A stretch of 64,000 bases of DNA from Bacteroidota bacterium (GTDB lineage Bacteria > Bacteroidota > Bacteroidia > M30B66), in contig JAIXUS010000018.1 in assembly GCA_027483445.1 (NCBI GenBank), forward strand, positions 186,001-250,000, in the 5' to 3' direction. The notes under the pieces were generated by a model that was not told the origin of the DNA, did no database searches, and was given only the letters and a program-made list of their open reading frames with translations. The position numbers and the translations under genes were made by a program. Below, one piece after another: positions 1 to 64,000 of the stretch (positions are counted from its first letter, which is position 1; each line of letters starts with the position of its first letter).

Positions 1-230
1 TTTCCTGGTGAAGCCTGAAGCGCAGAGCTTTCCCAAATAGCCCAATACACGAAAATTCCGGAAGTGAACATCCATGCAATGCCTCGTTGAGCGATATCGG
101 AACCCACATTCCCAACGATGAGGTAAATGAACAGGTTACTGAAGATGCTCATGATGGCTGCGTCGATCAAATCGGCCAAAGCCCTTTTCCAAAAGGCTGG
201 GTAGGTATTTCGCGGTGAGATTGAGCTCAT
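1..230 (-). CDS. RDD family membrane protein, N-terminal fragment (runs off the window)
   Basis: Translating the minus strand from ATG at 230 gives 76 residues with no stop, so the gene continues left of base 1. The fragment reads PAFWKRALADLIDA near the N-terminus, the Arg and Asp signature of the RDD family. Two hydrophobic segments follow (about residues 26-40 and 52-66), and then a WESS..QASPG motif matching the family's conserved SSxxQATxGK stretch. RDD proteins are small inner-membrane proteins with poorly known roles, some linked to ion transport. The only upstream neighbour is the divergent lipoprotein gene at 315. The family call is from motif recognition, and only the N-terminal part is visible. 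Confidence 0.75.
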   Translation of the reverse strand, partial: MSSISPRNTYPAFWKRALADLIDAAIMSIFSNLFIYLIVGNVGSDIAQRGIAWMFTSGIFVYWAIWESSALQASPG

Positions 231-314
231 GGGGCACGATTTTTCGTTGCCGGTTCGCAAACTTACGGTTTCAGCGTGAAATCGGTTTGTTGAATCTTCT
301 TAAGTTTAGCGGCG

Positions 315-1355
315 ATGAAAAAATACTTCTTTCTACTGCTTATTCCCTTTTTGGGCCTAAGTGCTTGCAGAACAACGGTGAGTTATTCGGGCTTACGTCC
401 GGCCGATATTACCCTGCCCAAGGATGTGCAATCGGTGGTGCTTGTGAACCGTTACAAGGCCGATCGGCAAAATCAGTGGATGAATGTGGTGGAAGGTATA
501 TTCACCGGTGAGATGCTGTTTGCCGACCGGCGTGGCGTTGAGCAAGCTTTGGCAGCACTGCAAAATCGGCTTCAAAGCGGGCCTAAGTACGGCGTTTCTA
601 TCGCATCAGAACAGCTTTTCGGAACAGGTACCGGAATTTTACCTCCGCCGCTTCCGGTAGGAGAGGTTCAGATGCTTTGCAACCGTTACAATGCACAGGT
701 TTTAATTGCCATTGAGGGTTTTGACTCCGATATTCAGGTGAGTACACAACCTCGTCAGCGGAAGCGGACGGTGAACGGTCAGCAAATCGTGGAGAATTTT
801 TTTGAGGCCAGGGAACTGGTACGCATCAATATGAGTTGGAGGCTTTATTTGGCCAGTACAGGAGCCGTATTCGACCAGCACACCTTGATGGCTCAAAGGG
901 CATTTTCTGCGAATGGAAATACGCCTGATTTAGCGCGCCGAGCCTTGTTGTTTCCTGTGGATGCCATTATGCAAACCGCTTTTCAGGGTGGCGACTCTTA
1001 TGGAATACGAGTTTCGCCGAGCTGGGTAAATTATGTACGCCAGATTTATGGGCGCGCGGGAGGATCTTCTCAGTTGAAGAAAGCCCGTCGGATGGCACGC
1101 CGGGGCGACTGGGAAAATGCAGCAGTTGTGTATGAGCGGCTTTCTAAATCGACCAGGCCTAAGGTTGCGAAGCGTGCAATGTATAACAGGGCGGTTGCTG
1201 CAGAGTTTTTAGGCGATCTGGATGGAGCCTTGAACTGGGCTCGCCGTTCTGCAGATGAGTACGGGCTTCGCCAGGCCGACCGATACATTTTCACCCTTCG
1301 CGCAAGGCTAAACGAGTTACAGCGTTTGGATCAGCAGATGGAAGAAGGGAAGTAG
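315..1355 (+). CDS. DUF6340-like lipoprotein with C-terminal TPR-like region
   Basis: 346 residues. The N-terminus is a lipoprotein signal peptide with lipobox LSAC (Cys18), so the protein is probably anchored in the outer membrane. Residues about 35-230 resemble the Bacteroidota DUF6340 family: a sequence about being unable to ignore nucleotides is absent, and instead there is a VVLVNRY strand, a MLCNRYNAQVLIAIE segment and an RINMSWRLY strand. Residues about 255-335 look like one or two tetratricopeptide-type helix pairs (GDWENAAVVYERL and LGDLDGALNWARRS). The function of the family is unknown. The gene stands alone, divergent from the RDD gene, and is followed by a short CTCTCC/GGAGAG hairpin at 1363-1377 that has no clear T-run. 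The lipoprotein call is firm; the DUF name is from memory of the family pattern. Confidence 0.7.
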   Translation: MKKYFFLLLIPFLGLSACRTTVSYSGLRPADITLPKDVQSVVLVNRYKADRQNQWMNVVEGIFTGEMLFADRRGVEQALAALQNRLQSGPKYGVSIASEQLFGTGTGILPPPLPVGEVQMLCNRYNAQVLIAIEGFDSDIQVSTQPRQRKRTVNGQQIVENFFEARELVRINMSWRLYLASTGAVFDQHTLMAQRAFSANGNTPDLARRALLFPVDAIMQTAFQGGDSYGIRVSPSWVNYVRQIYGRAGGSSQLKKARRMARRGDWENAAVVYERLSKSTRPKVAKRAMYNRAVAAEFLGDLDGALNWARRSADEYGLRQADRYIFTLRARLNELQRLDQQMEEGK

Positions 1356-1479
1356 AACCTCTCTCTCCGCGGGAGAGTTACGATACTTCAAGGGCAAACA
1401 GTAATTATTGATAAGTGAAGGCAGGAGGAACAACTATGTATCTATTTGCTGTAAGTAATCTCTTTAGCCATGTTTTTCA

Positions 1480-1487
1480 TAACTTTG
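1480..1487 (+). promoter_or_regulatory. -7 element (TAACTTTG) in front of the DUF433 gene
   Basis: TAACTTTG matches the Bacteroidetes -7 consensus TAnnTTTG and ends 7 bases before the ATG at 1495. No good TTG occurs at the expected -33 spacing. If the element is used, the transcript would start at or next to the start codon, giving a nearly leaderless mRNA. Confidence 0.35.
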
Positions 1488-1494
1488 ACTTGCT

Positions 1495-1734
1495 ATGGAA
1501 ATCAAAGAGTTAATTTGTATTGACGAGGAAATTCTTGGAGGTCAGCCCGTATTTAAGAACACAAGGGTTCCTATCGAGAGTTTATTTATGCATTTAGAGA
1601 AAGGAATTTCATTGGATGAATTTTTGGATGATTTTCCCAGCGTATCGAGAGATCAAGCAACAGCAATTCTGGCATTGGCAAAAAAACTCGTCACCTCTAA
1701 AAATATAGAAAAATTGTATGAAGCTGCTGCTTGA
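1495..1734 (+). CDS. DUF433 domain protein, probable antitoxin of a DUF433/DUF5615 pair
   Basis: 79 residues. The sequence has the DUF433 hallmarks: DEEILGGQPVFKNTRVPIESLF near the N-terminus (I.GGxPvixGTRipv in the family) followed by a helical GISLDEFLDDFPSVSRDQATAILALA stretch. DUF433 proteins have a winged-helix-like fold and are commonly encoded directly upstream of a DUF5615 (PIN-like) protein, an arrangement interpreted as a type II toxin-antitoxin module. Here the stop codon lies inside the downstream gene (17-base overlap, 1718-1734), so translation is probably coupled. The pair is A/T-richer than its neighbours, which fits an accessory module. The antitoxin role is inferred from gene order and family. 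Confidence 0.8.
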   Translation: MEIKELICIDEEILGGQPVFKNTRVPIESLFMHLEKGISLDEFLDDFPSVSRDQATAILALAKKLVTSKNIEKLYEAAA

Positions 1735-2038
1735 TGAAAATTTACCCAAAAAGCTCAAGCAAGATTTCAAAGAATTCGATGTTTACACAGTAAGGGATAA
1801 AGGTTGGAGTGGTAAGAAAAATGGAGAATTGATATCCTTGATGCTGGAGGAAAAATTTAGCGCTCTTTTAACTTTTGACAAGAATCTTCAGCATCAACAA
1901 AACTTCAAGAAATATCCATTGCCCATTTTGATTTTACATGCCGACGATAACTCCTATTTAACATTAAAAAGCTTGGTTCCAAGCATCAAAGAAGTGTTGA
2001 GTAATGATTTAAGGCAAGGACCTATTGAAATCAAATAG
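1718..2038 (+). CDS. DUF5615 family PIN-like protein, probable toxin
   Basis: 106 residues beginning MKLLLDENLPKKLKQDF, the conserved start of the DUF5615/Mut7-C-like PIN family, in which DEN supplies an acidic residue. A second acidic patch follows in VRDKGWSGKKNGELISLM, and a third in LLTFDKNLQHQQN, where families in this fold have TxDxdF. These match the PIN-like active-site pattern of a metal-dependent RNase. It overlaps the DUF433 gene by 17 bases in another frame. Toxin activity is inferred from the partner and fold; activity has rarely been shown for this family, so it could equally be an RNA-processing enzyme with its regulator. Confidence 0.8.
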   Translation: MKLLLDENLPKKLKQDFKEFDVYTVRDKGWSGKKNGELISLMLEEKFSALLTFDKNLQHQQNFKKYPLPILILHADDNSYLTLKSLVPSIKEVLSNDLRQGPIEIK

Positions 2039-2087
2039 GGCCTGCTGAAAAACATTTAATAGCTGCTTTTACAGAACCTTAAGCCCT

Positions 2088-2323
2088 CTTTTAATTGGAG
2101 CTGGTGTATGGTTTTTTAGGTCGTCTTTCTAAGGCTTATGCTCGTCTGAATCTTTGGAACTCAATATTTCATCAAGTCAGAAATACAGCATCTGCTTCGT
2201 TGCCTGCGGCTTTCAGTATTCAATACACAGCTTCGTGTTGTTGCCTTGCATTGGGTAGAGTTCTGACATTTCAAAATGCCCATGTTAGGAGTAAAAAATG
2301 CGTAAATCCATCCAATTGAAAAG
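2088..2323. repeat. Small inverted-repeat-bounded intergenic element (MITE-like), no gene
   Basis: The 296-base gap after the DUF5615 gene contains near-matching inverted ends, CTTTTAATTGGA at 2088-2099 and TCCAATTGAAAAG at 2311-2323. Inside is a second inverted pair, GTCAGAA at 2176-2182 and TTCTGAC at 2261-2267, enclosing a 92-base core with a GTATT/AATAC mini-hairpin. On the minus strand the core reads GTCAGAA, then CAA, CAAGGCA, CAA, AGC, TGAA and CT in order. A diverged copy of that pattern appears at 8660-8735. The open frame that crosses the core shows no recognisable protein. It looks like a non-autonomous dispersed element. Confidence 0.4.
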
Positions 2324-2334
2324 CAAACTGCCAA

Positions 2335-3057
2335 TCAGCGTTGTAAGCTTGGCAAAAGGTTAATCATTAATTCATCCGTAGCTTTTCTAACTAAGTATTT
2401 GAAAGTGCTGTAGTTGGTTTTTCTGGTAAGGCTGGCAAGTACATCACTTCGGTGACCGAAAATTTTATCCAATTGCTTGTTGTAGACTTCAGCATGCAGG
2501 CTAAAGTGCGTCTTGTTATCAAATGGTTTTGGGGTGATGACTTCGAAGCGATTTAGTAGAATGACGTAGTCGAATGTATGTTCTTCAATGCACTGCTTGA
2601 GGCTGGGTTGATGTCTTACCGGAAGAATTCTGCCAGAATAAAGCGATTTGTTAAAAGGATTGCTTAGGTCTGACGTTTTACTGCCTCCGTTTTTGGGTTT
2701 TGCTCCGATACTAAAGCTGTCGAACTGCGTAAATTCTTGAAGAGAGTCGGCCAGAAAGGCATACGTCTTTAGTGTGCGTATGTCAATAGCGGTAGCTTTC
2801 CCAAGCTTGGCCGTTAAAATGTCAAAGCTACTGGCCATGCAGTACTTCATCGCACTGTCGGCACTAACCTGATTGTGATTTAAAATTTGCTGAGCGAAAT
2901 TGTCGAAATGGATTTGTGACCCGGGCAGCGGTATGATTAGCACTTTGATGCCTGTTTGTTGGGCAAAGGTGTTGAGTGTAGTTAAAAGAGAAATAAAAAT
3001 CAGTACAGTTTGGGGCCTGTATTTCAAAAACTTTTTTATTTGTAATGGAGGTGGCAC
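2335..3057 (-). CDS. Secreted protein of unknown function
   Basis: 240 residues starting at a GTG codon (no in-frame ATG occurs before residue 90). A signal peptide is clear: basic residues, then VLIFISLLTTLNTFA followed by QQ, so it is exported to the periplasm or beyond. The mature part contains a VLIIPLPGSQIHFD strand and a later DYVILLNRFEVITP strand, a layout seen in Bacteroidota proteins related to the DUF6340 group, but the resemblance is too weak to name a family. It is monocistronic with its own promoter at 3085-3113. No motif suggests enzymatic activity. Confidence 0.6.
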   Translation of the reverse strand: MPPPLQIKKFLKYRPQTVLIFISLLTTLNTFAQQTGIKVLIIPLPGSQIHFDNFAQQILNHNQVSADSAMKYCMASSFDILTAKLGKATAIDIRTLKTYAFLADSLQEFTQFDSFSIGAKPKNGGSKTSDLSNPFNKSLYSGRILPVRHQPSLKQCIEEHTFDYVILLNRFEVITPKPFDNKTHFSLHAEVYNKQLDKIFGHRSDVLASLTRKTNYSTFKYLVRKATDELMINLLPSLQR

Positions 3058-3084
3058 TTTAATACTTTATTGTGAATCATTCCC

Positions 3085-3113
3085 GAAAGGTATATTTTTT
3101 GTTTAAAAATCAA
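3085..3113 (-). promoter_or_regulatory. Bacteroidetes-type promoter of the secreted protein gene
   Basis: On the minus strand TTG (3113-3111) is followed after 18 bases by TACCTTTC (3092-3085), one base off TAnnTTTG. It lies about 28 bases before the GTG start at 3057, which supports that start. Confidence 0.45.
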
Positions 3114-3370
3114 CTCGCAATATTCGTTGTTCTGATGTTTGACTTGGTCAATTCAGGTTAAATCATAAATGAGTTTTTGATACGTTGGACTCGACTCTTC
3201 ATGTGTCCTGTTCAATTGTTAGATAGATTTGTTAATTGGGGAGAATAATGGACAAAGCCCAGTCATTTACCAGAGACTACGGTAAACTGAGCGGCACATG
3301 ATTGCCTTTCTTGCAACGATGAATGAGCTACGTTATTTAGTTTGGCAGATTGATTAGATAGAGATAAGTG
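3114..3370. other. Intergenic region with no supported gene
   Basis: Between the promoter above and the terminator at 3371 there is A/T-rich sequence with stops in all frames. I see no RNA gene, repeat or promoter match here beyond the edges. Confidence 0.5.
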
Positions 3371-3410
3371 AAAAAAAACGGCTAAGTCAAAGTTATTTAA
3401 CTTAGCCGCT
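3371..3410 (-). terminator. Rho-independent terminator of the 96-residue secreted protein gene
   Basis: On the minus strand GCGGCTAAGT pairs with ACTTAGCCG across a 12-base loop and is followed by eight T residues (complement of 3371-3378). It lies 32 bases downstream of the stop at 3442. Confidence 0.8.
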
Positions 3411-3441
3411 TAATTCCGCAAAAAAACTACTTTGTTTTCAG

Positions 3442-3732
3442 TTAGTCTGCTGGAAGCGCAATTTTAACCCCTCCCTCAACTTTTGATTTTCCTCCATAAT
3501 GACTTCCTTTTACATAAGGAGCAACAGGTTTGCTTTCATTGTTTGATCTTGGAGCTGGTGGTGTTGCCTTGGGGTTAGAAAGCATCGGGTTAAGCCCAGA
3601 GTTATCATTCCTGGTGTTTACGGATTTACCGCTTTCACTTAGGACGTTAGGGCTTTTACCTCTACTTGAATTTGTTTGGGCGAGAGCTGAAATTGACAAG
3701 AAAGTTAAAAAGACAAGAGCGATTGTTTTCAT
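3442..3732 (-). CDS. Small secreted low-complexity protein of unknown function
   Basis: 96 residues. The first 18 form a clean signal peptide (MKTIALVFLTFLSISALA, then QT). The mature part is hydrophilic and rich in Ser, Asn, Pro and Gly, with no predicted fold or catalytic motif. It is probably an intrinsically disordered periplasmic or surface peptide. A strong terminator follows directly, which supports its being a real transcribed gene. No family is recognised. Confidence 0.6.
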   Translation of the reverse strand: MKTIALVFLTFLSISALAQTNSSRGKSPNVLSESGKSVNTRNDNSGLNPMLSNPKATPPAPRSNNESKPVAPYVKGSHYGGKSKVEGGVKIALPAD

Positions 3733-3917
3733 AATTATTTCTTTTTCCCAAAGTAAGATTGACAGAATTAAGTCGAGTTAAAATTGAGATTAAAAACCAA
3801 TTAATAAAGGAAAAATTTTGGCAATAGGCGCTTTTGGGAAAAAATTAGTTTCAATGATTGCCGGTTTATGGAATTAAATTATCTACCAATTCAAGTTTTC
3901 CAATAATCACTCATTGG
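3733..3917. other. Intergenic A/T-rich region upstream of the small secreted protein gene
   Basis: This part of the 341-base gap holds the 5' flank of the gene at 3732. I see no convincing promoter or RNA gene. The rest of the gap is the GC-rich element (3918-4016) and the terminator of the aldehyde dehydrogenase operon. Confidence 0.4.
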
Positions 3918-4016
3918 TACCGCCATGCGGCAGCGATTGGCGCGGAAAGCCCACAGAACGCGGAGCGCAGCGTAGCGGGCGAGGACTTGCAGCAGAAAGC
4001 GCGGTTTAGCCGCCCT
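3918..4016 (+). repeat. GC-rich structured intergenic element, probable divergent copy of the 8.8/60.4 kb family
   Basis: About 100 bases of sharply higher GC than the flanks, rich in GCGG/CCGC pairs. It shares, in the same order, the blocks CAGCGA, GGAAAGCCC, GGAGCG, CGGGCGA and AAAGCGCGG with the elements at 8814-8938 and 60384-60506, but lacks their GGCAGGCGCC tail. It lies just beyond the terminator of the aldehyde dehydrogenase operon. No coding potential is convincing. Confidence 0.4.
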
Positions 4017-4057
4017 GAAAATAAAAAGCGGTCAAATGAAAAACATCTGACCGCTTT
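4016..4057 (-). terminator. Rho-independent terminator of the deoC-aldehyde dehydrogenase operon
   Basis: AAAGCGGTCA (4025-4034) pairs perfectly with TGACCGCTTT (4048-4057). On the minus strand the hairpin runs into TTTTTATTTT. It sits 17 bases past the stop at 4074. Confidence 0.8.
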
Positions 4058-4073
4058 ATCTATGGGTTCGAAA

Positions 4074-5006
4074 TTAAATTCCGATGGGATGCCAGGTGGT
4101 TTTGGTTTCGCAGAAATCGAGGATGCGGTACGGCGATTGGGCATCGGGGCTGCTCCAGTTGGTTTGGCTCTCGGTGATGAGGCGCTTTACGTTGAGTGCA
4201 GCGAGTTCGCCGGCGGTTTTGATGTGTGCCGCATCGCTTGTGTGGAGGTAAAATGCATTGAGGTCCATGTGCCCGCCGATGTGTGGCAGTAGCTCTTTGA
4301 GGTTGCCGGTGAGCATGTTTACAACGCCGCCGGGTAAATCGGAGGTGCTGAGCACTTCGGCCAGGGTTACGGCACTGAGGGCGCGCGATTCGGAGGCGAG
4401 TACCACGCAGCTGTTGCCTCCGGCCAATACCGGCGCAATAACCGATACCAAACCGAGCAATGGCGATTCTTCGGGTGCCACAACTGCCACAACGCCGGTA
4501 GGCTCGAGGGCTGAGAAGTTGAAATGACTGCTGGCAACGGGGTTTACGCTTGAAAACACCTGCTGGTATTTGTCGGCCCAACCTGCATAGTAAATGAGTC
4601 TATCAACGGCCTGCTCGACCTCTGTGCGTGCCTGGGCCTCAGTCATTCCCATCCACTGCAGTTCCTCGCGGAATTGGGCTCCGCGGGTTTCGAGCATTTC
4701 GGCCATGCGGTAGAGAATTTGTCCGCGGATGAGGGCCGATTTAGAAGCCCATTTATGTGCGGCCTCACGTGCGACGGTCATGGCATTGCGGAAATCTTTG
4801 CGCGACGAAAGGCAAACATTGACCACATTTCCGTTGCTGAGCGTGATGGGGTAGTAGCGCCCCGACTCGGTGCGGGGAAAGGCGCCACCAATGTATATTT
4901 TGTATGTTTTCCAAACAGCAATGCGAGGCTCAGTAGCCTTGGCGCTTCCATTGCCATTGCTTACGATTTTGGGTTCTGTTGCGGGCGTTTTCGATTTTAC
5001 GGCCAT
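4074..5006 (-). CDS. Catalytically incomplete aldehyde dehydrogenase-like protein (ALDH16 C-terminal-domain type)
   Basis: 310 residues against about 490 for a normal aldehyde dehydrogenase. A 40-residue hydrophilic leader precedes YIGGAFPRTESGRYYP, and the cofactor-domain part runs to about residue 255 (GVVAVVAPEESPLLGLVSVIAPVLAGGNSCVVLASE, GGVVNMLTG). The catalytic domain is missing: there is no ELGGK glutamate and no GxxCxAGS cysteine. The protein ends KTTWHPIGI, an ending I associate with the second, inactive domain of ALDH16-type proteins. It lies 12 bases downstream of a full-length ALDH in one operon, so the two may form a complex in place of a fused two-domain ALDH16. It is not a frameshift remnant: the frame is clean and a terminator follows. 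A structural or oligomerisation role is inference. Confidence 0.8.
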   Translation of the reverse strand: MAVKSKTPATEPKIVSNGNGSAKATEPRIAVWKTYKIYIGGAFPRTESGRYYPITLSNGNVVNVCLSSRKDFRNAMTVAREAAHKWASKSALIRGQILYRMAEMLETRGAQFREELQWMGMTEAQARTEVEQAVDRLIYYAGWADKYQQVFSSVNPVASSHFNFSALEPTGVVAVVAPEESPLLGLVSVIAPVLAGGNSCVVLASESRALSAVTLAEVLSTSDLPGGVVNMLTGNLKELLPHIGGHMDLNAFYLHTSDAAHIKTAGELAALNVKRLITESQTNWSSPDAQSPYRILDFCETKTTWHPIGI

Positions 5007-5018
5007 GGCGATTTCTGT

Positions 5019-6509
5019 TTAGGCAAGTTTTAAATAGGGGAGAAGGCCGTGCAGACCTCCTTCGCGGCCGAAACCGCTCTCTTTGTAGCCTCCGAAAGGC
5101 GAAACAGGGTCGAACTTATTGTATGTGTTGGCCCAAACCACACCGGCTTTCATTTGGGTAGTGAGGGTAAAGATGCGTGAGCCTTTGTCGGTCCACACAC
5201 CTGCCGAGAGCCCGAACGGTGTATTGTTGGCTTTCTCGATTACTTCTTCAACGGTGCGGAAGGTTTGGATGGCGAGCACCGGACCGAAAATTTCCTCCTG
5301 CACGATGCGGTGGCTTTGCGAGGTGTGAAGGAACAAAGTAGGCTTGCAGAAATACCCTTTGGAAGGAATGCTGCAGGAGGGCTGGAACATCTCCGCCCCT
5401 TCGTTCACGCCAATTTTCAGGTATTCCTGAATTTTCTTGAGCTGCTCAGCCGAGTTGATGGCTCCCACATCGGTGTTTTTATCGAGTGGATCGCCAACCA
5501 CGAGGCTCTCCATGCGATCTTTGAGTTTGCGAATAACCTTGTTGGCCACGCTTTCCTGCACGAACAGTCGGGAGCCCGCGCAGCACACGTGACCCTGGTT
5601 GAAGAAGATACCATTTACCACACCTTCAACAGCCTGGTCGATGGCTGCATCCTCAAAAATGATGTTGGCGGCTTTTCCTCCCAATTCAAGCGTGAGTTTC
5701 TTGCCGGTTCCGGCGAGGGCTTTCTGGATGATTTTGCCCACTTCGGTAGAGCCGGTAAAGGCCACTTTGTCGATGTCGGGGTGGTTTACCAGGGCAGCGC
5801 CAGTGGCACCCGCGCCGGTTACGATATTCACCACTCCGGGAGGCAATCCGGCATCGTGGATAATCTCAGCCAGTTTTAATGCGGTGAGCGGGGTGGTTTC
5901 GGCGGGCTTCAGGACTACGGTATTTCCGGTGGCCAGGGCCGGAGCGATTTTCCAGGCCGCCATGAGCAGCGGGAAGTTCCAGGGTATGATTTGTCCGGCC
6001 ACGCCCAGCGGCTCCGGTTTACGACCGGGAAATGCATATTCGAGTTTATCGGCCCAGCCGGCGTAGTAAAAGAAGTGGTTGGCCGCAAGCGGAATGTCGA
6101 TGTCGCGGCTTTCGCGGATGGGCTTGCCGCCATCGAGGCTTTCTACCACGGCCAGCTCGCGCGCTCGTTCCTGAATGATGCGGGCAATGCGGAAAATGTA
6201 CTTGGCGCGTTCCTTAGCCGGCATTTTCGACCATACTTTTTCGTAGGCTGTGCGTGCTGCCTTTACGGCTTTGTCGACATCTTCGGCGCCGGCCATGGCC
6301 ACTTTGGAGAGCAATTGCTCATTGGCCGGACTGTGGGTTTCGAAGTATTGTCCTTTGGCCGGTTTCACCCATGCTCCGTTGATGTACAGGTCGTATTGCT
6401 TTTTGATGTTGGCAATGGAGGCTGACTCGGGTGCGGCCGCATATTTCAGTTTGGAGTTGAAATCGAGCGTGGGCTCTGCTTTCTGCTCTTTGGAATGTTT
6501 TTTCGACAT
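5019..6509 (-). CDS. Aldehyde dehydrogenase (NAD(P)-dependent), full length
   Basis: 496 residues, the normal family length. The motifs are in order: IPWNFPLLMAAWKIAPALATGN (about 175-195), FTGSTEVGK in the cofactor domain, LELGGK with general-base Glu275, and FFNQGHVCCAGSR with the nucleophile at about Cys309. EEIFGPVL and PFGGYKESGFGRE follow near the C-terminus. It oxidises an aldehyde to the acid in the cytosol. It is encoded 12 bases after deoC and 12 bases before the inactive ALDH-like gene, so acetaldehyde released by DeoC is a likely substrate (inference from context). It corresponds to the catalytic first domain of ALDH16-type proteins. Confidence 0.92.
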   Translation of the reverse strand: MSKKHSKEQKAEPTLDFNSKLKYAAAPESASIANIKKQYDLYINGAWVKPAKGQYFETHSPANEQLLSKVAMAGAEDVDKAVKAARTAYEKVWSKMPAKERAKYIFRIARIIQERARELAVVESLDGGKPIRESRDIDIPLAANHFFYYAGWADKLEYAFPGRKPEPLGVAGQIIPWNFPLLMAAWKIAPALATGNTVVLKPAETTPLTALKLAEIIHDAGLPPGVVNIVTGAGATGAALVNHPDIDKVAFTGSTEVGKIIQKALAGTGKKLTLELGGKAANIIFEDAAIDQAVEGVVNGIFFNQGHVCCAGSRLFVQESVANKVIRKLKDRMESLVVGDPLDKNTDVGAINSAEQLKKIQEYLKIGVNEGAEMFQPSCSIPSKGYFCKPTLFLHTSQSHRIVQEEIFGPVLAIQTFRTVEEVIEKANNTPFGLSAGVWTDKGSRIFTLTTQMKAGVVWANTYNKFDPVSPFGGYKESGFGREGGLHGLLPYLKLA

Positions 6510-6521
6510 GGCTTGAACCGG

Positions 6522-7433
6522 TTAGTCGTTGGAGAAGTAGTTGAGGCTTTGGTAAACGCCGGTTTGTTGCTTTACCAGTTGCATAAGGATGTCGTTGGCC
6601 AGTTTGGAGGCCCCGAAGCGGAACCAATCCGGGTTGAGCCATTCGGCACCGAGGGTTTCTTTCACCATCACGAGGTAGTGTAGGGCCAGTTTTGAGTTAG
6701 CAATGCCTCCGGCGGGTTTCATACCGATCATGATGCCGGTTTCGTAGTAGTAATCGCGGATGGCCTGCAGCATTACGAGGGTAACGGGCATTGTGGCTGC
6801 GGGCTGAATTTTCCCAGTGGAGGTTTTGATAAAGTCGGCACCTGCATAAATGGCCAGATCAGAAGCCCGGCGCACATTGTCGAGTGTGCTAAGTTCGCCT
6901 GTTTCGAGGATCACTTTCAGATGGGCCTTACCGCAGGCTTCTTTCACGGCGGCGATTTCGTCGAACACGAAATTGTATTCGCCCTGGAGGAATTTTCCGC
7001 GGGAGATGACCATGTCGATTTCGTCGGCTCCTTCTTCAACGGCGAAGCGGGTATCGTCGAGCTTCACCTTGAGTGGCGCGAGGCCGCTTGGGAAGGCAGT
7101 GGCTACGGCGGCTACTTTCACATTGCTGCCTTTGAGGGCTTTTCGTGCAGTGCGCACCAATGTTGGGTAAACGCAAACTGCCGCCACTTGAGGAATGCCG
7201 GGCAGAATATCGTGCGGATGCATGGCCTTGTAACAGAGCTGCTTCACCTTGCCTTCGGAGTCTTTGCCTTCGAGGGTGGTGAGGTCGATCATGCTCAGGG
7301 CCAGTTTGAGCATTTCGGTTTTAGTTTCATTTTTAATGCTGCGGGTTTGAAACCGTGCGCAGCGTTCTTCCACACCGATTTGATCGACAGGTGGAGAGAT
7401 TGAAGGATGATATAAGGTGCTCGTATGCGCCAT
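6522..7433 (-). CDS. deoC: Deoxyribose-phosphate aldolase
   Basis: 303 residues from ATG at 7433. DeoC cleaves 2-deoxyribose-5-phosphate to glyceraldehyde-3-phosphate and acetaldehyde in deoxynucleoside catabolism. Visible motifs are MIDLTTLEG (about 48-56), the TAFPSG loop, EIDMVI with Asp140, FIKTSTGK with the Schiff-base Lys203, and GMKPAGGI with the second conserved Lys. An in-frame extension to 7520 exists but would overlap the vanZ-like gene by 46 bases and adds sequence not seen in the family, so the internal start is preferred. It heads an operon with two aldehyde dehydrogenase genes, which fits disposal of acetaldehyde. Confidence 0.93.
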   Translation of the reverse strand: MAHTSTLYHPSISPPVDQIGVEERCARFQTRSIKNETKTEMLKLALSMIDLTTLEGKDSEGKVKQLCYKAMHPHDILPGIPQVAAVCVYPTLVRTARKALKGSNVKVAAVATAFPSGLAPLKVKLDDTRFAVEEGADEIDMVISRGKFLQGEYNFVFDEIAAVKEACGKAHLKVILETGELSTLDNVRRASDLAIYAGADFIKTSTGKIQPAATMPVTLVMLQAIRDYYYETGIMIGMKPAGGIANSKLALHYLVMVKETLGAEWLNPDWFRFGASKLANDILMQLVKQQTGVYQSLNYFSND

Positions 7434-7474
7434 AATCCTGGGATTGAAAGTCAAAAGTACAAAGAGATGCGGCT

Positions 7475-7828
7475 TTACCAATCCTTCATTCCATGGAACA
7501 AAGGCAAAGCCAGCAGACATCCAACAATGTTAAACACAAAATCAATCCAATCGGCGGCACGGTCGGTAAAGGCGCCTTGAAGCAGTTCAATGCAGCCTCC
7601 GTAGGCCATGCAGCCGATGGTAACTTTTTTAATCCATTGTTTTTGATTCGCATCGACGGCGAGCCAGAGCAGCCAAAGCAGGTTGAGCAAGCCAAACACC
7701 CCGAGGTGGGCGGCTTTATCGAAGTTTACAAGTTCAACCTTAGGCAAATCCTTGCCCGGCATCAGGGTGAGGATGCTCACCGTGATTGTCCAGAGCAACG
7801 CGGGAAACGGGCTCCGGAGAATGCGCAT
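7475..7828 (-). CDS. VanZ-like family membrane protein
   Basis: 117 residues with about four hydrophobic segments. The family motifs are FDKAAHLGVFGLL (about residues 35-48) and ELLQGAF..RAADWIDFVFNIVG (about 80-102). VanZ-like proteins are small inner-membrane proteins; one member raises teicoplanin resistance, but most have no known role. Its ATG overlaps the gcvH stop by one base (TGATG), so translation is coupled to gcvH. The pairing gcvH-vanZ near sprA is common in Bacteroidota genomes as I recall them. Function remains unknown. Confidence 0.85.
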   Translation of the reverse strand: MRILRSPFPALLWTITVSILTLMPGKDLPKVELVNFDKAAHLGVFGLLNLLWLLWLAVDANQKQWIKKVTIGCMAYGGCIELLQGAFTDRAADWIDFVFNIVGCLLALPLFHGMKDW

Positions 7829-8199
7829 CAGATGATTGCCTGGTAGTCGGAGGCGTTGAGCAGACCTTCGCGGTTGTCGGAAGTGATGCGTACTTTAATC
7901 ATCCAGCCTTCGCCGTATGGGTCGGAATTCACCGTTTCGGGTGCGCCTTCGAGGGTCGAATTAAACTCGAGGATTTCGCCGGTGATCGGCATATACAGGT
8001 CCGACACGGTTTTCACCGCTTCTACGGTGCCAAAAACTTTACCGGCCTCAATGGTTTCGCCAACGGTATCTATTTCAACAAACACAATATCGCCCAGTTC
8101 GCCCTGTGCAAAGTCGGTAATGCCGATGGTAGCGATATCGCCATCAATTTTAATCCATTCGTGGTCTTTGGTGTAAAGGAGGTCTTGCGGAAAGTTCAT
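7828..8199 (-). CDS. gcvH: Glycine cleavage system H protein
   Basis: 123 residues, the usual length. GcvH carries the lipoyl arm that shuttles the aminomethyl group between the P, T and L proteins of the glycine cleavage system. The lipoylation site is VEAVKTVSDLYMP with Lys63, and the N-terminus YTKDHEW and C-terminal GWM.K segments are typical. An upstream in-frame extension to 8319 exists, but it runs through the promoter and the GC-rich repeat, so ATG at 8199 is chosen. It has its own promoter at 8218-8245 and is co-transcribed with the vanZ-like gene. The other gcv genes are not in this window. Confidence 0.96.
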   Translation of the reverse strand: MNFPQDLLYTKDHEWIKIDGDIATIGITDFAQGELGDIVFVEIDTVGETIEAGKVFGTVEAVKTVSDLYMPITGEILEFNSTLEGAPETVNSDPYGEGWMIKVRITSDNREGLLNASDYQAII

Positions 8200-8217
8200 G
8201 ACAGTTTTTTGAGGCCT

Positions 8218-8245
8218 CAAACCTAAGAAAAAAGCCGGTACACAA
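8218..8245 (-). promoter_or_regulatory. Bacteroidetes-type promoter of gcvH
   Basis: On the minus strand TTG (8245-8243) and a perfect TAGGTTTG (8225-8218) are spaced by 17 bases. The -7 element is 18 bases before the gcvH ATG. It lies between the gene and the repeat island, so gcvH has kept a promoter independent of sprA. Confidence 0.7.
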
Positions 8246-8267
8246 CAGTGAGTTTTGTAGGTTTTTC

Positions 8268-8475
8268 GGCGCCTGCCTCGCTGAGCACCACGGTACACTG
8301 AGACTGCCTCGCCGGGCACCGCGTGTTTCGCTCATACTCCCCAAAACAGAGCCGCCTCCGCGCTCCTTTCCGCTCACGTTCACCTACACACGCATTTCCC
8401 TCTCGCTCTTACTCCCACACTCACTCTGTTTTGCGGGGTATCCGCTGCACCCGCTTGCGCGAACGCTACGCATTC
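8268..8475 (-). repeat. GC-rich repeat, inverted copy (left arm of the sprA-gcvH island)
   Basis: Bases 8268-8323 are an imperfect inverted copy (56 versus 57 bases) of 8881-8937, sharing GGCGCCTGCCTCGCTG at one end and TCGCCGGGCACCGCG at the other. Next to it CCCCAAAACAGAG (8339-8351) pairs with CTCTGTTTTGCGGGG (8424-8438), enclosing a pyrimidine-rich loop of about 70 bases on the plus strand. The element reads on the minus strand and ends where the IS3 remnant begins. Nothing in it looks like a gene. Confidence 0.6.
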
Positions 8476-8481
8476 AGGCTG

Positions 8482-8583
8482 ACTAATGCCACTCTCGCGG
8501 AAAATATCAACCACTTTTACTCCTTTTTCATACTGATCCAGCATCGAAATGATTTGTTTCTCGGCAAATTTTCTCTTTCGCAT
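8482..8583 (-). pseudogene. Truncated IS3-type transposase OrfA, N-terminal 34 codons only
   Basis: From ATG at 8583 the minus strand encodes MRKRKFAEKQIISMLDQYEK and then GVKVVDIFRESGIS. This is the start of an IS3-family OrfA helix-turn-helix protein (pattern KxFTExQI..iL.e.e.G..v.di.re.GIS..tfy.W). Similarity stops at the end of the recognition helix, where the GC-rich repeat begins; the expected TFYxWKxKYGG continuation and all of OrfB are absent. It is therefore an inactive remnant. Confidence 0.75.
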
Positions 8584-8813
8584 ACGCTTTTTAAAGTAAG
8601 TTTTTTAAAATGTGGCTGTTTTGGGAGAAGGCTTTACCATTTCTTCGTTGAATTCATGCAGTTTAATTTTTCGTTAGCCTTCATCGCGGGCTCTACTTTG
8701 CTGCCTTGGGCTCTTATTGTATGTATTTCTGACCTTTTCAGAAGGCCTTGGTTAGCATAGCTTTTTTACCTGAAAATGAAGGCTAGCGGGTTTCGCTTTT
8801 CTCCCTTTCCCCC
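8584..8813. other. Gene-free part of the sprA-gcvH island with a possible diverged small repeat
   Basis: There is no supported coding region. Read on the minus strand, 8735-8660 shows GTCAGAA, CAA, CAAGGCAGCAA, AGC, TGAA and CT in the same order as the core of the 2088-2323 element, suggesting a decayed second copy. The rest is low-information sequence upstream of the transposase remnant. It could include the old IS end, but I cannot define one. Confidence 0.3.
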
Positions 8814-8938
8814 GGTTTTGCGCCAGCGACAGCAGCCGGCAGCGCCCGTGAGTGGAGCGAGCGGGACTAAAGGCGAATGGCGCGGTGCCCGGCGATACAG
8901 CCTAACATGTACCGGAAGACCCAGCGAGGCAGGCGCCC
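8814..8938 (+). repeat. GC-rich structured intergenic repeat, copy near the 3' end of sprA
   Basis: 125 bases that align along their length with 60384-60506. Shared blocks in order are GG.TTTGCGCCA, GCCGG.AGC, GGAGCGA, CGGGA, AAAGGCGAA, TGCCCG.CGAT and a GGCAGGCGCCC tail. The last 57 bases are also present inverted at 8268-8323. The paired GCGCCA and GGCGCC ends suggest a folded unit. It begins 80 bases past the sprA stop, in the opposite orientation to sprA. Confidence 0.6.
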
Positions 8939-9017
8939 TAAAGAAAAGGTTGAAGGCAAGGTTCGATTTTAGCACGCCTGGAATGCTCCAAGCCCTGAAA
9001 ATGGTGGCTTTGTGCGT

Positions 9018-12000
9018 TTACTGGTTGAGTGTAAAGCGCAGGCTGATTCCGAAGTTGGTGTTCGAATTGGGGAACTGGTTGGAGATGAATGGGGTGTTCA
9101 TGATGCGGTCGAAGAACAGGCGCACGGTAACGCGCTGATTCACCACATAGTCGGCCGAAATCTTGATGGAAATGTTGCGTTGACCGGCTGAGAGGATTGG
9201 GTCGAAGAGTGTTTGTCCTTCGATGGGCACACGGCGCACCACGGTTTTGTTGGTACGGATGGAAACATCGGCGCGGCAATTGAGGTCGCTCTTGATTTTC
9301 TTCCCGGAGCCCTGAATGGTGAATGGCAACTCGAAGTTTTTCACAATATAACCGGTTCCAATCGTGATTTCACGGCCGGTAACTTCGGTAATCTGTGAGT
9401 TTTGCAAACTGAGTGAAAGGTCGCGGTTGCGGCGGAATTCCACCTTGGTAATGAGGCTATTCTTCCAGGTCATATCGATGTTCAGCAATGGACCAAATTG
9501 CTCAGAAATCGAGGCCATGAGAATGTTGAGTTGTGGAATAACGTTGCCGGTCGGGTCGATGGCATTCGGATCCTGAAGCGCCAGCAAATTCGTGGTGAAT
9601 GAGCCCACATTGAAGGTTGAGCGGAAGCCGTGGCCGAGTGAAATCGATTTGAAGTACTTTTTAAAGAACGGGATTTTGGTGAGTCCGTCGTAGGTAATTC
9701 GCCAGTTGGGTCGCGGAATGCGTTGGAATAAGGTTAAGTCTTGCTCAAACGGGTCGGTTCCGGTGTAGGTGGAAATGAACGAGAGCAGCATTACATCTTG
9801 CTGGGTGCTTCCGAAGCCAACAGGATAGCCCGTTAATGGGTCGATGCTGTTGGTGCTGAGTCGTGTGGCGATTGTCCGGCGGTTTTGCAGGAAGCGGTCG
9901 AAGTCGCCCGAACTGTGCAGGCGGTTATCGAGTCGCCCAAAGGCTGTTCCCCAGGTGTTTGTAGATACAGAGAAGGTTCCGGTTTTTAAGGTACTTACTT
10001 CCTCAAACACATCGGTAGCCGCGTTGTATTTGTAGATGGTGGTGAAGTTTTCGGTGTAGTTCCGGTTACCATTGAGGGTAATGCGCATGCCCGGCACCGG
10101 TTCTAATGTCGCGTTCCAGGTGAGGTTTTGGGCAGTCGATTTGGTGAAAGCGTTATTGAAGCTGGTATCGCGGGTGAGGGCACCTCGTTGAACCATGAGG
10201 CTGCGAATATCTGACTGGTCGCCAAAGAGGAAGCCAACGGTTGGGGTTCGACTTTCCCAATCGCGACCAACGTATCGGCTGTTTTCGGTGAAGCCCGGCA
10301 AAACAGTACCGTTTGTTTCGGTGTAGGTAACAGAGCCGTTTTTCAGCATCATCAACACCTTTGCGGTTTGTTCCAAGGCGAGGCTGAATGGCGTTTCCTT
10401 CTTTTTGGTAGAATCTTTCTTCGCGTCTTTTTTCGCCTTTGGATCTTTCGGTGCGTTAGGATCAGCGTCTTTCTTTGGGGCTGCTTTTTTCTGGGTTTTT
10501 TGACCCGGCTTCTTTTGGTTGATGCGCTTCAGGTAAGGAATTTTGTTGTAGAGCTGAACAAAATTCGCCTGGGCGCTCATGTTGATGTTGGCTGAGTTCG
10601 AAATGGAGTTTCCGAAGGGGTTCGCAGCAAATTTATCAGGGTCAACCGGATCGCGAACCAATGGCGCGGCAACCCAACTGTAGGTTGAGGCATAACCAAT
10701 GGTTCCGTTCATGAAGTTGATGAGCGGAATTTTTGAGAAGGGCACATTGTACGAGGCATTCATACTGTGCTGGTAATTCGTATTTCGGCCACCGCGACGC
10801 AGGTTGCGGATCACAGAATCGCGCTTGGATGCGGTGTTAATCTGACCGGGTTCTTCATCCACACGACTTTGATTGGTGGCGAGGAAGTCGATTTGGATGG
10901 ATTTGGTGAGCGGTAATTTGATGTCGTAGATCCGCTGCCAGGTAAAGGATTTAAAGTAGGTGGTGTCGATTTTCAACAGGGCTACATCAGAGGTATTGCG
11001 CAGTTTTTGGGCGTTGTAGTCGCGGGCAATGTCGGAACGGAACGCAATGCGTGATGGAACGGGGCTGATGTTGAAATCGCGAATCAGGTCGAAGGCTTTT
11101 GACTTACCGAGAAACTTCAGTTTTTTGAAAGGTTCGAAGCTCCAGGCTTTGGGCGAGTAGGTGTAGCCCAAGCCTACATCGTAATTTTTGGTGTAGTTAA
11201 ACTCTACCTGAGGGGTTCGCTGGAAGTTATCGGCGAAGGCGTAAGTAAGGTCGAAATTCTCGACGTTGTAGAATCGATTTTTGGTTTGCCCTTGCCCTTT
11301 GTTTTTCCGCACATTGGTAAAGTTGATGCTTCGTCGTCTTTGGTAGGTTTGGGAGAGATTTCTGAGAGAGTCCCGGGCGTTGTCGCTAATCTGGTAATCG
11401 AGTGCATCGCGGAAACGCACATCGGCATCGAGCGGATTGAACTGAGGGTTGCTGTAGATTTCTCCAAACTCATAGTACAGAGGAATGCTCAGGTTCCAGG
11501 TTTTGGGGAAGAATTTACCCAATTCGAGGTTTGTAATGATGCTGTATGCTGTGTTGTTATCGCGGCTTCGGTCGATGGGTTTCTTTTCGATAGAGCCGAA
11601 TCCGAAGGTGCTTCGGCTTCCGGCGAGGGCGATGGTTCCCAAATCGGCCAGTTTGGCTGTTACGCGCGCATTGGCGGCCCATCCACCCGGCTCGAAGTAT
11701 TCCGATACGCGTAATTCATTCATCCACACCTCCACGCAAGCCACAGCGCCATCATCAGGCCAGGGGTTAAACTCATCGTTTTGCGGATTGCGGATACCAA
11801 TCATGAGGGTTTTTACACCGCTGATTTGCGGTACTCCGACAACTGTAATTCGGTTGGCTGGCTGATCAGGGTCGAAGGCGTAGTAAGGATTGTTAATCTG
11901 AATGTTGGGATTTGATATCATCTCCCGATTTCGCTTAATCTTGGCTGCCGTGAGGGCTTCAAGGGCGAAGTCGAAGGCGTTGGCCCAAACCTGTTCGGGG

Positions 12001-15000
12001 TTGGTTGTGCCATCGGGTGTGCGTTTGAGCGGTATTTCGTATTCGTAATAGTTATTTACGAAGTCGGTACCCAATCGGATGAAGGCAGTAACCTGATTGT
12101 CGGGCCACTGATTGCCGTTCATCGATTCGGCATGTACTTCCATTTTAATGCGTTTGTAGGCCCGAACGTCGAGGTTGGTGTTTTTGTACACCGCGCGTGC
12201 TTCGCCGTCTTCGAGGTTACAAAGGCGGATTTGAAGCGACTGCTCGTTGAGCTGTTGCAGGTTGGTGGTAGTTACATCCACCTCACGACGAATTTGCGGA
12301 GGAAGCACATAGTTCACCGGAATCTTCTCGCCGTTTTCCTCAATGTTTACGGTCGAAACCTGGAAAGTGGTATTGAGGTCGTTGCCGATAAACAAACCGG
12401 GTTCTTTGAGGCTATACTCAAAGCGACGCCATTCGGCTCTAACCAATTCGAGGCGGGCCATGCGGGCCACTACCGGCTCGGAGAAGTTGTGGAAGAACAT
12501 CCGGATGAAACGGATTGAGCGGAAGTCGGAGATTGAACCTACCCTCGACGTGAAAGAGCGAATTGGAACGCGGAACTGATACCAGTCGACATTGATATCT
12601 TGCCCATTGCTCAACTTTCCTTTTCCGGGCACTTTATCGATGATGTAGTTCTGGCCCACCACCATGTCTTGAGGGCGCAGACTGATTTTGTATTGAAAAT
12701 AACTTTCCGCTACACTCAAAGTATTGTCGCGGTTGATGTCTTCGATGTTGGGCAGTGGATTGGCGGCTGTTGGGTACGATTCGATGGGGTCGTCGCCCAG
12801 TCTGGAGTTGCCTTCTAATCCGTTGTAGAGGGTGTAACGGGTAAGGATATCTGCTTCAGTAGCATCCCAAACTGCGGAGTTTCGGAAAAAGCGATAATCG
12901 TCGGCTGAGGGGTCGGCTTCAAACTCAGCGAATGCCTGAGGATTTAGCACGGTTTGCACCTGGCTGAGGTAATCCTGGAAGAATACTCTTTCAGAATCGC
13001 TCGGAAGGCCATCCATACCCACATCTTGTAAAGGCCTGCTTTCCGGAAGGTTGTCAAAAGCGTTTACAAGTGGTGGCGAAGTTGGGTACTTGCCCCAGGT
13101 GGTGTAGTTGTAATTGGTGTTGTCGGGAGTAATCGGAAGCCCGTTTTCAAAGCTTTGTTGACCGTCGCGCAATACATCTTCAGAGATGTTACCGATGTTC
13201 AGGTAAAAGTCGCCACCGGTTCCCGTATTGATGGCTGTTCCCGGTCCGAGGCCATCGGCAAAGGGATCCATCATCCAGAACTCGATGTAATCGATGTTGG
13301 CAGATTCAAAGTCGGTTGTTTCTACGCGACGCATAATACCGCCCCAGCGAGAACGTGGGTTTTTGAGGGATCCGTCGGCATTAAGCCCCGAAGAGTACTC
13401 TCCGCCTAAGATGTCGTAGTTGTATGGGCCGCGAATGTTTGGGTTAAAGTGGAGATCCAGCACAGGCATGATCTGAACCTGGCCATTTGGACGGGCTTTG
13501 TTGGGGAAAATTTCGGTTTCGATGATTTGCCTCATGAAGTTGTTCGACTGCATGGGAGAATCCTGAATGTGCTCGGGAGTGGTGTTTCCGTTTCGGGCAA
13601 ACAGAGGGTCGATGGTGTACCAGTTTAGCCTTGCGCGGTTGAAGTTGTAGGCGCGGTCGTTGAATAGATCGCCTTCCTTGAACAGGTTGCCTTGGCCGGC
13701 CGGAGTTGAAGCCAAGAACCAGTTACCAAAATTTCGGATATCGATGGTTGATTCTGCCCCTTCGAAGTCGTCGATGTAGGAAAGTCCATCACGGCCGATA
13801 ATTTTGGAGTGCCCCGGAATAAGCCGTGCCGTTTCCCAGTTGGCTGTTATGGTTGAAGTTTCCTTGGTAGAGTAGAAGGGAAGCTTGTCGACCATTCGGG
13901 TAAGCCAGCGTGAATCGCGCTTGATATTCCCGTTGAAACCAACTATTGTGTTCGAGATAGGTTCATCGCCAATATTAATCTTCTGGGTCATTGGGCGCTC
14001 AGTAAGGTTCATGATTGTGGCTCCGAGTCCGAAGTCCTTATCAATCATGTAATCGAAATGCGCCCCCATTAATCGCTTACTTTGAATGGCAAAGAGCGTA
14101 TTGGTTTCGAGAGAGATGTTAATGGGCGTTTGTGAATTGAGCAGCCCCTGGTTGATGATTCTCACGCGACCGAGCGCGTAATCAACGGTATAGTCGACGT
14201 TCTCGGTTAACGGCACACCACCGGCAGTAACGGCAACAGAGCCTTGTGGAACGTTCATCGCATTGAGCGAAATTTCCGAGCCAGAGGCCGATTGATATGA
14301 GCCTTGGAGGTAGAATCGGTTATGCTGAGCATCGAGCTGAGCTAACTGTTGAGTGGTAACATACAGCGAGTCGAAGGCATATTTGTTGGCCAACGCCAAT
14401 TCCTGCGGCAACTGAAACTTATTGCGGAGGTATCCCCTGAATGGTTCACGCATGGGGAAAATAATCCTGCCTTTGTCGGCCTGTATGGTTCGGCCTTCAA
14501 TGAAGTCGAAAAAGCCATCCGCTTGCGGGTCATTCTGATTATTCAGCTTATCGAGGTCGAACAGCTGTAAGAGTATTCGTCCGTTTACATTTTCCCCTTC
14601 GGGGATGACGTTCATGCGGACCGAGGTTTTTTCGTCCTGGTATAAAATGTTCAGCTTAAAGTTGTCTTTGCTAATTTGGAAGCCATTCAGGGAGTAGATG
14701 TTTTTCATCATCAGATCCCAGATCGGCTTGCGGGTGAACACCTGCGTGCTCTTGAGGAGCTTCAATACAAGTGAGCCTGTTCCCTGAATATCGGTAGAGA
14801 ATTCACCCACCTGATACACTTGCTGCCCCTGGCTGGTATTAACGGTGTACTGGAAGGCCACAGCGAGCACCTCATCCGCGTTCAGCGACTGATTTAAAGA
14901 GACATACCCCAAAAGTGGATTTAAGGTATATTCTGTTGGATTGAGGAGTCGGGCGTTTTGGAGGAATTCGAAGTCGATGGCCGGCACCATTTGCGGGGTA

Positions 15001-16292
15001 AAGCTGCCGGGATTGCTGAGTACGTCGTTGGTTTGGTCGCGGAAATTGGGGTGCAATGCGATGAGCTGACTCGGCTGGAGGTTGTTGTTTTCGTTTCGCG
15101 GAAAGAGCACGGCGCCGGGCTGTTGAGCGGTATAGGTAGCAGTGCCGTTGTTAAAATAAGCCGGGTTCGATTCGCCGAGGTCGGAGAAACCAGCGATATT
15201 TCTCACATTGGTCGTCGCGTAAGTACGGTTGGTGATGTACACTTCAACGCGGGTTACGTTAAATGGCGAAGTCACGTTTGGAAGCGTGGCCATTGAAGCG
15301 TCGTAGCGGTCTTTAAACCACTGCGATAGGAAGAAGTGTCGGTTTGCATCGTAGGCTGATGCCGAAATATCGAATTGCTGGGCTTGAGCACCGCCCTGAA
15401 CGGTAATATTTTTTCGGTCGCCTTGTTGCTGGGAGAAAATGGTCGTGGCGGTGAGGCGGCCGAATTTGAGCTTACTTTTTACCCCCATCAAACTTTGCGA
15501 GCCCGTAATGAGTGTTCCGGTGAGTGGGAGATTTACGTTACCGGCTTCGAGCAATTGGATGATTTCGTCTTCTTTGCCTTCGTATTTGAGGTTAACCCGG
15601 TTGTCGAAGTTAAAGCCGGTTTCGGTGTTGTAGTTGGTTTGGAGTTGAATTTTATCGCCGATTTTTCCAACGAGGTTCATTTGAATCTTCTGTTGGAAGT
15701 TGAACGCTCCAACACGCTGCTGGCGAATGGGGAGTGCAGGGTTTTGGGTTCTGACGAAGTTACCTCCGAAAATCAATTCTGCAGAGCCCTGCGGGCGGAT
15801 GTCGATTACATTAGACCCGAAAATTCCGGCGAAGGCCTCGCCCGGCACGATGATTTTGGGTTGAAATCCTTTTTGTTTGGTTACGTCATCACCGGCAATG
15901 CGGTCGCGCCAGTTTTTCCGAACGGCATCGTTGAAGTCTTTGTCGACAAACTCCTGGAAGGTGAGATAATCGGGAAAGCGGTAATTGAGGTTGCCTACTT
16001 TTTGGGTGAGGTCGAATTCGTTGGTTTCCGGGTTTAAATCGAAGTTGGTGGTGATGTTCTCCGGATTTTTAAGCAGTAACGGGCTTGGGTTAGGGTCGAG
16101 CGGGTCGAGGTTGTCATCATTGAACGGGAAAGGCAGGTCCGACAGCGAATCGGTATCGGTCGTATCGCCGGGCCCGCCGAAGGGGTGAGCAATACGCAAA
16201 ATGCCTACCGGTCTGCTGTTTGCGCTCCATACGAAGAGTACGAACAAGCAGGCAAATATGCTGAAGGAAAGGTATTTAGGTAGCGTATTCAA
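9018..16292 (-). CDS. sprA: SprA, outer-membrane translocon of the type IX secretion system
   Basis: 2424 residues, the usual size for SprA, which forms a very large single-chain beta-barrel through which T9SS cargo crosses the outer membrane; it is also needed for gliding motility in species that glide. A signal peptide (YLSFSIFACLFVLFVWSANS) is followed by the two repeated SprA N-terminal-type regions (SAELIFGGNFVRTQNPALPIRQQ, MNLVGKIGDKIQLQTNYNTE, IIGRDGLSYIDDFEGAE). The C-terminal third has alternating strands and ends in a barrel strand (FGISLRFTLNQ). A Lys-rich low-complexity insert lies at about residues 1927-1970 (bases about 10385-10510). It is third in the maeB-ruvA-sprA unit, 35 bases after ruvA. 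The cargo proteins at 30113 and 45530 carry matching sorting tails. Confidence 0.97.
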   Translation of the reverse strand: MNTLPKYLSFSIFACLFVLFVWSANSRPVGILRIAHPFGGPGDTTDTDSLSDLPFPFNDDNLDPLDPNPSPLLLKNPENITTNFDLNPETNEFDLTQKVGNLNYRFPDYLTFQEFVDKDFNDAVRKNWRDRIAGDDVTKQKGFQPKIIVPGEAFAGIFGSNVIDIRPQGSAELIFGGNFVRTQNPALPIRQQRVGAFNFQQKIQMNLVGKIGDKIQLQTNYNTETGFNFDNRVNLKYEGKEDEIIQLLEAGNVNLPLTGTLITGSQSLMGVKSKLKFGRLTATTIFSQQQGDRKNITVQGGAQAQQFDISASAYDANRHFFLSQWFKDRYDASMATLPNVTSPFNVTRVEVYITNRTYATTNVRNIAGFSDLGESNPAYFNNGTATYTAQQPGAVLFPRNENNNLQPSQLIALHPNFRDQTNDVLSNPGSFTPQMVPAIDFEFLQNARLLNPTEYTLNPLLGYVSLNQSLNADEVLAVAFQYTVNTSQGQQVYQVGEFSTDIQGTGSLVLKLLKSTQVFTRKPIWDLMMKNIYSLNGFQISKDNFKLNILYQDEKTSVRMNVIPEGENVNGRILLQLFDLDKLNNQNDPQADGFFDFIEGRTIQADKGRIIFPMREPFRGYLRNKFQLPQELALANKYAFDSLYVTTQQLAQLDAQHNRFYLQGSYQSASGSEISLNAMNVPQGSVAVTAGGVPLTENVDYTVDYALGRVRIINQGLLNSQTPINISLETNTLFAIQSKRLMGAHFDYMIDKDFGLGATIMNLTERPMTQKINIGDEPISNTIVGFNGNIKRDSRWLTRMVDKLPFYSTKETSTITANWETARLIPGHSKIIGRDGLSYIDDFEGAESTIDIRNFGNWFLASTPAGQGNLFKEGDLFNDRAYNFNRARLNWYTIDPLFARNGNTTPEHIQDSPMQSNNFMRQIIETEIFPNKARPNGQVQIMPVLDLHFNPNIRGPYNYDILGGEYSSGLNADGSLKNPRSRWGGIMRRVETTDFESANIDYIEFWMMDPFADGLGPGTAINTGTGGDFYLNIGNISEDVLRDGQQSFENGLPITPDNTNYNYTTWGKYPTSPPLVNAFDNLPESRPLQDVGMDGLPSDSERVFFQDYLSQVQTVLNPQAFAEFEADPSADDYRFFRNSAVWDATEADILTRYTLYNGLEGNSRLGDDPIESYPTAANPLPNIEDINRDNTLSVAESYFQYKISLRPQDMVVGQNYIIDKVPGKGKLSNGQDINVDWYQFRVPIRSFTSRVGSISDFRSIRFIRMFFHNFSEPVVARMARLELVRAEWRRFEYSLKEPGLFIGNDLNTTFQVSTVNIEENGEKIPVNYVLPPQIRREVDVTTTNLQQLNEQSLQIRLCNLEDGEARAVYKNTNLDVRAYKRIKMEVHAESMNGNQWPDNQVTAFIRLGTDFVNNYYEYEIPLKRTPDGTTNPEQVWANAFDFALEALTAAKIKRNREMISNPNIQINNPYYAFDPDQPANRITVVGVPQISGVKTLMIGIRNPQNDEFNPWPDDGAVACVEVWMNELRVSEYFEPGGWAANARVTAKLADLGTIALAGSRSTFGFGSIEKKPIDRSRDNNTAYSIITNLELGKFFPKTWNLSIPLYYEFGEIYSNPQFNPLDADVRFRDALDYQISDNARDSLRNLSQTYQRRRSINFTNVRKNKGQGQTKNRFYNVENFDLTYAFADNFQRTPQVEFNYTKNYDVGLGYTYSPKAWSFEPFKKLKFLGKSKAFDLIRDFNISPVPSRIAFRSDIARDYNAQKLRNTSDVALLKIDTTYFKSFTWQRIYDIKLPLTKSIQIDFLATNQSRVDEEPGQINTASKRDSVIRNLRRGGRNTNYQHSMNASYNVPFSKIPLINFMNGTIGYASTYSWVAAPLVRDPVDPDKFAANPFGNSISNSANINMSAQANFVQLYNKIPYLKRINQKKPGQKTQKKAAPKKDADPNAPKDPKAKKDAKKDSTKKKETPFSLALEQTAKVLMMLKNGSVTYTETNGTVLPGFTENSRYVGRDWESRTPTVGFLFGDQSDIRSLMVQRGALTRDTSFNNAFTKSTAQNLTWNATLEPVPGMRITLNGNRNYTENFTTIYKYNAATDVFEEVSTLKTGTFSVSTNTWGTAFGRLDNRLHSSGDFDRFLQNRRTIATRLSTNSIDPLTGYPVGFGSTQQDVMLLSFISTYTGTDPFEQDLTLFQRIPRPNWRITYDGLTKIPFFKKYFKSISLGHGFRSTFNVGSFTTNLLALQDPNAIDPTGNVIPQLNILMASISEQFGPLLNIDMTWKNSLITKVEFRRNRDLSLSLQNSQITEVTGREITIGTGYIVKNFELPFTIQGSGKKIKSDLNCRADVSIRTNKTVVRRVPIEGQTLFDPILSAGQRNISIKISADYVVNQRVTVRLFFDRIMNTPFISNQFPNSNTNFGISLRFTLNQ

Positions 16293-16327
16293 TCAGTAAC
16301 CTTCAAATTTAAGACTCCCTTTGTACG

Positions 16328-16912
16328 TCAGATCACTTTTAAGGTTTGCTTAATCAGGGCTTCCACAGTGAGTGTGTCACTGCCGGAGCTGAGCACCTTT
16401 TGAAGCGCTTTCTCTGCAACGTTCTTAGGAAATCCTAACAAAGACAGAGCAGTTAACGCTTCCTGACGGATAGTATTGTGTGTGCCTGCAAAAAGATCCG
16501 GACTCATATTTTCCTTATCGATTTTCCCTTTCAGGTCGATAATGATTCGTTGAGCGGTTTTTTCACCAATTCCTTTAACAGCCTTTAAGGTGGCAACCTG
16601 GTTGTTGAACACAGCTTCGGCAATTTCTGTAGCGCTGAGCGAAGATAGAATCATCCTTGCAGTTGAGGCGCCTACGCCCGATACATTTATCAACAGTCTG
16701 AAGGTTTCGCGCTCAGCCCTGTTGAAAAAGCCGAAAAGTTGATGCGCATCTTCTCTAATTGCTTGGTGTACAAAGAGTTTACACAACTCCTGATTTCCAA
16801 TCTGGCTGAAAGTAGTGAGCGAAATATGCAGAAGGTAGCCCACTCCTCCACAGTCAATTACAGCATAAGTCGGGGTCTTTTCGACCAGTTTTCCTTCAAT
16901 ATAGTCGAACAT
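16328..16912 (-). CDS. ruvA: Holliday junction branch migration complex subunit RuvA
   Basis: 194 residues, the usual length. RuvA binds four-way junctions and loads the RuvB helicase for branch migration. The N-terminal OB-fold (MFDYIEGKLVEKTPTYAVIDCGGVGYLLHIS) is followed by two helix-hairpin-helix motifs, VSGVGASTARMIL at about residues 78-90 and VKGIGEKTAQRIIIDLKGK at about 113-131. A C-terminal three-helix RuvB-interacting domain (about 150-194) ends the protein. It begins 2 bases after the maeB stop and is followed by sprA, an order I recall as common in Bacteroidota although the functions are unrelated. Confidence 0.96.
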   Translation of the reverse strand: MFDYIEGKLVEKTPTYAVIDCGGVGYLLHISLTTFSQIGNQELCKLFVHQAIREDAHQLFGFFNRAERETFRLLINVSGVGASTARMILSSLSATEIAEAVFNNQVATLKAVKGIGEKTAQRIIIDLKGKIDKENMSPDLFAGTHNTIRQEALTALSLLGFPKNVAEKALQKVLSSGSDTLTVEALIKQTLKVI

Positions 16913-16914
16913 AC

Positions 16915-19182
16915 TCAGCTTCTGGATTGGGCATCAACAACGGCCAAAGTGACCATATTCACAATTTCCCGAACCGAACTTCCCAACTGAAGTACGTGCA
17001 CGGGTTTCTTCATTCCGAGCAGGAAAGGACCAATGGCTTCTGACTCGCCAATTTCCTGCAACAGCTTGTAGGCAATATTTCCGGAGGCCAGGTTGGGAAA
17101 TATCAAGGTGTTTACCCGTTGGTTGACCAGTTTGGAGAAAGGGAACTGCTCCTTCAATAAGTCGTTGTTCAAGGCGAAATTGGCCTGAAGCTCTCCATCT
17201 ACAATCAAATCGGGGTGTTTATCATGCAGGATTTTCACCGCATCGCGAACCTTTACAGAGTCGGTGCCTTCTGCAGAGCCAAAATTGGCATAAGAAAGCA
17301 GGGCAATGCGTGGTTCAACATTCAGGTTTTTTATTGCTTGAGCTACCAAAACGGTTATTTCGGCCAGTTCTTCTGCACTAGGATTCATATTCACCGTGGT
17401 GTCGGCAAAGAAATACGGCCCTCTTTTGGTCATCATGATGTACAAACCGGCTACACGATTTACCCCATCACGAATGCCAATTACTTGCAGAGCAGGTCTG
17501 ATGGTATCGGGGTATTTTCGGGTGAGGCCAGAAATAAGGGCATCGGCATAACCGGTCTTTACCAACATGGAGCCGAAGTAATTTCGCTCACGCATGATTT
17601 TACGGGCCTCGAAGAAGTTGAATCCCCGGCGCTTGCGAAGCTCATAAAACAACTCCCCAAACTCAGTTACCTTTTGTAATTGTCCTTCATGGCGTGGGTC
17701 GATAATTTCCAGTCCGGAGATATTAATCCCGTATTCCTCGGCAATGACTTCAATTTTTTCTTTGTTCCCAAGAAGAATGGGAATGGCGATGCCTTCATGC
17801 TGGGCGATTTGTGCCGCCTTGAGAATTTTAAAGTGGTCGGCTTCTGCAAAAACAACTCTTTTCGGAGAGGTTTTGGCGCGGGTGCTGAGGCGATCCATTA
17901 AGGTATTGTCGCGCCCCATGCGTTGAATCAGGGTAAGCTTATATTCCTCCCAATCGTGAATGGGTGCCGATGCAACTCCAGAATCAATAGCGGCTTTAGC
18001 CACCGCCGGCGCTACGGTGGTAATCAATCTCGGGTCGAGCGGCTTGGGTATGATGTAATCGCGACCAAACTGTAAATTGGTCTTGTTGTAGGCCATGTTC
18101 ACACTTTCGGGAACAGGTTGTTTCGCCAATTCGGCAATGGCATAAACCGCAGCCAGCTTCATTTCCTCGTTAATGCAATTGGCCCTCACATCGAGTGCTC
18201 CACGGAAAATGAAGGGGAAACCCAATACATTATTAACCTGGTTGGGGAAGTCGGAACGACCTGTGGCCATGATGATATCGGGACGAGCTTCGGTGGCGTC
18301 GGGGTATGAAATCTCTGGATCCGGGTTCGCCAGGGCAAAAACAATGGCATTGGGCGCCATGGTGCGAATCATTTCTTTTGAAACGATATTGCCTTTCGAT
18401 AATCCAACGAAAACATCGGCATCAACCAGGGCTTCAGCAAGGGTTGTAAGATGAGTTTCGCGGGCAAACCTTTGCTTTTGGATGTCCAAGTCGGTTCTGT
18501 CGCTGCGAATCACGCCCGTACTATCGCACATGGTAAGGTTTTCAGGCTTCACGCCCAGCTGCAAATAGAGGCTTGCACAAGAGATGGCCGAAGCTCCCGC
18601 ACCGTTGAATACCACTTTCACTTCGCCGATTTGTTTATCGGCAAGTTCCAAGGCATTGAGCAAGGCCGACCCTGTTATGATCGCCGTTCCATGTTGGTCG
18701 TCGTGCATGATTGGAATTTTGAGTTCGGCTTTTAGCCTTTGCTCAATTTCGAAACACTCCGGCGCTTTTATGTCTTCAAGATTAATTCCGCCGAAGGTCG
18801 GCGAGATGGCTTTTACGGTATCTACAAAGCGATCGATATCGGAGGCATCTACTTCAATGTCAAACACATCGATATCGGCAAAAATTTTAAACAGTACCCC
18901 TTTCCCTTCCATTACGGGTTTAGAGGCTTCAGGACCAATATTCCCTAAGCCCAGCACTGCAGTTCCGTTTGAAATTACGGCTACCAAATTGCCTTTGGCG
19001 GTGTATTCATAAACCGACTCCGGCCTGGCGTGAATTTCCTTGCAAGGCTCGGCAACACCCGGCGAGTAAGCCAAGGAGAGGTCGAGTTGCGTAGAAGTAG
19101 GTTTTGTTGGGATGACTTCAACTTTTCCCGGTTTGCCTTTCGAATGGTAATCCAGGGCTTGCTTTTTTCTGTATTCGTCCAT
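16915..19182 (-). CDS. maeB: NADP-dependent malic enzyme with phosphotransacetylase-like domain
   Basis: 755 residues, typical of the long MaeB type. It decarboxylates malate to pyruvate with reduction of NADP+. The malic N-terminal domain (about 10-155) holds LSLAYSPGVAEPCKEI and MHDDQHGTAIITGSALLNAL. The NAD(P)-binding domain (about 165-405) has VVFNGAGASAISCASLYL and VFALANPDPEI. Residues about 425-745 resemble phosphate acetyltransferase (RVVFAEADHFKILKAA, GMKKPVHVLQLGSSVREIVNM) and are thought to be regulatory, responding to acetyl-CoA. It heads the unit that includes ruvA and sprA. Confidence 0.95.
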   Translation of the reverse strand: MDEYRKKQALDYHSKGKPGKVEVIPTKPTSTQLDLSLAYSPGVAEPCKEIHARPESVYEYTAKGNLVAVISNGTAVLGLGNIGPEASKPVMEGKGVLFKIFADIDVFDIEVDASDIDRFVDTVKAISPTFGGINLEDIKAPECFEIEQRLKAELKIPIMHDDQHGTAIITGSALLNALELADKQIGEVKVVFNGAGASAISCASLYLQLGVKPENLTMCDSTGVIRSDRTDLDIQKQRFARETHLTTLAEALVDADVFVGLSKGNIVSKEMIRTMAPNAIVFALANPDPEISYPDATEARPDIIMATGRSDFPNQVNNVLGFPFIFRGALDVRANCINEEMKLAAVYAIAELAKQPVPESVNMAYNKTNLQFGRDYIIPKPLDPRLITTVAPAVAKAAIDSGVASAPIHDWEEYKLTLIQRMGRDNTLMDRLSTRAKTSPKRVVFAEADHFKILKAAQIAQHEGIAIPILLGNKEKIEVIAEEYGINISGLEIIDPRHEGQLQKVTEFGELFYELRKRRGFNFFEARKIMRERNYFGSMLVKTGYADALISGLTRKYPDTIRPALQVIGIRDGVNRVAGLYIMMTKRGPYFFADTTVNMNPSAEELAEITVLVAQAIKNLNVEPRIALLSYANFGSAEGTDSVKVRDAVKILHDKHPDLIVDGELQANFALNNDLLKEQFPFSKLVNQRVNTLIFPNLASGNIAYKLLQEIGESEAIGPFLLGMKKPVHVLQLGSSVREIVNMVTLAVVDAQSRS

Positions 19183-19327
19183 AACTGTGCTATCCAGACT
19201 GATTGCTCAAACCGGTTTATACAAGTGGGCAAAAATACATGAAAAGGAGCGCGGCAACATGCTATCTTTTCAACAATTTGGCCTTATCAATGTCGATGGC
19301 TTTCGTTCGATTTCCTAGCGCTTTGTG

Positions 19328-19335
19328 TAGATTTG
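19328..19335 (+). promoter_or_regulatory. -7 element (TAGATTTG) upstream of the sirtuin gene
   Basis: Exact match to TAnnTTTG, 16 bases before the ATG at 19352. The -33 region is only weakly matched (TTCG near 19305). Confidence 0.45.
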
Positions 19336-19351
19336 AAACGATTTACAAACC

Positions 19352-20077
19352 ATGAAAACATCTTCGAAGCATGCCAACCGCCCCATGGTGGTGGTGTTAA
19401 CCGGGGCAGGGGTGAGTGCAGAAAGTGGAATTAAAACTTTCCGCGATAACAATGGCTTGTGGGAGGAGTACAATGTGATGGATGTGGCCACACCCGAAGC
19501 CTGGAAGGCAAATCCAGAACTGGTAACCCGTTTTTATAATTTGCGTCGCGTACAATTGGGCACTGTAAAACCGAATCCTGCTCATCAGGCTTTAGCCGAG
19601 CTGGAAAAACATTTTCCAGTGCAGATTATCACCCAGAATGTCGACGATCTTCACGAACGTGCAGGTTCATCGGCAGTAATGCATTTGCACGGCGAGCTCA
19701 CCAAAATGAGGTCAACAGTTTATCCGGCTGATGTTTATGATGTCGGGTATCGCGAAGTGGAGGCCGACGCCCGCTGCGCCAAAGGAACTGTTTTGCGTCC
19801 ACATATTGTCTGGTTTGGCGAAGAGGTCCCCCTCATTTCAGAGGCCGTGGAGTGGGTGAGTAAAGCCGATATCCTGTTGGTTATCGGAACCTCCTTAAAC
19901 GTTTATCCTGCGGCTGGTTTGCTCCACTATGCCCCTCGCCGGAGCGAAAAATATTTAATCGATCCCGGTGAGCACAATCCAGGTGGCATTCCGGGGCTTG
20001 TTTTCATCCAGGAACGTGCTGGAGTGGCCATGCCATTGCTGGCTGAAAAGCTTATTCGTAAATATGCGGATGACTAA
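19352..20077 (+). CDS. Sir2-family NAD-dependent protein deacylase
   Basis: 241 residues. Motifs are VVLTGAGVSAESGIKTFRD (about 15-32, NAD binding), TQNVDDLHERAG, HLHGEL with catalytic His113, and LRPHIVWFGE. The FYNLRR segment gives the Tyr62-x-x-Arg65 pair that marks class III sirtuins with desuccinylase-type specificity. The usual zinc-binding CxxC after LHGEL is absent (KMRSTVYPAD) and only one Cys follows. I recall that as common in Bacteroidota sirtuins. The stop overlaps that of the convergent downstream gene by 4 bases. It is probably a metabolic deacylase; the exact acyl preference is inferred. Confidence 0.92.
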   Translation: MKTSSKHANRPMVVVLTGAGVSAESGIKTFRDNNGLWEEYNVMDVATPEAWKANPELVTRFYNLRRVQLGTVKPNPAHQALAELEKHFPVQIITQNVDDLHERAGSSAVMHLHGELTKMRSTVYPADVYDVGYREVEADARCAKGTVLRPHIVWFGEEVPLISEAVEWVSKADILLVIGTSLNVYPAAGLLHYAPRRSEKYLIDPGEHNPGGIPGLVFIQERAGVAMPLLAEKLIRKYADD

Positions 20078-20916
20078 TTGGGAACCGCAGTCTGAAGAAT
20101 AGCCTGATACACCTTGTCCTGCTTGCTTTTTTTCTTGTTCTCGGCGATTCCCGCCGCCCGGTTATATCCGCCCACATAATACCGTTGAATCCAAGGAACA
20201 ACTGCTACCATCGCATCAACCAGCGAGTAATTAATGGCTACAATAAAACCAATGGTGAAAAATCCGCCGGTTAGCAGCAACGAATTAAGTCCATTTTTTA
20301 TGTCGCCCGCGTAAAACTGACCAAGACCGGGGAGGAAAATACTCATCAGTTTCGCCTTCTTGGGATCGGGGTGCTTAATCGATTCTAAGGCATTAAACAG
20401 ACTATCAATTTGGGCCATTCGATTTTTCGCCTCCGGCGGGATGGCCTGGCGAAAGTGTATACGACTGTCGGTAAAATTCTGAATGTTGAAATAGCTTACA
20501 CCCAGCAGAAATTCACGGGCCTGAATGAGGCTGTCGGGCAATGCATCGCTCATTCCCAGCAATTCGATGAGGGCGAGTTGAAAATCTTCGTTTCGAATTT
20601 GAGCCGATGCCTTGAAAAGTGTATTCCTTCCAATTACAACCTCATCGATCGCAGTCTGGGTGGCAGAACCAAAGTACCGAGCGGCTTGCTCAAATTGTGA
20701 GGCCCGATTGGCAATCTGTCCGAGCATCTCAAAAGCTTCAGCATCGTATTTTCCTTGTCCGAAAAAGATTGCCCTTTCAAGTGCCAGCGACGCCGTCTGG
20801 TCATTGCCCAATAGGAAGTTCGTCTTTCCCAACTGAAAAGTTTCTTCCAGGTTTTGGCCTTGTAATCCGACCTGCGCAAGGAAACTAAGGATGAGCCCAA
20901 AAACGATTCTCAACAT
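20074..20916 (-). CDS. TPR and PGxGQxYAG membrane protein (DUF5683-like), paralogue of the next gene upstream
   Basis: 280 residues from ATG at 20916, which begins a signal peptide (MLRIVFGLILSFLAQVGLQG). Residues about 25-190 are helical with TPR character (LERAIFFGQGKYDAEAFEMLGQIA, FEQAARYFGSA). Residues about 195-250 contain MSIFLPGLGQFYAGDIKNGL and two hydrophobic segments, a motif shared with the upstream gene (IIPGSGKWYAGEKKDA). The two genes therefore look like diverged tandem duplicates. The ATG lies inside the upstream gene (32-base overlap), the last member of a five-gene envelope cluster with a YidD-like protein. Function is unknown; a role in membrane assembly is only suggested by the neighbour. 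Confidence 0.75.
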   Translation of the reverse strand: MLRIVFGLILSFLAQVGLQGQNLEETFQLGKTNFLLGNDQTASLALERAIFFGQGKYDAEAFEMLGQIANRASQFEQAARYFGSATQTAIDEVVIGRNTLFKASAQIRNEDFQLALIELLGMSDALPDSLIQAREFLLGVSYFNIQNFTDSRIHFRQAIPPEAKNRMAQIDSLFNALESIKHPDPKKAKLMSIFLPGLGQFYAGDIKNGLNSLLLTGGFFTIGFIVAINYSLVDAMVAVVPWIQRYYVGGYNRAAGIAENKKKSKQDKVYQAILQTAVPN

Positions 20917-21718
20917 CGGTATGAATACTTTTCCATTTTCGGTCGTTGTACCTTTTCGTGCTTCGGGCCGCCCCATAAATATTGCCCAGGTAAAATCCGG
21001 CACCTAATCCGGCAGAAATCCAGCCGTACGCCGATTTCGTTCCCTTGTCGTTAAAGCCTCTCCAGGCCTGGTAGGCCATCACACCTATGGTGACAAACCC
21101 AATAACAGCATCTTTTTTCTCGCCGGCGTACCATTTCCCGCTTCCCGGAATAATGGCCGACATTACAGCGGCAAGTGCCGGTTTTTTGAGTCGAAGGGCT
21201 GAGGCTTGTTCCTGGCTTTTGCGCAAAGGACTAAACATTGAGTCGACCGGCATTTCATAGATGGCTGCAATGGAGGCAGCCGTTTTGCGTTGCATCAGCA
21301 GCGACCAGCCTTGGTAATACGCCTTCACATTCGGCTTTATTCTGGAAGCGTCGCTCATGAATTGTGCCGCCTGCTCGAACTGTCCGGAGCGAATCAACGA
21401 CCAACACAGCAGGTGATCAATGCGCTGAATCGGTTTTGGCGCAGTGGCCTGGATTTGATTCATTCTTCGAATGGCCAGCGGGAAATCGTTTTGGAGCAGG
21501 TAGCTCTCAGCCAACTCAATTTTAAGACTATCGGAATCGGGGTGCATGAATGCCAATCGTTCCAATTCTGCAGTGGCCAGCACAAACTGCCCCGACTGCT
21601 TAAGGTATCGGGCAAAGGCGGCCGAATTTTCGGCATCGTAGAGGTTTTGGCTTTGCAGGGGATTACACCAGATAAACCCAAACAGCGTCGCAACAATAAA
21701 ACGAGAGCAGTGTGGCAT
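20885..21718 (-). CDS. TPR and PGxGxxYAG membrane protein, paralogue of the downstream gene
   Basis: 277 residues from ATG at 21718. A longer in-frame start at 21889 is rejected because it precedes a proper signal peptide (FIVATLFGFIWCNPLQSQ) and runs across the YidD-like gene. Residues about 30-190 are TPR-like (YLKQSGQFVLATAELERLAFMHPDS, SGQFEQAAQFMSDAS). Residues about 200-265 hold SAIIPGSGKWYAGEKKDAVIGF and two hydrophobic stretches. It starts 2 bases after the stop of the YidD-like gene, so the two are very likely co-translated. It has no enzymatic motifs. This and the following gene are paralogues. Confidence 0.75.
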   Translation of the reverse strand: MPHCSRFIVATLFGFIWCNPLQSQNLYDAENSAAFARYLKQSGQFVLATAELERLAFMHPDSDSLKIELAESYLLQNDFPLAIRRMNQIQATAPKPIQRIDHLLCWSLIRSGQFEQAAQFMSDASRIKPNVKAYYQGWSLLMQRKTAASIAAIYEMPVDSMFSPLRKSQEQASALRLKKPALAAVMSAIIPGSGKWYAGEKKDAVIGFVTIGVMAYQAWRGFNDKGTKSAYGWISAGLGAGFYLGNIYGAARSTKRYNDRKWKSIHTDVENRFWAHP

Positions 21719-21720
21719 AT

Positions 21721-22095
21721 TTACGGATGGTCGATGAGCAGCATCCGTTCCGGATCGATGGTGTAGAGTTCCGGACTCATGCCATTGCAACGCTGGAGTC
21801 GATCGAGGGTGGCAAGCATACCCAGTAAAGCCCCGTGCTTTTTGACGGCCAGCAAACCAAATTCGGAGCAAGATGGGTGAAACGTACACTTGTTGAAGTC
21901 TTGAGAGGAGAAGGCAAACTTGTAAAAGAGGAAAAGTCCTGAGAACACCATTTGGATTTCGTTGGTATTGTTTTTTGCAGCCTGATATTTCACGGGCTCA
22001 ACAGGATGGTGGTACAAGCCTGAATAATGATTGTCGTCGATAAGTTGGGCCTGAAGGGTGCTACTTAGCAGGCACAGGAAAATTATAGATTTCAT
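21721..22095 (-). CDS. Secreted YidD-like protein (membrane protein insertion efficiency factor family)
   Basis: 124 residues. The YidD signature is clear in the second half: FYKFAFSSQDFNKCTFHPSCSEFG, then AVKKHGALLGMLATLDRLQRC (family pattern CRF.PTCS.Y...A...HG...G......R..RC). Unlike ordinary YidD (about 70-85 residues, cytosolic face, next to rnpA/yidC), this one has a signal peptide (MKSIIFLCLLSSTLQAQ), an added N-terminal region and a C-terminal tail. It overlaps the gene before it by 35 bases and is followed 2 bases later by a TPR membrane protein, so it belongs to an envelope cluster and is probably a second, specialised copy. The conserved Cys residues would be periplasmic. Confidence 0.82.
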   Translation of the reverse strand: MKSIIFLCLLSSTLQAQLIDDNHYSGLYHHPVEPVKYQAAKNNTNEIQMVFSGLFLFYKFAFSSQDFNKCTFHPSCSEFGLLAVKKHGALLGMLATLDRLQRCNGMSPELYTIDPERMLLIDHP

Positions 22096-22777
22096 TTTCT
22101 CCGTTCTCGTTCACCTTCAGGTTTTTGAAGGTAGAAATTTTCGTGCTTTTTCCGCTTTGGGTTCCGGTTGCGGATACCGGATAAATAATCTCGGTGATTT
22201 CTTCGGGGAATGCGATTCCACCAGACTTCAGCATGCCTTTGAACAGTTGCTTTTTCAATAGCTCATTTTTGGGCGAATAGAAGGCAATTCCGTAAAGCTG
22301 GTTGTTTTTCCGGGAGATTACCACATTTCCCATGGCCTTTTTTAGGCGTTCATCAGGAATCCATGTTGTGATAACCTGGTCGGCGTCTTTTTTGACTTCA
22401 CCGGCTTTGTAGAATGATTTTTCAAGACCGAAGTTGCCCAGGTTGTTGCTCAAAGCGTAGTCGAAAATAGTCGAACTGGGAAGCATAGGAATAAATTGCT
22501 TCCCAACCAGTTTTCCATTTACGATTTTGTGAAAAATGGTATCGGTGATTACCCAGGTTTCTTTTTCTGGGAAACGCACCTGGTACACCAATTTTTTATG
22601 GGTACGGTCGTAATATACTGTTCCCAGGGTGAGGCTCATTTGCCCGTTTTGGTTTTTTTCCTTGATGCTGAAATCAGCCTTCATCCTAAAACGATGTTGC
22701 CCAATACTAAGATTGGGCAACATCATCAAAAAGATTAAAAGTGATCCTGCACCGGAAAGAATCCGGCTCAACTTCAT
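22061..22777 (-). CDS. Exported protein, possible LolA-fold lipoprotein carrier-like
   Basis: 238 residues with a signal peptide (LLIFLMMLPNLSIG). The mature region has the beta-rich LolA-like layout: ADFSIKEKNQNGQMSLTLGTVYYDR, then KLVYQVRFPEKETWVITDT (strand resembling PgrfrweyxxPxxxxlvsdG) and a late VVISRKNNQLYGIAFYSP strand. LolA-fold proteins carry lipids or lipoproteins across the periplasm. The similarity is by pattern only, so the assignment is tentative. The gene lies 9 bases after the gene at 22787 and overlaps the YidD-like gene. Confidence 0.55.
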   Translation of the reverse strand: MKLSRILSGAGSLLIFLMMLPNLSIGQHRFRMKADFSIKEKNQNGQMSLTLGTVYYDRTHKKLVYQVRFPEKETWVITDTIFHKIVNGKLVGKQFIPMLPSSTIFDYALSNNLGNFGLEKSFYKAGEVKKDADQVITTWIPDERLKKAMGNVVISRKNNQLYGIAFYSPKNELLKKQLFKGMLKSGGIAFPEEITEIIYPVSATGTQSGKSTKISTFKNLKVNENGENEIYNFPVPAK

Positions 22778-22786
22778 AGGCTTGAC

Positions 22787-23233
22787 TTAGAAGAACAGGA
22801 ATGCGTTTCCGGCTACGAGTACCCAGAATACCCACCACAACAGGTAAAGACCACCTGAAACGGCGCATCCAATAAAGGCTTTCTTGGTCTCGTCGCGGTC
22901 ATCGGCAACAAAGTAAACCAAAGCAACACCCGCTACGTTAAAGCAGAAACCCCAAAGGAAAGAAGGAATTCCGAGTGGTGGTTCGCCCATGGTTGACAAA
23001 GTTCCCAATACGTCGCCAGAGTTAACTACATTGGCAGTGAGTGGATTGTCAGTGCCCATCTCAGAGAGTGTAACGCCTTCATTCGCATTTACAAACTGCT
23101 CAAGTTCATTGAGTTGAGCAAATTCCGCATTGATTTCCTGTTCGTCAACCTGAAATAATTCAGCGTTGGTATTCGCGAAGCCAAAGTTGCAGGCTACAGC
23201 AAGAACAGCACTAAAGAGTACTTTTTTGATCAT
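22787..23233 (-). CDS. Small exported membrane protein of unknown function
   Basis: 148 residues. A signal peptide (VLFSAVLAVACNFGFA) leads into an acidic region (about 20-65) and then a proline-containing stretch with two hydrophobic segments: IPSFLWGFCFNVAGVALVYFVADD and FIGCAVSGGLYLLWWVFWVLVAG. The DDRDETKKA linker between them faces one side of the membrane. I recall similar short proteins in other Bacteroidota but no named domain. It is the first gene of the five-gene cluster ending at 20074. Confidence 0.65.
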   Translation of the reverse strand: MIKKVLFSAVLAVACNFGFANTNAELFQVDEQEINAEFAQLNELEQFVNANEGVTLSEMGTDNPLTANVVNSGDVLGTLSTMGEPPLGIPSFLWGFCFNVAGVALVYFVADDRDETKKAFIGCAVSGGLYLLWWVFWVLVAGNAFLFF

Positions 23234-23392
23234 GGTATGTTAGCTTTATTGTTCCAAGGGCAAATATAGGTTTTCAGTTAGCTTGAGCAACTTTTGTAAT
23301 TGTTTTTGCTGAATCTGATTCGGTTTTTATCAACGAATCAATAACTATTTTGGAGTAAATCAATTGATAATCAAAAAGGTCTGTTGTGTATA

Positions 23393-25660
23393 TCAACTTT
23401 CTTTTTTCTTTTTTCGGTAATGCCTTCCATACACACTTAACACCAAAACAGGCATGAGAATGAGCTCAGCCAACAGTGCAATTACTAAGGTGAGTGAGAT
23501 GAGCAATCCTACATAAAAGGTCGATTTGAAATCGCTGAGCATCAGGGTAGAAAAGCCTGAGGCGATGACCATGGCGGTGAGAATCATGGCTTTTCCGGTC
23601 GACAAAAAGGTGATGCGCAAGGCCATCGGGAGGCTGTAGCCCTTTTCAAGCTCGATTTTGAGTCGGCTAATTACGTGGAGGGTATCATCGACGGCGATGC
23701 CAAAGGCAATGGAGAAAATGATGGATATTGTTACTTTCATTTCAACGCCGGCGAAGCCCATAATTCCGGCAATAACAAACAGCGGAACAATGTTGGGTAG
23801 CACGCTGAGTACCATCATTCGCCATGAGCGGAAGATTAGCCAGATAATGAGCATAAGCACCGCAATATCGAGGCTTAGTCCCTCGAGCATGTTTTGAGTG
23901 AGGTAAAGATTGCTTTTGTCAATCAGGTCGGAGCTTCCGGTAATTCTATAATCTATAGTCGAATTTGGCAGTTTGCCCAAAAAAGCAAGCAGGCTGTCGT
24001 TTTTGAGTTCAACCGCTTTACTGCCTTTTTCTTTCAGCCTTCCGGCCATGCGCCCATATTCGCCATTGGTTGTAATAAGCTGACGAACAGCCTTCTCTTT
24101 AAGGTAGGGCTTTATTTTTTTAAGTAAACTATCGTGTTCAGCCTGCGATCCGGGCAGTCTGTTCCATTCCGGAAGGCCATCATGAACCGCCTGATTCATC
24201 AACCGAAGGAACGACAGCGGACTCACCAGACCGCCAATATGCATTGTATCGATGAGGTATTGCTCTGTTTTTCGAAGCTCCTCTGTGGAATTCCAGCTTA
24301 AAATGCCCTGCTTTTCCTCACTTTTTAATGAAAGTTCAAAACCTCTGACTCCACCAAAATGGGCATCGAAAAACTCAAACTCCTTTTTTATGGGGTCGTC
24401 TGGCTTGAGATCATCCAAGACAGAGTTGTTGATTTCAATCCGGCTAATTCCCCATAGCGACAGCACAATAACAACTGCTGTCCCGGCCAAAATTTGCATT
24501 GGGTAGCGATACACCTTCATCAACAGCTTGCGCAATGCCCGATCCCACTTTTCGTTGACCGTGTGGATTTTAAACCGATTGGGGTTTTTCACCCTGAGCA
24601 ACATCCAGGGTAAAATGGTAATCGATAAAAGATACGCAACCACTACACCAACAGCTGTGTAAGTTCCAAAATCACGAATGGGCTGAATGTCGGTAGTGTT
24701 TAGAGTTAGAAAGGCCACTGCTGTAGAGATGCAGGTGAGAAAAGTGGCAAATCCAACTTCTTTCAGCGCCAGCTTAATGGCATTTACCTTTTCGTGTCCT
24801 TCGTCGATTTTTTCATAGAACTGGCTGGCAATGTGTATGACGTCAGACATCCCCACCACAAACAAAATGCAGGGCATAAGAATAATCATGATGTCGATGG
24901 ATTTACCGGTAACCGTCATGATGCCGATGGTCCACGCGATCGACAAAACGACCACCAACACCGGCACTACTACGCCCCAAGCATTTCGGAAGGTAAACCA
25001 TAGGAAAATAACCACCAGCACAGCGGCCAGCGACATAAACAGCATGAGCTCGTAGCGGGTTTTGTAGAGGTAAGCTTGTTCTGACTTTATTTTACCGGTT
25101 ACCTTAATTTCGTCGAACCCCAGATTTTGGATGCTTGATTCTACAGCATCAAGAAGGGAGTCGGCAGCCGATTTTTCGAGCTGCTCGTCGTGGAAAACAT
25201 AAACACACAGTGCTTTTTGATCGTTCGAAACGAGATTGCCATACACTTCCGGATAATTGGCCAGTTGTGGGAGGTCGAGCTGGAGGAGTGAATCGGCCTC
25301 GAACCGCAGCAATGGAATTTGGATGACGCCAAATGAGTTGATTATGGGAGTTTCGGCCGTTGTAAGGCTATTCACTCTTTTTACATGTGGCAATGCGCTG
25401 AGTTGAAGGCTAAGCCGGTGTGCCTTTCGAAGGCTTGCCGTGTCGAGTACGCCCTTCTCATTGAGCAGACCAATCATGAGGAAGTCGTTGTCGCCTCCAA
25501 AACGTTCACGATGGGCAAAGTAGAACTCGGCTTCGTCACTTTCAACCGGGAAGAAGTGTTCGAAGTTGTAGTCGAACTTCAGGTTCATTGCCGATACAAT
25601 CAGCCATACTGTTGTTATGGCGATGGCGATAATTGATAAATTCAGAACCCGGTTAAACAT
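23393..25660 (-). CDS. RND/MMPL-family transporter
   Basis: 755 residues in the two-fold layout of the family: a first transmembrane helix (about 8-28), a periplasmic loop, a block of helices (about 205-355), a second single helix near 390, a second loop, and a final block (about 590-745). FGIAVDDTLHVISRLK in the second block carries the acidic residues of the proton relay, and VVGMSDVIHIASQF is the equivalent in the first. Single-gene transporters of this type export lipids or hydrophobic compounds (HpnN-like) or assist protein translocation. No membrane-fusion partner is next to it, and the substrate cannot be told. The next gene, crcB, is separated by 6 bases and translated before it. Confidence 0.88.
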   Translation of the reverse strand: MFNRVLNLSIIAIAITTVWLIVSAMNLKFDYNFEHFFPVESDEAEFYFAHRERFGGDNDFLMIGLLNEKGVLDTASLRKAHRLSLQLSALPHVKRVNSLTTAETPIINSFGVIQIPLLRFEADSLLQLDLPQLANYPEVYGNLVSNDQKALCVYVFHDEQLEKSAADSLLDAVESSIQNLGFDEIKVTGKIKSEQAYLYKTRYELMLFMSLAAVLVVIFLWFTFRNAWGVVVPVLVVVLSIAWTIGIMTVTGKSIDIMIILMPCILFVVGMSDVIHIASQFYEKIDEGHEKVNAIKLALKEVGFATFLTCISTAVAFLTLNTTDIQPIRDFGTYTAVGVVVAYLLSITILPWMLLRVKNPNRFKIHTVNEKWDRALRKLLMKVYRYPMQILAGTAVVIVLSLWGISRIEINNSVLDDLKPDDPIKKEFEFFDAHFGGVRGFELSLKSEEKQGILSWNSTEELRKTEQYLIDTMHIGGLVSPLSFLRLMNQAVHDGLPEWNRLPGSQAEHDSLLKKIKPYLKEKAVRQLITTNGEYGRMAGRLKEKGSKAVELKNDSLLAFLGKLPNSTIDYRITGSSDLIDKSNLYLTQNMLEGLSLDIAVLMLIIWLIFRSWRMMVLSVLPNIVPLFVIAGIMGFAGVEMKVTISIIFSIAFGIAVDDTLHVISRLKIELEKGYSLPMALRITFLSTGKAMILTAMVIASGFSTLMLSDFKSTFYVGLLISLTLVIALLAELILMPVLVLSVYGRHYRKKKKES

Positions 25661-25666
25661 CTGTGC

Positions 25667-26032
25667 TTACTTCTTCAATGCCCAAATAACAACGACTGTG
25701 CACAACACAACACTTAATGTAATGTTGATTAATGCCCAAAGAATTTCGCCTTGCCTGATGAGTTGTGCGGTTTCGAGGCTAAACGTAGAAAAAGTGCTTA
25801 AGCCACCACAGAATCCGGTAAGGATCATCAGGCGAACGCCTTCCGAAATGCCATCACCCTGAAACACCTTTAACCAAACAGCAACGATAAGGCAGGCCAT
25901 TGCGTTTGCAGCCAGCGTAGCCGCCGGTAAACTGCCTGTTGAGCGGTTTTGGATTGCCACTGAAAGGCCATAACGAACCAGACTTCCTGCCCCACCGCCT
26001 AGAAAGACGTAGAGAAATGAGCTCCATTTCAT
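25667..26032 (-). CDS. crcB: Fluoride-specific ion channel
   Basis: 121 residues with four hydrophobic segments, the size of one Fluc/CrcB subunit. The motifs GGGAGSLVRYGLS (about 12-24) and LTGFCGGLSTFSTFS (about 71-85) are diagnostic; the latter supplies the central sodium site and the Phe box of the dimeric fluoride pore. It exports fluoride from the cytosol. Its ATG overlaps the stop of the PAP2 gene by 4 bases (ATGA). No fluoride riboswitch could be expected between them because there is no gap. Confidence 0.93.
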   Translation of the reverse strand: MKWSSFLYVFLGGGAGSLVRYGLSVAIQNRSTGSLPAATLAANAMACLIVAVWLKVFQGDGISEGVRLMILTGFCGGLSTFSTFSLETAQLIRQGEILWALINITLSVVLCTVVVIWALKK

Positions 26033-26574
26033 GATTCGGAAAAACTAAAACGTCGAAAAAGGAGAAAGGCCAAATATGCGAGTGTCGCCCCGGCTGCCCA
26101 TCCGCTGAGTACATCAAGTGGATAATGGGCCCCCAAATAGATGCGGCTGTAGCCTACAAGAACGGTCCAAGTGCCTAGCAGAACAGTTACCCAGCGGTTT
26201 TGAAAAAGAAGACTCAAAAACACAGTTAGCGCCATGGTATTGGAGGCGTGAGAGGAGTAAAACCCATACAATCCGCCACATCGGCCATCTACAAGGTGAA
26301 TATCGGCTTGCAAAGCAGCCTCGTGGCAGGGCCTTTTTCGCTCAACGGTGTTTTTTACGGCAACGCTGAGCTGGTCGCTCACCAAAATGAGGAGTGCAAT
26401 ACTGAATAAGCTTTTGAGAAATAGGGGTTTAAATCGACTAAACAACCTAAATGCTAAATAGAGATACACCGGAATGGCAAAGTACCGTGTCGAAATCAAT
26501 TCCAAGGCACCATCGAGGAAGGGGCCTCCATCGGTATTCAACCAATCGAAAAGCGATGTATCGAATTCAATCAT
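26029..26574 (-). CDS. PAP2-family phosphatase
   Basis: 181 residues from ATG at 26574, which overlaps the obgE stop by 4 bases (ATGA). A start 30 bases further upstream is possible but lies inside obgE. The three phosphatase motifs are present: [18 protein letters not shown] with His, and [19 protein letters not shown] with the nucleophilic His. About five hydrophobic segments place it in the inner membrane, where members dephosphorylate undecaprenyl pyrophosphate, phosphatidylglycerophosphate or similar lipids. The order obgE-PAP2-crcB with overlapping ends suggests one transcript. Confidence 0.9.
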
Positions 26575-27572
26575 AGCTCTGGCTGTGGATTGAGTTCTCT
26601 CCACAACAGGTCTTTTAGTTGTACCAGCCCTTTACCGGTATGAGACGAAATGAATAAATGGGGAATATTGGGAAGGTCTTTTTGAAGCTCAAGCTCTAGT
26701 TCTTCGTCGAGCAAATCGGCTTTAGAAATGGCCAAAACCCGACGTTTATCGAGGAGTTCGGGGTTATACTGGCGGAGCTCGTTGAGGAGAATCTGATATT
26801 CTTTGTGAATATCGTTGGCATCGGCCGGTACTAAAAAGAGCAGCAGTGAATTTCGCTCAATATGTCGAAGAAAGCGTAAACCGAGGCCACGACCTTCGTG
26901 AGCGCCTTCAATGATTCCCGGAATATCGGCCACGATGAAAGAGCGAAAGTCGCGGTACGGCACAATGCCCAATTGAGGAACCAGTGTGGTGAATGGGTAA
27001 TCGGCGATTTCGGGCTTAGCTGCCGAAATTTTGGAAAGCAAGGTTGATTTGCCGGCATTTGGAAAGCCGACCAGGCCAACGTCGGCAAGGATCTTCAACT
27101 CCAAAATCATCCAATTGTCCTCTCCGGGTTCACCGGGTTGTGCAAATCGGGGAGTTTGGAGAGTAGCCGATTTAAAATGAGCATTTCCCATACCTCCGCG
27201 GCCACCTTTGACCAACACACGTTCTTCGCCATCTTCGGTAATTTCCATGAGGATTTCACCGGTTTCAGCATCACGGGCTACGGTACCGAGTGGCACATCG
27301 AGGATTTCATCCTTTCCGTTTTTACCATGTTTAAGGGCGCTGGTTCCGTTCCCGCCGGGCTCTGCAATAACATGCTTGCGGTACTTAAGGTGCAGTAACG
27401 TCCACAATTGGGCATTACCTCGCAGCACTACATGCCCGCCGCGCCCGCCATCGCCTCCGTCGGGGCCACCTTTGGCCGTTGTTCTGTCGCGGTGGAAATG
27501 CACTGATCCTGCTCCACCTTTACCGGAGCGGCAGCAGATTTTTACATAATCCACAAAATTGGTTTCGGCCAT
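26571..27572 (-). CDS. obgE: GTPase ObgE/CgtA
   Basis: 333 residues from ATG at 27572 (an earlier in-frame ATG at 27593 adds seven atypical residues). The glycine-rich Obg fold (about 1-158) shows [30 protein letters not shown]. The G domain follows with [11 protein letters not shown] (P-loop), [16 protein letters not shown] and a SKAD motif for guanine recognition. Obg binds the 50S subunit and links ribosome maturation to nutrient state. It has no C-terminal OCT domain, as is usual in this phylum. It is followed by the PAP2 gene with an ATGA overlap. Confidence 0.96.
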
Positions 27573-27591
27573 GATGTTGAATTGATGGGGC

Positions 27592-27628
27592 AAAAAAACA
27601 AAAAATCCCCGCCGGAATGGCAGGGATT
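27592..27628 (-). terminator. Rho-independent terminator of the peroxiredoxin gene
   Basis: On the minus strand AATCCCTGCC pairs with GGCGGGGATT (one G-U pair) across a five-base loop and is followed by TTTTTGTTTTTTT. It lies in the gap between the peroxiredoxin stop (27647) and obgE. Confidence 0.85.
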
Positions 27629-27646
27629 CTTACAGAATCTTGATTT

Positions 27647-28279
27647 TTAGTGACTTGCCAAGTAAGCGGCCACGCCTTCGTGGGTGTCTTTCAGGGCTTT
27701 GTCTCCTTTTTTCCAGTTGGCTGGACAAACCTCACCGTTTTCTTCGAAGTACTGGAGTGCATCTACCATACGGAGTGCTTCATCTACGTTGCGGCCTAAA
27801 GGAAGATCGTTTACGAGTTGATGGCGTACAATTCCGTCTTTATCGATTAAGAAGAGCGCGCGGAAGGCAATCATGGGACCTGTTGTGGTCATTTCACCGT
27901 CTTCGTTGTAATCGTATTCGCCGAAGAGCACACCATAATTTAACGAGATGGTTTTGGTAGTATCGGCCACAATAGGGTAGGTGATGCCTTTAATTCCGCC
28001 GTGTTCTTTAGGAACTTGTAACCAGCCCCAGTGCGACTGTTCGGTGTCTGTTGAGCAGGCCACCACTGCTACGTTGCGTCGCTCGAATTCGGCGAGCTTT
28101 TCATTAAAGGCGTGCAGCTCTGTAGGGCAAACAAAGGTGAAGTCTTTCGGATAGAAAAACAGTATTACATGCTTATTACCCAGATACTGGTCGAGGCTGA
28201 AGCTTTCAACGATTTCTTCTCCATTGATCACCGCCTGAGCAGTGAATGCGGGTGCTGGTTTTCCAACAAGTGTCGACAT
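27647..28279 (-). CDS. Typical 2-Cys peroxiredoxin (Prx1/AhpC type)
   Basis: 210 residues. It reduces hydrogen and alkyl peroxides in the cytosol. The peroxidatic Cys51 lies in FYPKDFTFVCPTE and the resolving Cys185 in GEVCPANW, so it is a typical 2-Cys enzyme. The GGIKGITYPIVAD stretch matches the GGLG-type motif region of the Prx1 group. It is monocistronic, bounded downstream by a strong terminator. The reductase partner (AhpF or thioredoxin) is not in the window. Confidence 0.94.
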   Translation of the reverse strand: MSTLVGKPAPAFTAQAVINGEEIVESFSLDQYLGNKHVILFFYPKDFTFVCPTELHAFNEKLAEFERRNVAVVACSTDTEQSHWGWLQVPKEHGGIKGITYPIVADTTKTISLNYGVLFGEYDYNEDGEMTTTGPMIAFRALFLIDKDGIVRHQLVNDLPLGRNVDEALRMVDALQYFEENGEVCPANWKKGDKALKDTHEGVAAYLASH

Positions 28280-28358
28280 TTGTAATTGGTTTTATGGGTT
28301 TTTTTGAGGGGTGCAAGTTAGTTAAACAGGCACAGAACAGCCGAATAAATCAATTTGT

Positions 28359-29117
28359 TTAGCTGAGTAAAAATGCCAGTGCGGCTCCGGCCAGTATGGT
28401 GAGGAATTTCATGAGGTTGAACCGGTGGTTTTGGTCTGATTCAAACAGAATGGTCGTGGATAGATGGAAGAATACACCGATTACAAGTGCCAGTGCTAAA
28501 TGCCCAAAGTGTTCGGTATCGAAGGGTATGGCCAAAGAAGTTAAGGCGCCCAGTGGTGTCATCAACCCAAAAACAAGCAATGCCAGTAATGCTTGCTTAG
28601 CGCTCCGGCCGGCCGCGAGAAAAACATTGACAAGGGTAAATGCGATGGGAATGTTGTGGAGTAAAATGCCGGTAAAAAGGCCATTTCCGCTCGATGCGGT
28701 GAACAAGGGTAAGCCTTCAATAAAGGCGTGTACACAGAGTCCACACATCATGATATACGGAAAGCGTTTCATGCCCGGATGCACATCAGCATGCGAATGC
28801 CCGTGGTCATGGCCTTGATGCTCATGTGCATGCCCTGTTATGTGTATATGCCCGTGTTCTACTCCGCCCGAAAAGTAATCCAAAACGATTTGCAGCAGGA
28901 AGCCGGCTAAGATGAGCAGCCCGGCAGTTTGCGAATGTCCGCTGTGGTGATAAACCTCAGGCAACAAATGAAAAACCGAGAGGGCCAAAATGAAGGCTCC
29001 CGAAAAGGAAAGTATCAGTTTTTGAAGGTATGGATGACGATTCTTAGCGCGAACGACAAGCCATCCGGTGAGCATCACCGCCCCCAATAAAATGGATAGC
29101 TGAACAAGAGGATTCAT
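28359..29117 (-). CDS. ZIP-family divalent metal transporter
   Basis: 252 residues from ATG at 29117, which overlaps the stop of the upstream methyltransferase by 4 bases (ATGA); ATG at 29126 is the alternative. Eight hydrophobic segments are visible. The metal path is marked by VHAFIEGLPLF and LHNIPIAFTLV (TM4 and TM5 His/Glu pairs). Between TM3 and TM4 lies a His-rich loop (about residues 86-115, HGHIHITGHAHEHQGHDHGH) that probably binds zinc. It likely imports zinc or iron; the exact metal is not determined by sequence. Confidence 0.92.
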   Translation of the reverse strand: MNPLVQLSILLGAVMLTGWLVVRAKNRHPYLQKLILSFSGAFILALSVFHLLPEVYHHSGHSQTAGLLILAGFLLQIVLDYFSGGVEHGHIHITGHAHEHQGHDHGHSHADVHPGMKRFPYIMMCGLCVHAFIEGLPLFTASSGNGLFTGILLHNIPIAFTLVNVFLAAGRSAKQALLALLVFGLMTPLGALTSLAIPFDTEHFGHLALALVIGVFFHLSTTILFESDQNHRFNLMKFLTILAGAALAFLLS

Positions 29118-29866
29118 CGTTTGCATCCTACCAAAATAAGGCGATCTGAGGTGGATTCATCAAATGGCTCAAGGGCGTAGTTTCCAAAAAATTGCTCAAT
29201 ATGCAACCCGGCTTGCTCAAACAAGATTTCAAAATCTGCTTTTCCCAGCAAGGCTACGCGCTCCTGATACGTGTGGCTATCGCCTTCACGTTCAACCACG
29301 ATGGTTTTTACAATGGTGTTGCCCTCAATGTGCTTGGTGATGTGAAAAGTGTATCCCTCATAGCTTTTCGTTTGCACTTCGTTGGTTAGGCCGATGGCGT
29401 GAATATTCAAAAAATCGAGAACGACTTTACCGCCTTTTTTCAATGAGGTGGCCATATTCACCACTGTTTTCGAGTGCTCATGCGGATGATCAAAGTATCC
29501 GAAACTGGTGAACAGATTAAACACGTAATCGAAATAATTAGAAATCAATAGATTTCGCATGTCGTGAACCATGAACTCAAGCCCATCTTCGGCCAGGGCT
29601 TGTGCAAACTGAATGTTGCTGGGTGAGAGGTCGACTCCGGTAACCGAATATCCTTGTGCGTGAAGAAAGAGGGCATGACGGCCTCTGCCACAGGCTAAAT
29701 CAAGCATTTTTGATGCCTTTTCCGGATTTAAAAACTGAAGCAGATTGTTGAGAAAAAACACGGCTTCCTCATCATCACGGTGGCTGTATAAGATGTGATA
29801 GTAAGGGGAGTCGAACCAGACCTCGAACCAAGACTCTCCGGAGGGTTTTTCCTTCATGGGCCGCAA
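29114..29866 (-). CDS. Class I SAM-dependent methyltransferase
   Basis: 250 residues; ATG at 29857 is an alternative start three codons in. SAM-binding motif I is MLDLACGRGRHALFLHAQGY (about 54-73), followed by VTGVDLSPSNIQFAQ with the acidic ribose-binding residue and later VFNLFTSFGYFDHP. The N-terminal segment WFEVWFDSPYYHILYSHRDDEEA is typical of a group of Bacteroidota methyltransferases with unknown substrate. It is translationally coupled to the ZIP gene through an ATGA overlap, though no functional link is evident. Confidence 0.88.
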   Translation of the reverse strand: MRPMKEKPSGESWFEVWFDSPYYHILYSHRDDEEAVFFLNNLLQFLNPEKASKMLDLACGRGRHALFLHAQGYSVTGVDLSPSNIQFAQALAEDGLEFMVHDMRNLLISNYFDYVFNLFTSFGYFDHPHEHSKTVVNMATSLKKGGKVVLDFLNIHAIGLTNEVQTKSYEGYTFHITKHIEGNTIVKTIVVEREGDSHTYQERVALLGKADFEILFEQAGLHIEQFFGNYALEPFDESTSDRLILVGCKR

Positions 29867-30012
29867 AAATAGGCAAATTAGGCTCGTGCGTGTGTTTTTG
29901 TGCTAGAAAATTGTAAAACAGATAGTTAGTCCGGAGAGTAGAGTCGTCCTACTCCATTGCAAGAAAGTTGTACCGTTGAAGAGCAGTGTTTATTGATTTT
30001 CAGATTCTATCC

Positions 30013-30048
30013 AAAAAAAAACGGCCGACACAATACTGTGCCGACCGT
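30013..30048 (-). terminator. Rho-independent terminator of the fasciclin-domain gene
   Basis: On the minus strand ACGGTCGGCAC pairs fully with GTGTCGGCCGT (two G-U pairs) across a six-base loop, followed by eight T residues. It lies 65 bases after the stop at 30113. Confidence 0.85.
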
Positions 30049-30112
30049 TCAGTGATAGTTTCCGTCCCCCTCTGCTAACCCCTCGTTCCTGCTTAACAGG
30101 AGGCCGGAAATT

Positions 30113-32749
30113 TTACTTCACACTGATTCTTTGTACTGTTCTTCCGTTGGTGGTATTGAGCTCTACGAGGTAGATACCAGCCGACAGACCGTTAAGGTTA
30201 AGTACTTCGCGCTGAACACCGGTAAGTGTACCCAGTTCGCGGAACATTAAGGTTTTACCGCTGATGTCGGTAATGCGGTAAGAAACATCAGTTGGTTGGT
30301 TGAGGGTGAACTCAAGCATAGTTTCTCCATTGGCCGGATTAGGGTAAACTGATGTATTTACAGCAGCTTCAGCTTGTGAAACACTGGTTACCACTGGAAG
30401 TGGAGCCAATGGGCCACCGAGCGCTGATGTGTAGTACAAACCAAAGGCTGGACCATTGGAGTTGTTTGCCGGGGTAAGGAATCCTGATGCCAATACAGTG
30501 AGTGCTGCAGTTGAACCATTCAAAGTTTGAAGTGGAGCCAAGTAAGAAGCTAAGATTGGGCTTCCTGCTTCTGGAGCGATTGCTACTGTGTAATCGGCCA
30601 AGGCCACAGCGTTGTAACCATCGAATTCGCCGTAAGAAATGTTGTTTACCAAAGTAAGTGATGCAGGTGCAGTTACCAATACATCAACTGTTGGAGCATC
30701 GGTTGCGCCGTGGTATACAAGAACTTCTGGCATTCCTGTCATATCGGCCTGGAATTTAGCGCCAGAGAATGTGTGCAGGGTAAAGTCTGGGTCAGGGCTG
30801 TAGCCAGTTGCGCTTACGATACCGTTTGCGATGGCGATGTGGTTACCTACAGGTAAGTTGATGGTAGTAGTGAAGATAGCATCTGCAGCGCTTTGGCTGT
30901 TGGCGAGAGCCACTGCTACTTCAACATCTGTGTCGGCTGGTACCGGAACAAACTGACTTGCTCTGCGGAAAGTGAAGTTATCGAGGAGAAGTTCACCACC
31001 AACATAAATATCTACTGTGTCGGCTGCTGCATCGGCGCAGTTGTGGATGATTTGAACCAGAGCTTCATCAGATGGAGGCAACAATACCGCGTTGATCACG
31101 TGCACAATTCCGTTTTCAGCTACCAAATCAGTTACAGTTACCTGAGCATTGTTGATGAAAACGCCATTGGCATTGATAGTTACTGTTACGTCTTCGCCGT
31201 TGGCAGTTGTAATAGTTTGGCCATTGGTAAGCGTAGCTGCATAAGCTGTGGCTGCTACAACATGGTAATTGAGAATAGCCGTAAGCGTTGGAATGTCATT
31301 CAAAAGCGCGTCAACAGTACCTGCTGGCAATGCAGCAAATGCTTCGTCGGTTGGCGCAAATACAGTGAATGGACCAGTTCCGCTCAAGGCAATTTCCAAA
31401 CCTGCCGCATCAATTGCAGCTTGAAGAGTGTTGTGGTTTTCGCTTGTGCTGATGATACCATAAACTGTGCTGCCTTCTTCGGCAGGAAGCAATACGGCAT
31501 CAATTACGTGAACAACACCATTAAAGCCCTCGAGGTCTACTACGGTTACCTTTGCATTGTTGATGAACACACCATTGCTGTTGATAGTCACTACTACTGA
31601 ACCACCATTTAAGGTTGCAACAACTTGTCCGTTCTGAAGGTCAGTTGAAAGAACTCCAGCACCTAATACGTGGTAGGTAAGGATAGATGTAAGTGTAGGA
31701 ATATCGGCCAACAAGGCATCGATTGTACCTGGAGGAAGGGCGTTGAATGCCGCATCAGTTGGAGCAAATACCGTAAATGGTCCTGCTTCTTCATCTAAAG
31801 TTGTGGTTAAACCAGCCTCTCCGATTGCAACTTCGAGAATGTTGTGGTCTGGGCTATTGGCAATAATGTCGAATACCGAAACGTCATCAGCCTCAGGCAA
31901 CAAAACCGCATCGATTACATGCACAACACCGTTTAGAGCCGGTATGTCGGTAACAGTTACCTGTGCATCATTTACAAATACTCCGTTAGCGTTGATAACT
32001 ACGTTAACGATACCATCATTCAACATAGTAATCTCTTGGCCATCAGACAAGCTTGCAGCAAGTGCAGTTCCGTCGGTAACGTGATATAACAAAATATTGG
32101 TTAACTCTCCTGTTGGATCTGCTAACAATGCTTGCAGAACATCTGCAGGAATAACCGAAAATGCGTTGTCTGTGGGTGCAAAAAGTGTAAATGGACCACC
32201 GGTGCTGAGTGTTCCTTCGAGGTTAGCTAAATCGATAGCTGTTTCTAAGGTGTTGTGAACCGGGCTGTTACGCACAGCGTTCCAAACAGTCGGAACAAGT
32301 ACCGCATCAATTACGTGTACAACACCATTGGTGGCCTCGATATCGGCAGTAGTAACCTGCACTGTTTCGTTAATGAAAACACCATTTCCATTCACTGTAA
32401 TGGCGATGTTCTGGCCGAACAGAGTAGTGATTTGGTCGCCATCACTTAAACCTGAAGAAAGTGCAGCGCCATTTACAACATGGTACAACAGTACATCTGT
32501 AAGTGCGCCTGATGGATCAGCTAACAATGCGTCTAATACTCCAGCTGGGAGGGCACTAAAAGCATTGTCGGTTGGTGCAAAAACTGTAAATGGCCCTGGA
32601 CCTGAGAGCGTCCCGGCAAGATTTGCAGTTACTACAGCAGTTTCTAATGTGTTGTGAACATCGCTGCCCACAATCACATCAACCACCGTTTGCGCTCGCA
32701 TGTGAAGCGTCGCAGCAACGGCGAAGAGCGTAAAGAGTAATTTTTTCAT
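30113..32749 (-). CDS. Four-FAS1-domain surface protein with DUF4397 and T9SS type A sorting domain
   Basis: 878 residues. After a signal peptide (LLFTLFAVAATLHMRAQ) come four fasciclin (FAS1) domains of about 135 residues each (about 21-155, 156-290, 291-430, 431-565). Each has the H1 block FT(V/L)FAPTDxAF, a YHV strand and the H2 block NGVVHVIDAVL. Residues about 570-790 match DUF4397-type sandwich repeats (VDIYVGGELLLDNFTF, ALADYTVAIAPEAGS). The last 80 residues are a T9SS type A sorting domain (VYPNPANGETMLEFTL, then GLSAGIYLVEL and VQRISVK). It is expected to be exported through SprA and anchored or released at the surface, probably as an adhesin. It is monocistronic with its own terminator. 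Confidence 0.94.
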   Translation of the reverse strand: MKKLLFTLFAVAATLHMRAQTVVDVIVGSDVHNTLETAVVTANLAGTLSGPGPFTVFAPTDNAFSALPAGVLDALLADPSGALTDVLLYHVVNGAALSSGLSDGDQITTLFGQNIAITVNGNGVFINETVQVTTADIEATNGVVHVIDAVLVPTVWNAVRNSPVHNTLETAIDLANLEGTLSTGGPFTLFAPTDNAFSVIPADVLQALLADPTGELTNILLYHVTDGTALAASLSDGQEITMLNDGIVNVVINANGVFVNDAQVTVTDIPALNGVVHVIDAVLLPEADDVSVFDIIANSPDHNILEVAIGEAGLTTTLDEEAGPFTVFAPTDAAFNALPPGTIDALLADIPTLTSILTYHVLGAGVLSTDLQNGQVVATLNGGSVVVTINSNGVFINNAKVTVVDLEGFNGVVHVIDAVLLPAEEGSTVYGIISTSENHNTLQAAIDAAGLEIALSGTGPFTVFAPTDEAFAALPAGTVDALLNDIPTLTAILNYHVVAATAYAATLTNGQTITTANGEDVTVTINANGVFINNAQVTVTDLVAENGIVHVINAVLLPPSDEALVQIIHNCADAAADTVDIYVGGELLLDNFTFRRASQFVPVPADTDVEVAVALANSQSAADAIFTTTINLPVGNHIAIANGIVSATGYSPDPDFTLHTFSGAKFQADMTGMPEVLVYHGATDAPTVDVLVTAPASLTLVNNISYGEFDGYNAVALADYTVAIAPEAGSPILASYLAPLQTLNGSTAALTVLASGFLTPANNSNGPAFGLYYTSALGGPLAPLPVVTSVSQAEAAVNTSVYPNPANGETMLEFTLNQPTDVSYRITDISGKTLMFRELGTLTGVQREVLNLNGLSAGIYLVELNTTNGRTVQRISVK

Positions 32750-32872
32750 GATTTTTTTGAGGTTAAAGAGTTAACATTGCCCATCAAAACACAACTGAAT
32801 TGCGTTTTGTTTAATCTTCTGCTTGAATGATTAAACATAATTGGCTAATCGTTTTGTAATCAAACAGATAAA

Positions 32873-34057
32873 ATGAACTTAGAAACCCAGCCCGAACAGT
32901 TTCCTCTTTTAGTACGCACCTATGCAGGCTTGGAAGAGGTACTGCTCAGAGAAATAGCCAGTTTGGGTGGTGCCAATACCGAGATTTTGACAAGGGCGGT
33001 AAGCTGTACCGGCGACAAAGGCTTCGTATACAAGCTTAACCTTGGTTTGCGCACGGCACTGCGGGTTCTCAAGCCGCTACGTTCCTTCACGTTTAACGAT
33101 AACGATAGCTTTTACAAGGAGGTCAATTCAATCGCTTGGGAAGACCATTTTGATGTTGAAAAAACCTTTGCCATCGACAGCATTGTCTTTAGCCGGATGT
33201 TCAACAATTCGATGTTTGTTTCGCAGCTCACTAAAGATGCCATTGCAGATCGATTTCGGAAGCACAGCGGTAAACGTCCTTTTGTAGATGCCCGTGAGCC
33301 TGAAATTTCTATATCTGTATATGTGAGAGAACAGGAAGCCACAATTTATTTGGATTCCGGTGGAGAATCGCTGCATCGACGGGGCTACCGAACCGAGCAG
33401 GTGAAAGCTCCTCTGAGCGAGGTGATGGCAGCAGGGATTCTTAAGCTGAGCGGCTGGACCCACCACTTTCCGTTGATTGATCCAATGTGTGGCTCGGGTA
33501 CATTTTCTATCGAAGCTGCGCTGATGGGCTCGCAGGTTCCACCGGGCTTGTTTCGTGAACGCTATTCATTCATGCACTGGCGCGATTTTGATCCTGAACT
33601 TTTCGAAACAGTTCGCGAAAGTTTGGTAAAACGCATTAGTGATGACCCTTTGCGGATTAAAGCGGCCGATATTTCACGAAGAGCCCTCAGCATTGCCCGC
33701 GAGAATGCTTCAAGGGCTGAAGTAGCTTCCGAAATCCAGTTCGAGTTGCAAGATTTTACCAAGTCGTCGTCGGCCAATTGGCCTGATGACAGTGCGGGTA
33801 GCAAAAAGTTCATCTTTATCAATCCACCGTACGGCGAGCGACTTCAGCCCGAGAACCTTGAGCAGTTGTACCAGCAAATTGGTTCAACCTTGAAGCACCA
33901 GTACCCGGGTTGTGAGGCCTTCATCTTCACCTCGCATCCTGATGTAGTTCGGCTAATCGGGCTTAAGCCATCCAAACGGTGGAAGCTATACAATGGCAAA
34001 CTGGAGTGCCAACTGCTTCACTACTCGTTGTATGCGGGAAGCAGGAAAAAATCCTGA
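32873..34057 (+). CDS. THUMP-domain class I rRNA methyltransferase (RlmL N-terminal type)
   Basis: 394 residues. Residues about 10-155 form a ferredoxin-like plus THUMP region (LLVRTYAGLEEVLLREIASL). The methyltransferase follows with SGGESLHRRGYR, IDPMCGSGTFSIEAA (SAM binding) and the catalytic FINPPYGERL. This matches proteins methylating N2 of a guanine in 23S rRNA (m2G2445, the RlmL half without its second module). It is divergent from the fasciclin gene and lies 73 bases upstream of the cold-shock gene. The exact target base is inferred from family. Confidence 0.92.
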   Translation: MNLETQPEQFPLLVRTYAGLEEVLLREIASLGGANTEILTRAVSCTGDKGFVYKLNLGLRTALRVLKPLRSFTFNDNDSFYKEVNSIAWEDHFDVEKTFAIDSIVFSRMFNNSMFVSQLTKDAIADRFRKHSGKRPFVDAREPEISISVYVREQEATIYLDSGGESLHRRGYRTEQVKAPLSEVMAAGILKLSGWTHHFPLIDPMCGSGTFSIEAALMGSQVPPGLFRERYSFMHWRDFDPELFETVRESLVKRISDDPLRIKAADISRRALSIARENASRAEVASEIQFELQDFTKSSSANWPDDSAGSKKFIFINPPYGERLQPENLEQLYQQIGSTLKHQYPGCEAFIFTSHPDVVRLIGLKPSKRWKLYNGKLECQLLHYSLYAGSRKKS

Positions 34058-34104
34058 TAAATAAAAGAAATTGTAAATCGGTGTGTTTCGCTTTGGGAAT
34101 AGCC

Positions 34105-34112
34105 TACCTTTG
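34105..34112 (+). promoter_or_regulatory. -7 element (TACCTTTG) of the cold-shock gene
   Basis: Exact match to TAnnTTTG, 18 bases before the ATG at 34131. The -33 element is poor (TTTCG near 34087). It supports the shorter start for the cold-shock gene. Confidence 0.5.
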
Positions 34113-34130
34113 TCGCATAACACATTTTTA

Positions 34131-34322
34131 ATGAAAACAGGTACCATTAAATTCTTTAACGCAACCAAAGGTTTTGGTTTCGTTAAAGTAGACAACTCCG
34201 ACCAGGAAATTTTCGTGCACATCACCGGCCTGGTTGATCAAGTGAAGGAAGCTGACCGCGTATCTTTCGAGGTAATCGAAGGTCGCAAAGGCTTGAATGC
34301 TGTCAACGTGAAGAAGATCTGA
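34131..34322 (+). CDS. Cold-shock domain protein
   Basis: 63 residues, a single OB-fold cold-shock domain. The RNA-binding motifs are KGFGFVKV (RNP1) and IFVHITGL (RNP2-like). Such proteins act as RNA chaperones that melt secondary structure. An in-frame extension to 34083 exists, but it would start upstream of the -7 element and lacks family similarity, so ATG at 34131 is used. A strong terminator follows. Confidence 0.95.
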   Translation: MKTGTIKFFNATKGFGFVKVDNSDQEIFVHITGLVDQVKEADRVSFEVIEGRKGLNAVNVKKI

Positions 34323-34363
34323 TTGCTATATATAGCTTAACGTTTTGATTTGATTGCCCTTCA

Positions 34364-34396
34364 AACCCCGGTGCTCCACGCCGGGGTTCTTTTTTA
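34364..34396 (+). terminator. Rho-independent terminator of the cold-shock gene
   Basis: AACCCCGG pairs perfectly with CCGGGGTT across a nine-base loop and is followed by CTTTTTT. It lies 42 bases after the stop. Confidence 0.9.
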
Positions 34397-34450
34397 CCCG
34401 TTGGTCAGATGAAGCGCATTCCTTTACTTTGCAACCTCTATTGTTTGTAC

Positions 34451-36034
34451 ATGCGTTCTATCTGGATTGCCTTCCTTCTGCTTATTGTTAATGCCGCATC
34501 AGCCCAGCGTTACGCCAATAAGGAAACCGAAAAACTAGATTACCTGCTTTACTTCCTCAACAACAACTACGTCGATACCATCAAAACCGACGAGATTGTC
34601 GAAGAAGGCATTCGCGCCATGCTCAAAAAGCTTGACCCGCACTCCATATATATGACTCGCGAAGAGCTCCGCGAAATGGACGAACCTCTGGTAGGCAATT
34701 TCGATGGTGTTGGAATCCAGTTTAACATTCTCGAAGACACAATTGTGGTAGTAAATACCATTGTGGGTGGGCCTTCCGAAAAGTTGGGCATTCTTGCCGG
34801 AGATAAAATCGTGAAAATTGAAAGCGAAAATGTGGCAGGAATAAAACTGAAGAATAAAGATGTGATGACAAGACTTCGCGGTCCGCGTGGAACCGTTGTA
34901 AGGGTTAGCATATTCCGAAAAGGCTCAAAAAATTTAATCGATTACAGCATTACCCGCGATAAAATTCCCCTTACCAGTATAGATGCTACCTACATGCTCA
35001 ACGCAGAAACAGGCTATGTAAAGCTCTCTCGTTTCTCGGCAACCTCGGGAGAAGAATTTGTGAAAAGCCTCGATACCCTTCGCGACCAGGGCATGAAAAA
35101 CCTCGTGCTCGACCTCACCGGAAATGGCGGTGGTTATTTAAAAGCGGCCACCGACATTGTAGATCAGTTTTTGGGCGATAAAAATATCATTGTATATACC
35201 CAAGGACGAACCGCTGCATCTAGGGTCGATTATACTTCTACTTCTTCCGGATTGTTTGAAAAGGGTAAGCTAATCGTACTTATCGATGAGGGTTCAGCCT
35301 CCGCTTCTGAGATTGTTTCGGGTGCGGTGCAAGACCTCGACCGCGGACTCATTATCGGTCGTCGTTCATTCGGGAAAGGGCTGGTTCAAAACTCATTTCC
35401 ATTCCCCGATGGCTCGGCCATGCGTCTCACCACCGCCCGGTATTACACGCCTTCAGGTCGTTGTATACAAAAGCCTTACGAAGAAGGCGTCGACGACTAT
35501 TACGACGACCTCAATAAACGATTCCGACATGGTGAATTCACCAACAAAGACAGCATCCATTTTGCCGATTCGCTGAAGTACTACACTGCAGGCAAAAGGC
35601 TCGTGTATGGCGGTGGAGGAATTATGCCCGACATTTTCATTCCACTCGACACTACCGAGAATTCAAAGTACCTCACCGACATTTATCGAAAAGGCATCTT
35701 CAATAAGTTCACGCTGAAATATGTCGATCAGCATAGGGTAGAACTCAATTCCAGTTACCGAAATGTAAAGGAATTCAAGGCCAATTTTAACGTTTCAGAA
35801 ACGCTGATTGAAGAGTTTATAGCGGCCGCTGAAGCGGATGACATTAAACGTGACGAGGAAGGGTTAAAAACTTCCGGAAATTTCATTCGCCGTCAGCTCA
35901 AAGCCTTAATGGCCAACCAGCTTTGGGGAGTTAGTGAATTCTATCAGGTGATTAACGACAACAATCCAATTGTTCAGGAAGCGCTTCGGCAAATGAATTC
36001 GGATGGATTTAAAAAGCTGAAACTCCGGTATTGA
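34451..36034 (+). CDS. S41-family C-terminal processing peptidase with PDZ domain
   Basis: 527 residues from ATG at 34451, which begins the signal peptide (IWIAFLLLIVNAASAQ). An upstream ATG at 34409 is in frame, but a TTTACTTTGC -7-like box lies between them. Domains in order are an N-terminal helical region (LDPHSIYMTREEL), a PDZ domain (about 85-170, GVGIQF to VVRVSIFR), and the tail-specific protease core. In that core lie LVLDLTGNGGGYL, the catalytic Ser in DEGSASASE (about residue 283) and Lys in FGKGLVQ (about 308). It acts in the periplasm on C-termini of envelope proteins. Its stop is 2 bases from that of the convergent O-methyltransferase gene. Confidence 0.93.
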   Translation: MRSIWIAFLLLIVNAASAQRYANKETEKLDYLLYFLNNNYVDTIKTDEIVEEGIRAMLKKLDPHSIYMTREELREMDEPLVGNFDGVGIQFNILEDTIVVVNTIVGGPSEKLGILAGDKIVKIESENVAGIKLKNKDVMTRLRGPRGTVVRVSIFRKGSKNLIDYSITRDKIPLTSIDATYMLNAETGYVKLSRFSATSGEEFVKSLDTLRDQGMKNLVLDLTGNGGGYLKAATDIVDQFLGDKNIIVYTQGRTAASRVDYTSTSSGLFEKGKLIVLIDEGSASASEIVSGAVQDLDRGLIIGRRSFGKGLVQNSFPFPDGSAMRLTTARYYTPSGRCIQKPYEEGVDDYYDDLNKRFRHGEFTNKDSIHFADSLKYYTAGKRLVYGGGGIMPDIFIPLDTTENSKYLTDIYRKGIFNKFTLKYVDQHRVELNSSYRNVKEFKANFNVSETLIEEFIAAAEADDIKRDEEGLKTSGNFIRRQLKALMANQLWGVSEFYQVINDNNPIVQEALRQMNSDGFKKLKLRY

Positions 36035-36036
36035 TT

Positions 36037-36678
36037 CTATCGCTTGCGGATCATGCTGATGCCATCGCGCAGAGGCAACAACAAACAATCCACACGTGGG
36101 TCCATCTTCACTTTTCGGTTGAATTCCATCAGCGCGATGGTATCTACATCGGTCTCTTTCACAGCTTGAATCACTTTTCCGCTCCACAGTACATTGTCGG
36201 CCAGAATTAAGCCGCCCGACGGCATTCTGTCGATGACTAAATCGTAATACAAACTGTAATTGGCCTTGTCGGCATCAATAAATACCAAATCGAAAACGCC
36301 CGGTATTTGCGAAATCTTTGTTTGGGCTTCAGCAATATGGGCCTGAATGCAATGTGTCATCCCCGCTTCGCGGAAAAACCCATTTACAAAGGCCTCCCGC
36401 TCCGGATTGTTGTCGATCGTATGGAGCATGCCGCCGGGTTGGAGTCCTTCGGCCAAACACAAAGCCGAGTAGCCGGTGTAGGTGCCAATTTCCAAGATCA
36501 GCTTTGGGCGATGCAGCTTGCTGATCATACTCAAAAATCGACCCTGCAGATGCCCTGAAAGCATTCTGGGCTGCATGATTTTTAAGTACGTTTCCCTGCT
36601 GAGTTTTTTTAACACTTCGGGTTCTTCAGTACTGTGAGCCTCGGCATACTGCAATAAGGCCGGATCAAGAAATTCCAT
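36037..36678 (-). CDS. O-methyltransferase (COMT-like, SAM-dependent)
   Basis: 213 residues from ATG at 36678; an extension to 36753 is less family-like and would overlap the divergent gene's promoter. Motifs are ILEIGTYTGYSALCLAEGL (SAM binding, about 60-78), LHTIDNNPEREAF and FDLVFIDADKANYSLYYD (metal-binding Asp and catalytic region), then GLILADNVLWSGKV. These mark the cation-dependent O-methyltransferase family, including catechol- and caffeoyl-CoA-type enzymes. The physiological substrate is unknown. It is convergent with the S41 protease gene. Confidence 0.93.
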   Translation of the reverse strand: MEFLDPALLQYAEAHSTEEPEVLKKLSRETYLKIMQPRMLSGHLQGRFLSMISKLHRPKLILEIGTYTGYSALCLAEGLQPGGMLHTIDNNPEREAFVNGFFREAGMTHCIQAHIAEAQTKISQIPGVFDLVFIDADKANYSLYYDLVIDRMPSGGLILADNVLWSGKVIQAVKETDVDTIALMEFNRKVKMDPRVDCLLLPLRDGISMIRKR

Positions 36679-36712
36679 GCCCGCAAAGTTCGACAATCTT
36701 CCCGGTTTTTCT

Positions 36713-36742
36713 TTGCATTCCGAATTCAACCCAATACATTTG
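36713..36742 (+). promoter_or_regulatory. Bacteroidetes-type promoter of the MNT-like gene
   Basis: TTG at 36713-36715 and a perfect TACATTTG at 36735-36742 are separated by 19 bases, and the ATG follows 16 bases later at 36759. Confidence 0.7.
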
Positions 36743-36758
36743 CGGCCCGCCAAAAGTC

Positions 36759-37058
36759 ATGCTTACCGTTTTTCAAAACCAATCGGAAATTCGCCAGTTT
36801 TGCGAGAAAATGAAGGTGAAACGCCTGTTTCTCACCGGTCAAGTCGTAAACGATCCCGACCTGAGCCCCCTGTGCCTCGAATTTCTAGTTGAATTTGAAA
36901 ACCCCAACACGCCGAATTATTTCGAGCTGTATTACGGGCTTTGCAATGCGCTGGAGCTGCTCTTTGGCCTCCCAATTTACCTCACCGACATCGACCGCAT
37001 TACCAATCCGGTGGTTCTTCGGAACCTTAACCAAAACAGAGAGCAGCTTTACCCTTGA
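36759..37058 (+). CDS. Degenerate MNT-type nucleotidyltransferase-like protein
   Basis: 99 residues that line up along the length of the MinD-like/MNT nucleotidyltransferase family: IRQFCEKMKVKRLFLTGQV, FLVEFENP, YFELYYGLCNALELLFGLPIYLTD and ITNPVVLRNLNQNREQLYP. In active members the first part reads LFGSxxR...DSDVDFLVEF. Here the GS pair is GQ and the catalytic DxD has become LCLE, so adenylyl transfer is unlikely. MNT proteins are antitoxins of HEPN toxins, but no HEPN gene is adjacent. It may be an orphan regulatory remnant or a repurposed small protein. It overlaps the convergent uvrC end by 10 bases. Confidence 0.7.
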   Translation: MLTVFQNQSEIRQFCEKMKVKRLFLTGQVVNDPDLSPLCLEFLVEFENPNTPNYFELYYGLCNALELLFGLPIYLTDIDRITNPVVLRNLNQNREQLYP

Positions 37059-38869
37059 GGTGCTGAGCTTTCGGGATGGTAGTGCTTGTAAATCAGGTTG
37101 GCCTTGGCCTGACCAATGCAGCCGATGATCTCCTCCAATCCGGCTTCTCTTACCTTTTTTACCGACCGGAAAGTGCTCAGTAGTTTTTCGGCAGTTCCGG
37201 GTCCAATGCCTTCAATATCGTGAAGTTCGGTTTTTAGGGTGCCTTTGTCGCGCCGACTTCGGTGATGCGTTATGCCAAAACGGTGGGCTTCGTTGCGCAA
37301 ATGCTGTATAAGCTTCAGGCTCTCGCTTTTTTTATCGATGTAAAGGGGCAATGAATCACCGGGGAAGTAAATTTCTTCCAACCTTTTCGCAATGCCAATT
37401 ATGGTGATCTTACCGCGAAGACCAAGCTTGTCGAGCACCGAAACAGCAGCACCCAATTGGCCTTTACCGCCATCAATAACAATAAGTTGAGGCAATTCGC
37501 CACCTTCATTGAGTACACGACTGTATCTGCGCTCCAGCACTTCTTCCATAGTGGCGAAGTCGTTGGGCCCCTCCACGGTTTTAATATTGAAATGCCGGTA
37601 ATCCTTCTTACTCGGTCGCGCATCTTTAAAGCAAACCATGGCCGAAACCGGATAAGCACCCTGAAAGTTTGAGTTGTCGAAACACTCAATGTGGCGCGGT
37701 GTTTCAGGCATTCTGAGGTCTTTGCGCAATTGCTCCAACACCCTTTTGGTATGGCGTTCAGGGTCAACAAGTTCCTGTTGCTTTTCTTTCTCCCGAATGT
37801 AGTTTTGAACGTTACGCATGCTCAAATCGAGCAGCTTTTTTTTATCGCCCCGTTGGGGGATGACCAATTGCAACTTTAAATCTTCTACGTCGGGCAAGAT
37901 TGGCACAATCAATTCCTTGGCTGTGCTTTGAAATCGTTGCCGCATTTCTGCAATGGCAATCGATAGCAATTCACTGTCGTCTTCGTCGAGGCGCTTTTTC
38001 AGCTCCAGTGTATGTCCTTGAATGATGCAGCCGTCGAGCACCCTGAGGTAATTCACATAGGCGGCCTTTTCATCGCTAAGTATAGAAAACACATCCACAT
38101 TGGTAATGGATGGGTTCACGATGGTTGATTTACTGCGGAACTTCTCCAAAAGCTGAATCCGCTCCTTGAGCACTTGCGCCTGTTCGAAGCGATAGGCCGC
38201 AGCTTCCTCCAGCATCCGGCGTTTCACCAGCACAATGAGCTCGCCAATATTGCCTTTGATAATCTGCCTGATTTCCTGAATGGTTTGTAAATACGAAGCC
38301 TCGTCCTGATAGCCCTCACAAGGGCCCATGCAATTTTTGATGTGGTATTCCAAACACACTTTGAATTTTCCCCTTGCAATGGCTTCCGGCTCCAGCGATA
38401 AATTGCAGGTGCGGCGTGGGTACAGGCTTTTGATTAAGTCGAGCAGGGTGTTCATCACTTTCCCGCTCGGGTAGGGGCCAAAATACTCTGAGCCGTCGCG
38501 AACCATCTTTCGGGTAGGAAAAACCCTCGGGAAACGCTCGTTTTTGATGCAAATCCATGGATAGGTCTTGTCATCCTTCAAGGCCACATTATACCGAGGC
38601 TGATATTTCTTAATCAGGTTATTCTCCAACAAGAGTGCGTCGAGCTCCGTATCTACAACAATGGTTCTGATGTCGTGGATACGCGACACTAATACCCGCG
38701 TTTTGTGGTTTTCGTAATGCTCCTTCTGAAAATAGGAGCTTACCCGTTTCTTGAGGCTTTTCGCTTTTCCGACATACAAAATTTTCCCTTCCCGGTCGAA
38801 GTACTGATAAACACCAGGTTTCTCGGGCAACGATTTAAGTAGGGTCTGAAGATGTGGAGCTGGCTCCAT
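37049..38869 (-). CDS. uvrC: Excinuclease ABC subunit C
   Basis: 606 residues, the normal length. UvrC makes both incisions in nucleotide excision repair. The GIY-YIG nuclease domain is at the N-terminus (PGVYQYFDREGKILYVGKAKSLKKRVSSY, about 17-45). A UVR helical pair lies at about 205-240, and the RNase H-like nuclease has IECFDNSNFQG and LIVIDGGKGQLGAA (about 390-480). A tandem helix-hairpin-helix ends the protein (IEGIGPGTAEKLL). It is 26 bases downstream of rnr on the same strand. Confidence 0.96.
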   Translation of the reverse strand: MEPAPHLQTLLKSLPEKPGVYQYFDREGKILYVGKAKSLKKRVSSYFQKEHYENHKTRVLVSRIHDIRTIVVDTELDALLLENNLIKKYQPRYNVALKDDKTYPWICIKNERFPRVFPTRKMVRDGSEYFGPYPSGKVMNTLLDLIKSLYPRRTCNLSLEPEAIARGKFKVCLEYHIKNCMGPCEGYQDEASYLQTIQEIRQIIKGNIGELIVLVKRRMLEEAAAYRFEQAQVLKERIQLLEKFRSKSTIVNPSITNVDVFSILSDEKAAYVNYLRVLDGCIIQGHTLELKKRLDEDDSELLSIAIAEMRQRFQSTAKELIVPILPDVEDLKLQLVIPQRGDKKKLLDLSMRNVQNYIREKEKQQELVDPERHTKRVLEQLRKDLRMPETPRHIECFDNSNFQGAYPVSAMVCFKDARPSKKDYRHFNIKTVEGPNDFATMEEVLERRYSRVLNEGGELPQLIVIDGGKGQLGAAVSVLDKLGLRGKITIIGIAKRLEEIYFPGDSLPLYIDKKSESLKLIQHLRNEAHRFGITHHRSRRDKGTLKTELHDIEGIGPGTAEKLLSTFRSVKKVREAGLEEIIGCIGQAKANLIYKHYHPESSAPQG

Positions 38870-38895
38870 CGAGCAAAAATAAGCGACCGGCTCGA

Positions 38896-41115
38896 TTAAC
38901 GCCGGTATTTATTCCGTTTCGAACGATTTTGCATGGGCTCTGGTTTAGCACTGAAGAGGTTTTCTTCATACAAGGCGAAATCCAATTGCTTTTTCACCAA
39001 ATCGGCGCGCTTTACTTTCACCATCACCTCTGCGCCAAGCTGGTAGCGCTTTCTCGAGCGCTTACCCACAATCGAGTAACTCTGCTCGTCGAAAGAGTAA
39101 AAATCATCATGCATATCGCGCAAACGAATCATGCCTTCGCACTTGTTCTCCACCAACTCTACAAACATGCCCCATTCTGTAACCCCGGAAATTACACCTT
39201 GAAAAACCTCTCCAATCTTGTCCTGCAAAAACTCAACCTGCTTATACTTGATCGATGCCCGCTCAGCCTCAGCAGCCAGTTTTTCCATGTCGGAAGAGTG
39301 CTTGCATTGGGTTTCTAATTGCGCTTCCCGATCTGCTTGCAGCCCTTCCATATAGGAAAAAAGCAGGCGGTGAACCATCATGTCGGGGTAACGACGGATG
39401 GGCGAAGTAAAATGAGTGTAAAACGGAAAAGCCAAGCCGTAATGTCCAATGTTTTTTGTTGTATAGATGGCCTTAGCCATAGTTCGGATGGCCAGGGTTT
39501 CAATCACATTCTGCTCCCCTTTGCCCTTCACTTGCTTCATCAGCTCGTTGAGCGAACTGCTGATCTGCGCTTCATTGTTAAACTTCAGTTTATACCCAAA
39601 TTGACTGGCAAACCGGGCGAATTCATTGAGCTTCTCAGGGTCAGGTTTGTCGTGAACCCGATACACAAAAGGCTTCACTCCACTGCCTTTACCCGATTTC
39701 TCCTTGGGTGGCCTGCCAATGTGTTCCGCCACGCTTTTGTTGGCCAAAAGCATGAATTCCTCAATGAGTTCATTGGCTTCTTTCTGGACTTTGAAAAACA
39801 CGCCCAAAGGCTTGCCCTGCTTGTCGAGTCTGAATTTTACCTCCACTTTATCAAAGGCAATCGAACCCCGTTGGTAACGTCGGGCCCTAAGCTTCCTGGC
39901 CAACGCATTGAGTTGTAAAATTTCTGCTTTCAAATCGCCATCTTCGCCCTCAATAATCTTTTGGGCTTCTTCGTAGGCAAATCGCCTCACCGAATGGATG
40001 ACCGTTTTCCCAAACCATACCTGTTGTACTTCTGCCTCTTCGTTCAATTCAAAAACCGCCGAATAGGTTAACTTATCTTCATTCGGACGTAACGAACACA
40101 CGCCATTGCTCAAATGCTCCGGAAGCATTGGAACCACGCGATCAACCAGGTAAACTGAGGTCGCACGCTTGAAGGCTTCCTCTTCCAAAAGACTCCCGGG
40201 CTTTACGTAATGAGTAACGTCGGCAATGTGTACACCAATCTCCCAATTGCCGTTGTCTAATTTCCGAATGGAAAGGGCATCGTCAAAATCTTTGGCATCA
40301 ACAGGGTCGATGGTAAATGTGGTAATGTTTCTAAAATCACGCCGTTTGCTGAGCTCCGCCTCCGGAATTTCCATCGGAATTCGGTTGGCTTCTTCCTCAA
40401 CTGCTTCTGGAAACTCAATGGGTAGATTATACTCCAACAAGATGGCATGCATCTCAACCTGATTGTCGCCCGGTTTGCCCAAAACCTTTACAATTTCTCC
40501 CACTGGATTTTTGGCGTGCTCAGGCCAATCGACCATTTTAACCACCACTTTTTCGCCTTGTCGGGCCCCGTTGAGGTCTTGAAGCGGCACGAAAATATCA
40601 ATGGGCATTCGCTGGCTCGAAGGCACAACAAAGGCGAACTTTGGACTTAAATCTACAATGCCTACGAATTCGGTTCGGGCCCTGTGTAAAATCTCAACCA
40701 CCTCACCTTCTGCCTTGCGTCCTTTACGGCGGGCAAACAAATGAACCCTTACGGTATCGCCATCTAAAGCGTTTTTCAGGTCGCCTTCGCGGATGAAAAT
40801 ATCTTCCGGGTGATCAGGCGTGACTACATATCCGGTTCCACGTTGATTTAATTCAATGCGGCCTTCTACATAACTGCTGCCGTTGTAGAGGTAGCGAAAA
40901 CGGCCGGTTTCAGGCTCAGCCAATTGACCGTTAGCCACCAAGGCCTCAAGCAACTCAAGAATTTCGAGTCGCTCAGTTGCATCCTGAATTCCCAGGGCCG
41001 CACACACCTGCTTGTAGTTGTGCAAACCGGTTGGCTGACTTTTAAAAAAGGCCATTACCGCTTCCAGCAGGAGGGTATGTTGATGTTTCTTGTGTTTTTT
41101 TCCTCCTTTTGCCAT
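38896..41115 (-). CDS. rnr: Ribonuclease R
   Basis: 739 residues. RNase R is a processive 3'-5' exoribonuclease of the RNB family that degrades structured RNA. Two cold-shock-type domains (about 70-230, GYVVTPDHPEDIFIREGDL) are followed by the catalytic domain with ITTFTIDPVDAKDFDDALSI, which carries the four metal-binding Asp residues. YTHFTSPIRRYPDMMVHRLL and a C-terminal S1 domain (about 640-720, FQGVISGVTEWGMFVELVE) complete it, with a basic tail (RSKRNKYRR). It lies between an outer-membrane protein gene (30 bases upstream) and uvrC. Confidence 0.95.
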   Translation of the reverse strand: MAKGGKKHKKHQHTLLLEAVMAFFKSQPTGLHNYKQVCAALGIQDATERLEILELLEALVANGQLAEPETGRFRYLYNGSSYVEGRIELNQRGTGYVVTPDHPEDIFIREGDLKNALDGDTVRVHLFARRKGRKAEGEVVEILHRARTEFVGIVDLSPKFAFVVPSSQRMPIDIFVPLQDLNGARQGEKVVVKMVDWPEHAKNPVGEIVKVLGKPGDNQVEMHAILLEYNLPIEFPEAVEEEANRIPMEIPEAELSKRRDFRNITTFTIDPVDAKDFDDALSIRKLDNGNWEIGVHIADVTHYVKPGSLLEEEAFKRATSVYLVDRVVPMLPEHLSNGVCSLRPNEDKLTYSAVFELNEEAEVQQVWFGKTVIHSVRRFAYEEAQKIIEGEDGDLKAEILQLNALARKLRARRYQRGSIAFDKVEVKFRLDKQGKPLGVFFKVQKEANELIEEFMLLANKSVAEHIGRPPKEKSGKGSGVKPFVYRVHDKPDPEKLNEFARFASQFGYKLKFNNEAQISSSLNELMKQVKGKGEQNVIETLAIRTMAKAIYTTKNIGHYGLAFPFYTHFTSPIRRYPDMMVHRLLFSYMEGLQADREAQLETQCKHSSDMEKLAAEAERASIKYKQVEFLQDKIGEVFQGVISGVTEWGMFVELVENKCEGMIRLRDMHDDFYSFDEQSYSIVGKRSRKRYQLGAEVMVKVKRADLVKKQLDFALYEENLFSAKPEPMQNRSKRNKYRR

Positions 41116-41145
41116 GGAAGCCTTTTAAAAAATGATGAATCGAAA

Positions 41146-41889
41146 TTATTGTGCGGGTGCAGTATTGAGACGGGGTTTCTTCACGAATTCCGGACCCATA
41201 AACAGGTAAAATACGCCTATGTTGAGCCCAACAACAGCGTTTCGGGTAATTCCACGTCCTGTAATCCGGTCGGGGTTTTGTTCAATACCACTCAAACTGT
41301 AGCTCATGTTCAGCATGGCATTCATGTGCCAGTGCTTGCTAAACCGGGCAGTTAGCCCAACACCCAAAAGGGCCGAAATGTCCATTGAATTGTAACGCCC
41401 CGATAAATCCTGAACAGCGCTGATGTTCGCCGTAGAGTCTACGAAATTCCTGAGTAAATCAGTGCCTTCTGCCCTCTGCAACATGCCGAACTGCGGGCCA
41501 ACTTGCAACAAAAACGAAGAGTTGCCCTTGCCTAAATCGCCATTGTAGCGGTATAGAAATGGAATTTGAATGTACTCAGTAAGCGTTTGGTACGCTGTAG
41601 AAGGCAGCTCTATAAAGTCGCCTGAGGTAACGTATTTCTGACCTTGCTGTGAGAGCAAAACGCCCGTTCTAAATCCATGACGTGGAGCAAAACCGTAAGA
41701 AAGGTAGCCTCCGTAAGCAAATTGAATGGTATTCTCAAAGTCGAGTTCAGGACCTAAGTCAAAATCATAGTCATTCAACATCCAGGTGCTCTGAACCTGA
41801 AAAGCCGGCCCAATCTCAATTCCCTTTTGAGCCTGTACTGAGAGAATACCAAGAAATCCGACAAAAAGTAGCGTAAGATGTGTTTTCAT
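41146..41889 (-). CDS. Outer-membrane beta-barrel protein (PorT-like fold)
   Basis: 247 residues with a signal peptide (LTLLFVGFLGILSVQAQ). The mature sequence alternates polar and hydrophobic residues in about eight strands (GYLSYGFAPRHGFRTGVLLSQQG, YIQIPFLYRY, FLLQVGPQFGM, ALLGVGLTARFSKHWHMNAMLN, VGLNIGVFYLF), and the LTEYIQIPFLY segment is typical of the outer-membrane beta-barrel family of Bacteroidota. No specific function can be inferred. It begins the OMP-rnr-uvrC run and is divergent from the Ddl-like gene. Confidence 0.8.
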   Translation of the reverse strand: MKTHLTLLFVGFLGILSVQAQKGIEIGPAFQVQSTWMLNDYDFDLGPELDFENTIQFAYGGYLSYGFAPRHGFRTGVLLSQQGQKYVTSGDFIELPSTAYQTLTEYIQIPFLYRYNGDLGKGNSSFLLQVGPQFGMLQRAEGTDLLRNFVDSTANISAVQDLSGRYNSMDISALLGVGLTARFSKHWHMNAMLNMSYSLSGIEQNPDRITGRGITRNAVVGLNIGVFYLFMGPEFVKKPRLNTAPAQ

Positions 41890-42049
41890 AATCGGGCTTA
41901 AATATCTTCTGCCAAGGTAAATGAAAAACCTGCGTTAATTGGGCGAGGGTGCAACGCTTTATCAACCCGCGAGGTTTGAAAAGTTGCCAGCTGCCACACA
42001 ATTCACCTCCCCATTTCCGTTTAGCTTTACCGCGTATCTTGCAAGACAC

Positions 42050-44734
42050 ATGAAAATTAAAATCGGTATTCTCTTTGGCGGTAACTCCAAAGAACGCGAA
42101 ATCTCTTTTGCCGGTGGTCGCACCGTTTACGATAACCTCAACAAAAGCCTCTTCGAAGCCGTGCCGCTCTTTGTCGACAGCTTCAATCAATTTATTCTGC
42201 TCAACTGGGAATACATCTACAAAGGAAGCATCCGCGATTTTTACCCCATTCCATCAGAAGTTCCACCCAGCCCGGGCGATTATCAAATTTATGCCGAATC
42301 GCTCCCCGATGATCAAAGCGGATCCATGTCGGATAAATTGGGACGAAAACTCGAATTCAGCGAGCTTTCCGAGCTAATCGATGTCGCCTTTCTCTGTCTC
42401 CATGGTCCAAACGGCGAAGATGGCCGCATTCAAGGTTTACTGGAGTTTCTGGGAATTCCGTACACGGGCTCAGGCATTTTGCCAAGTGCTGTTGGAATCA
42501 ATAAAATTGTACAGAAGCAACTGATGCTCAAAGCCGGATTTAACAGTCCGCGGTTTTTTACACTCCAACGCGAGACGTGGATCAGGCACCGAAATGTAAC
42601 CTCTGTAATCGCTCAAATCGAGGCCCATTCAGGCTTTCCGGTTGTCGTTAAATCGCCCACTCAAGGCTCTTCCATTGGGGTTAGTGTAGTTCAGGCCGCC
42701 CAGGCGGATGACCTTAGCAAAGCCATCGACCGCAGTTTCTTTATTCGGCAACTCAGTGCCTTGGAATGGAACGCCTTCACCCCTTCGGAACAGAACAATT
42801 GGGTACGCCAAACCTGCGACATTCGCGAAGGCATAGGCATTCCACTGTTGTTGAATGGAGTTAAAATCCTCCACCCCGATACACTCGAAACCGCCATTCG
42901 ATCTGCCTTTGCCCACGGTCAAAACGAGCTCCTGCTCGAATCGCTCGATGCCGAAAGCGAGGTGATGCTCGAAGGATTTATCGAAGGCAAAGAATTTTCC
43001 TCCATCGTGATTGAAGACTTGAACGGTAAACCAATCTGCCTTCCCCCAACCGAGATTCGCAAAGGCAAAGAGGTGTTCGACTACCGTTCGAAATACCTGC
43101 CCGGTTTGAGCCGGAAAATCACACCCATCGAACTGCCCGATGCCGACTTACAGCGCATTCGAAAAACCTGCGAACACCTGTTCACCGAACTTGGATTTGG
43201 AGTGTACGCCCGTATCGATGGATTCATCAGCCCGAAGGGCGAAATTTTCCTGAACGACCCAAACACCACCTCGGGAATGATGCCGTCATCTTTCTTTTTT
43301 CACCAGGCCGCCGAGATTGGGTTCAACCCTTCACAATTTATCACCTATATTCTCTACACTTCACTCCGGCGAAGGAGTATCGAATTCAAGTTCAATGGGC
43401 GCGCCGAAAGCCTGTTGGCAAGGCTCGATGAGCGTATGCATCACCTTAGCGCACAAACCCGGCACAACAAGCGCATAGCCGTTGTGTTTGGCGGGTATTC
43501 TTCCGAACGGCATATTTCTGTGGAAAGCGGCCGGAATGTGTATGAAAAACTCTCTTCTTCGGATGTATTCGAACCAATTCCGGTTTTTCTTACCGGCAGC
43601 GACAACAACCACGAGTTGTACACGTTGCCTATCAACCTGATGCTCAAGGATAATGCCGATGATATCAAGGAAAAAATCGAGCATTTCCGCATCCATCCAA
43701 TTATTCGGGAAATTATCGACGAATGCGGAGAGCTAACCCGAAAGTTTGGCGATGTGAATAATCTGCGCGCACCGACCCGTATCAGTTACACCGATTTAGC
43801 CGGTTTGGTGTCAGAAGTATTTATCGCCTTGCATGGCCGTCCAGGCGAAGACGGTGCTTTGCAGCGCGAACTTCAAAAGGTGAATTTGCCCTATAATGGT
43901 TCCGATGCCGATGCCTCTTCGATTACCATTGATAAGTTCAGAACCAACGAAATTCTGAAAGCCCACGGGATGCTTGTGGCTGAGCATTTTCTGGTGCAGG
44001 AAGCCGAATGGAATTCACAACCTGATGAAGTGCTGCGAAAGGCCGAAAATATTGGCTATCCGTTAATTGCCAAACCTGTCGACGATGGCTGCTCCTCCGC
44101 TGTAAAAAAACTGCACAATGCCGATGATTTCAGGGCTTTTGCCCGATTGATTTTTCGGGAAGATGACGCACTCGATCTCGGTGCAGCCGAACGGTTGAAA
44201 ATCAAACCCAAAGAAGAATTCCCGCAAAAACGGCAGTTTCTGGTTGAGTCGTTGATTTCGGCCAATGGTGCCCACACATTCCTTGAAATCACTGGAGGAA
44301 TGCTCACACATCGTGAGGCCGACGGCTCTGTGCGGTACGAGGTTTTTGAGGCCTCCGAAGCGCTTTCGGAAGGCGAGGTGCTCTCGCTCGAAGAGAAGTT
44401 TCTGGCCGGTCAGGGGCAAAACATCACGCCCGCACGTTACGCCCGCGATTCACAAGTGCGGCAACGCATCTCCGATCAAGTGAAAGCAGAGCTCGAAAAA
44501 GCCGCCAGAGCCCTCCATGTACAAGGCTACTGCCGCATCGACGCCTTCGTTAGGGTTTTCGATACCGACCGCACCGAGGTAATCTTTATCGAGGTAAACT
44601 CACTGCCTGGAATGACACCGGCCACCTGTATCTTTCACCAAACTGCAATCAATGGTTACAAGCCTTACGATTTTATTGAAAAAATCATGACTTTTGCAGA
44701 AAAGTCGGCCCTCCCGGGAATGCAGCCGGCCTGA
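42050..44734 (+). CDS. Tandem D-alanine--D-alanine ligase-like protein (two ATP-grasp units)
   Basis: 894 residues from ATG at 42050, more than twice the usual Ddl length (about 310-370). Unit 1 (about 1-465) has ILFGGNSKEREISFAGG, CLHGPNGEDGRIQGLLEFLGIPYTGSG, VVVKSPTQGSSIGV and a metal site reading LNDPNTTSGM. Unit 2 (about 470-885) repeats the pattern: VVFGGYSSERHISVESG, ALHGRPGEDGALQRELQ, LIAKPVDDGCSSAV and the canonical IEVNSLPGMTPAT. Only unit 2 keeps the usual ExN at the metal site; unit 1 has Asp-Pro-Asn. It sits before the PASTA and RluD genes, where Bacteroidota usually carry ddl, so it is probably the cell-wall ligase or a derivative. An upstream in-frame start at 41939 is rejected as it lacks family sequence. 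Confidence 0.88.
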   Translation: MKIKIGILFGGNSKEREISFAGGRTVYDNLNKSLFEAVPLFVDSFNQFILLNWEYIYKGSIRDFYPIPSEVPPSPGDYQIYAESLPDDQSGSMSDKLGRKLEFSELSELIDVAFLCLHGPNGEDGRIQGLLEFLGIPYTGSGILPSAVGINKIVQKQLMLKAGFNSPRFFTLQRETWIRHRNVTSVIAQIEAHSGFPVVVKSPTQGSSIGVSVVQAAQADDLSKAIDRSFFIRQLSALEWNAFTPSEQNNWVRQTCDIREGIGIPLLLNGVKILHPDTLETAIRSAFAHGQNELLLESLDAESEVMLEGFIEGKEFSSIVIEDLNGKPICLPPTEIRKGKEVFDYRSKYLPGLSRKITPIELPDADLQRIRKTCEHLFTELGFGVYARIDGFISPKGEIFLNDPNTTSGMMPSSFFFHQAAEIGFNPSQFITYILYTSLRRRSIEFKFNGRAESLLARLDERMHHLSAQTRHNKRIAVVFGGYSSERHISVESGRNVYEKLSSSDVFEPIPVFLTGSDNNHELYTLPINLMLKDNADDIKEKIEHFRIHPIIREIIDECGELTRKFGDVNNLRAPTRISYTDLAGLVSEVFIALHGRPGEDGALQRELQKVNLPYNGSDADASSITIDKFRTNEILKAHGMLVAEHFLVQEAEWNSQPDEVLRKAENIGYPLIAKPVDDGCSSAVKKLHNADDFRAFARLIFREDDALDLGAAERLKIKPKEEFPQKRQFLVESLISANGAHTFLEITGGMLTHREADGSVRYEVFEASEALSEGEVLSLEEKFLAGQGQNITPARYARDSQVRQRISDQVKAELEKAARALHVQGYCRIDAFVRVFDTDRTEVIFIEVNSLPGMTPATCIFHQTAINGYKPYDFIEKIMTFAEKSALPGMQPA

Positions 44735-44739
44735 TATAC

Positions 44740-45537
44740 ATGTCGTTCAAAGAATTTCTCCAATCTCGAAGCTTTTGGAAGCACTTTTTGCTGGCTAACA
44801 GCGTTGTTGCTCTGTTGGTGATTTTGGGAATGGTCTTTCTTAACTTTTATACCTTACACGATAGCAAAGTTGAGGTGCCCGACTTTAAAGGCATCTACAT
44901 CAGCGATCTCGACAAGTTCGTGGAAGGCCACGATGTGAGCTACGAAATTGTCGATTCGGTTTACAACATGAAGAAAGACAAAGGAACGGTGATCGAACAA
45001 GACCCGGCTCCGGGTTCTACAGTTAAAGAAGGGCGTACCATTTATCTTACGGTAAATGCCATGCTCAACCAACAAGTGAAAATGCCCGATCTGGTCGACC
45101 TTAGTCTCCGTCAGGCAACATCGTTACTCGAAACCTACGGCTTAAAGGTAGGAGCAATTCGGTATCGTGAAGGCTTGCCGCCGGTAATGGAGCAGCTCTA
45201 TAAAGGGAAACGGATTGCGTCAGGAACCATGGTCGACAAAGGCTCTTCCATCGATTTGGTGGCCGGTTTAGGCGATAGCAAAGGACTGATTCCGGTTCCC
45301 GATTTGTTTGGTTTAACGCTTCCTGAAGCCAGGGCAATCCTCGTTTCAAAAAGCTTGCTGGTGGGTGTGGTACTCCAGGATGCCACCGGCAGAGATACAC
45401 TCAGTGCCCAAATTTATCGTCAAGATCCTCTGCCCGGGGCCGAAGGTTTGTACGACGGTGCTCCTGTTAATCTATGGCTAACCGGTAGCCCGGAGGTTCT
45501 TGAAAATGAAAAAAATCAGACGTTGGAAAATGAATAA
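44740..45537 (+). CDS. Membrane-anchored PASTA-domain protein
   Basis: 265 residues. A short cytoplasmic N-terminus and one transmembrane helix (VVALLVILGMVFLNFYTLH, about 23-41) lead to three PASTA domains in the periplasm: about 45-108 (VEVPDFKGIYISDL), 109-180 (VKMPDLVDLSLRQATSLLETYGL) and 183-250 (IPVPDLFGLTLPEARAILVSKSL). PASTA modules bind peptidoglycan stem peptides or link to divisome proteins. No kinase domain is present. It starts 5 bases after the tandem Ddl stop, which fits a shared cell-wall role. Confidence 0.93.
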   Translation: MSFKEFLQSRSFWKHFLLANSVVALLVILGMVFLNFYTLHDSKVEVPDFKGIYISDLDKFVEGHDVSYEIVDSVYNMKKDKGTVIEQDPAPGSTVKEGRTIYLTVNAMLNQQVKMPDLVDLSLRQATSLLETYGLKVGAIRYREGLPPVMEQLYKGKRIASGTMVDKGSSIDLVAGLGDSKGLIPVPDLFGLTLPEARAILVSKSLLVGVVLQDATGRDTLSAQIYRQDPLPGAEGLYDGAPVNLWLTGSPEVLENEKNQTLENE

Positions 45538-47356
45538 GCTCTTGCTTTGTATGCCCTTTTTATGGGCCACTATGGGGATGGCACAAGGCCTCAAAGTAGA
45601 GCCATTGGGTTCGATGCCGTTCAGTCAGAAGAGCAGCGAGTTCAAGTCAACCCGCGATTTTCCCGACTCACTCCAACTCCCGTTTGTAGAAGACTTTTCT
45701 TACCCCGGGCCTTACCCCGACGGCCGTTTGTGGCTTAGTCCCAGTGTGTTCATCAGTGAAACACTGCCTTACCTGCCACCAACAATAGGCGTGGCCACCC
45801 TGGATGGCTTACGCTGGGATGGACAGCCCTACGCGTCAATCATTCAAAATGGAGAGGCAGATACTTTATTGTCTAGGCCCTTTCGCCTTGATTTTCCGCC
45901 TTCCGATTCGCTTTACATGAGCTTCTATGTTCAGCCGGGAGGAATGGGTAACTTCCCGGAATTCGTCGACTCTCTTTTGCTTGAGTTCTACAGCCCTGTT
46001 GATAGTATCTGGCGTTGGGTTTGGGGCTCAAAAGGCGAAGATTACCCTCAAACCTTGCGGCCTTTTCGCAAAGTGATGCTGCCTATCCGCGATACCCTCT
46101 TCCTCAAGAACGGCTTTCAGTTTCGCTTCAGGAACAATGCCCAATTGAATGGAAGTTGGGACCATTGGCATATCGACTACATCGAGATTGACCGGTTTCG
46201 CAATCGCTTCGACACCCTTCATACCGATTTTGCCTTCATGTACCCACCCAAAAGTTTGTTGCACACCTATCAGGCTTTGCCGCTTTGGCATTTCCTTCCG
46301 CAGGCCAACGACAATATGGACGAGGTATACAACCTATCGCTCACCACATTAAATGCCTTTCCGGCTAATCGCTTCTATGGGTATGATTTTTTTAATGCCA
46401 ACGGCGATTTGGTCGACTTTCTTCAATTTGAAAATCAGGGGCCAATCATTCCCCGCCAGGAATACACCTTGGAGGAGCCGGTAAAGTACACATATGAAGA
46501 TCCGGGAACGGAATGGACTGTTTATAATTTGAAACACTTCCTCAGCGACAATACCGACAGTTTGGCCCGTAACGATACTGTAACCTACATTCAAGTGCTG
46601 TCAAATTATTATGCACTGGATGATGGCTCTGCCGAGGCCCGCGTGAGCCTCAACAACAACGGTGGAGGCTTTGTGGCCCAAAGGTTTGAGAATTACATTT
46701 CAGACACACTCAAGGCAGTTCAGTTTTACTTTAACCGTACAGTGATGAATGGAGCAGGGCAGGAGTGGTTTCTGATGATTTGGGCTGCCGGAAACAATCA
46801 GCCCGGGCAGCTTCTGCATCAGCAAGCCCTCACGTATCCCGATTCTCCTGGTCTCAATCAGTTTTCCACCATTGCGCTTTCAACGCCATTGTTCCTCCCC
46901 TCCGGATCCTATTATGTGGGTTGGGCTCAAACCTCTAATTTTGAGTTAAACGTCGGCTTTGACCGCAACATTAACAGCAACGACCGCATTTACTACAACC
47001 TCGATGGTAATTGGTATAACTACGCCGCTGCCGAAGGTACGCTGATGCTTCGTCCTGTTTTCCGTTACCCTTTCGACATTTATGTGAGCACACCTGAACC
47101 TCTGCAGAAACCGATGGATTGGCATATCTTTCCCAATCCAAGCGGCGATTTTGTGCAGATTTCAGGCGATCATGCTGCCGGAACACAATGGATAATTCGC
47201 GATTTACAAGGTCGGGTTTTGCTCAGTGGGGAGTATGAATCACAACTGCGGTTGGATGTCTCTTCACTTCCTGTTGGAATGTATTTTCTGGGATTGGAAA
47301 GCAGTGTTGGCACAGGGCGCTTTACCTGGAAGAAGTTTATTCGTTCAGCACGATGA
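45530..47356 (+). CDS. Exported protein with T9SS type A C-terminal sorting domain
   Basis: 608 residues from ATG at 45530, overlapping the PASTA stop by 8 bases; ATG at 45506 is an alternative giving a longer basic n-region. A signal peptide (LLLCMPFLWATMGMAQ) is followed by large beta-rich regions with SLYMSFYVQPGGMG and WDHWHIDYIEIDRF near residues 130-230, resembling jellyroll/MAM-type modules found in Bacteroidota surface proteins. The C-terminal 80 residues are a sorting domain (HIFPNPSGDFVQISG, LPVGMYFLGLES, WKKFIRS). It should be exported through SprA. Its place between PASTA and RluD genes is conserved only loosely as I recall. No catalytic motif is seen. Confidence 0.88.
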   Translation: MNKLLLCMPFLWATMGMAQGLKVEPLGSMPFSQKSSEFKSTRDFPDSLQLPFVEDFSYPGPYPDGRLWLSPSVFISETLPYLPPTIGVATLDGLRWDGQPYASIIQNGEADTLLSRPFRLDFPPSDSLYMSFYVQPGGMGNFPEFVDSLLLEFYSPVDSIWRWVWGSKGEDYPQTLRPFRKVMLPIRDTLFLKNGFQFRFRNNAQLNGSWDHWHIDYIEIDRFRNRFDTLHTDFAFMYPPKSLLHTYQALPLWHFLPQANDNMDEVYNLSLTTLNAFPANRFYGYDFFNANGDLVDFLQFENQGPIIPRQEYTLEEPVKYTYEDPGTEWTVYNLKHFLSDNTDSLARNDTVTYIQVLSNYYALDDGSAEARVSLNNNGGGFVAQRFENYISDTLKAVQFYFNRTVMNGAGQEWFLMIWAAGNNQPGQLLHQQALTYPDSPGLNQFSTIALSTPLFLPSGSYYVGWAQTSNFELNVGFDRNINSNDRIYYNLDGNWYNYAAAEGTLMLRPVFRYPFDIYVSTPEPLQKPMDWHIFPNPSGDFVQISGDHAAGTQWIIRDLQGRVLLSGEYESQLRLDVSSLPVGMYFLGLESSVGTGRFTWKKFIRSAR

Positions 47357-48420
47357 GTCATTGGGATGAAGAGGAATTGCCGGATGGATTGCCTGAAGGC
47401 GATGACGGTGAGCAGGATGAGCTTTTTGAGCATCACCGGATTGTAGCCGACAAAGGGCAGGAGTTGCTCCGGGTCGATAAGTTTTTACAGAACCGTCTGG
47501 AGAAAACCTCCAGAAGCCGCATTCAGAATACAGCAGATGCCGGAAATATTCATGTGAATGGCAAGCCGGTAAAATCGAATTACCGCGTAAAGCCCGGTGA
47601 TGTGGTGGCTGTTGTTTTTGCGCATCCACCGAGAGTGCTGGAGGTTTTGCCCGAGAATATACCGCTCAATATCGTGTATGAAGACGATGATGTGGTGGTG
47701 ATTAATAAGGTGGCCGGTATGGTTGTTCACCCTGGCTATGGCAACTACACCGGAACATTGGTCAATGCCCTGCTCTACCATTTTCAGCATTTACCCTTGT
47801 TTCAGGATAAGCAGCCTCGCCCGGGACTTGTGCACCGACTCGATAAGAATACTTCGGGTATTATGGTGATGGCCAAAAACGAATTTGCACATGCTCATTT
47901 GGCCCGTCAGTTTTTTGAGAGAACAACTGACCGGAAGTATGTAGCCTTGGTATGGGGCGATTTCCAAGACGATTCCGGCACCATTACCGGTCATATCGGA
48001 CGCGATATCCGCGATCGGAAGCTGTTTGCTGTTTTCCCTGATGGTTCTCAAGGAAAGCATGCCATTACTCATTACACGGTATTGAAGCGGTTTACTTATG
48101 TAACACTGGTCGAATGTAAGCTGGAAACCGGTCGTACGCATCAAATTAGGGTGCATCTAAAGCACACAGGTCATCCACTGTTCAACGACGATACCTATGG
48201 AGGCGATCAGATTCTGAAAGGCACAACATCGGCCTCTTACAGGGCCTTTATTCAGAATTGTTTTACAGTATTACCCCGACATGCGCTCCATGCTAAGTCG
48301 CTGGGATTTACGCATCCTGTGAGTGGAAAACGGTTGTTTTTTGAATCGGAATTGCCTGCCGATATGCAGGCTGCCATTGAGAAGTGGCAAACGTACGCGA
48401 CTCATCGCATTCAAGGTTAA
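47353..48420 (+). CDS. RluA/RluD-family 23S rRNA pseudouridine synthase
   Basis: 355 residues; ATG overlaps the upstream stop by 4 bases (ATGA). An acidic leader (about 1-35) is followed by an S4 RNA-binding domain (VDKFLQNRLEKTSRSRIQNTADAG) and the catalytic core. That core has GLVHRLDKNTSGIMVMAKN with the active-site Asp in HRLDxxTSG, and ETGRTHQIRVHLKHTGHPLFNDDTYGG near the end. These are RluD-group features; E. coli RluD modifies uridines 1911, 1915 and 1917 of helix 69. The stop overlaps that of the convergent exosortase gene through a shared TTAA. Confidence 0.94.
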   Translation: MSHWDEEELPDGLPEGDDGEQDELFEHHRIVADKGQELLRVDKFLQNRLEKTSRSRIQNTADAGNIHVNGKPVKSNYRVKPGDVVAVVFAHPPRVLEVLPENIPLNIVYEDDDVVVINKVAGMVVHPGYGNYTGTLVNALLYHFQHLPLFQDKQPRPGLVHRLDKNTSGIMVMAKNEFAHAHLARQFFERTTDRKYVALVWGDFQDDSGTITGHIGRDIRDRKLFAVFPDGSQGKHAITHYTVLKRFTYVTLVECKLETGRTHQIRVHLKHTGHPLFNDDTYGGDQILKGTTSASYRAFIQNCFTVLPRHALHAKSLGFTHPVSGKRLFFESELPADMQAAIEKWQTYATHRIQG

Positions 48421-48956
48421 GCTTGGGCTTCAGGCTTTTTCTTGAGAATAAATTGCACCCAGACAACCCAGAGAATAAAGATTACAATGTAAATGAGGTT
48501 GTTGAACAAGTCATGGGCTTCCATCTGAACAAATGTTCCCGAGGCAAATGTTTGTTTTGTCAATAAAACAACTCTTGTAGTATTGATAGCCAGAATGAGT
48601 AGGGCACCAAGAGGAATAAACCATAACTTGGATTTAAGTGGGCCTGGATAAGAAATAATTAGGCTTGCGAAACCATACGTGAGTCCAAATCCAACGCAAG
48701 GGTTGCCAATGATAACTCCGTATGAGCCAATAATAGCCAGACTGTTATAACCATGGACAAGGTCATAACTCATTGCTTCAAGCACTGCAATACTCGACCA
48801 TTGCAAGGCTTTCAGGAAAATATGATAGTTGAATTCCCAAAGATTCTTGTATATCTCGATGTGATAAATTAAGAAGTTCTCCGAGACCAACCAAAAAAGA
48901 TAAAAGCCAAAAATCTTTATTAAAAAAAGATTTATGGCTTTTGAATTCGTTTCCAC
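48417..48956 (-). CDS. Exosortase/archaeosortase-family protein, linked to a PID-CTERM-like substrate
   Basis: 179 residues with about five transmembrane helices. The catalytic triad of the exosortase family is visible in order: Cys87 in GNPCVGFGLTYGFASLI, Arg128 in ILAINTTRVVLL, and His148 in EAHDLFNN. Exosortases cleave the C-terminal sorting helix of substrates and may ligate the new end to a lipid or sugar. It is short for the family (usually 250-300), consistent with the single-domain archaeosortase-like types found in Bacteroidota. The gene 23 bases upstream encodes a tiny protein with a matching tail. The assignment rests on motif order and context; the exact subfamily is uncertain. 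Confidence 0.85.
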   Translation of the reverse strand: METNSKAINLFLIKIFGFYLFWLVSENFLIYHIEIYKNLWEFNYHIFLKALQWSSIAVLEAMSYDLVHGYNSLAIIGSYGVIIGNPCVGFGLTYGFASLIISYPGPLKSKLWFIPLGALLILAINTTRVVLLTKQTFASGTFVQMEAHDLFNNLIYIVIFILWVVWVQFILKKKPEAQA

Positions 48957-48979
48957 TGAATGCAGTATTCAGGGACAAA

Positions 48980-49177
48980 TTATTTCGTCGCGCTTTTCCC
49001 TTTGCGTGCGTCGTAAATTTTCTTTACTCCATAACCTGCGCAAGCAGCTACCAATAAGGATACTCCACCATCAACCGGAATTACGGATGCACCTGGAGGA
49101 ACTGGGGTGGCTAAAATTGCGCTGGTAACTCCAGCAAAAAGGAATAGGCCAGCTGTCAAAATAAGATTCTTCGCCAT
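48980..49177 (-). CDS. 65-residue PID-CTERM-like sorting peptide, probable exosortase substrate
   Basis: The protein has two halves. Residues 1-20 are a signal peptide (LILTAGLFLFAGVTSA). From residue 34 there is PVDGG, a hydrophobic segment (VSLLVAACAGYGV) and a basic end (KKIYDARKGKSATK). This motif-helix-basic layout is the sorting tail recognised by exosortases; in Bacteroidota the common form is PIDGG...GYGxKK (the PID-CTERM type). Only about 13 residues (ILATPVPPGASVI) remain between signal peptide and tail, so the processed product would be very small. It lies 23 bases upstream of the exosortase gene with a promoter before it. Confidence 0.82.
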   Translation of the reverse strand: MAKNLILTAGLFLFAGVTSAILATPVPPGASVIPVDGGVSLLVAACAGYGVKKIYDARKGKSATK

Positions 49178-49216
49178 GATCAGTTTATTAGTTTGGTGGT
49201 GTTCAATTCTCTAGAG

Positions 49217-49249
49217 CAAATGTAAGCATTACTTTATAAAATGAAACAA
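49217..49249 (-). promoter_or_regulatory. Bacteroidetes-type promoter of the sorting peptide-exosortase pair
   Basis: On the minus strand TTG (49249-49247) and a perfect TACATTTG (49224-49217) are spaced by 22 bases. The ATG at 49177 is 39 bases downstream. Confidence 0.6.
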
Positions 49250-49353
49250 GTGCCCGCAAAAAAAATAGTGTGCGAATCCAGTTATCGATTTAATTAATTG
49301 ATTGTGAGTGTTATAAGTTAGTGGTTGTTTGCGCTTTATTTACCACCAGTTGT

Positions 49354-50253
49354 TCATAACTGGTTTGAGTAGCTTGGACTTTTGGCCTGGGTTTTTTCTC
49401 TGAGTTGTTTGGATGTTAGACGGCTGCCATCATGGCTCCAACCCGGAGGACCGAACACATAACTCATTTTACTCTTCCAGTCGGGAGCTTTTTTGAAGTC
49501 CTCTCCAATGGCTTTCCACTCATGAAAAACAACGTCGGTCGGATGAAAACTACCGATGTTTTTCGTAAGCCCATACACGGGTTTAATAAGTTCTTTTTCA
49601 GGACGAAAGGTGCCAAATAGTCTGTCCCAAATAATTAAAACCATACCCATATTTGAGTCTAAATACTCCACGTTTGAAGCATGATGTACACGATGGTGAG
49701 AAGGTGTTACGAATATGAACTCAAACCAGGCCGGAAGCTTTTTAATGGTTTCAGTATGCACCCAAAACCCATACACCTGACATGCGGCATACATAAATAT
49801 GATGTCCAGCGCTTCAAATCCCATCAATGCTATGGGAACAAAGTACAGCCAACGATAGTAAGGCTGAAATACAGAGCTTCGAATGGCGACCGTAAAGTTG
49901 AATTTCTCGCTCGAATGATGCGTTACATGAGTAGCCCAAAAAAAACGGCTGTAGTGATCGACATAATGTAAAACGTAATAGGCAAAATCTTGCGCAAAAA
50001 ACAGTAATACCCAATAAATCAAGCCCTTATCTTGAAAACTGAACAAGCGAAGCGAAAATGCCCAAGTCAGAATCGCGAGTGTTATAACCCTGAAAATCAA
50101 ATCATTCAGAAAATTCAGGCTGCTGCATAACAGGTTGATGACTGTATCTTTTCCGCTGTAAAGCTCTTTTTGGTGAAAATGGCTGTAAATCATCTCCGCA
50201 GCAATCAAAACAGCCATAAATGGGGTCGAAATCAGGAGTAACAATGCTTCCAC
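49354..50253 (-). CDS. Sterol desaturase/fatty acid hydroxylase superfamily protein
   Basis: 299 residues with four to five hydrophobic segments. The three His clusters of the diiron membrane hydroxylases are present: HYVDHYSRFFWATHVTHHSSEKFN (about 116-140) supplies HxxxH and HxxHH, and PSHHRVHHASN (about 186-196) supplies HHxxHH. Members hydroxylate or desaturate sterols, fatty acids or carotenoids in the membrane. The substrate here cannot be told. It is separated from glpD by 24 bases on the same strand. Confidence 0.92.
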   Translation of the reverse strand: MEALLLLISTPFMAVLIAAEMIYSHFHQKELYSGKDTVINLLCSSLNFLNDLIFRVITLAILTWAFSLRLFSFQDKGLIYWVLLFFAQDFAYYVLHYVDHYSRFFWATHVTHHSSEKFNFTVAIRSSVFQPYYRWLYFVPIALMGFEALDIIFMYAACQVYGFWVHTETIKKLPAWFEFIFVTPSHHRVHHASNVEYLDSNMGMVLIIWDRLFGTFRPEKELIKPVYGLTKNIGSFHPTDVVFHEWKAIGEDFKKAPDWKSKMSYVFGPPGWSHDGSRLTSKQLREKTQAKSPSYSNQL

Positions 50254-50277
50254 AGCCGCAAAATTAAACGAATTGGT

Positions 50278-51963
50278 TTACTGTTCGAGCTTGCGCAAAG
50301 CAATGATCTGATCAATCTCCCGGTAGAGTGCGTAATTCTGCTCTTTGTTCACATTTTCAGGGGCCGCTCCTGATCGGAAAAATACACCCTCAAAACGAGA
50401 AATGTCTTGCGGAAGAGAAGGCCATCCAAAATACAGAGCACCACTCCGACGAACCCAGTAATCGCTCCCAAATACCGCCGATTCTTCCGAAATGCAATAA
50501 GTAATTTCGGCCATTCGAGTAACGAGCGACTTATCTTCAATCATAGGCCAAATGCTGTAAGCCAGCTCCACGATTTTCTCCGTGTTTTTTCCGTACCGAA
50601 GTACCCAACGGTGAATGGTTTTGGCATCCGCGCCAATTTGCTTGGCCTCTCCTAACTGAATTCCGGCGTACTCCTCAACCGCTGCCATGTTACTAAATTC
50701 ACCTCCACTGAGGGTAATCTTTTCTGTTTTGCAGGGAGGAATACCGTTTACGCCTTCGGCTTTTAGCCTCGCAACAACCCTTTTCATGATTTTTTCTGCC
50801 ATCCGGCGATAGCCCGTAAGCTTGCCACCTGCGATCGATAGCAGCCCGTTTGAATGCTCGAAAATCTCATCCTTTCGCGATACCTCCGAGGGTTTTTTAT
50901 TCCTTTCAGCGATCAATGGCCGCAAACCGCTCCAGGCCGATTCAATGTCGCCCGGACCTAATTTCACACTCGGAAAACACCGTTTAACTGCATTGAGCAG
51001 GTAATCGCGCTCTTTCAAGGTATAACTCGGCTTATCGGCCGAACCGTCGTGTATCTCATCGGTAGTTCCTATGTATACTTTCCCCTCACGGGGGATGGCA
51101 AAAATCATTCGCCCATCGCCCACGTCGAAATACACAGAGCTTCGCAGTGGAAAAAGGCTGCCATCCAATACCAAATGAATTCCCCTTGTAAGCAACAAGT
51201 GTTTATCTGATTGGGCTCCGGCTTTCTCTCTGATGTCATCTACCCATGGCCCTGCAGCATTTACTACTACTTTAGCCCGAAAGGTGTAGGCCTTGCCCGT
51301 AACCTGATCGGTGGCCTTTACGCCCTTCACTTTGCCTGATTCGAGGAGAAAATCCTCCACTTCTACGTAATTCAAGGCCATTGCACCGTGTTCAACCGCA
51401 GTTTTTAGCACCGAAATACACAGCCGGGCGTCGTCGCTTCGGTACTCCTTATACACTGCTCCACCCACCAAACCGACGGTATGAATGAGCGGTTCGTGCG
51501 CTGCAACCTCAGCGGCCGATAACATCCTGAAACGTTCGCCCTGCTCAACACCGGCCAAGGTCTCATACAATGTCAACGCTGCCCTCAGGCTCCATTTTCC
51601 CAAACTGCCATCCACATACACTGGAAGAAGCATATCTTCTGGGTATACCAAATGTGGGGCGTTGCGCTTCAAAATGCTGCGTTCACGACCAACTTCCCGC
51701 ACCAAGGCAAAATCGAGCTGTTTGAGGTATCGAAGTCCGCCATGAATCAACTTGGTCGATTTACCGGATGTTCCAGAGCCAAAATCAGCTTTTTCAAGCA
51801 GCAAGACCGTCAAGCCCCTACTGGCCGCATCTAAGGCGATGCCTGCACCGGTGATTCCTCCTCCAATAACGATTACATCAAAGTGGTTTATTGAAGCTTG
51901 CTGCAATTGCGCTTCCCGGTTTCGTCCGTCCCAAGCGCCGTAAGCTATTCGGGTAAAATCCAT
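50278..51963 (-). CDS. glpD: Aerobic glycerol-3-phosphate dehydrogenase
   Basis: 561 residues. It oxidises glycerol-3-phosphate to dihydroxyacetone phosphate at the inner membrane with FAD, passing electrons to quinone. The FAD-binding motif is DVIVIGGGITGAGIALDAASRG (about 29-50), then GTSGKSTKLIHGGLRYL. GIHLVLDG and GTTDEIHDG lie in the substrate domain, and GLLSIAGGKLTGYRRMAE and a C-terminal helical domain complete it. Its ATG lies within the upstream propeller-like gene (19-base overlap), suggesting one transcript. The other glp genes are absent. Confidence 0.93.
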   Translation of the reverse strand: MDFTRIAYGAWDGRNREAQLQQASINHFDVIVIGGGITGAGIALDAASRGLTVLLLEKADFGSGTSGKSTKLIHGGLRYLKQLDFALVREVGRERSILKRNAPHLVYPEDMLLPVYVDGSLGKWSLRAALTLYETLAGVEQGERFRMLSAAEVAAHEPLIHTVGLVGGAVYKEYRSDDARLCISVLKTAVEHGAMALNYVEVEDFLLESGKVKGVKATDQVTGKAYTFRAKVVVNAAGPWVDDIREKAGAQSDKHLLLTRGIHLVLDGSLFPLRSSVYFDVGDGRMIFAIPREGKVYIGTTDEIHDGSADKPSYTLKERDYLLNAVKRCFPSVKLGPGDIESAWSGLRPLIAERNKKPSEVSRKDEIFEHSNGLLSIAGGKLTGYRRMAEKIMKRVVARLKAEGVNGIPPCKTEKITLSGGEFSNMAAVEEYAGIQLGEAKQIGADAKTIHRWVLRYGKNTEKIVELAYSIWPMIEDKSLVTRMAEITYCISEESAVFGSDYWVRRSGALYFGWPSLPQDISRFEGVFFRSGAAPENVNKEQNYALYREIDQIIALRKLEQ

Positions 51964-52790
51964 TGATAAGCTTTAAGACTGTCGCGCTGCAGCACATACA
52001 GTTTATTTTGCACAAAACTGAAATCGAGGAAATCTCCGTCGGGAATTCGCCAAGCCGAGTTTTGCAGCGCTTTCATATCGTAGACATTCAGCTCATTATT
52101 TTTGTTTCGGTACAATACAAAATTACCGGCCACATGAAATTGCTCGGCATCCCGAACCGGCAGTGTGCGCAGGTAAGTGCCGAAAATGTCGAATTGCAGG
52201 ATTCCCTTTCCGGGTATGCTCATATAGAGATGGTTTCCGTATTCCTCCATCCAGTTGGGAATAGGCGCAAACCCTAAGATCTGGTTTATATTCCGAATGT
52301 CAACATTGATATTCAACCTTTGATCAAGCCGGGTGAGGTAAAAGTTTACCGGATCGTAAAGCCATATTCCGTTGTCGTACGACCAGCAAACCTGGCTAAC
52401 CTGTTCCTTCTCGATGGTTTCGAGTCTGAGTGGCTCTCCACTTTCGCTTAAGGTATTGTCGACAAACACAACCCGCGATAAATCTTGATAAAACACAATC
52501 ACTTTGAGCGGGTTTGTAGCATCAACCCGGGTAATTTGTCCAAGCGATTTGTTACTGTAAATCCTAAAAAGGCTCCCGTTCGATTTGTACTTTGTAAGTG
52601 CATCGCCTTTTACAGTGTAAACGTCTCCAAGGCGATCGGTGAAAACCATCTCTGCGGATTCCGCTTTGGCCCAAAGCAGTTTCCAGGGCTCAATGTCCTG
52701 AGCGCTTATCATGCTGCATTTCAGCAATAGCAGTACTGTTAGGCTATTAAGCCAATCATACTTTACTCGCACAGAGTTCCAGAATCTCAT
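51945..52790 (-). CDS. Exported beta-propeller-like protein of unknown function
   Basis: 281 residues. A signal peptide (WLNSLTVLLLLKCSMISAQ) precedes repeating strands such as FTDRLGDVYTVKGDALTKYKSNG, VCWSYDNGIWLYDPVNFYLTRLD, YMSIPGKGILQFDIFGTYLRTL and VLYRNKNNELNVYDMKAL, which look like blades of a six- or seven-bladed propeller. I recall similar proteins next to GH3-family genes in other Bacteroidota, but no named function. It overlaps the GH3 gene by 35 bases upstream and glpD by 19 bases downstream. Confidence 0.75.
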   Translation of the reverse strand: MRFWNSVRVKYDWLNSLTVLLLLKCSMISAQDIEPWKLLWAKAESAEMVFTDRLGDVYTVKGDALTKYKSNGSLFRIYSNKSLGQITRVDATNPLKVIVFYQDLSRVVFVDNTLSESGEPLRLETIEKEQVSQVCWSYDNGIWLYDPVNFYLTRLDQRLNINVDIRNINQILGFAPIPNWMEEYGNHLYMSIPGKGILQFDIFGTYLRTLPVRDAEQFHVAGNFVLYRNKNNELNVYDMKALQNSAWRIPDGDFLDFSFVQNKLYVLQRDSLKAYQWILPE

Positions 52791-54276
52791 CGAGGTATTT
52801 TCGATCGTTGGCTAGGCGGGGCACTTTGTTTTGGCCGCCAAGCTTTCCGCGTTGTTTCATCCAATTGTAGAACGTTCCCGACTCAAGGGCATGTATTACC
52901 GGCTTTCTAAGCGTAATGTTTTTATAACGCTTAGCTTCATAATCAGAGTTTAATGTTTTTAGGGCGTTATCGAGAATTTCGCCAAAATATTCAAGATTAT
53001 CAGGACTTTGGTCAAACTCAATGAGCCATTCGTGGGCTCCATTGCTTCCAACATCCATGAAAATGGGGCCTGCTGTATACTCGCGGATGACTGACGATGT
53101 TTTTTCACAAGCAATCGCCAAAGCTTTCTCGGCATTATCCACAATAAGCTCTTCTCCGAATGTATTGATGTAGTGCTTTGTGCGGCCAGAAATTCTGATT
53201 CGGTAAGGGTTAACCGAGGTAAAGTGAATCACATCACCAATTTGATAACGCCAAAGCCCGCCGTTGGTGGTAATGAGCATTACATAATTTACGTCGGGTT
53301 TAACTCCGTCGAGCCACACTACTGGTGGGTTTTCCAGGTGGGCCAATTCGGCAGGAATAAACTCGTAGAAAATGCCATAGTCGAGCATCAGCAGCATTTC
53401 GTTCGAGTGGCTTTGGTCTTGAATCCCAAAAAATCCTTCCGAAGCATTGTATGTTTCGAGGTAATGCATCTTGTCGGAAGGGATAATTTTCCGGTATTGC
53501 TCACGGTAAGGCGTAAAACTAACGCCTCCGTGCATGAACAACTCAAGGTTTGGCCAAATATCCAGTACGTTGTTCGTACCTCGGATTTCTAAGATGCGCT
53601 GTAATAAAATGAGCATCCAACTAGGCACACCGGCCAAATTCGTTACATCTTCTTCAATCGTGTGGTGAGCAATGCGCTCCAGTTTACTTTCCCATTCACT
53701 CATTAACGCGATGCTCAAATCGGGGGTACGCATGTATTCTACCCACACCGGTAAATGTTCCATAATGATCGCACTCAGATCGCCAAACCAAGTGTTGCCC
53801 GATTTAATGTTAATCTGGTGTGAACCTCCAAGCGTTAGTCCTTTTCCAGAGAATATGCGGGTTTCCGGATAGTTGTTACAGTACATGGCCAGCATGTCTT
53901 TCCCGCCCTTAAAATGACACTCTTCTAAGGCTTCCTGGCTCAGCGGAATAAATTTGCTTTTATCGGAAGTGGTTCCGGATGACTTGGCAAACCAACGAAT
54001 TTCGGTCGACCACAAAACATTTTGCTCGCCCATCATCATCCGTTCAATGAAGGGTTTCAGCGCTTCATAATCATGAATGGGCACACGCTCGCGAAAGGTT
54101 TCATACGATTTGATGCCCGCAAAGTCGTACCGTCTTCCAATTTCAGTGTCTTTAGCACTTTGAAGCAGTTTTCTGAACCACTCATTCTGCACTTCATGCG
54201 GATACTTTAAAAACAGGCCGATCTGGTGGATCCGCTGTTTCATTACCCAGGAAACAATTGAATTGACTAACGACAT
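52756..54276 (-). CDS. GH3-family protein (auxin-responsive GH3-like adenylating enzyme)
   Basis: 506 residues. The family shape is seen in NEWFRKLLQSAKDTEIGRRYDFAGIKSYETFRERVPIHDYEALKPFIERM, then WFAKSSGTTSDKSKFIPLS (the ATP-binding SSGTT loop, about 93-111), YNASEGFFGIQDQ and LITTNGGLWRYQIGDVIHFTS near residue 355. Plant GH3 enzymes activate carboxylic acids with ATP and join them to amino acids. Bacterial homologues are widespread in Bacteroidota with unknown substrates. It begins the GH3-propeller-glpD run with overlapping ends. Acyl-amide synthesis is inferred from family. Confidence 0.9.
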   Translation of the reverse strand: MSLVNSIVSWVMKQRIHQIGLFLKYPHEVQNEWFRKLLQSAKDTEIGRRYDFAGIKSYETFRERVPIHDYEALKPFIERMMMGEQNVLWSTEIRWFAKSSGTTSDKSKFIPLSQEALEECHFKGGKDMLAMYCNNYPETRIFSGKGLTLGGSHQINIKSGNTWFGDLSAIIMEHLPVWVEYMRTPDLSIALMSEWESKLERIAHHTIEEDVTNLAGVPSWMLILLQRILEIRGTNNVLDIWPNLELFMHGGVSFTPYREQYRKIIPSDKMHYLETYNASEGFFGIQDQSHSNEMLLMLDYGIFYEFIPAELAHLENPPVVWLDGVKPDVNYVMLITTNGGLWRYQIGDVIHFTSVNPYRIRISGRTKHYINTFGEELIVDNAEKALAIACEKTSSVIREYTAGPIFMDVGSNGAHEWLIEFDQSPDNLEYFGEILDNALKTLNSDYEAKRYKNITLRKPVIHALESGTFYNWMKQRGKLGGQNKVPRLANDRKYLDEILELCASKV

Positions 54277-54325
54277 AATTGGCCTCTATGCAAACCTACT
54301 ACGAATGCTGGAATTGCGAAAACAA

Positions 54326-55981
54326 TTATTTTTTCAATTGAAGATATTTTGTGAAGTCCTTTATTTCTAGTCCATTCAACAAGAAATCAGGTCTAAGTCC
54401 GCCTTTTCGCGCGGCTTTCATGCCAAATGCAATGTCGGCAAGCCCCTCTTTTCGATGGGCATCAGGGTTTACGGATATCATCACCCCTTTTTCCATGCAC
54501 AGCGGAATCCACTGCCAGTCGATATCGAGCCGATAGGGATTGGCATTGAGCTCAATGGCTACTTTGTTGGCTGCACAGGCATCAATAATTTTAGGGTAAT
54601 CCAAAGGGTATGCAGCTCTCGACAATAAGAGCCTTCCGCTGGGGTGCCCTAAAATTGTGGTGTGTGGGTTTTCAATCGCCTTGATAAGTCTCGAAGTGGC
54701 GCGTTGTTCATCCATTCTAAGCACCGAATGTACCGAAGCAACGATGAAATCGAATTGCTCGAGAATTTCGGTACGGTAATCGAGACTGCCATCATTAAGA
54801 ATATCCGATTCGATGCCTTTGAAAATGCGAAATTCATCCACCGGGTAGGCTTTGTTCAATTCATCAATCTCCTTGTGTTGGGCGAGCACCCGCTCAGCAC
54901 TGAGACCTCCCGCGTAGAACGCACTTTTACTGTGGTCGCAGATTCCAAAATAGGCCATTCCCATCGCCTTGCAGGCATCGGCCATGGTTTTTAATGTGTC
55001 GGCACCATCGCTCCAAGTGCTGTGGTTGTGGAGAATTCCACGAATGTCTGACAATTGGGCAAGGGGTTTAGCGGAAAGTTCTAGGGCTTTTTCGAACGGC
55101 CAGTTGCGGAGTGCCGGAATGACAAAAGGCTGATTTAAGGAAGCAAAAACGGCTTCCTCCGAGGTTGTACCGCTCGATACATTGGAAGAAGCCATCAATG
55201 TTTCTACAAATTCGTCGGGGCCGGTATGTTTGATTTGCTCGACACCCCAGTTCTCCTCAGCACATTCATACAGGTAATACACGGGGCCTTCGGTCGAATT
55301 TACCACAATGGGCATACTCTCAGTGTTGATTGAAAACCCGCTTTCAGCAAGGGTTTGCTTCCATTCGTGTGGTAGAGAAGCGGCCAAAAAACTCAAGCGG
55401 TCCACCACATTTTCTTCCCGTCGAAGGGCTCCTGTACGTTCAATTCTAGCTTTCGGAAAGTAAGTACGGAGGTGATCTTCGAACAGTGAGGCCTGGTAGT
55501 CGGCATCGGCAAACAGCATTTTACCCGAATTGCTAAACCTAAACTCCAAGGCCGATTTGATTAATTCTTGCGTTTTGACTCCAAAGCCTTTCAATTCAAC
55601 CAGGCGGTTTTCGTTGCAGGCGTAAAGCAATTCACCCGGACTTTCAATTTCGAGCTCTTTCCAAAGTTGAGCTACTTTCTTTGGGCCTATGCCTTTAATG
55701 CCAAGCATTTCGACAACACCTACAGGGGTCTTTTGCAGAAGGGCATCCAATTCGGGATCGGTATTGCCGGCCAGCAGCTGAATTAACTTGGTGGCTATGC
55801 TTTTGCCTACACCGGGCATTGCCAGTATGCCGGCTTCATCGAGTTCGTGAAGGGCTACCTGACTTCGGTCGATTTGGAAAGCGGCATTTTGGACCGATTT
55901 TATTTTGAATGGGTTCTCTTCATGCAGTTCCATGAGGGCCGACAGTAAGCGAAGGTGGCGCGCAAGTTCTTTGTTACTCAT
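54326..55981 (-). CDS. PolX-type protein with HhH and PHP domains; polymerase site degenerate
   Basis: 551 residues. The N-terminal helix-hairpin-helix region (about 1-150) has AGILAMPGVGKSIATKLIQL and EMLGIKGIGPKKVAQLWKEL. The nucleotidyltransferase part (about 155-275) aligns as TGALRREENVVDRLSFLAAS where active PolX has GSLRRGKETVGDIDILV, so two of the metal-binding Asp residues are missing. The C-terminal PHP domain (about 310-545) is intact: ILHNHSTWSDG, CDHSKSAF, KGIESDIL, ASVHS, LGHP and NPDAH. The protein therefore probably keeps a PHP-type nuclease or phosphoesterase activity but not gap-filling synthesis. It is flanked by GH3 and SppA genes on the same strand. Confidence 0.88.
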   Translation of the reverse strand: MSNKELARHLRLLSALMELHEENPFKIKSVQNAAFQIDRSQVALHELDEAGILAMPGVGKSIATKLIQLLAGNTDPELDALLQKTPVGVVEMLGIKGIGPKKVAQLWKELEIESPGELLYACNENRLVELKGFGVKTQELIKSALEFRFSNSGKMLFADADYQASLFEDHLRTYFPKARIERTGALRREENVVDRLSFLAASLPHEWKQTLAESGFSINTESMPIVVNSTEGPVYYLYECAEENWGVEQIKHTGPDEFVETLMASSNVSSGTTSEEAVFASLNQPFVIPALRNWPFEKALELSAKPLAQLSDIRGILHNHSTWSDGADTLKTMADACKAMGMAYFGICDHSKSAFYAGGLSAERVLAQHKEIDELNKAYPVDEFRIFKGIESDILNDGSLDYRTEILEQFDFIVASVHSVLRMDEQRATSRLIKAIENPHTTILGHPSGRLLLSRAAYPLDYPKIIDACAANKVAIELNANPYRLDIDWQWIPLCMEKGVMISVNPDAHRKEGLADIAFGMKAARKGGLRPDFLLNGLEIKDFTKYLQLKK

Positions 55982-56017
55982 GGGTGCAAGATACTTCTAC
56001 GCCTTGCATGTTCGGCC

Positions 56018-56057
56018 AAAAAAAAACGCCCGGAAAGCGAATTCCCGGACGTTTTTT
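56018..56057 (-). terminator. Rho-independent terminator of sppA (possibly bidirectional)
   Basis: On the minus strand ACGTCCGGGAA pairs with TTTCCGGGCGT (G-U pairs included) across a five-base loop, followed by eight or more T residues. The complementary side also ends in six T residues, but no plus-strand gene ends here. Confidence 0.85.
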
Positions 56058-56072
56058 GAAGGCTTGGAAAAT

Positions 56073-57827
56073 TTAGTAAACCTCAATTTGATAAGGCATT
56101 CTAGCTTGATAAGACTTCATGTTCATCAATCTGTTCATTTGCTGGTAATAAGTGTAGGATGGTCCAAGGGTTTTCTCGAGTACCGCTTTTTCGCTGGCGC
56201 CTCCCAAACGTTTAAGCACACGTTGGAAGGGGTCTTCTCTTACCGGCATAACACTCAATCGGTAGTTTTCTAGCTTGGCCTTCTTGGCGGCAATTTCAAT
56301 GGCTGTCTCTAATCCACCAAACACGTCAATTAATCCAATTCGCTTGGCATCAACGCCGGTCCACACGCGACCTTGGGCGATAGAATCTACCTGGTCTTTT
56401 GGAATCCCTCGCCCTTCCGAAACGCGTGTAATGAAGTTATCATAGATACGCTCAACCTCTGCCTGAATGATTTCGCTTTCACGTGGTGTTACGCCGCGGG
56501 CAGAAGTCATGATGTCGGCCATTGGGGTTGTTTTCACTGTGTCGATGGTTACACCAAGGTTGTTGGTGAATTTTTGAGCATTGAAGAAAAGACCAAACAC
56601 GCCAATCGAACCCGTAATTGTATTGGGGCTGGCTACGATGGTATCGGCCGGGGCTGCAATGTAATAGCCACCCGAAGCAGCAACATTGCCCATGGAGGCG
56701 ATTACTGGTTTTACTTTCTTGGTAAGCACCACTTCTCTCCAGATGGTTTCTGAGGCGAGGGCTGAACCTCCCGGAGAATTAATCCGAAGAACAACAGCTT
56801 TCACTTTGTCGTCTAAACGAGCCTTTCTGAGAGCCTCTGCAAATTCAACCGAACCTACCTGACCTTCGCTACCTTCTCCATCAATGATGTCACCTTCGGC
56901 ATAAACAATGGCTATTTTATCGCCTTTGGCTTTTTCTCGTTTGTCTTCAAGGTCGTTGAGTTCAGCCAATTTTAGCCATTCGAGTTTTTCGATGCTTTCG
57001 GCACTGGTTTTTGTTTTGAGCATTTCTAAGACTTCGTCGCGGTACTTTAGCTCATCAACGAGTTTGTTGGCTACAGCAGCGGGAGCATTGGTTACCAGTA
57101 GCTGTGAAGCAATCTCGCGCAATTTGCTTTCAGGAAGCTTACGGCTTTGAGCAATACCTTTAATCATGTGATCCCACATTGAAAACAAGAACGTGCGCAC
57201 CTGTTCACGGTTTGCCTCAGAGAGTTTTTCCTGAATAAAAGGCTCAACGGCACTTTTAAACTTTCCGTGACGAAAAACCTGAGGCTCTACGCCAAGTTTA
57301 TCCAAGGTTCCTTTGAAGAAGAGCAGTTCAGAGCGGAGTCCTTTCAATTCTGCCAGACCTGTTGGGTGAAGGAAAATTTTGTCGGCCACACTGGCCAGGT
57401 AGTAACCGGTTTGCGAGAAGGCCTCGCTGTAGGCATAGATGAACTTTCCGCTTTTTTTGAATTTAATCAATGCATTGCGGATTTCTTCCAAAGTGGCCAT
57501 ACCGGTGATGGGAGAGCTGATGTCGAGGAAGATTCCATCGATGTTGGGGTGAGCCGCAGCCTTATCGAGGTTGTCGATTACGTTGTAAAGCCCAAGTGGA
57601 GCATCGTCGGCTAAGCCACCAAAACCCATCCCGTTAAATGGATTATCGCTTTCGCGGTCGGGAACTGGAGAGTTCAGCTCAACGTGAACAATGGTGTGAG
57701 CCTTGGGTTCGATTTCCTTCTTCCCGCCGGAGGCTGAAGCAATCATTACAATGAGTAAGATGAGGAAAAAGAAGGAGAACAGGAGTCCCACCATAGAGGC
57801 GAAGACCATTTTAAAGAAAGCGCGCAT
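56073..57827 (-). CDS. sppA: Signal peptide peptidase SppA, 67 kDa (long) type
   Basis: 584 residues. An N-terminal transmembrane helix (about 8-33) is followed by two tandem S49 peptidase-like domains, as in the long E. coli form. The catalytic Lys is in FRHGKFKSAVEPF (about residue 190) and the catalytic Ser in GNVAASGGYYIAAPAD (about 390). LRINSPGGSALASE and the TGSIGVFG strand are also typical. It degrades signal peptides left in the inner membrane after secretion. It is divergent from folK and has its own terminator. Confidence 0.95.
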   Translation of the reverse strand: MRAFFKMVFASMVGLLFSFFFLILLIVMIASASGGKKEIEPKAHTIVHVELNSPVPDRESDNPFNGMGFGGLADDAPLGLYNVIDNLDKAAAHPNIDGIFLDISSPITGMATLEEIRNALIKFKKSGKFIYAYSEAFSQTGYYLASVADKIFLHPTGLAELKGLRSELLFFKGTLDKLGVEPQVFRHGKFKSAVEPFIQEKLSEANREQVRTFLFSMWDHMIKGIAQSRKLPESKLREIASQLLVTNAPAAVANKLVDELKYRDEVLEMLKTKTSAESIEKLEWLKLAELNDLEDKREKAKGDKIAIVYAEGDIIDGEGSEGQVGSVEFAEALRKARLDDKVKAVVLRINSPGGSALASETIWREVVLTKKVKPVIASMGNVAASGGYYIAAPADTIVASPNTITGSIGVFGLFFNAQKFTNNLGVTIDTVKTTPMADIMTSARGVTPRESEIIQAEVERIYDNFITRVSEGRGIPKDQVDSIAQGRVWTGVDAKRIGLIDVFGGLETAIEIAAKKAKLENYRLSVMPVREDPFQRVLKRLGGASEKAVLEKTLGPSYTYYQQMNRLMNMKSYQARMPYQIEVY

Positions 57828-57883
57828 AGGTATTTATTTATGTGACAAATGAACAGAAATTGCGGGGGTTAAAAAAGTGTGAA

Positions 57884-58393
57884 ATGAATGAAGCATTGAT
57901 TGGCTTGGGCAGCAACCTCGGCGACCGTCCGGCGCACTTGAGGGCGGGCTGCCTTCAAATGTTACAGAATGGGATAACTATTTTATCGGTTTCATCGCTG
58001 TATGAGAGCAACCCGGTAGGCTATACCTCTCCGAATGCCTTTTTGAATGCGGTTGTGAAGGTTCGAACAGGTTTGAATGCCGCTGTGCTGATGGCCGTTT
58101 TGCAAACCATAGAACGTGATGCCGGACGCCAAAAAACAGATTCATATACCGATCGACCAATTGATTTGGACATACTTTTTTTTGGGAATTCAAGCATTAA
58201 CGTTGATGCATTGGTAGTTCCGCACCCAAGGGCTCATCAACGAGGCTTTGTGTTAGTGCCTGCCGTTGAAATTGCACCCGATTGGAAGCATCCATTGCTC
58301 GAAAAGACCTTGACTGAATTGTTGAAGGGGTTGAATACTGACAGTGAGGGAATTCGGATTTTTTCATCCTCCAATTGGTTAAATAATGTGTAA
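57884..58393 (+). CDS. folK: 2-amino-4-hydroxy-6-hydroxymethyldihydropteridine diphosphokinase
   Basis: 169 residues from ATG at 57884; a GTG-led extension to 57842 is not family-like. The enzyme transfers pyrophosphate from ATP to the pterin in folate synthesis. Motifs are ALIGLGSNLGDRPAHL (about 3-18), SLYESNPVGY, FLNAVVKV, the catalytic RPIDLDILFFG with paired Asp residues (about 99-109), and VPHPRAHQRGFVLVPAVEI. It is divergent from sppA. No other fol genes are near. Confidence 0.94.
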   Translation: MNEALIGLGSNLGDRPAHLRAGCLQMLQNGITILSVSSLYESNPVGYTSPNAFLNAVVKVRTGLNAAVLMAVLQTIERDAGRQKTDSYTDRPIDLDILFFGNSSINVDALVVPHPRAHQRGFVLVPAVEIAPDWKHPLLEKTLTELLKGLNTDSEGIRIFSSSNWLNNV

Positions 58394-58477
58394 AAACCTT
58401 ACATGATATTTTTCAAGTTGTTGTAAATCAATTGTATATAGATTTATTGGGGAAATGTCCCGATGTGGACAAATCCG

Positions 58478-58507
58478 TTGACTCAAGCATTCAATTAGGT
58501 ACTTTTG
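58478..58507 (+). promoter_or_regulatory. Strong Bacteroidetes-type promoter of the OmpA/TPR lipoprotein gene
   Basis: TTG at 58478-58480 and a perfect TACTTTTG at 58500-58507 are spaced by 19 bases. The ATG is 37 bases downstream at 58545. The match is the best in the window. Confidence 0.75.
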
Positions 58508-58544
58508 CAGCCAAATTTGACACCGCAATTAAATCGTACAGATA

Positions 58545-60263
58545 ATGAACATTTTCAAAAACGGAGCACTCGGCCTGTTAGCCGTAACTATGATCACCGT
58601 TGCCAGCAGCTGTGGCATCAAGAAGATGATTAAAGACGCAGGTAAAATTGCGTACACAGTTAGTCCTGATCCGCTTGAATTGCATGGCGACAGTGTTCGG
58701 ATTACCGTTAATGGAGACTTTCCTCAGAAGTACTTCCACAAGAAAGCTACCGTGGTTGTAACACCGGTTGTGAAATACAACGGAGGAGAGAAAACTTTGA
58801 AAACGCTCACCTTGAAAGGCGAGAAAATTGAAGGTAGTGGTCAAAGCATTTCTTACACTGAGGGCGGTAAGTTCAGCGTTTCTGACCGTTTCTTGTATCA
58901 GCCCGGAATGGAGGATGCTCAGGTGTTACTCCGTGCTACAGCGCAATACAAGAATAAAACGGTAGATCTTCCCGAAGTGAAGATTGCTGAAGGTACAATT
59001 GTGACTCCACTGCTTTTGCAAAAAGACTATAAAGTGATGGCTGCCGGTGATAAATTCGATAAGAATCCAACTGTTACGCAGAAGTCAAGCCTGTACTTTT
59101 TGGTTGATTCGTGGGAAGTACGCAGTGTGGAATTAAGCAGCGACGAAACGCAGAATCTTTACCGTTTCATTGATCGCGGCGCAAGAGACAGCGCTGAGTT
59201 TGTTAGTCTTGATGTATTCGGTTTTGCTTCACCGGAAGGAGAATTAGATCGCAATTCTAAGCTTTCTGAAAACCGCGCCGATGAAGGTTATGAGCTGGTG
59301 ATGAACCGTTTCAAGAAGGCCAAAATCAAAGGATACGATAAGAAAGAAGGCTTCTTCCGCAAGATTACTACCAACTACGAAGACTGGGACGGATTGAAAA
59401 ACATGCTTCAGACTTCTTCTGTGAATGGGAAGGATGCCGCCCTGAATATCATTAACACGGTAAATGATCCTGAAGCCCGCGAGCAACAATTCCGTGAGTT
59501 GGCCTCTTACGACCCGATTTACGAAGAGATTTTCCCAAAACTTCGTCGCGCCGAGATTAACCTCGTCGCGAAATTGAAAGTTCGCACCGACGACCAGATT
59601 CGTGCTTTGGCGTTGAATAGTGCCGACTCATTGGGCATGGAAGAACTGTTGTACAGCGCTTCATTGTTCACTTCGAACGACGATAAACTCAAAATCTACC
59701 AGTCGTTTGCGCGTCGTTTCCCGGAAGACTTCCGCGGATTTAACAACATGGGCTACATCTATTTTCTTCAGGGTAAAATGAATGAAGCTCAGGCTGAATT
59801 TGAAAAGGCCGGCCGCGTAGCCAAAAACAACGCCATGATTCAAAATAACCTTGGAGCAGTAGCGGCAAGCAAAGGCGATAAAAAAGGTGCTGCCGGATTT
59901 TTCGCTTCGGCCGGAAACGGTGCAGAGACCAACTATAACAAAGGCAATTTGGCTGTGGCCAACGGAAAATATAGCGAAGCAGTAAGCAATTACGGTTCGG
60001 CATGTTCTTTCAATGCGGCCTTGGCGAAACTGTTGGCCGGAAATGCATCAGGTGCCACGCAAACCCTCGATTGTACGGAGAACCGTGAGAATGGTGAGGC
60101 GTACTACCTCCGTGCGGTAATTGCTGCGCGAAGCGGAAACAAGGAAGCGGTTCTGAGCAATTTGGGTAAAGCCATTGCTGCCGACGGTAAGCTGAAAAAC
60201 CGTGCGAAGACCGATAAAGAATTCCGCAAGTTTGTAGCAGAGCTGGCCGGTGTGCTGAATTAA
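58545..60263 (+). CDS. Outer-membrane lipoprotein with OmpA-like and TPR regions
   Basis: 572 residues. The signal peptide ends in a lipobox (VASSCG, Cys23). Residues about 40-185 are beta-rich (VRITVNGDFPQKYFHKKATVVVTPVVKYNGG). Residues about 190-260 show an OmpA-type peptidoglycan-binding pattern, VFGFASPEGELDRNSKLSENRADEGYELV. The C-terminal half (about 380-560) has TPR-like helices (FNNMGYIYFLQGKMNEAQAEFEKAGR, NLGAVAASKGDKKGAAGFFASAG). Such proteins join the outer membrane to peptidoglycan and can scaffold envelope complexes; the domain mixture recalls T9SS-associated PorE-like lipoproteins, but the order differs and I do not assign that role. A strong promoter and a perfect terminator suggest high expression. 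Confidence 0.82.
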   Translation: MNIFKNGALGLLAVTMITVASSCGIKKMIKDAGKIAYTVSPDPLELHGDSVRITVNGDFPQKYFHKKATVVVTPVVKYNGGEKTLKTLTLKGEKIEGSGQSISYTEGGKFSVSDRFLYQPGMEDAQVLLRATAQYKNKTVDLPEVKIAEGTIVTPLLLQKDYKVMAAGDKFDKNPTVTQKSSLYFLVDSWEVRSVELSSDETQNLYRFIDRGARDSAEFVSLDVFGFASPEGELDRNSKLSENRADEGYELVMNRFKKAKIKGYDKKEGFFRKITTNYEDWDGLKNMLQTSSVNGKDAALNIINTVNDPEAREQQFRELASYDPIYEEIFPKLRRAEINLVAKLKVRTDDQIRALALNSADSLGMEELLYSASLFTSNDDKLKIYQSFARRFPEDFRGFNNMGYIYFLQGKMNEAQAEFEKAGRVAKNNAMIQNNLGAVAASKGDKKGAAGFFASAGNGAETNYNKGNLAVANGKYSEAVSNYGSACSFNAALAKLLAGNASGATQTLDCTENRENGEAYYLRAVIAARSGNKEAVLSNLGKAIAADGKLKNRAKTDKEFRKFVAELAGVLN

Positions 60264-60283
60264 TCATCACAAAACGTTTTATA

Positions 60284-60320
60284 GCGAGAGGCGCCCCGGA
60301 AGGAAGGCGCCTCTCGCATT
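60284..60320 (+). terminator. Rho-independent terminator of the lipoprotein gene
   Basis: GCGAGAGGCGCC pairs perfectly over 12 bases with GGCGCCTCTCGC across a ten-base loop and is followed by ATTTTG. It lies 20 bases after the stop. Confidence 0.8.
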
Positions 60321-60383
60321 TTGGGGGACTTCTGAATTTTGGTTCAGCGCTTAGGTTTGGTGGTTCGCAGAGGCTTGGACCGA

Positions 60384-60506
60384 GGGTTTGCGCCACCGGG
60401 CGAAGCCGGAAGCCCGGGAAGCGGAGCGAACCGGGAAAAAGGCGAAGCACGGGATGCCCGCCGATGCGGCCTCGGTGCAACGAAGGCTTAAGGCAGGCAG
60501 GCGCCC
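60384..60506 (+). repeat. GC-rich structured intergenic repeat, second full copy
   Basis: 123 bases aligning along their length with 8814-8938: the GGTTTGCGCCA start, GCCGGAAGCCCGG, GGAGCGAACCGGGA, AAAGGCGAA, TGCCCGCCGATGCGG and the GGCAGGCGCCC tail are shared or nearly so. It lies between two converging genes, between the lipoprotein terminator and the 3' end of the TrmH-type gene. GC is clearly above the flanks. No coding potential is credible. Confidence 0.6.
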
Positions 60507-60534
60507 AAAAAAGAACTCCTGAGATACACCTAGA

Positions 60535-61068
60535 CTACAGGCGTGACTTGGGAAGCGCGGAAAGATGGTACAGTAAAATGCCGGCGCAGACCGAGACGTT
60601 GAAGGAGTGCTTGGTGCCGAATTGCGGGATTTCCAGGGCAAAATCGGTGAATGGAAGCACTTCGTCGGACACCCCGTTTACTTCGTTTCCCAAGACCAGA
60701 GCGGTTTTTTCGGGCAGTGTTTTGAAATCGTTCAGAAAAATGCTCTCGGTGGTTTGTTCGGCGATGATGACCGTATACCCTTCTTGTTTACAGTGTTTTA
60801 CAGCATCTTCTACGGACTCAAAGTATTGCCACTCCACGCTGTTTTCGGCGCCCAGGGCCGATTTGTGAATTTCGCGGTTGGGTGGTGTGGCCGAAATGCC
60901 GCAGAGATAAATGCGTTCGCAGAGGAAGGCATCGGCTGTGCGAAAAATAGAACCGATATTGTGTAAACTCCTCACATTATCGAGAATAAGGCGAACGGGC
61001 CATTTTTCGGCTTGTTTGAATTCTTGGGTATCCTTTCGGTTTAGCTCGGTAATGTGTAACTTTCGCAT
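60535..61068 (-). CDS. TrmH/SpoU-family RNA 2'-O-ribose methyltransferase
   Basis: 177 residues from ATG at 61068; an extension to 61122 would overlap the mutS start. The SPOUT motifs are VRLILDNVRSLHNIGSIFRTADAF (about 24-47), ALVLGNEVNGVSDEVLPF (about 124-141) and LEIPQFGTKHSFNVSVCAGILLYHL, which make the knotted SAM site. Members methylate the 2'-O of ribose in tRNA or rRNA. The short form without an N-terminal RNA-binding domain resembles TrmL/TrmH-like enzymes; the target is unknown. It is divergent from mutS. Confidence 0.92.
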   Translation of the reverse strand: MRKLHITELNRKDTQEFKQAEKWPVRLILDNVRSLHNIGSIFRTADAFLCERIYLCGISATPPNREIHKSALGAENSVEWQYFESVEDAVKHCKQEGYTVIIAEQTTESIFLNDFKTLPEKTALVLGNEVNGVSDEVLPFTDFALEIPQFGTKHSFNVSVCAGILLYHLSALPKSRL

Positions 61069-61103
61069 GGCTTTAACAGCGCCAAAAATACATCCTTCTT
61101 CCA

Positions 61104-63737
61104 TTGAAAGCACCGAAGTCATCTACTGCTTCACAGTCGGTTACCGAAACCCCCTTGATGAAGCAATACAATACAATTAAGGCCAAGTATCCCGATGCCA
61201 TGCTGCTGTTTCGGGTGGGCGATTTTTATGAGACTTTTGGAGAGGATGCGATTAAAGCTTCTCAGATTCTGGGCATTGTGCTCACCAAAAGAGCCAATGG
61301 AGCGGCGGCCTCCATTGAGTTGGCCGGTTTTCCGCACCACTCGTTGGAGAATTATTTGCCCCGGCTTGTTCGGGCCGGCTTGCGCGTGGCAATTTGCGAC
61401 CAGCTCGAAGACCCCAAGCAAACCAAAACGATTGTTAAGCGCGGTGTTACTGAGTTAGTTACGCCTGGTTTGGCGGGTACTGATAAACTTTTAGACCACC
61501 GTTCGAATCACTTTCTGGCGGCCGTGTATTACCTGAATAACCGCGCCGGAGTGGCCTTTCTCGACCATTCGACCGGAGAATTTCTGGTGGCTGAAGGCCG
61601 ACACGAGTACATCTCAAAGCTCATCGGGCAATTTCAGCCGGGTGAGGTGCTTTTTCCCAAACCTCAGGCAACCCTGTTTCAGTCGCAATTCAGCGAACGC
61701 TACTTTACTTTTCCGCTCGACGATTGGGTTTTTCAGGAAGACTTCGCCCGTGAGCTCCTGCTCAAGCAGTTTAACACCCTTTCGTTGAAGGGTTTTGGTA
61801 TTGATGAGATGAGCTGCGCCATAATTGCGGCCGGCGCTTGTTTGCATTATTTACGGGAGACCAATCACGACAAAACCGCCCACCTCACTGCCATTTCGCG
61901 GATAGAGGAAGAGCGTTATGTTTGGATGGATGCCTTTACCATCCGCAATCTTGAGCTTTTTCAAAGCAGTCATCCACAGGGGCTGAGCCTCTTTGATGTA
62001 ATCAATCAAACCACTACGCCAATGGGTGCTCGTATGCTGCGCCGTTGGCTGGCCATGCCTTTGAAAGATTTGCGACCGGTTGAAGAACGGTTAAAGGTGG
62101 TAGAACTTTTTCTTTCTACGCCCGAAATGGCGCATGCCCTGTTGGAACAACTCAAGGCCATAGGTGATTTGGAGCGTGTGATTGCCAAAGTAGCCGTGCA
62201 GCGCATCCAGCCACGCGAGCTGCATGCCTTGAGGCGAGCATTGGCCGCAATTGTTCCTGTGCAGCAAATTTGTAAGGCTTCCGAAAACCGCTTACTAAAC
62301 ACATATGGCGAACAGCTGAATCCCTGTGTTTCTATTCGTGAGCGCATTGAGCGGGAAATTCAGGCCGACCCGCCGGCACAGCTGCACAAGGGTGATGTGA
62401 TTGCGGCTGGTGTAGACGCAGAATTGGATGAACTCAGGGCCATTAAAACCCATGGCAAGGATTACCTCATTGAAATTCAGCAGCGCGAAGCCGAAAAGAC
62501 TGGAATTACCTCGCTCAAAATTGGGTTCAACAACGTGTTTGGATACTATCTTGAGGTTACCAATGCCCATAAAGATAAGGTTCCCGTTGAGTGGATTCGA
62601 AAGCAAACATTGGTAAATGCCGAGCGCTACATTACACCCGAAATCAAGGCCTTCGAGGAGAAAATTTTGGGTGCCGAAGAAAAAATTACAGCCATCGAGG
62701 CAAGGCTGTATGCCGACCTTGTTGCGGCAATCGCTGAGTACATTCAACCCATACAGCACAATGCCCAGCTTTTGGCTCAACTCGACTGCTTACTTGGCTT
62801 TGCCACACTGAGCGTGGAGCATAACTACTGCAGGCCTGTTGTGGATGAAAGTTTCGTTGTTGACATTCGGGATGGCCGTCACCCGGTGATTGAAAAGCAA
62901 CTTAAAGTAGGCGAGCATTACGTAAGCAACAGCCTTGTTCTGGATCCGGCTTCGACACAAATCATGATGATTACCGGTCCAAACATGTCGGGTAAATCGG
63001 CCTTGCTTCGCCAAACGGCGCTCATTTGCATTTTGGCGCAAATTGGCAGCTATGTTCCGGCTTCTGCAGCGCGCATTGGTTTGGTTGATAAGATTTTCAC
63101 CCGTGTGGGAGCCTCCGATTCCATCTCCACGGGAGAGTCTACGTTCATGGTCGAAATGAACGAGACGGCCTCGATCATGAACAACCTCAGTGAACGCTCA
63201 TTGATTTTGTTGGATGAGATAGGCCGCGGCACATCTACGTACGACGGCTTATCGATTGCCTGGGCATTGGCTGAGTTTCTGCACGAACAGCCCATTCACC
63301 GCGCCCGCACACTGTTTGCGACGCACTATCACGAGCTGAACGACATGACGGAGCGTTTTCCACGCATTCGGAATTACCATGTGGCCGTTAAGGAGGTCAA
63401 CCAGAAGGTGCTATTTCTCCGCACGTTAAAAGAGGGAGGCACCAATCATAGTTTTGGTATACACGTGGCCCGCATGGCGGGGATGCCCATTCGCATTGTA
63501 GAAAGGGCCGGGGAGATTTTGAAGGGCCTCGAAAGGCTTCACCGTCAAAACCCCGCTGAGGCTGTTTCTGTGCCCGAGGAAGTGAAGAAAGGCATGCAAC
63601 TCAGCTTCTTTCAGCTCGATGACCCGGTGTTGGAACAAATTCGCGAGGAACTGGAGAAGGTTGATATCAACAACCTAACCCCGGTCGAAGCACTTCTTAA
63701 ATTGCAGGAAATCAAGCGGCTGACGGGTGGTAAGTAA
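61104..63737 (+). CDS. mutS: DNA mismatch repair protein MutS
   Basis: 877 residues from a TTG codon at 61104. No ATG lies upstream before the stop at 61074, and the ATG at 61158 would cut off the TPL preceding [13 protein letters not shown], which in MutS belongs to the conserved (T)PMMQQY start region. Domain I has [16 protein letters not shown] with the mismatch-reading Phe-x-Glu (FYE). The core and clamp domains fill about 260-560. The ATPase has [17 protein letters not shown] (Walker A), [16 protein letters not shown] (Walker B) and [13 protein letters not shown]-terminal helix-turn-helix dimer region ends the protein. MutS recognises mismatches and recruits MutL. Confidence 0.96.
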
Positions 63738-63794
63738 TTTTTTTGGAGAATTTTTTTGGAGAAATCGATTTTGTTTTACTTTTGCCAACCCAAT

Positions 63795-63870
<76 letters not shown>

Positions 63871-63874
63871 AAAG

Positions 63875-63907
63875 AAAGCCACCTCAGTCGGGTGGCTTTT
63901 TGTTTTT
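63875..63907 (+). terminator. Rho-independent terminator after tRNA-Gly
   Basis: AAAGCCACC pairs perfectly with GGTGGCTTT across a seven-base loop and is followed by TTGTTTTT. It begins four bases past the tRNA. Confidence 0.88.
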
Positions 63908-63923
63908 ACCGCATAAGGTAGTT

Positions 63924-64000
63924 TTAAAACCACCGATAGAGCTGCAATCCGATATTGGTTTGCTTTACTTCAGCGATCCCTAATTCAGGATACTTGAGCA
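63924..64000 (-). CDS. C-terminal end of a probable outer-membrane protein (runs off the window)
   Basis: The minus strand ends in an open frame of 24 codons before TAA at 63926-63924, reading LKYPELGIAEVKQTNIGLQL and then YRWF. Alternating residues and a terminal Phe are the signature of the last strand of an outer-membrane beta-barrel. Nothing more can be said from the visible part; the rest lies beyond base 64000. Confidence 0.45.
   Translation of the reverse strand, partial: LKYPELGIAEVKQTNIGLQLYRWF

Follow-up and report, generated by a model that had tools for sequence, protein, structure and literature searches.

A ligase gene found in a 64,000-nucleotide window of a Bacteroidota genome (the window being the whole stretch of DNA that was analysed) encodes two complete D-alanine--D-alanine ligase (Ddl) units in one chain, and in much of the class Bacteroidia the sole Ddl found is such a tandem, with an active site in the second half that is altered and does not vary. 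Ddl is essential for the cell wall in most bacteria and is a drug target. Judged from residue conservation and gene content, unit 1 is predicted to be a D-Ala-D-Ala ligase and unit 2 a second, probably active ligase with another specificity, a reading to which we assign a probability of about one half. Natural truncated and replaced versions of the tandem are available for comparison, and two questions become testable, namely why a duplicated ligase unit is retained and whether an undescribed wall-precursor end exists.

An initial annotation, made from the sequence of the window, had described the whole Ddl layout as occurring twice in this chain, and both the Pfam matches of each half and the comparisons with solved structures bore this out (Table 1). 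The complete chain contains PF01820 (Ddl N-terminal domain) twice and PF07478 (Ddl C-terminal domain) in four stretches. Scanned alone, units 1 and 2 scored 92.2 and 72.5 bits with PF01820 (cut-off 34.6) and 115.3 and 72 bits with PF07478 (cut-off 24), respectively. With the NCBIfam model TIGR01205 (cut-off 245.65) the whole chain reached 370.3, and units 1 and 2 taken alone scored 222.3 and 154.6, both below the cut-off; the name given to the chain by the NCBI models is plain D-alanine--D-alanine ligase. Solved Ddl proteins were sequence matches of each half. The AlphaFold model of the chain had a mean pLDDT of 84.8 and a pTM of 0.86; its residues 1-450 matched 3e5n and 4me6 (Z 33.3 and 32.8, respectively) and its residues 472-894 matched solved Ddl structures with Z up to 36.7. 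At the level of the model, the Ddl fold is present in both units, which are about 26% identical to each other within the chain.

Table 1. Positions in the window of the tandem Ddl gene, its units and active-site loops, and the adjoining PASTA gene.
Feature	Position	Strand	Description
Tandem Ddl gene	42050..44734	+	894 residues; ATG at 42050, stop at 44734; open frame and Pfam families
Unit 1, full Ddl unit	42050..43414	+	Residues 1-455; PF01820 and PF07478; model match 1-450
Unit 1 flexible active-site loop (339-357)	43064..43120	+	F343-D344-Y345, K348-Y349; low pLDDT; Y at the Y216 position in 114/114
Unit 1 metal loop NDPNTTSGM (402-410)	43253..43279	+	D403 in place of DdlB E270
Unit 2, full Ddl unit, altered pocket	43460..44731	+	Residues 471-894; PF01820 and PF07478; model match 472-894
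Unit 2 ATP loop DDGCSSAV (678-685)	44081..44104	+	C681 in place of DdlB S150; C in 114/114
Unit 2 flexible active-site loop (773-791)	44366..44422	+	LSLEEKFLAG; F784 in place of DdlB Y216; low pLDDT
Unit 2 metal loop EVNSLPGMT (848-856)	44591..44617	+	E270 and N272 positions kept in 114/114
PASTA protein	44740..45537	+	PF03793, three stretches; five bases after the Ddl stop

Residues were counted over 114 distinct full-length doubles after alignment of their units to E. coli DdlA and DdlB (DdlB numbering is used hereafter). The roles of the DdlB residues are those we presume them to have, the contacts of Glu15 and Arg255 and the Phe/Tyr switch aside, and S150 and Y216 of DdlB are taken by us to be two of 'the three'. 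Apart from the substitutions given here, the ATP, metal and catalytic positions are retained in both units across all 114 doubles. In unit 1, E15, H63, K97, S150, G153, E180, E187, Y212, K215, Y216, R255, D257, N272, G276 and S281 are unchanged in 114/114 and K144 is kept in 113/114, with the metal ligand E270 replaced by D in 114/114 doubles and also in 4/4 genes that consist of unit 1 and a stub of unit 2 (see below). In unit 2, E15, H63, K97, K144, S151, E180, E187, K215, R255, D257, E270, N272 and G276 are unchanged in 114/114, the equivalent of E187 (E746) being placed by alignment alone. Glu15 and Arg255 adjoin the bound inhibitor in DdlB (PMC5717164).

Three substrate-side positions of unit 2 are changed, each in 114/114 doubles: S150 to C, Y216 to F and S281 to T. 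Two loop tyrosines are gone as well, Y210 being L in 114/114 and Y212 being L in 113/114. Among 44 single Ddl-like sequences (Bacteroidota and E. coli DdlA), S150, S281 and E270 occur in 44/44 and Y216 in 43/44; the exception at 216 (locus L062) has W, lies on a very long branch in the tree and is probably not a Ddl. The initial annotation had proposed that the two units may use different substrates, and the differences at substrate-side residues fit this idea; its interpretation as a whole is partly supported. Aligning both units with known Ddl proteins did uncover such differences, although the altered pocket lies in unit 2, the one with the canonical motif, and not in unit 1.

Both units are under purifying selection. 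Among close pairs without saturation, dN/dS ranged from 0.04 to 0.18 in unit 1 and from 0.03 to 0.25 in unit 2; of the 12 pairs examined, one was identical and several were saturated. On average, two unit 1 sequences are 58% identical and two unit 2 sequences 59%. The low dN/dS and the invariant sites rule out unit 2 as a decaying copy. One tree placed units 1 and 2 together on one side (support 96), and another, unrooted tree drew unit 2 separately on a long branch; a single internal duplication is likely from these sequences. Two Ddl units would have been fused early within a lineage of Bacteroidia and afterwards mostly inherited.

By a score proxy, 172 of 395 Bacteroidia genomes, with 41 family codes among the matches listed, are taken to carry the double; the proxy (E ≤ 1e-90; 176 genomes and 42 family codes, minus four stub genomes of family f11) stands in for a reading of each protein, and the partial matches of G001 and G512 are excluded. 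At E ≤ 1e-10, 347/395 Bacteroidia genomes had a match to the protein among those listed, many of the weaker ones presumably through an ordinary single Ddl. No double was found outside the Bacteroidia in a draw across the phylum (class make-up not stated), in which matches at E ≤ 1e-60 occurred in 8/395 genomes, all of them Bacteroidia. In a scan of named genomes, the best 80 loci were all near-full matches to the double, mostly from Bacteroidota metagenome genomes, and included Pontibacter ruber strain JC213 and Pontibacter sp. HSC-36F09. An assembly artefact is ruled out, given that the architecture is repeated in many genomes, that of P. ruber JC213 among them. The order is unit 1 followed by unit 2 without exception. 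Measured from the beginning of unit 1, the 128 frames, some of them truncated at locus ends, have a median length of 899 residues.

Forty-five chosen genomes were used for PF01820 counts: 31 with the double, four with the stub form and ten with a single Ddl. PF01820 is a fair probe for Ddl, because among 14 control genomes it was present in 10/10 bacteria and 0/4 archaea. Each of the 31 double genomes gave two matches, and each of the four stub and ten single genomes gave one; the double was the only ddl found in all 31. It lay in one open frame in 30/31, the remaining one spanning two contigs. The genome that harbors the window (4.26 Mb, listed completeness 100%) has two PF01820 matches, both inside the frame described here, and its PF07478 matches elsewhere come without PF01820; the genome search that the initial annotation had suggested, for a separate normal ddl, was thus run and returned none.

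In four genomes of family f11, representing three genera, the gene encodes unit 1 followed by a tail of exactly 110 residues, at which the chain ends. All four tails match the N-terminal region of unit 2 (E 7.8e-8, 1.3e-4, 2e-4 and 0.007, against 0.52 for the best of 1000 shuffled tails), and the tail is constrained to a degree similar to unit 1, with pS 0.88 vs pN 0.056 in the closest pair. No other PF01820 match was found in these four genomes, and since they lack a further detectable ddl, unit 1 of this type, with its D at position 270, very probably suffices to form D-Ala-D-Ala. The contrast between NDPNTTSGM in unit 1 and EVNSLPGMT in unit 2, pointed out in the initial annotation, is present as described, whereas the former motif fails as a mark of a degenerate half, the same E to D change being found in 4/4 genomes that have unit 1 and the stub as their only ddl. 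The early contrast is in fact reversed: because unit 2 holds the altered pocket and the stub genomes live on unit 1, it is unit 1 that looks like an ordinary ligase. Its sequence and the genomes that keep it alone strongly indicate that unit 1 serves the cell as its ordinary D-Ala-D-Ala ligase. The stub itself has perhaps been retained for a structural reason, and its conservation suggests that in the complete tandem, too, this portion of the unit 2 N-terminal domain probably lends support to unit 1. In the trees the four stub genes fall among unit 1 sequences, adjoining family f10 and Pontibacter; a clade of the sampled unit 1 sequences without them was not rejected by the AU test (p 0.50), so their descent from a double is argued from the stub itself.

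Replacement of the tandem is seen in families f6, f88, f95, f101 and f102, in each of which some genomes have the double and others a single Ddl of a different type. In f102 a single ligase that scores above an equivalog cut-off lies four bases ahead of a PASTA gene, and two doubles of this family likewise adjoin PASTA. Such replacements imply that one ordinary Ddl can serve the cell in place of the double. Over long times the cell can do without unit 2, which has been lost in f11, and in genera of these five families the double is absent and a single Ddl present; both observations weigh against the reading preferred below.

A second ligase acting on another substrate fits unit 2 best, because it combines a full catalytic kit, a changed pocket and long-term constraint. 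Under this preferred reading unit 1 would make D-Ala-D-Ala, and unit 2 would be another ATP-grasp ligase that very probably remains catalytic and has a pocket altered once and then fixed (C, F and T at 150, 216 and 281); it would most likely link D-Ala to another partner or take a different D-amino or D-hydroxy acid, and its Phe at the switch position between dipeptide and depsipeptide activity speaks for such a specificity. The main rival, which we regard as somewhat unlikely, is that unit 2, lacking ligase activity, acts as a structural or regulatory partner in the role of the second subunit of a Ddl dimer; it would bind ATP and perhaps a D-amino acid, and would tune or stabilise unit 1. The absence of loop tyrosines 210 and 212 could indeed mean that the activity of unit 2 is altered or lost; together with the three changed substrate-side residues, and with the loss of unit 2 in f11 while its N-terminal stub stayed constrained (which suggests structural service to unit 1), it speaks for such a partner. 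However, both ATP lysines, K215, R255 and all three metal ligands are kept in unit 2 of 114/114 doubles, and these retained sites count against it, since in a non-catalytic unit some of them should have disappeared.

An unlikely alternative is that both units make D-Ala-D-Ala as a covalent pseudo-dimer, with the labour split by affinity or feedback and no new product. Canonical Ddl works as a dimer, and the single canonical ligase that takes the place of the double in some relatives indicates that D-Ala-D-Ala alone suffices there, both of which are in keeping with this idea. It is opposed by the pocket of unit 2, which differs without exception at 150 and 281 from unit 1 and from the 44 single sequences; at 216 the singles have 43 Y and one W.

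A narrower form of the preferred reading, which we hold to be distinctly doubtful, takes unit 2 for a natural ligase that forms depsipeptides (D-Ala-D-lactate or D-Ala-D-hydroxyacid) or other mixed products and is joined to an essential D-Ala-D-Ala ligase; if true, a large share of the Bacteroidia would produce two wall-precursor end types from one protein. To our knowledge, loss of the loop tyrosines is not a feature of known lactate ligases. In lactic acid bacteria a single active-site Phe or Tyr sets depsipeptide versus dipeptide activity (PMC5996685). Among the D-Ala-D-Lac ligases (VanA type; Leuconostoc LmDdl2, 1ehi), unit 2 shares the switch Phe of the Leuconostoc type in 114/114 doubles, so that from sequence a depsipeptide product of unit 2 is a fair, specific guess. 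In the structural comparison of the model, 1ehi heads the list of unit 2, level with the Thermus Ddl (Z 36.7 each). On the other hand, the remaining loop residues of D-Ala-D-Lac ligases differ from those of unit 2, and the D-Ala-D-Lac model NF000206 gave 87.4 bits for unit 2 and 187.6 for the whole chain against a cut-off of 550. A Van-type pathway was rejected, as VanX-like M15 peptidases are not linked with the double: none was found in the host genome at E ≤ 1e-6, and they occurred in 6/31 double, 4/4 stub and 5/10 single genomes.

Very improbable is a sequential action like that of the carbamoyl phosphate synthetase halves, in which the dipeptide made by unit 1 would become the substrate of unit 2 and yield a tripeptide or other conjugate; a chain of two ATP-grasp units whose order is fixed recalls CarB, whose tandem arose by internal duplication (PMC11915815), but MurF, the usual user of the dipeptide, is present in 45/45 genomes with or without the double, and loss of unit 2 is tolerated. 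Replacement of MurF by unit 2 is likewise ruled out, MurF-type matches in 41 of these 45 genomes being above the cut-off.

Compared with known systems, each unit resembles DdlA and DdlB (ATP-grasp; PF01820 and PF07478) in both domains, in fold and in most catalytic and metal positions, and the chain differs from them in having two units, with D at E270 in unit 1 and C, F and T at S150, Y216 and S281 in unit 2. The chlamydial MurC-Ddl fusion also holds a Ddl fused in a single polypeptide, but the partner there is MurC and here a second Ddl, and the MurC-Ddl model gave 184.9 against a cut-off of 1015. The large subunit of carbamoyl phosphate synthetase, CarB, shares the presence of two ATP-grasp halves per chain; CPSase_L_D2 remained below its cut-off (18.2 vs 19.8 bits) and whole-chain superposition was poor (TM 0.41 by query, rmsd 16.6). 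No published description of a double Ddl was found in the literature searched, and the search for muropeptides of Pontibacter yielded nothing on point. As far as searched, the family is known and the architecture is an annotated yet undescribed variant.

With regard to gene placement, the initial annotation had set the gene before PASTA and RluD genes: PASTA does follow immediately, but the RluD-like gene is the third downstream and not next to it. The two genes beyond PASTA encode a protein that carries a type IX sorting tail (45533) and an S4-domain pseudouridine synthase (47353). Counting only loci with at least 900 bases downstream, PASTA is the next gene after 56/111 doubles, 1/36 singles (mostly of other classes) and 0/4 stub genes; a fused case was not counted as a fusion. 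In that case (L049:1501-5052, + strand, genome G187) the double Ddl continues stop-free into a membrane segment and a PASTA domain, giving a single frame of 1184 residues; among the 114 doubles, only this one has R at the K144 position of unit 1. Another double (L050:217-3006, + strand, genome G175) carries an insert of about 30 residues right before the unit 1 metal loop, which resembles a translated short repeat.

Two MurF-type genes were identified in the host genome (G000:C84:71181-72422 and G000:C69:7811-9067), their frames being 446 and 822 residues long. The longer type, probably a MurF-alanine racemase fusion, also occurs in most other genomes listed, with double or single Ddl. Finally, positions 48417-48956 of the window (- strand) encode a small protein of the exosortase/archaeosortase family, which scores above the cut-off of TIGR04178 and is nearest to exosortase X, yet below the cut-off of the exosortase X model.
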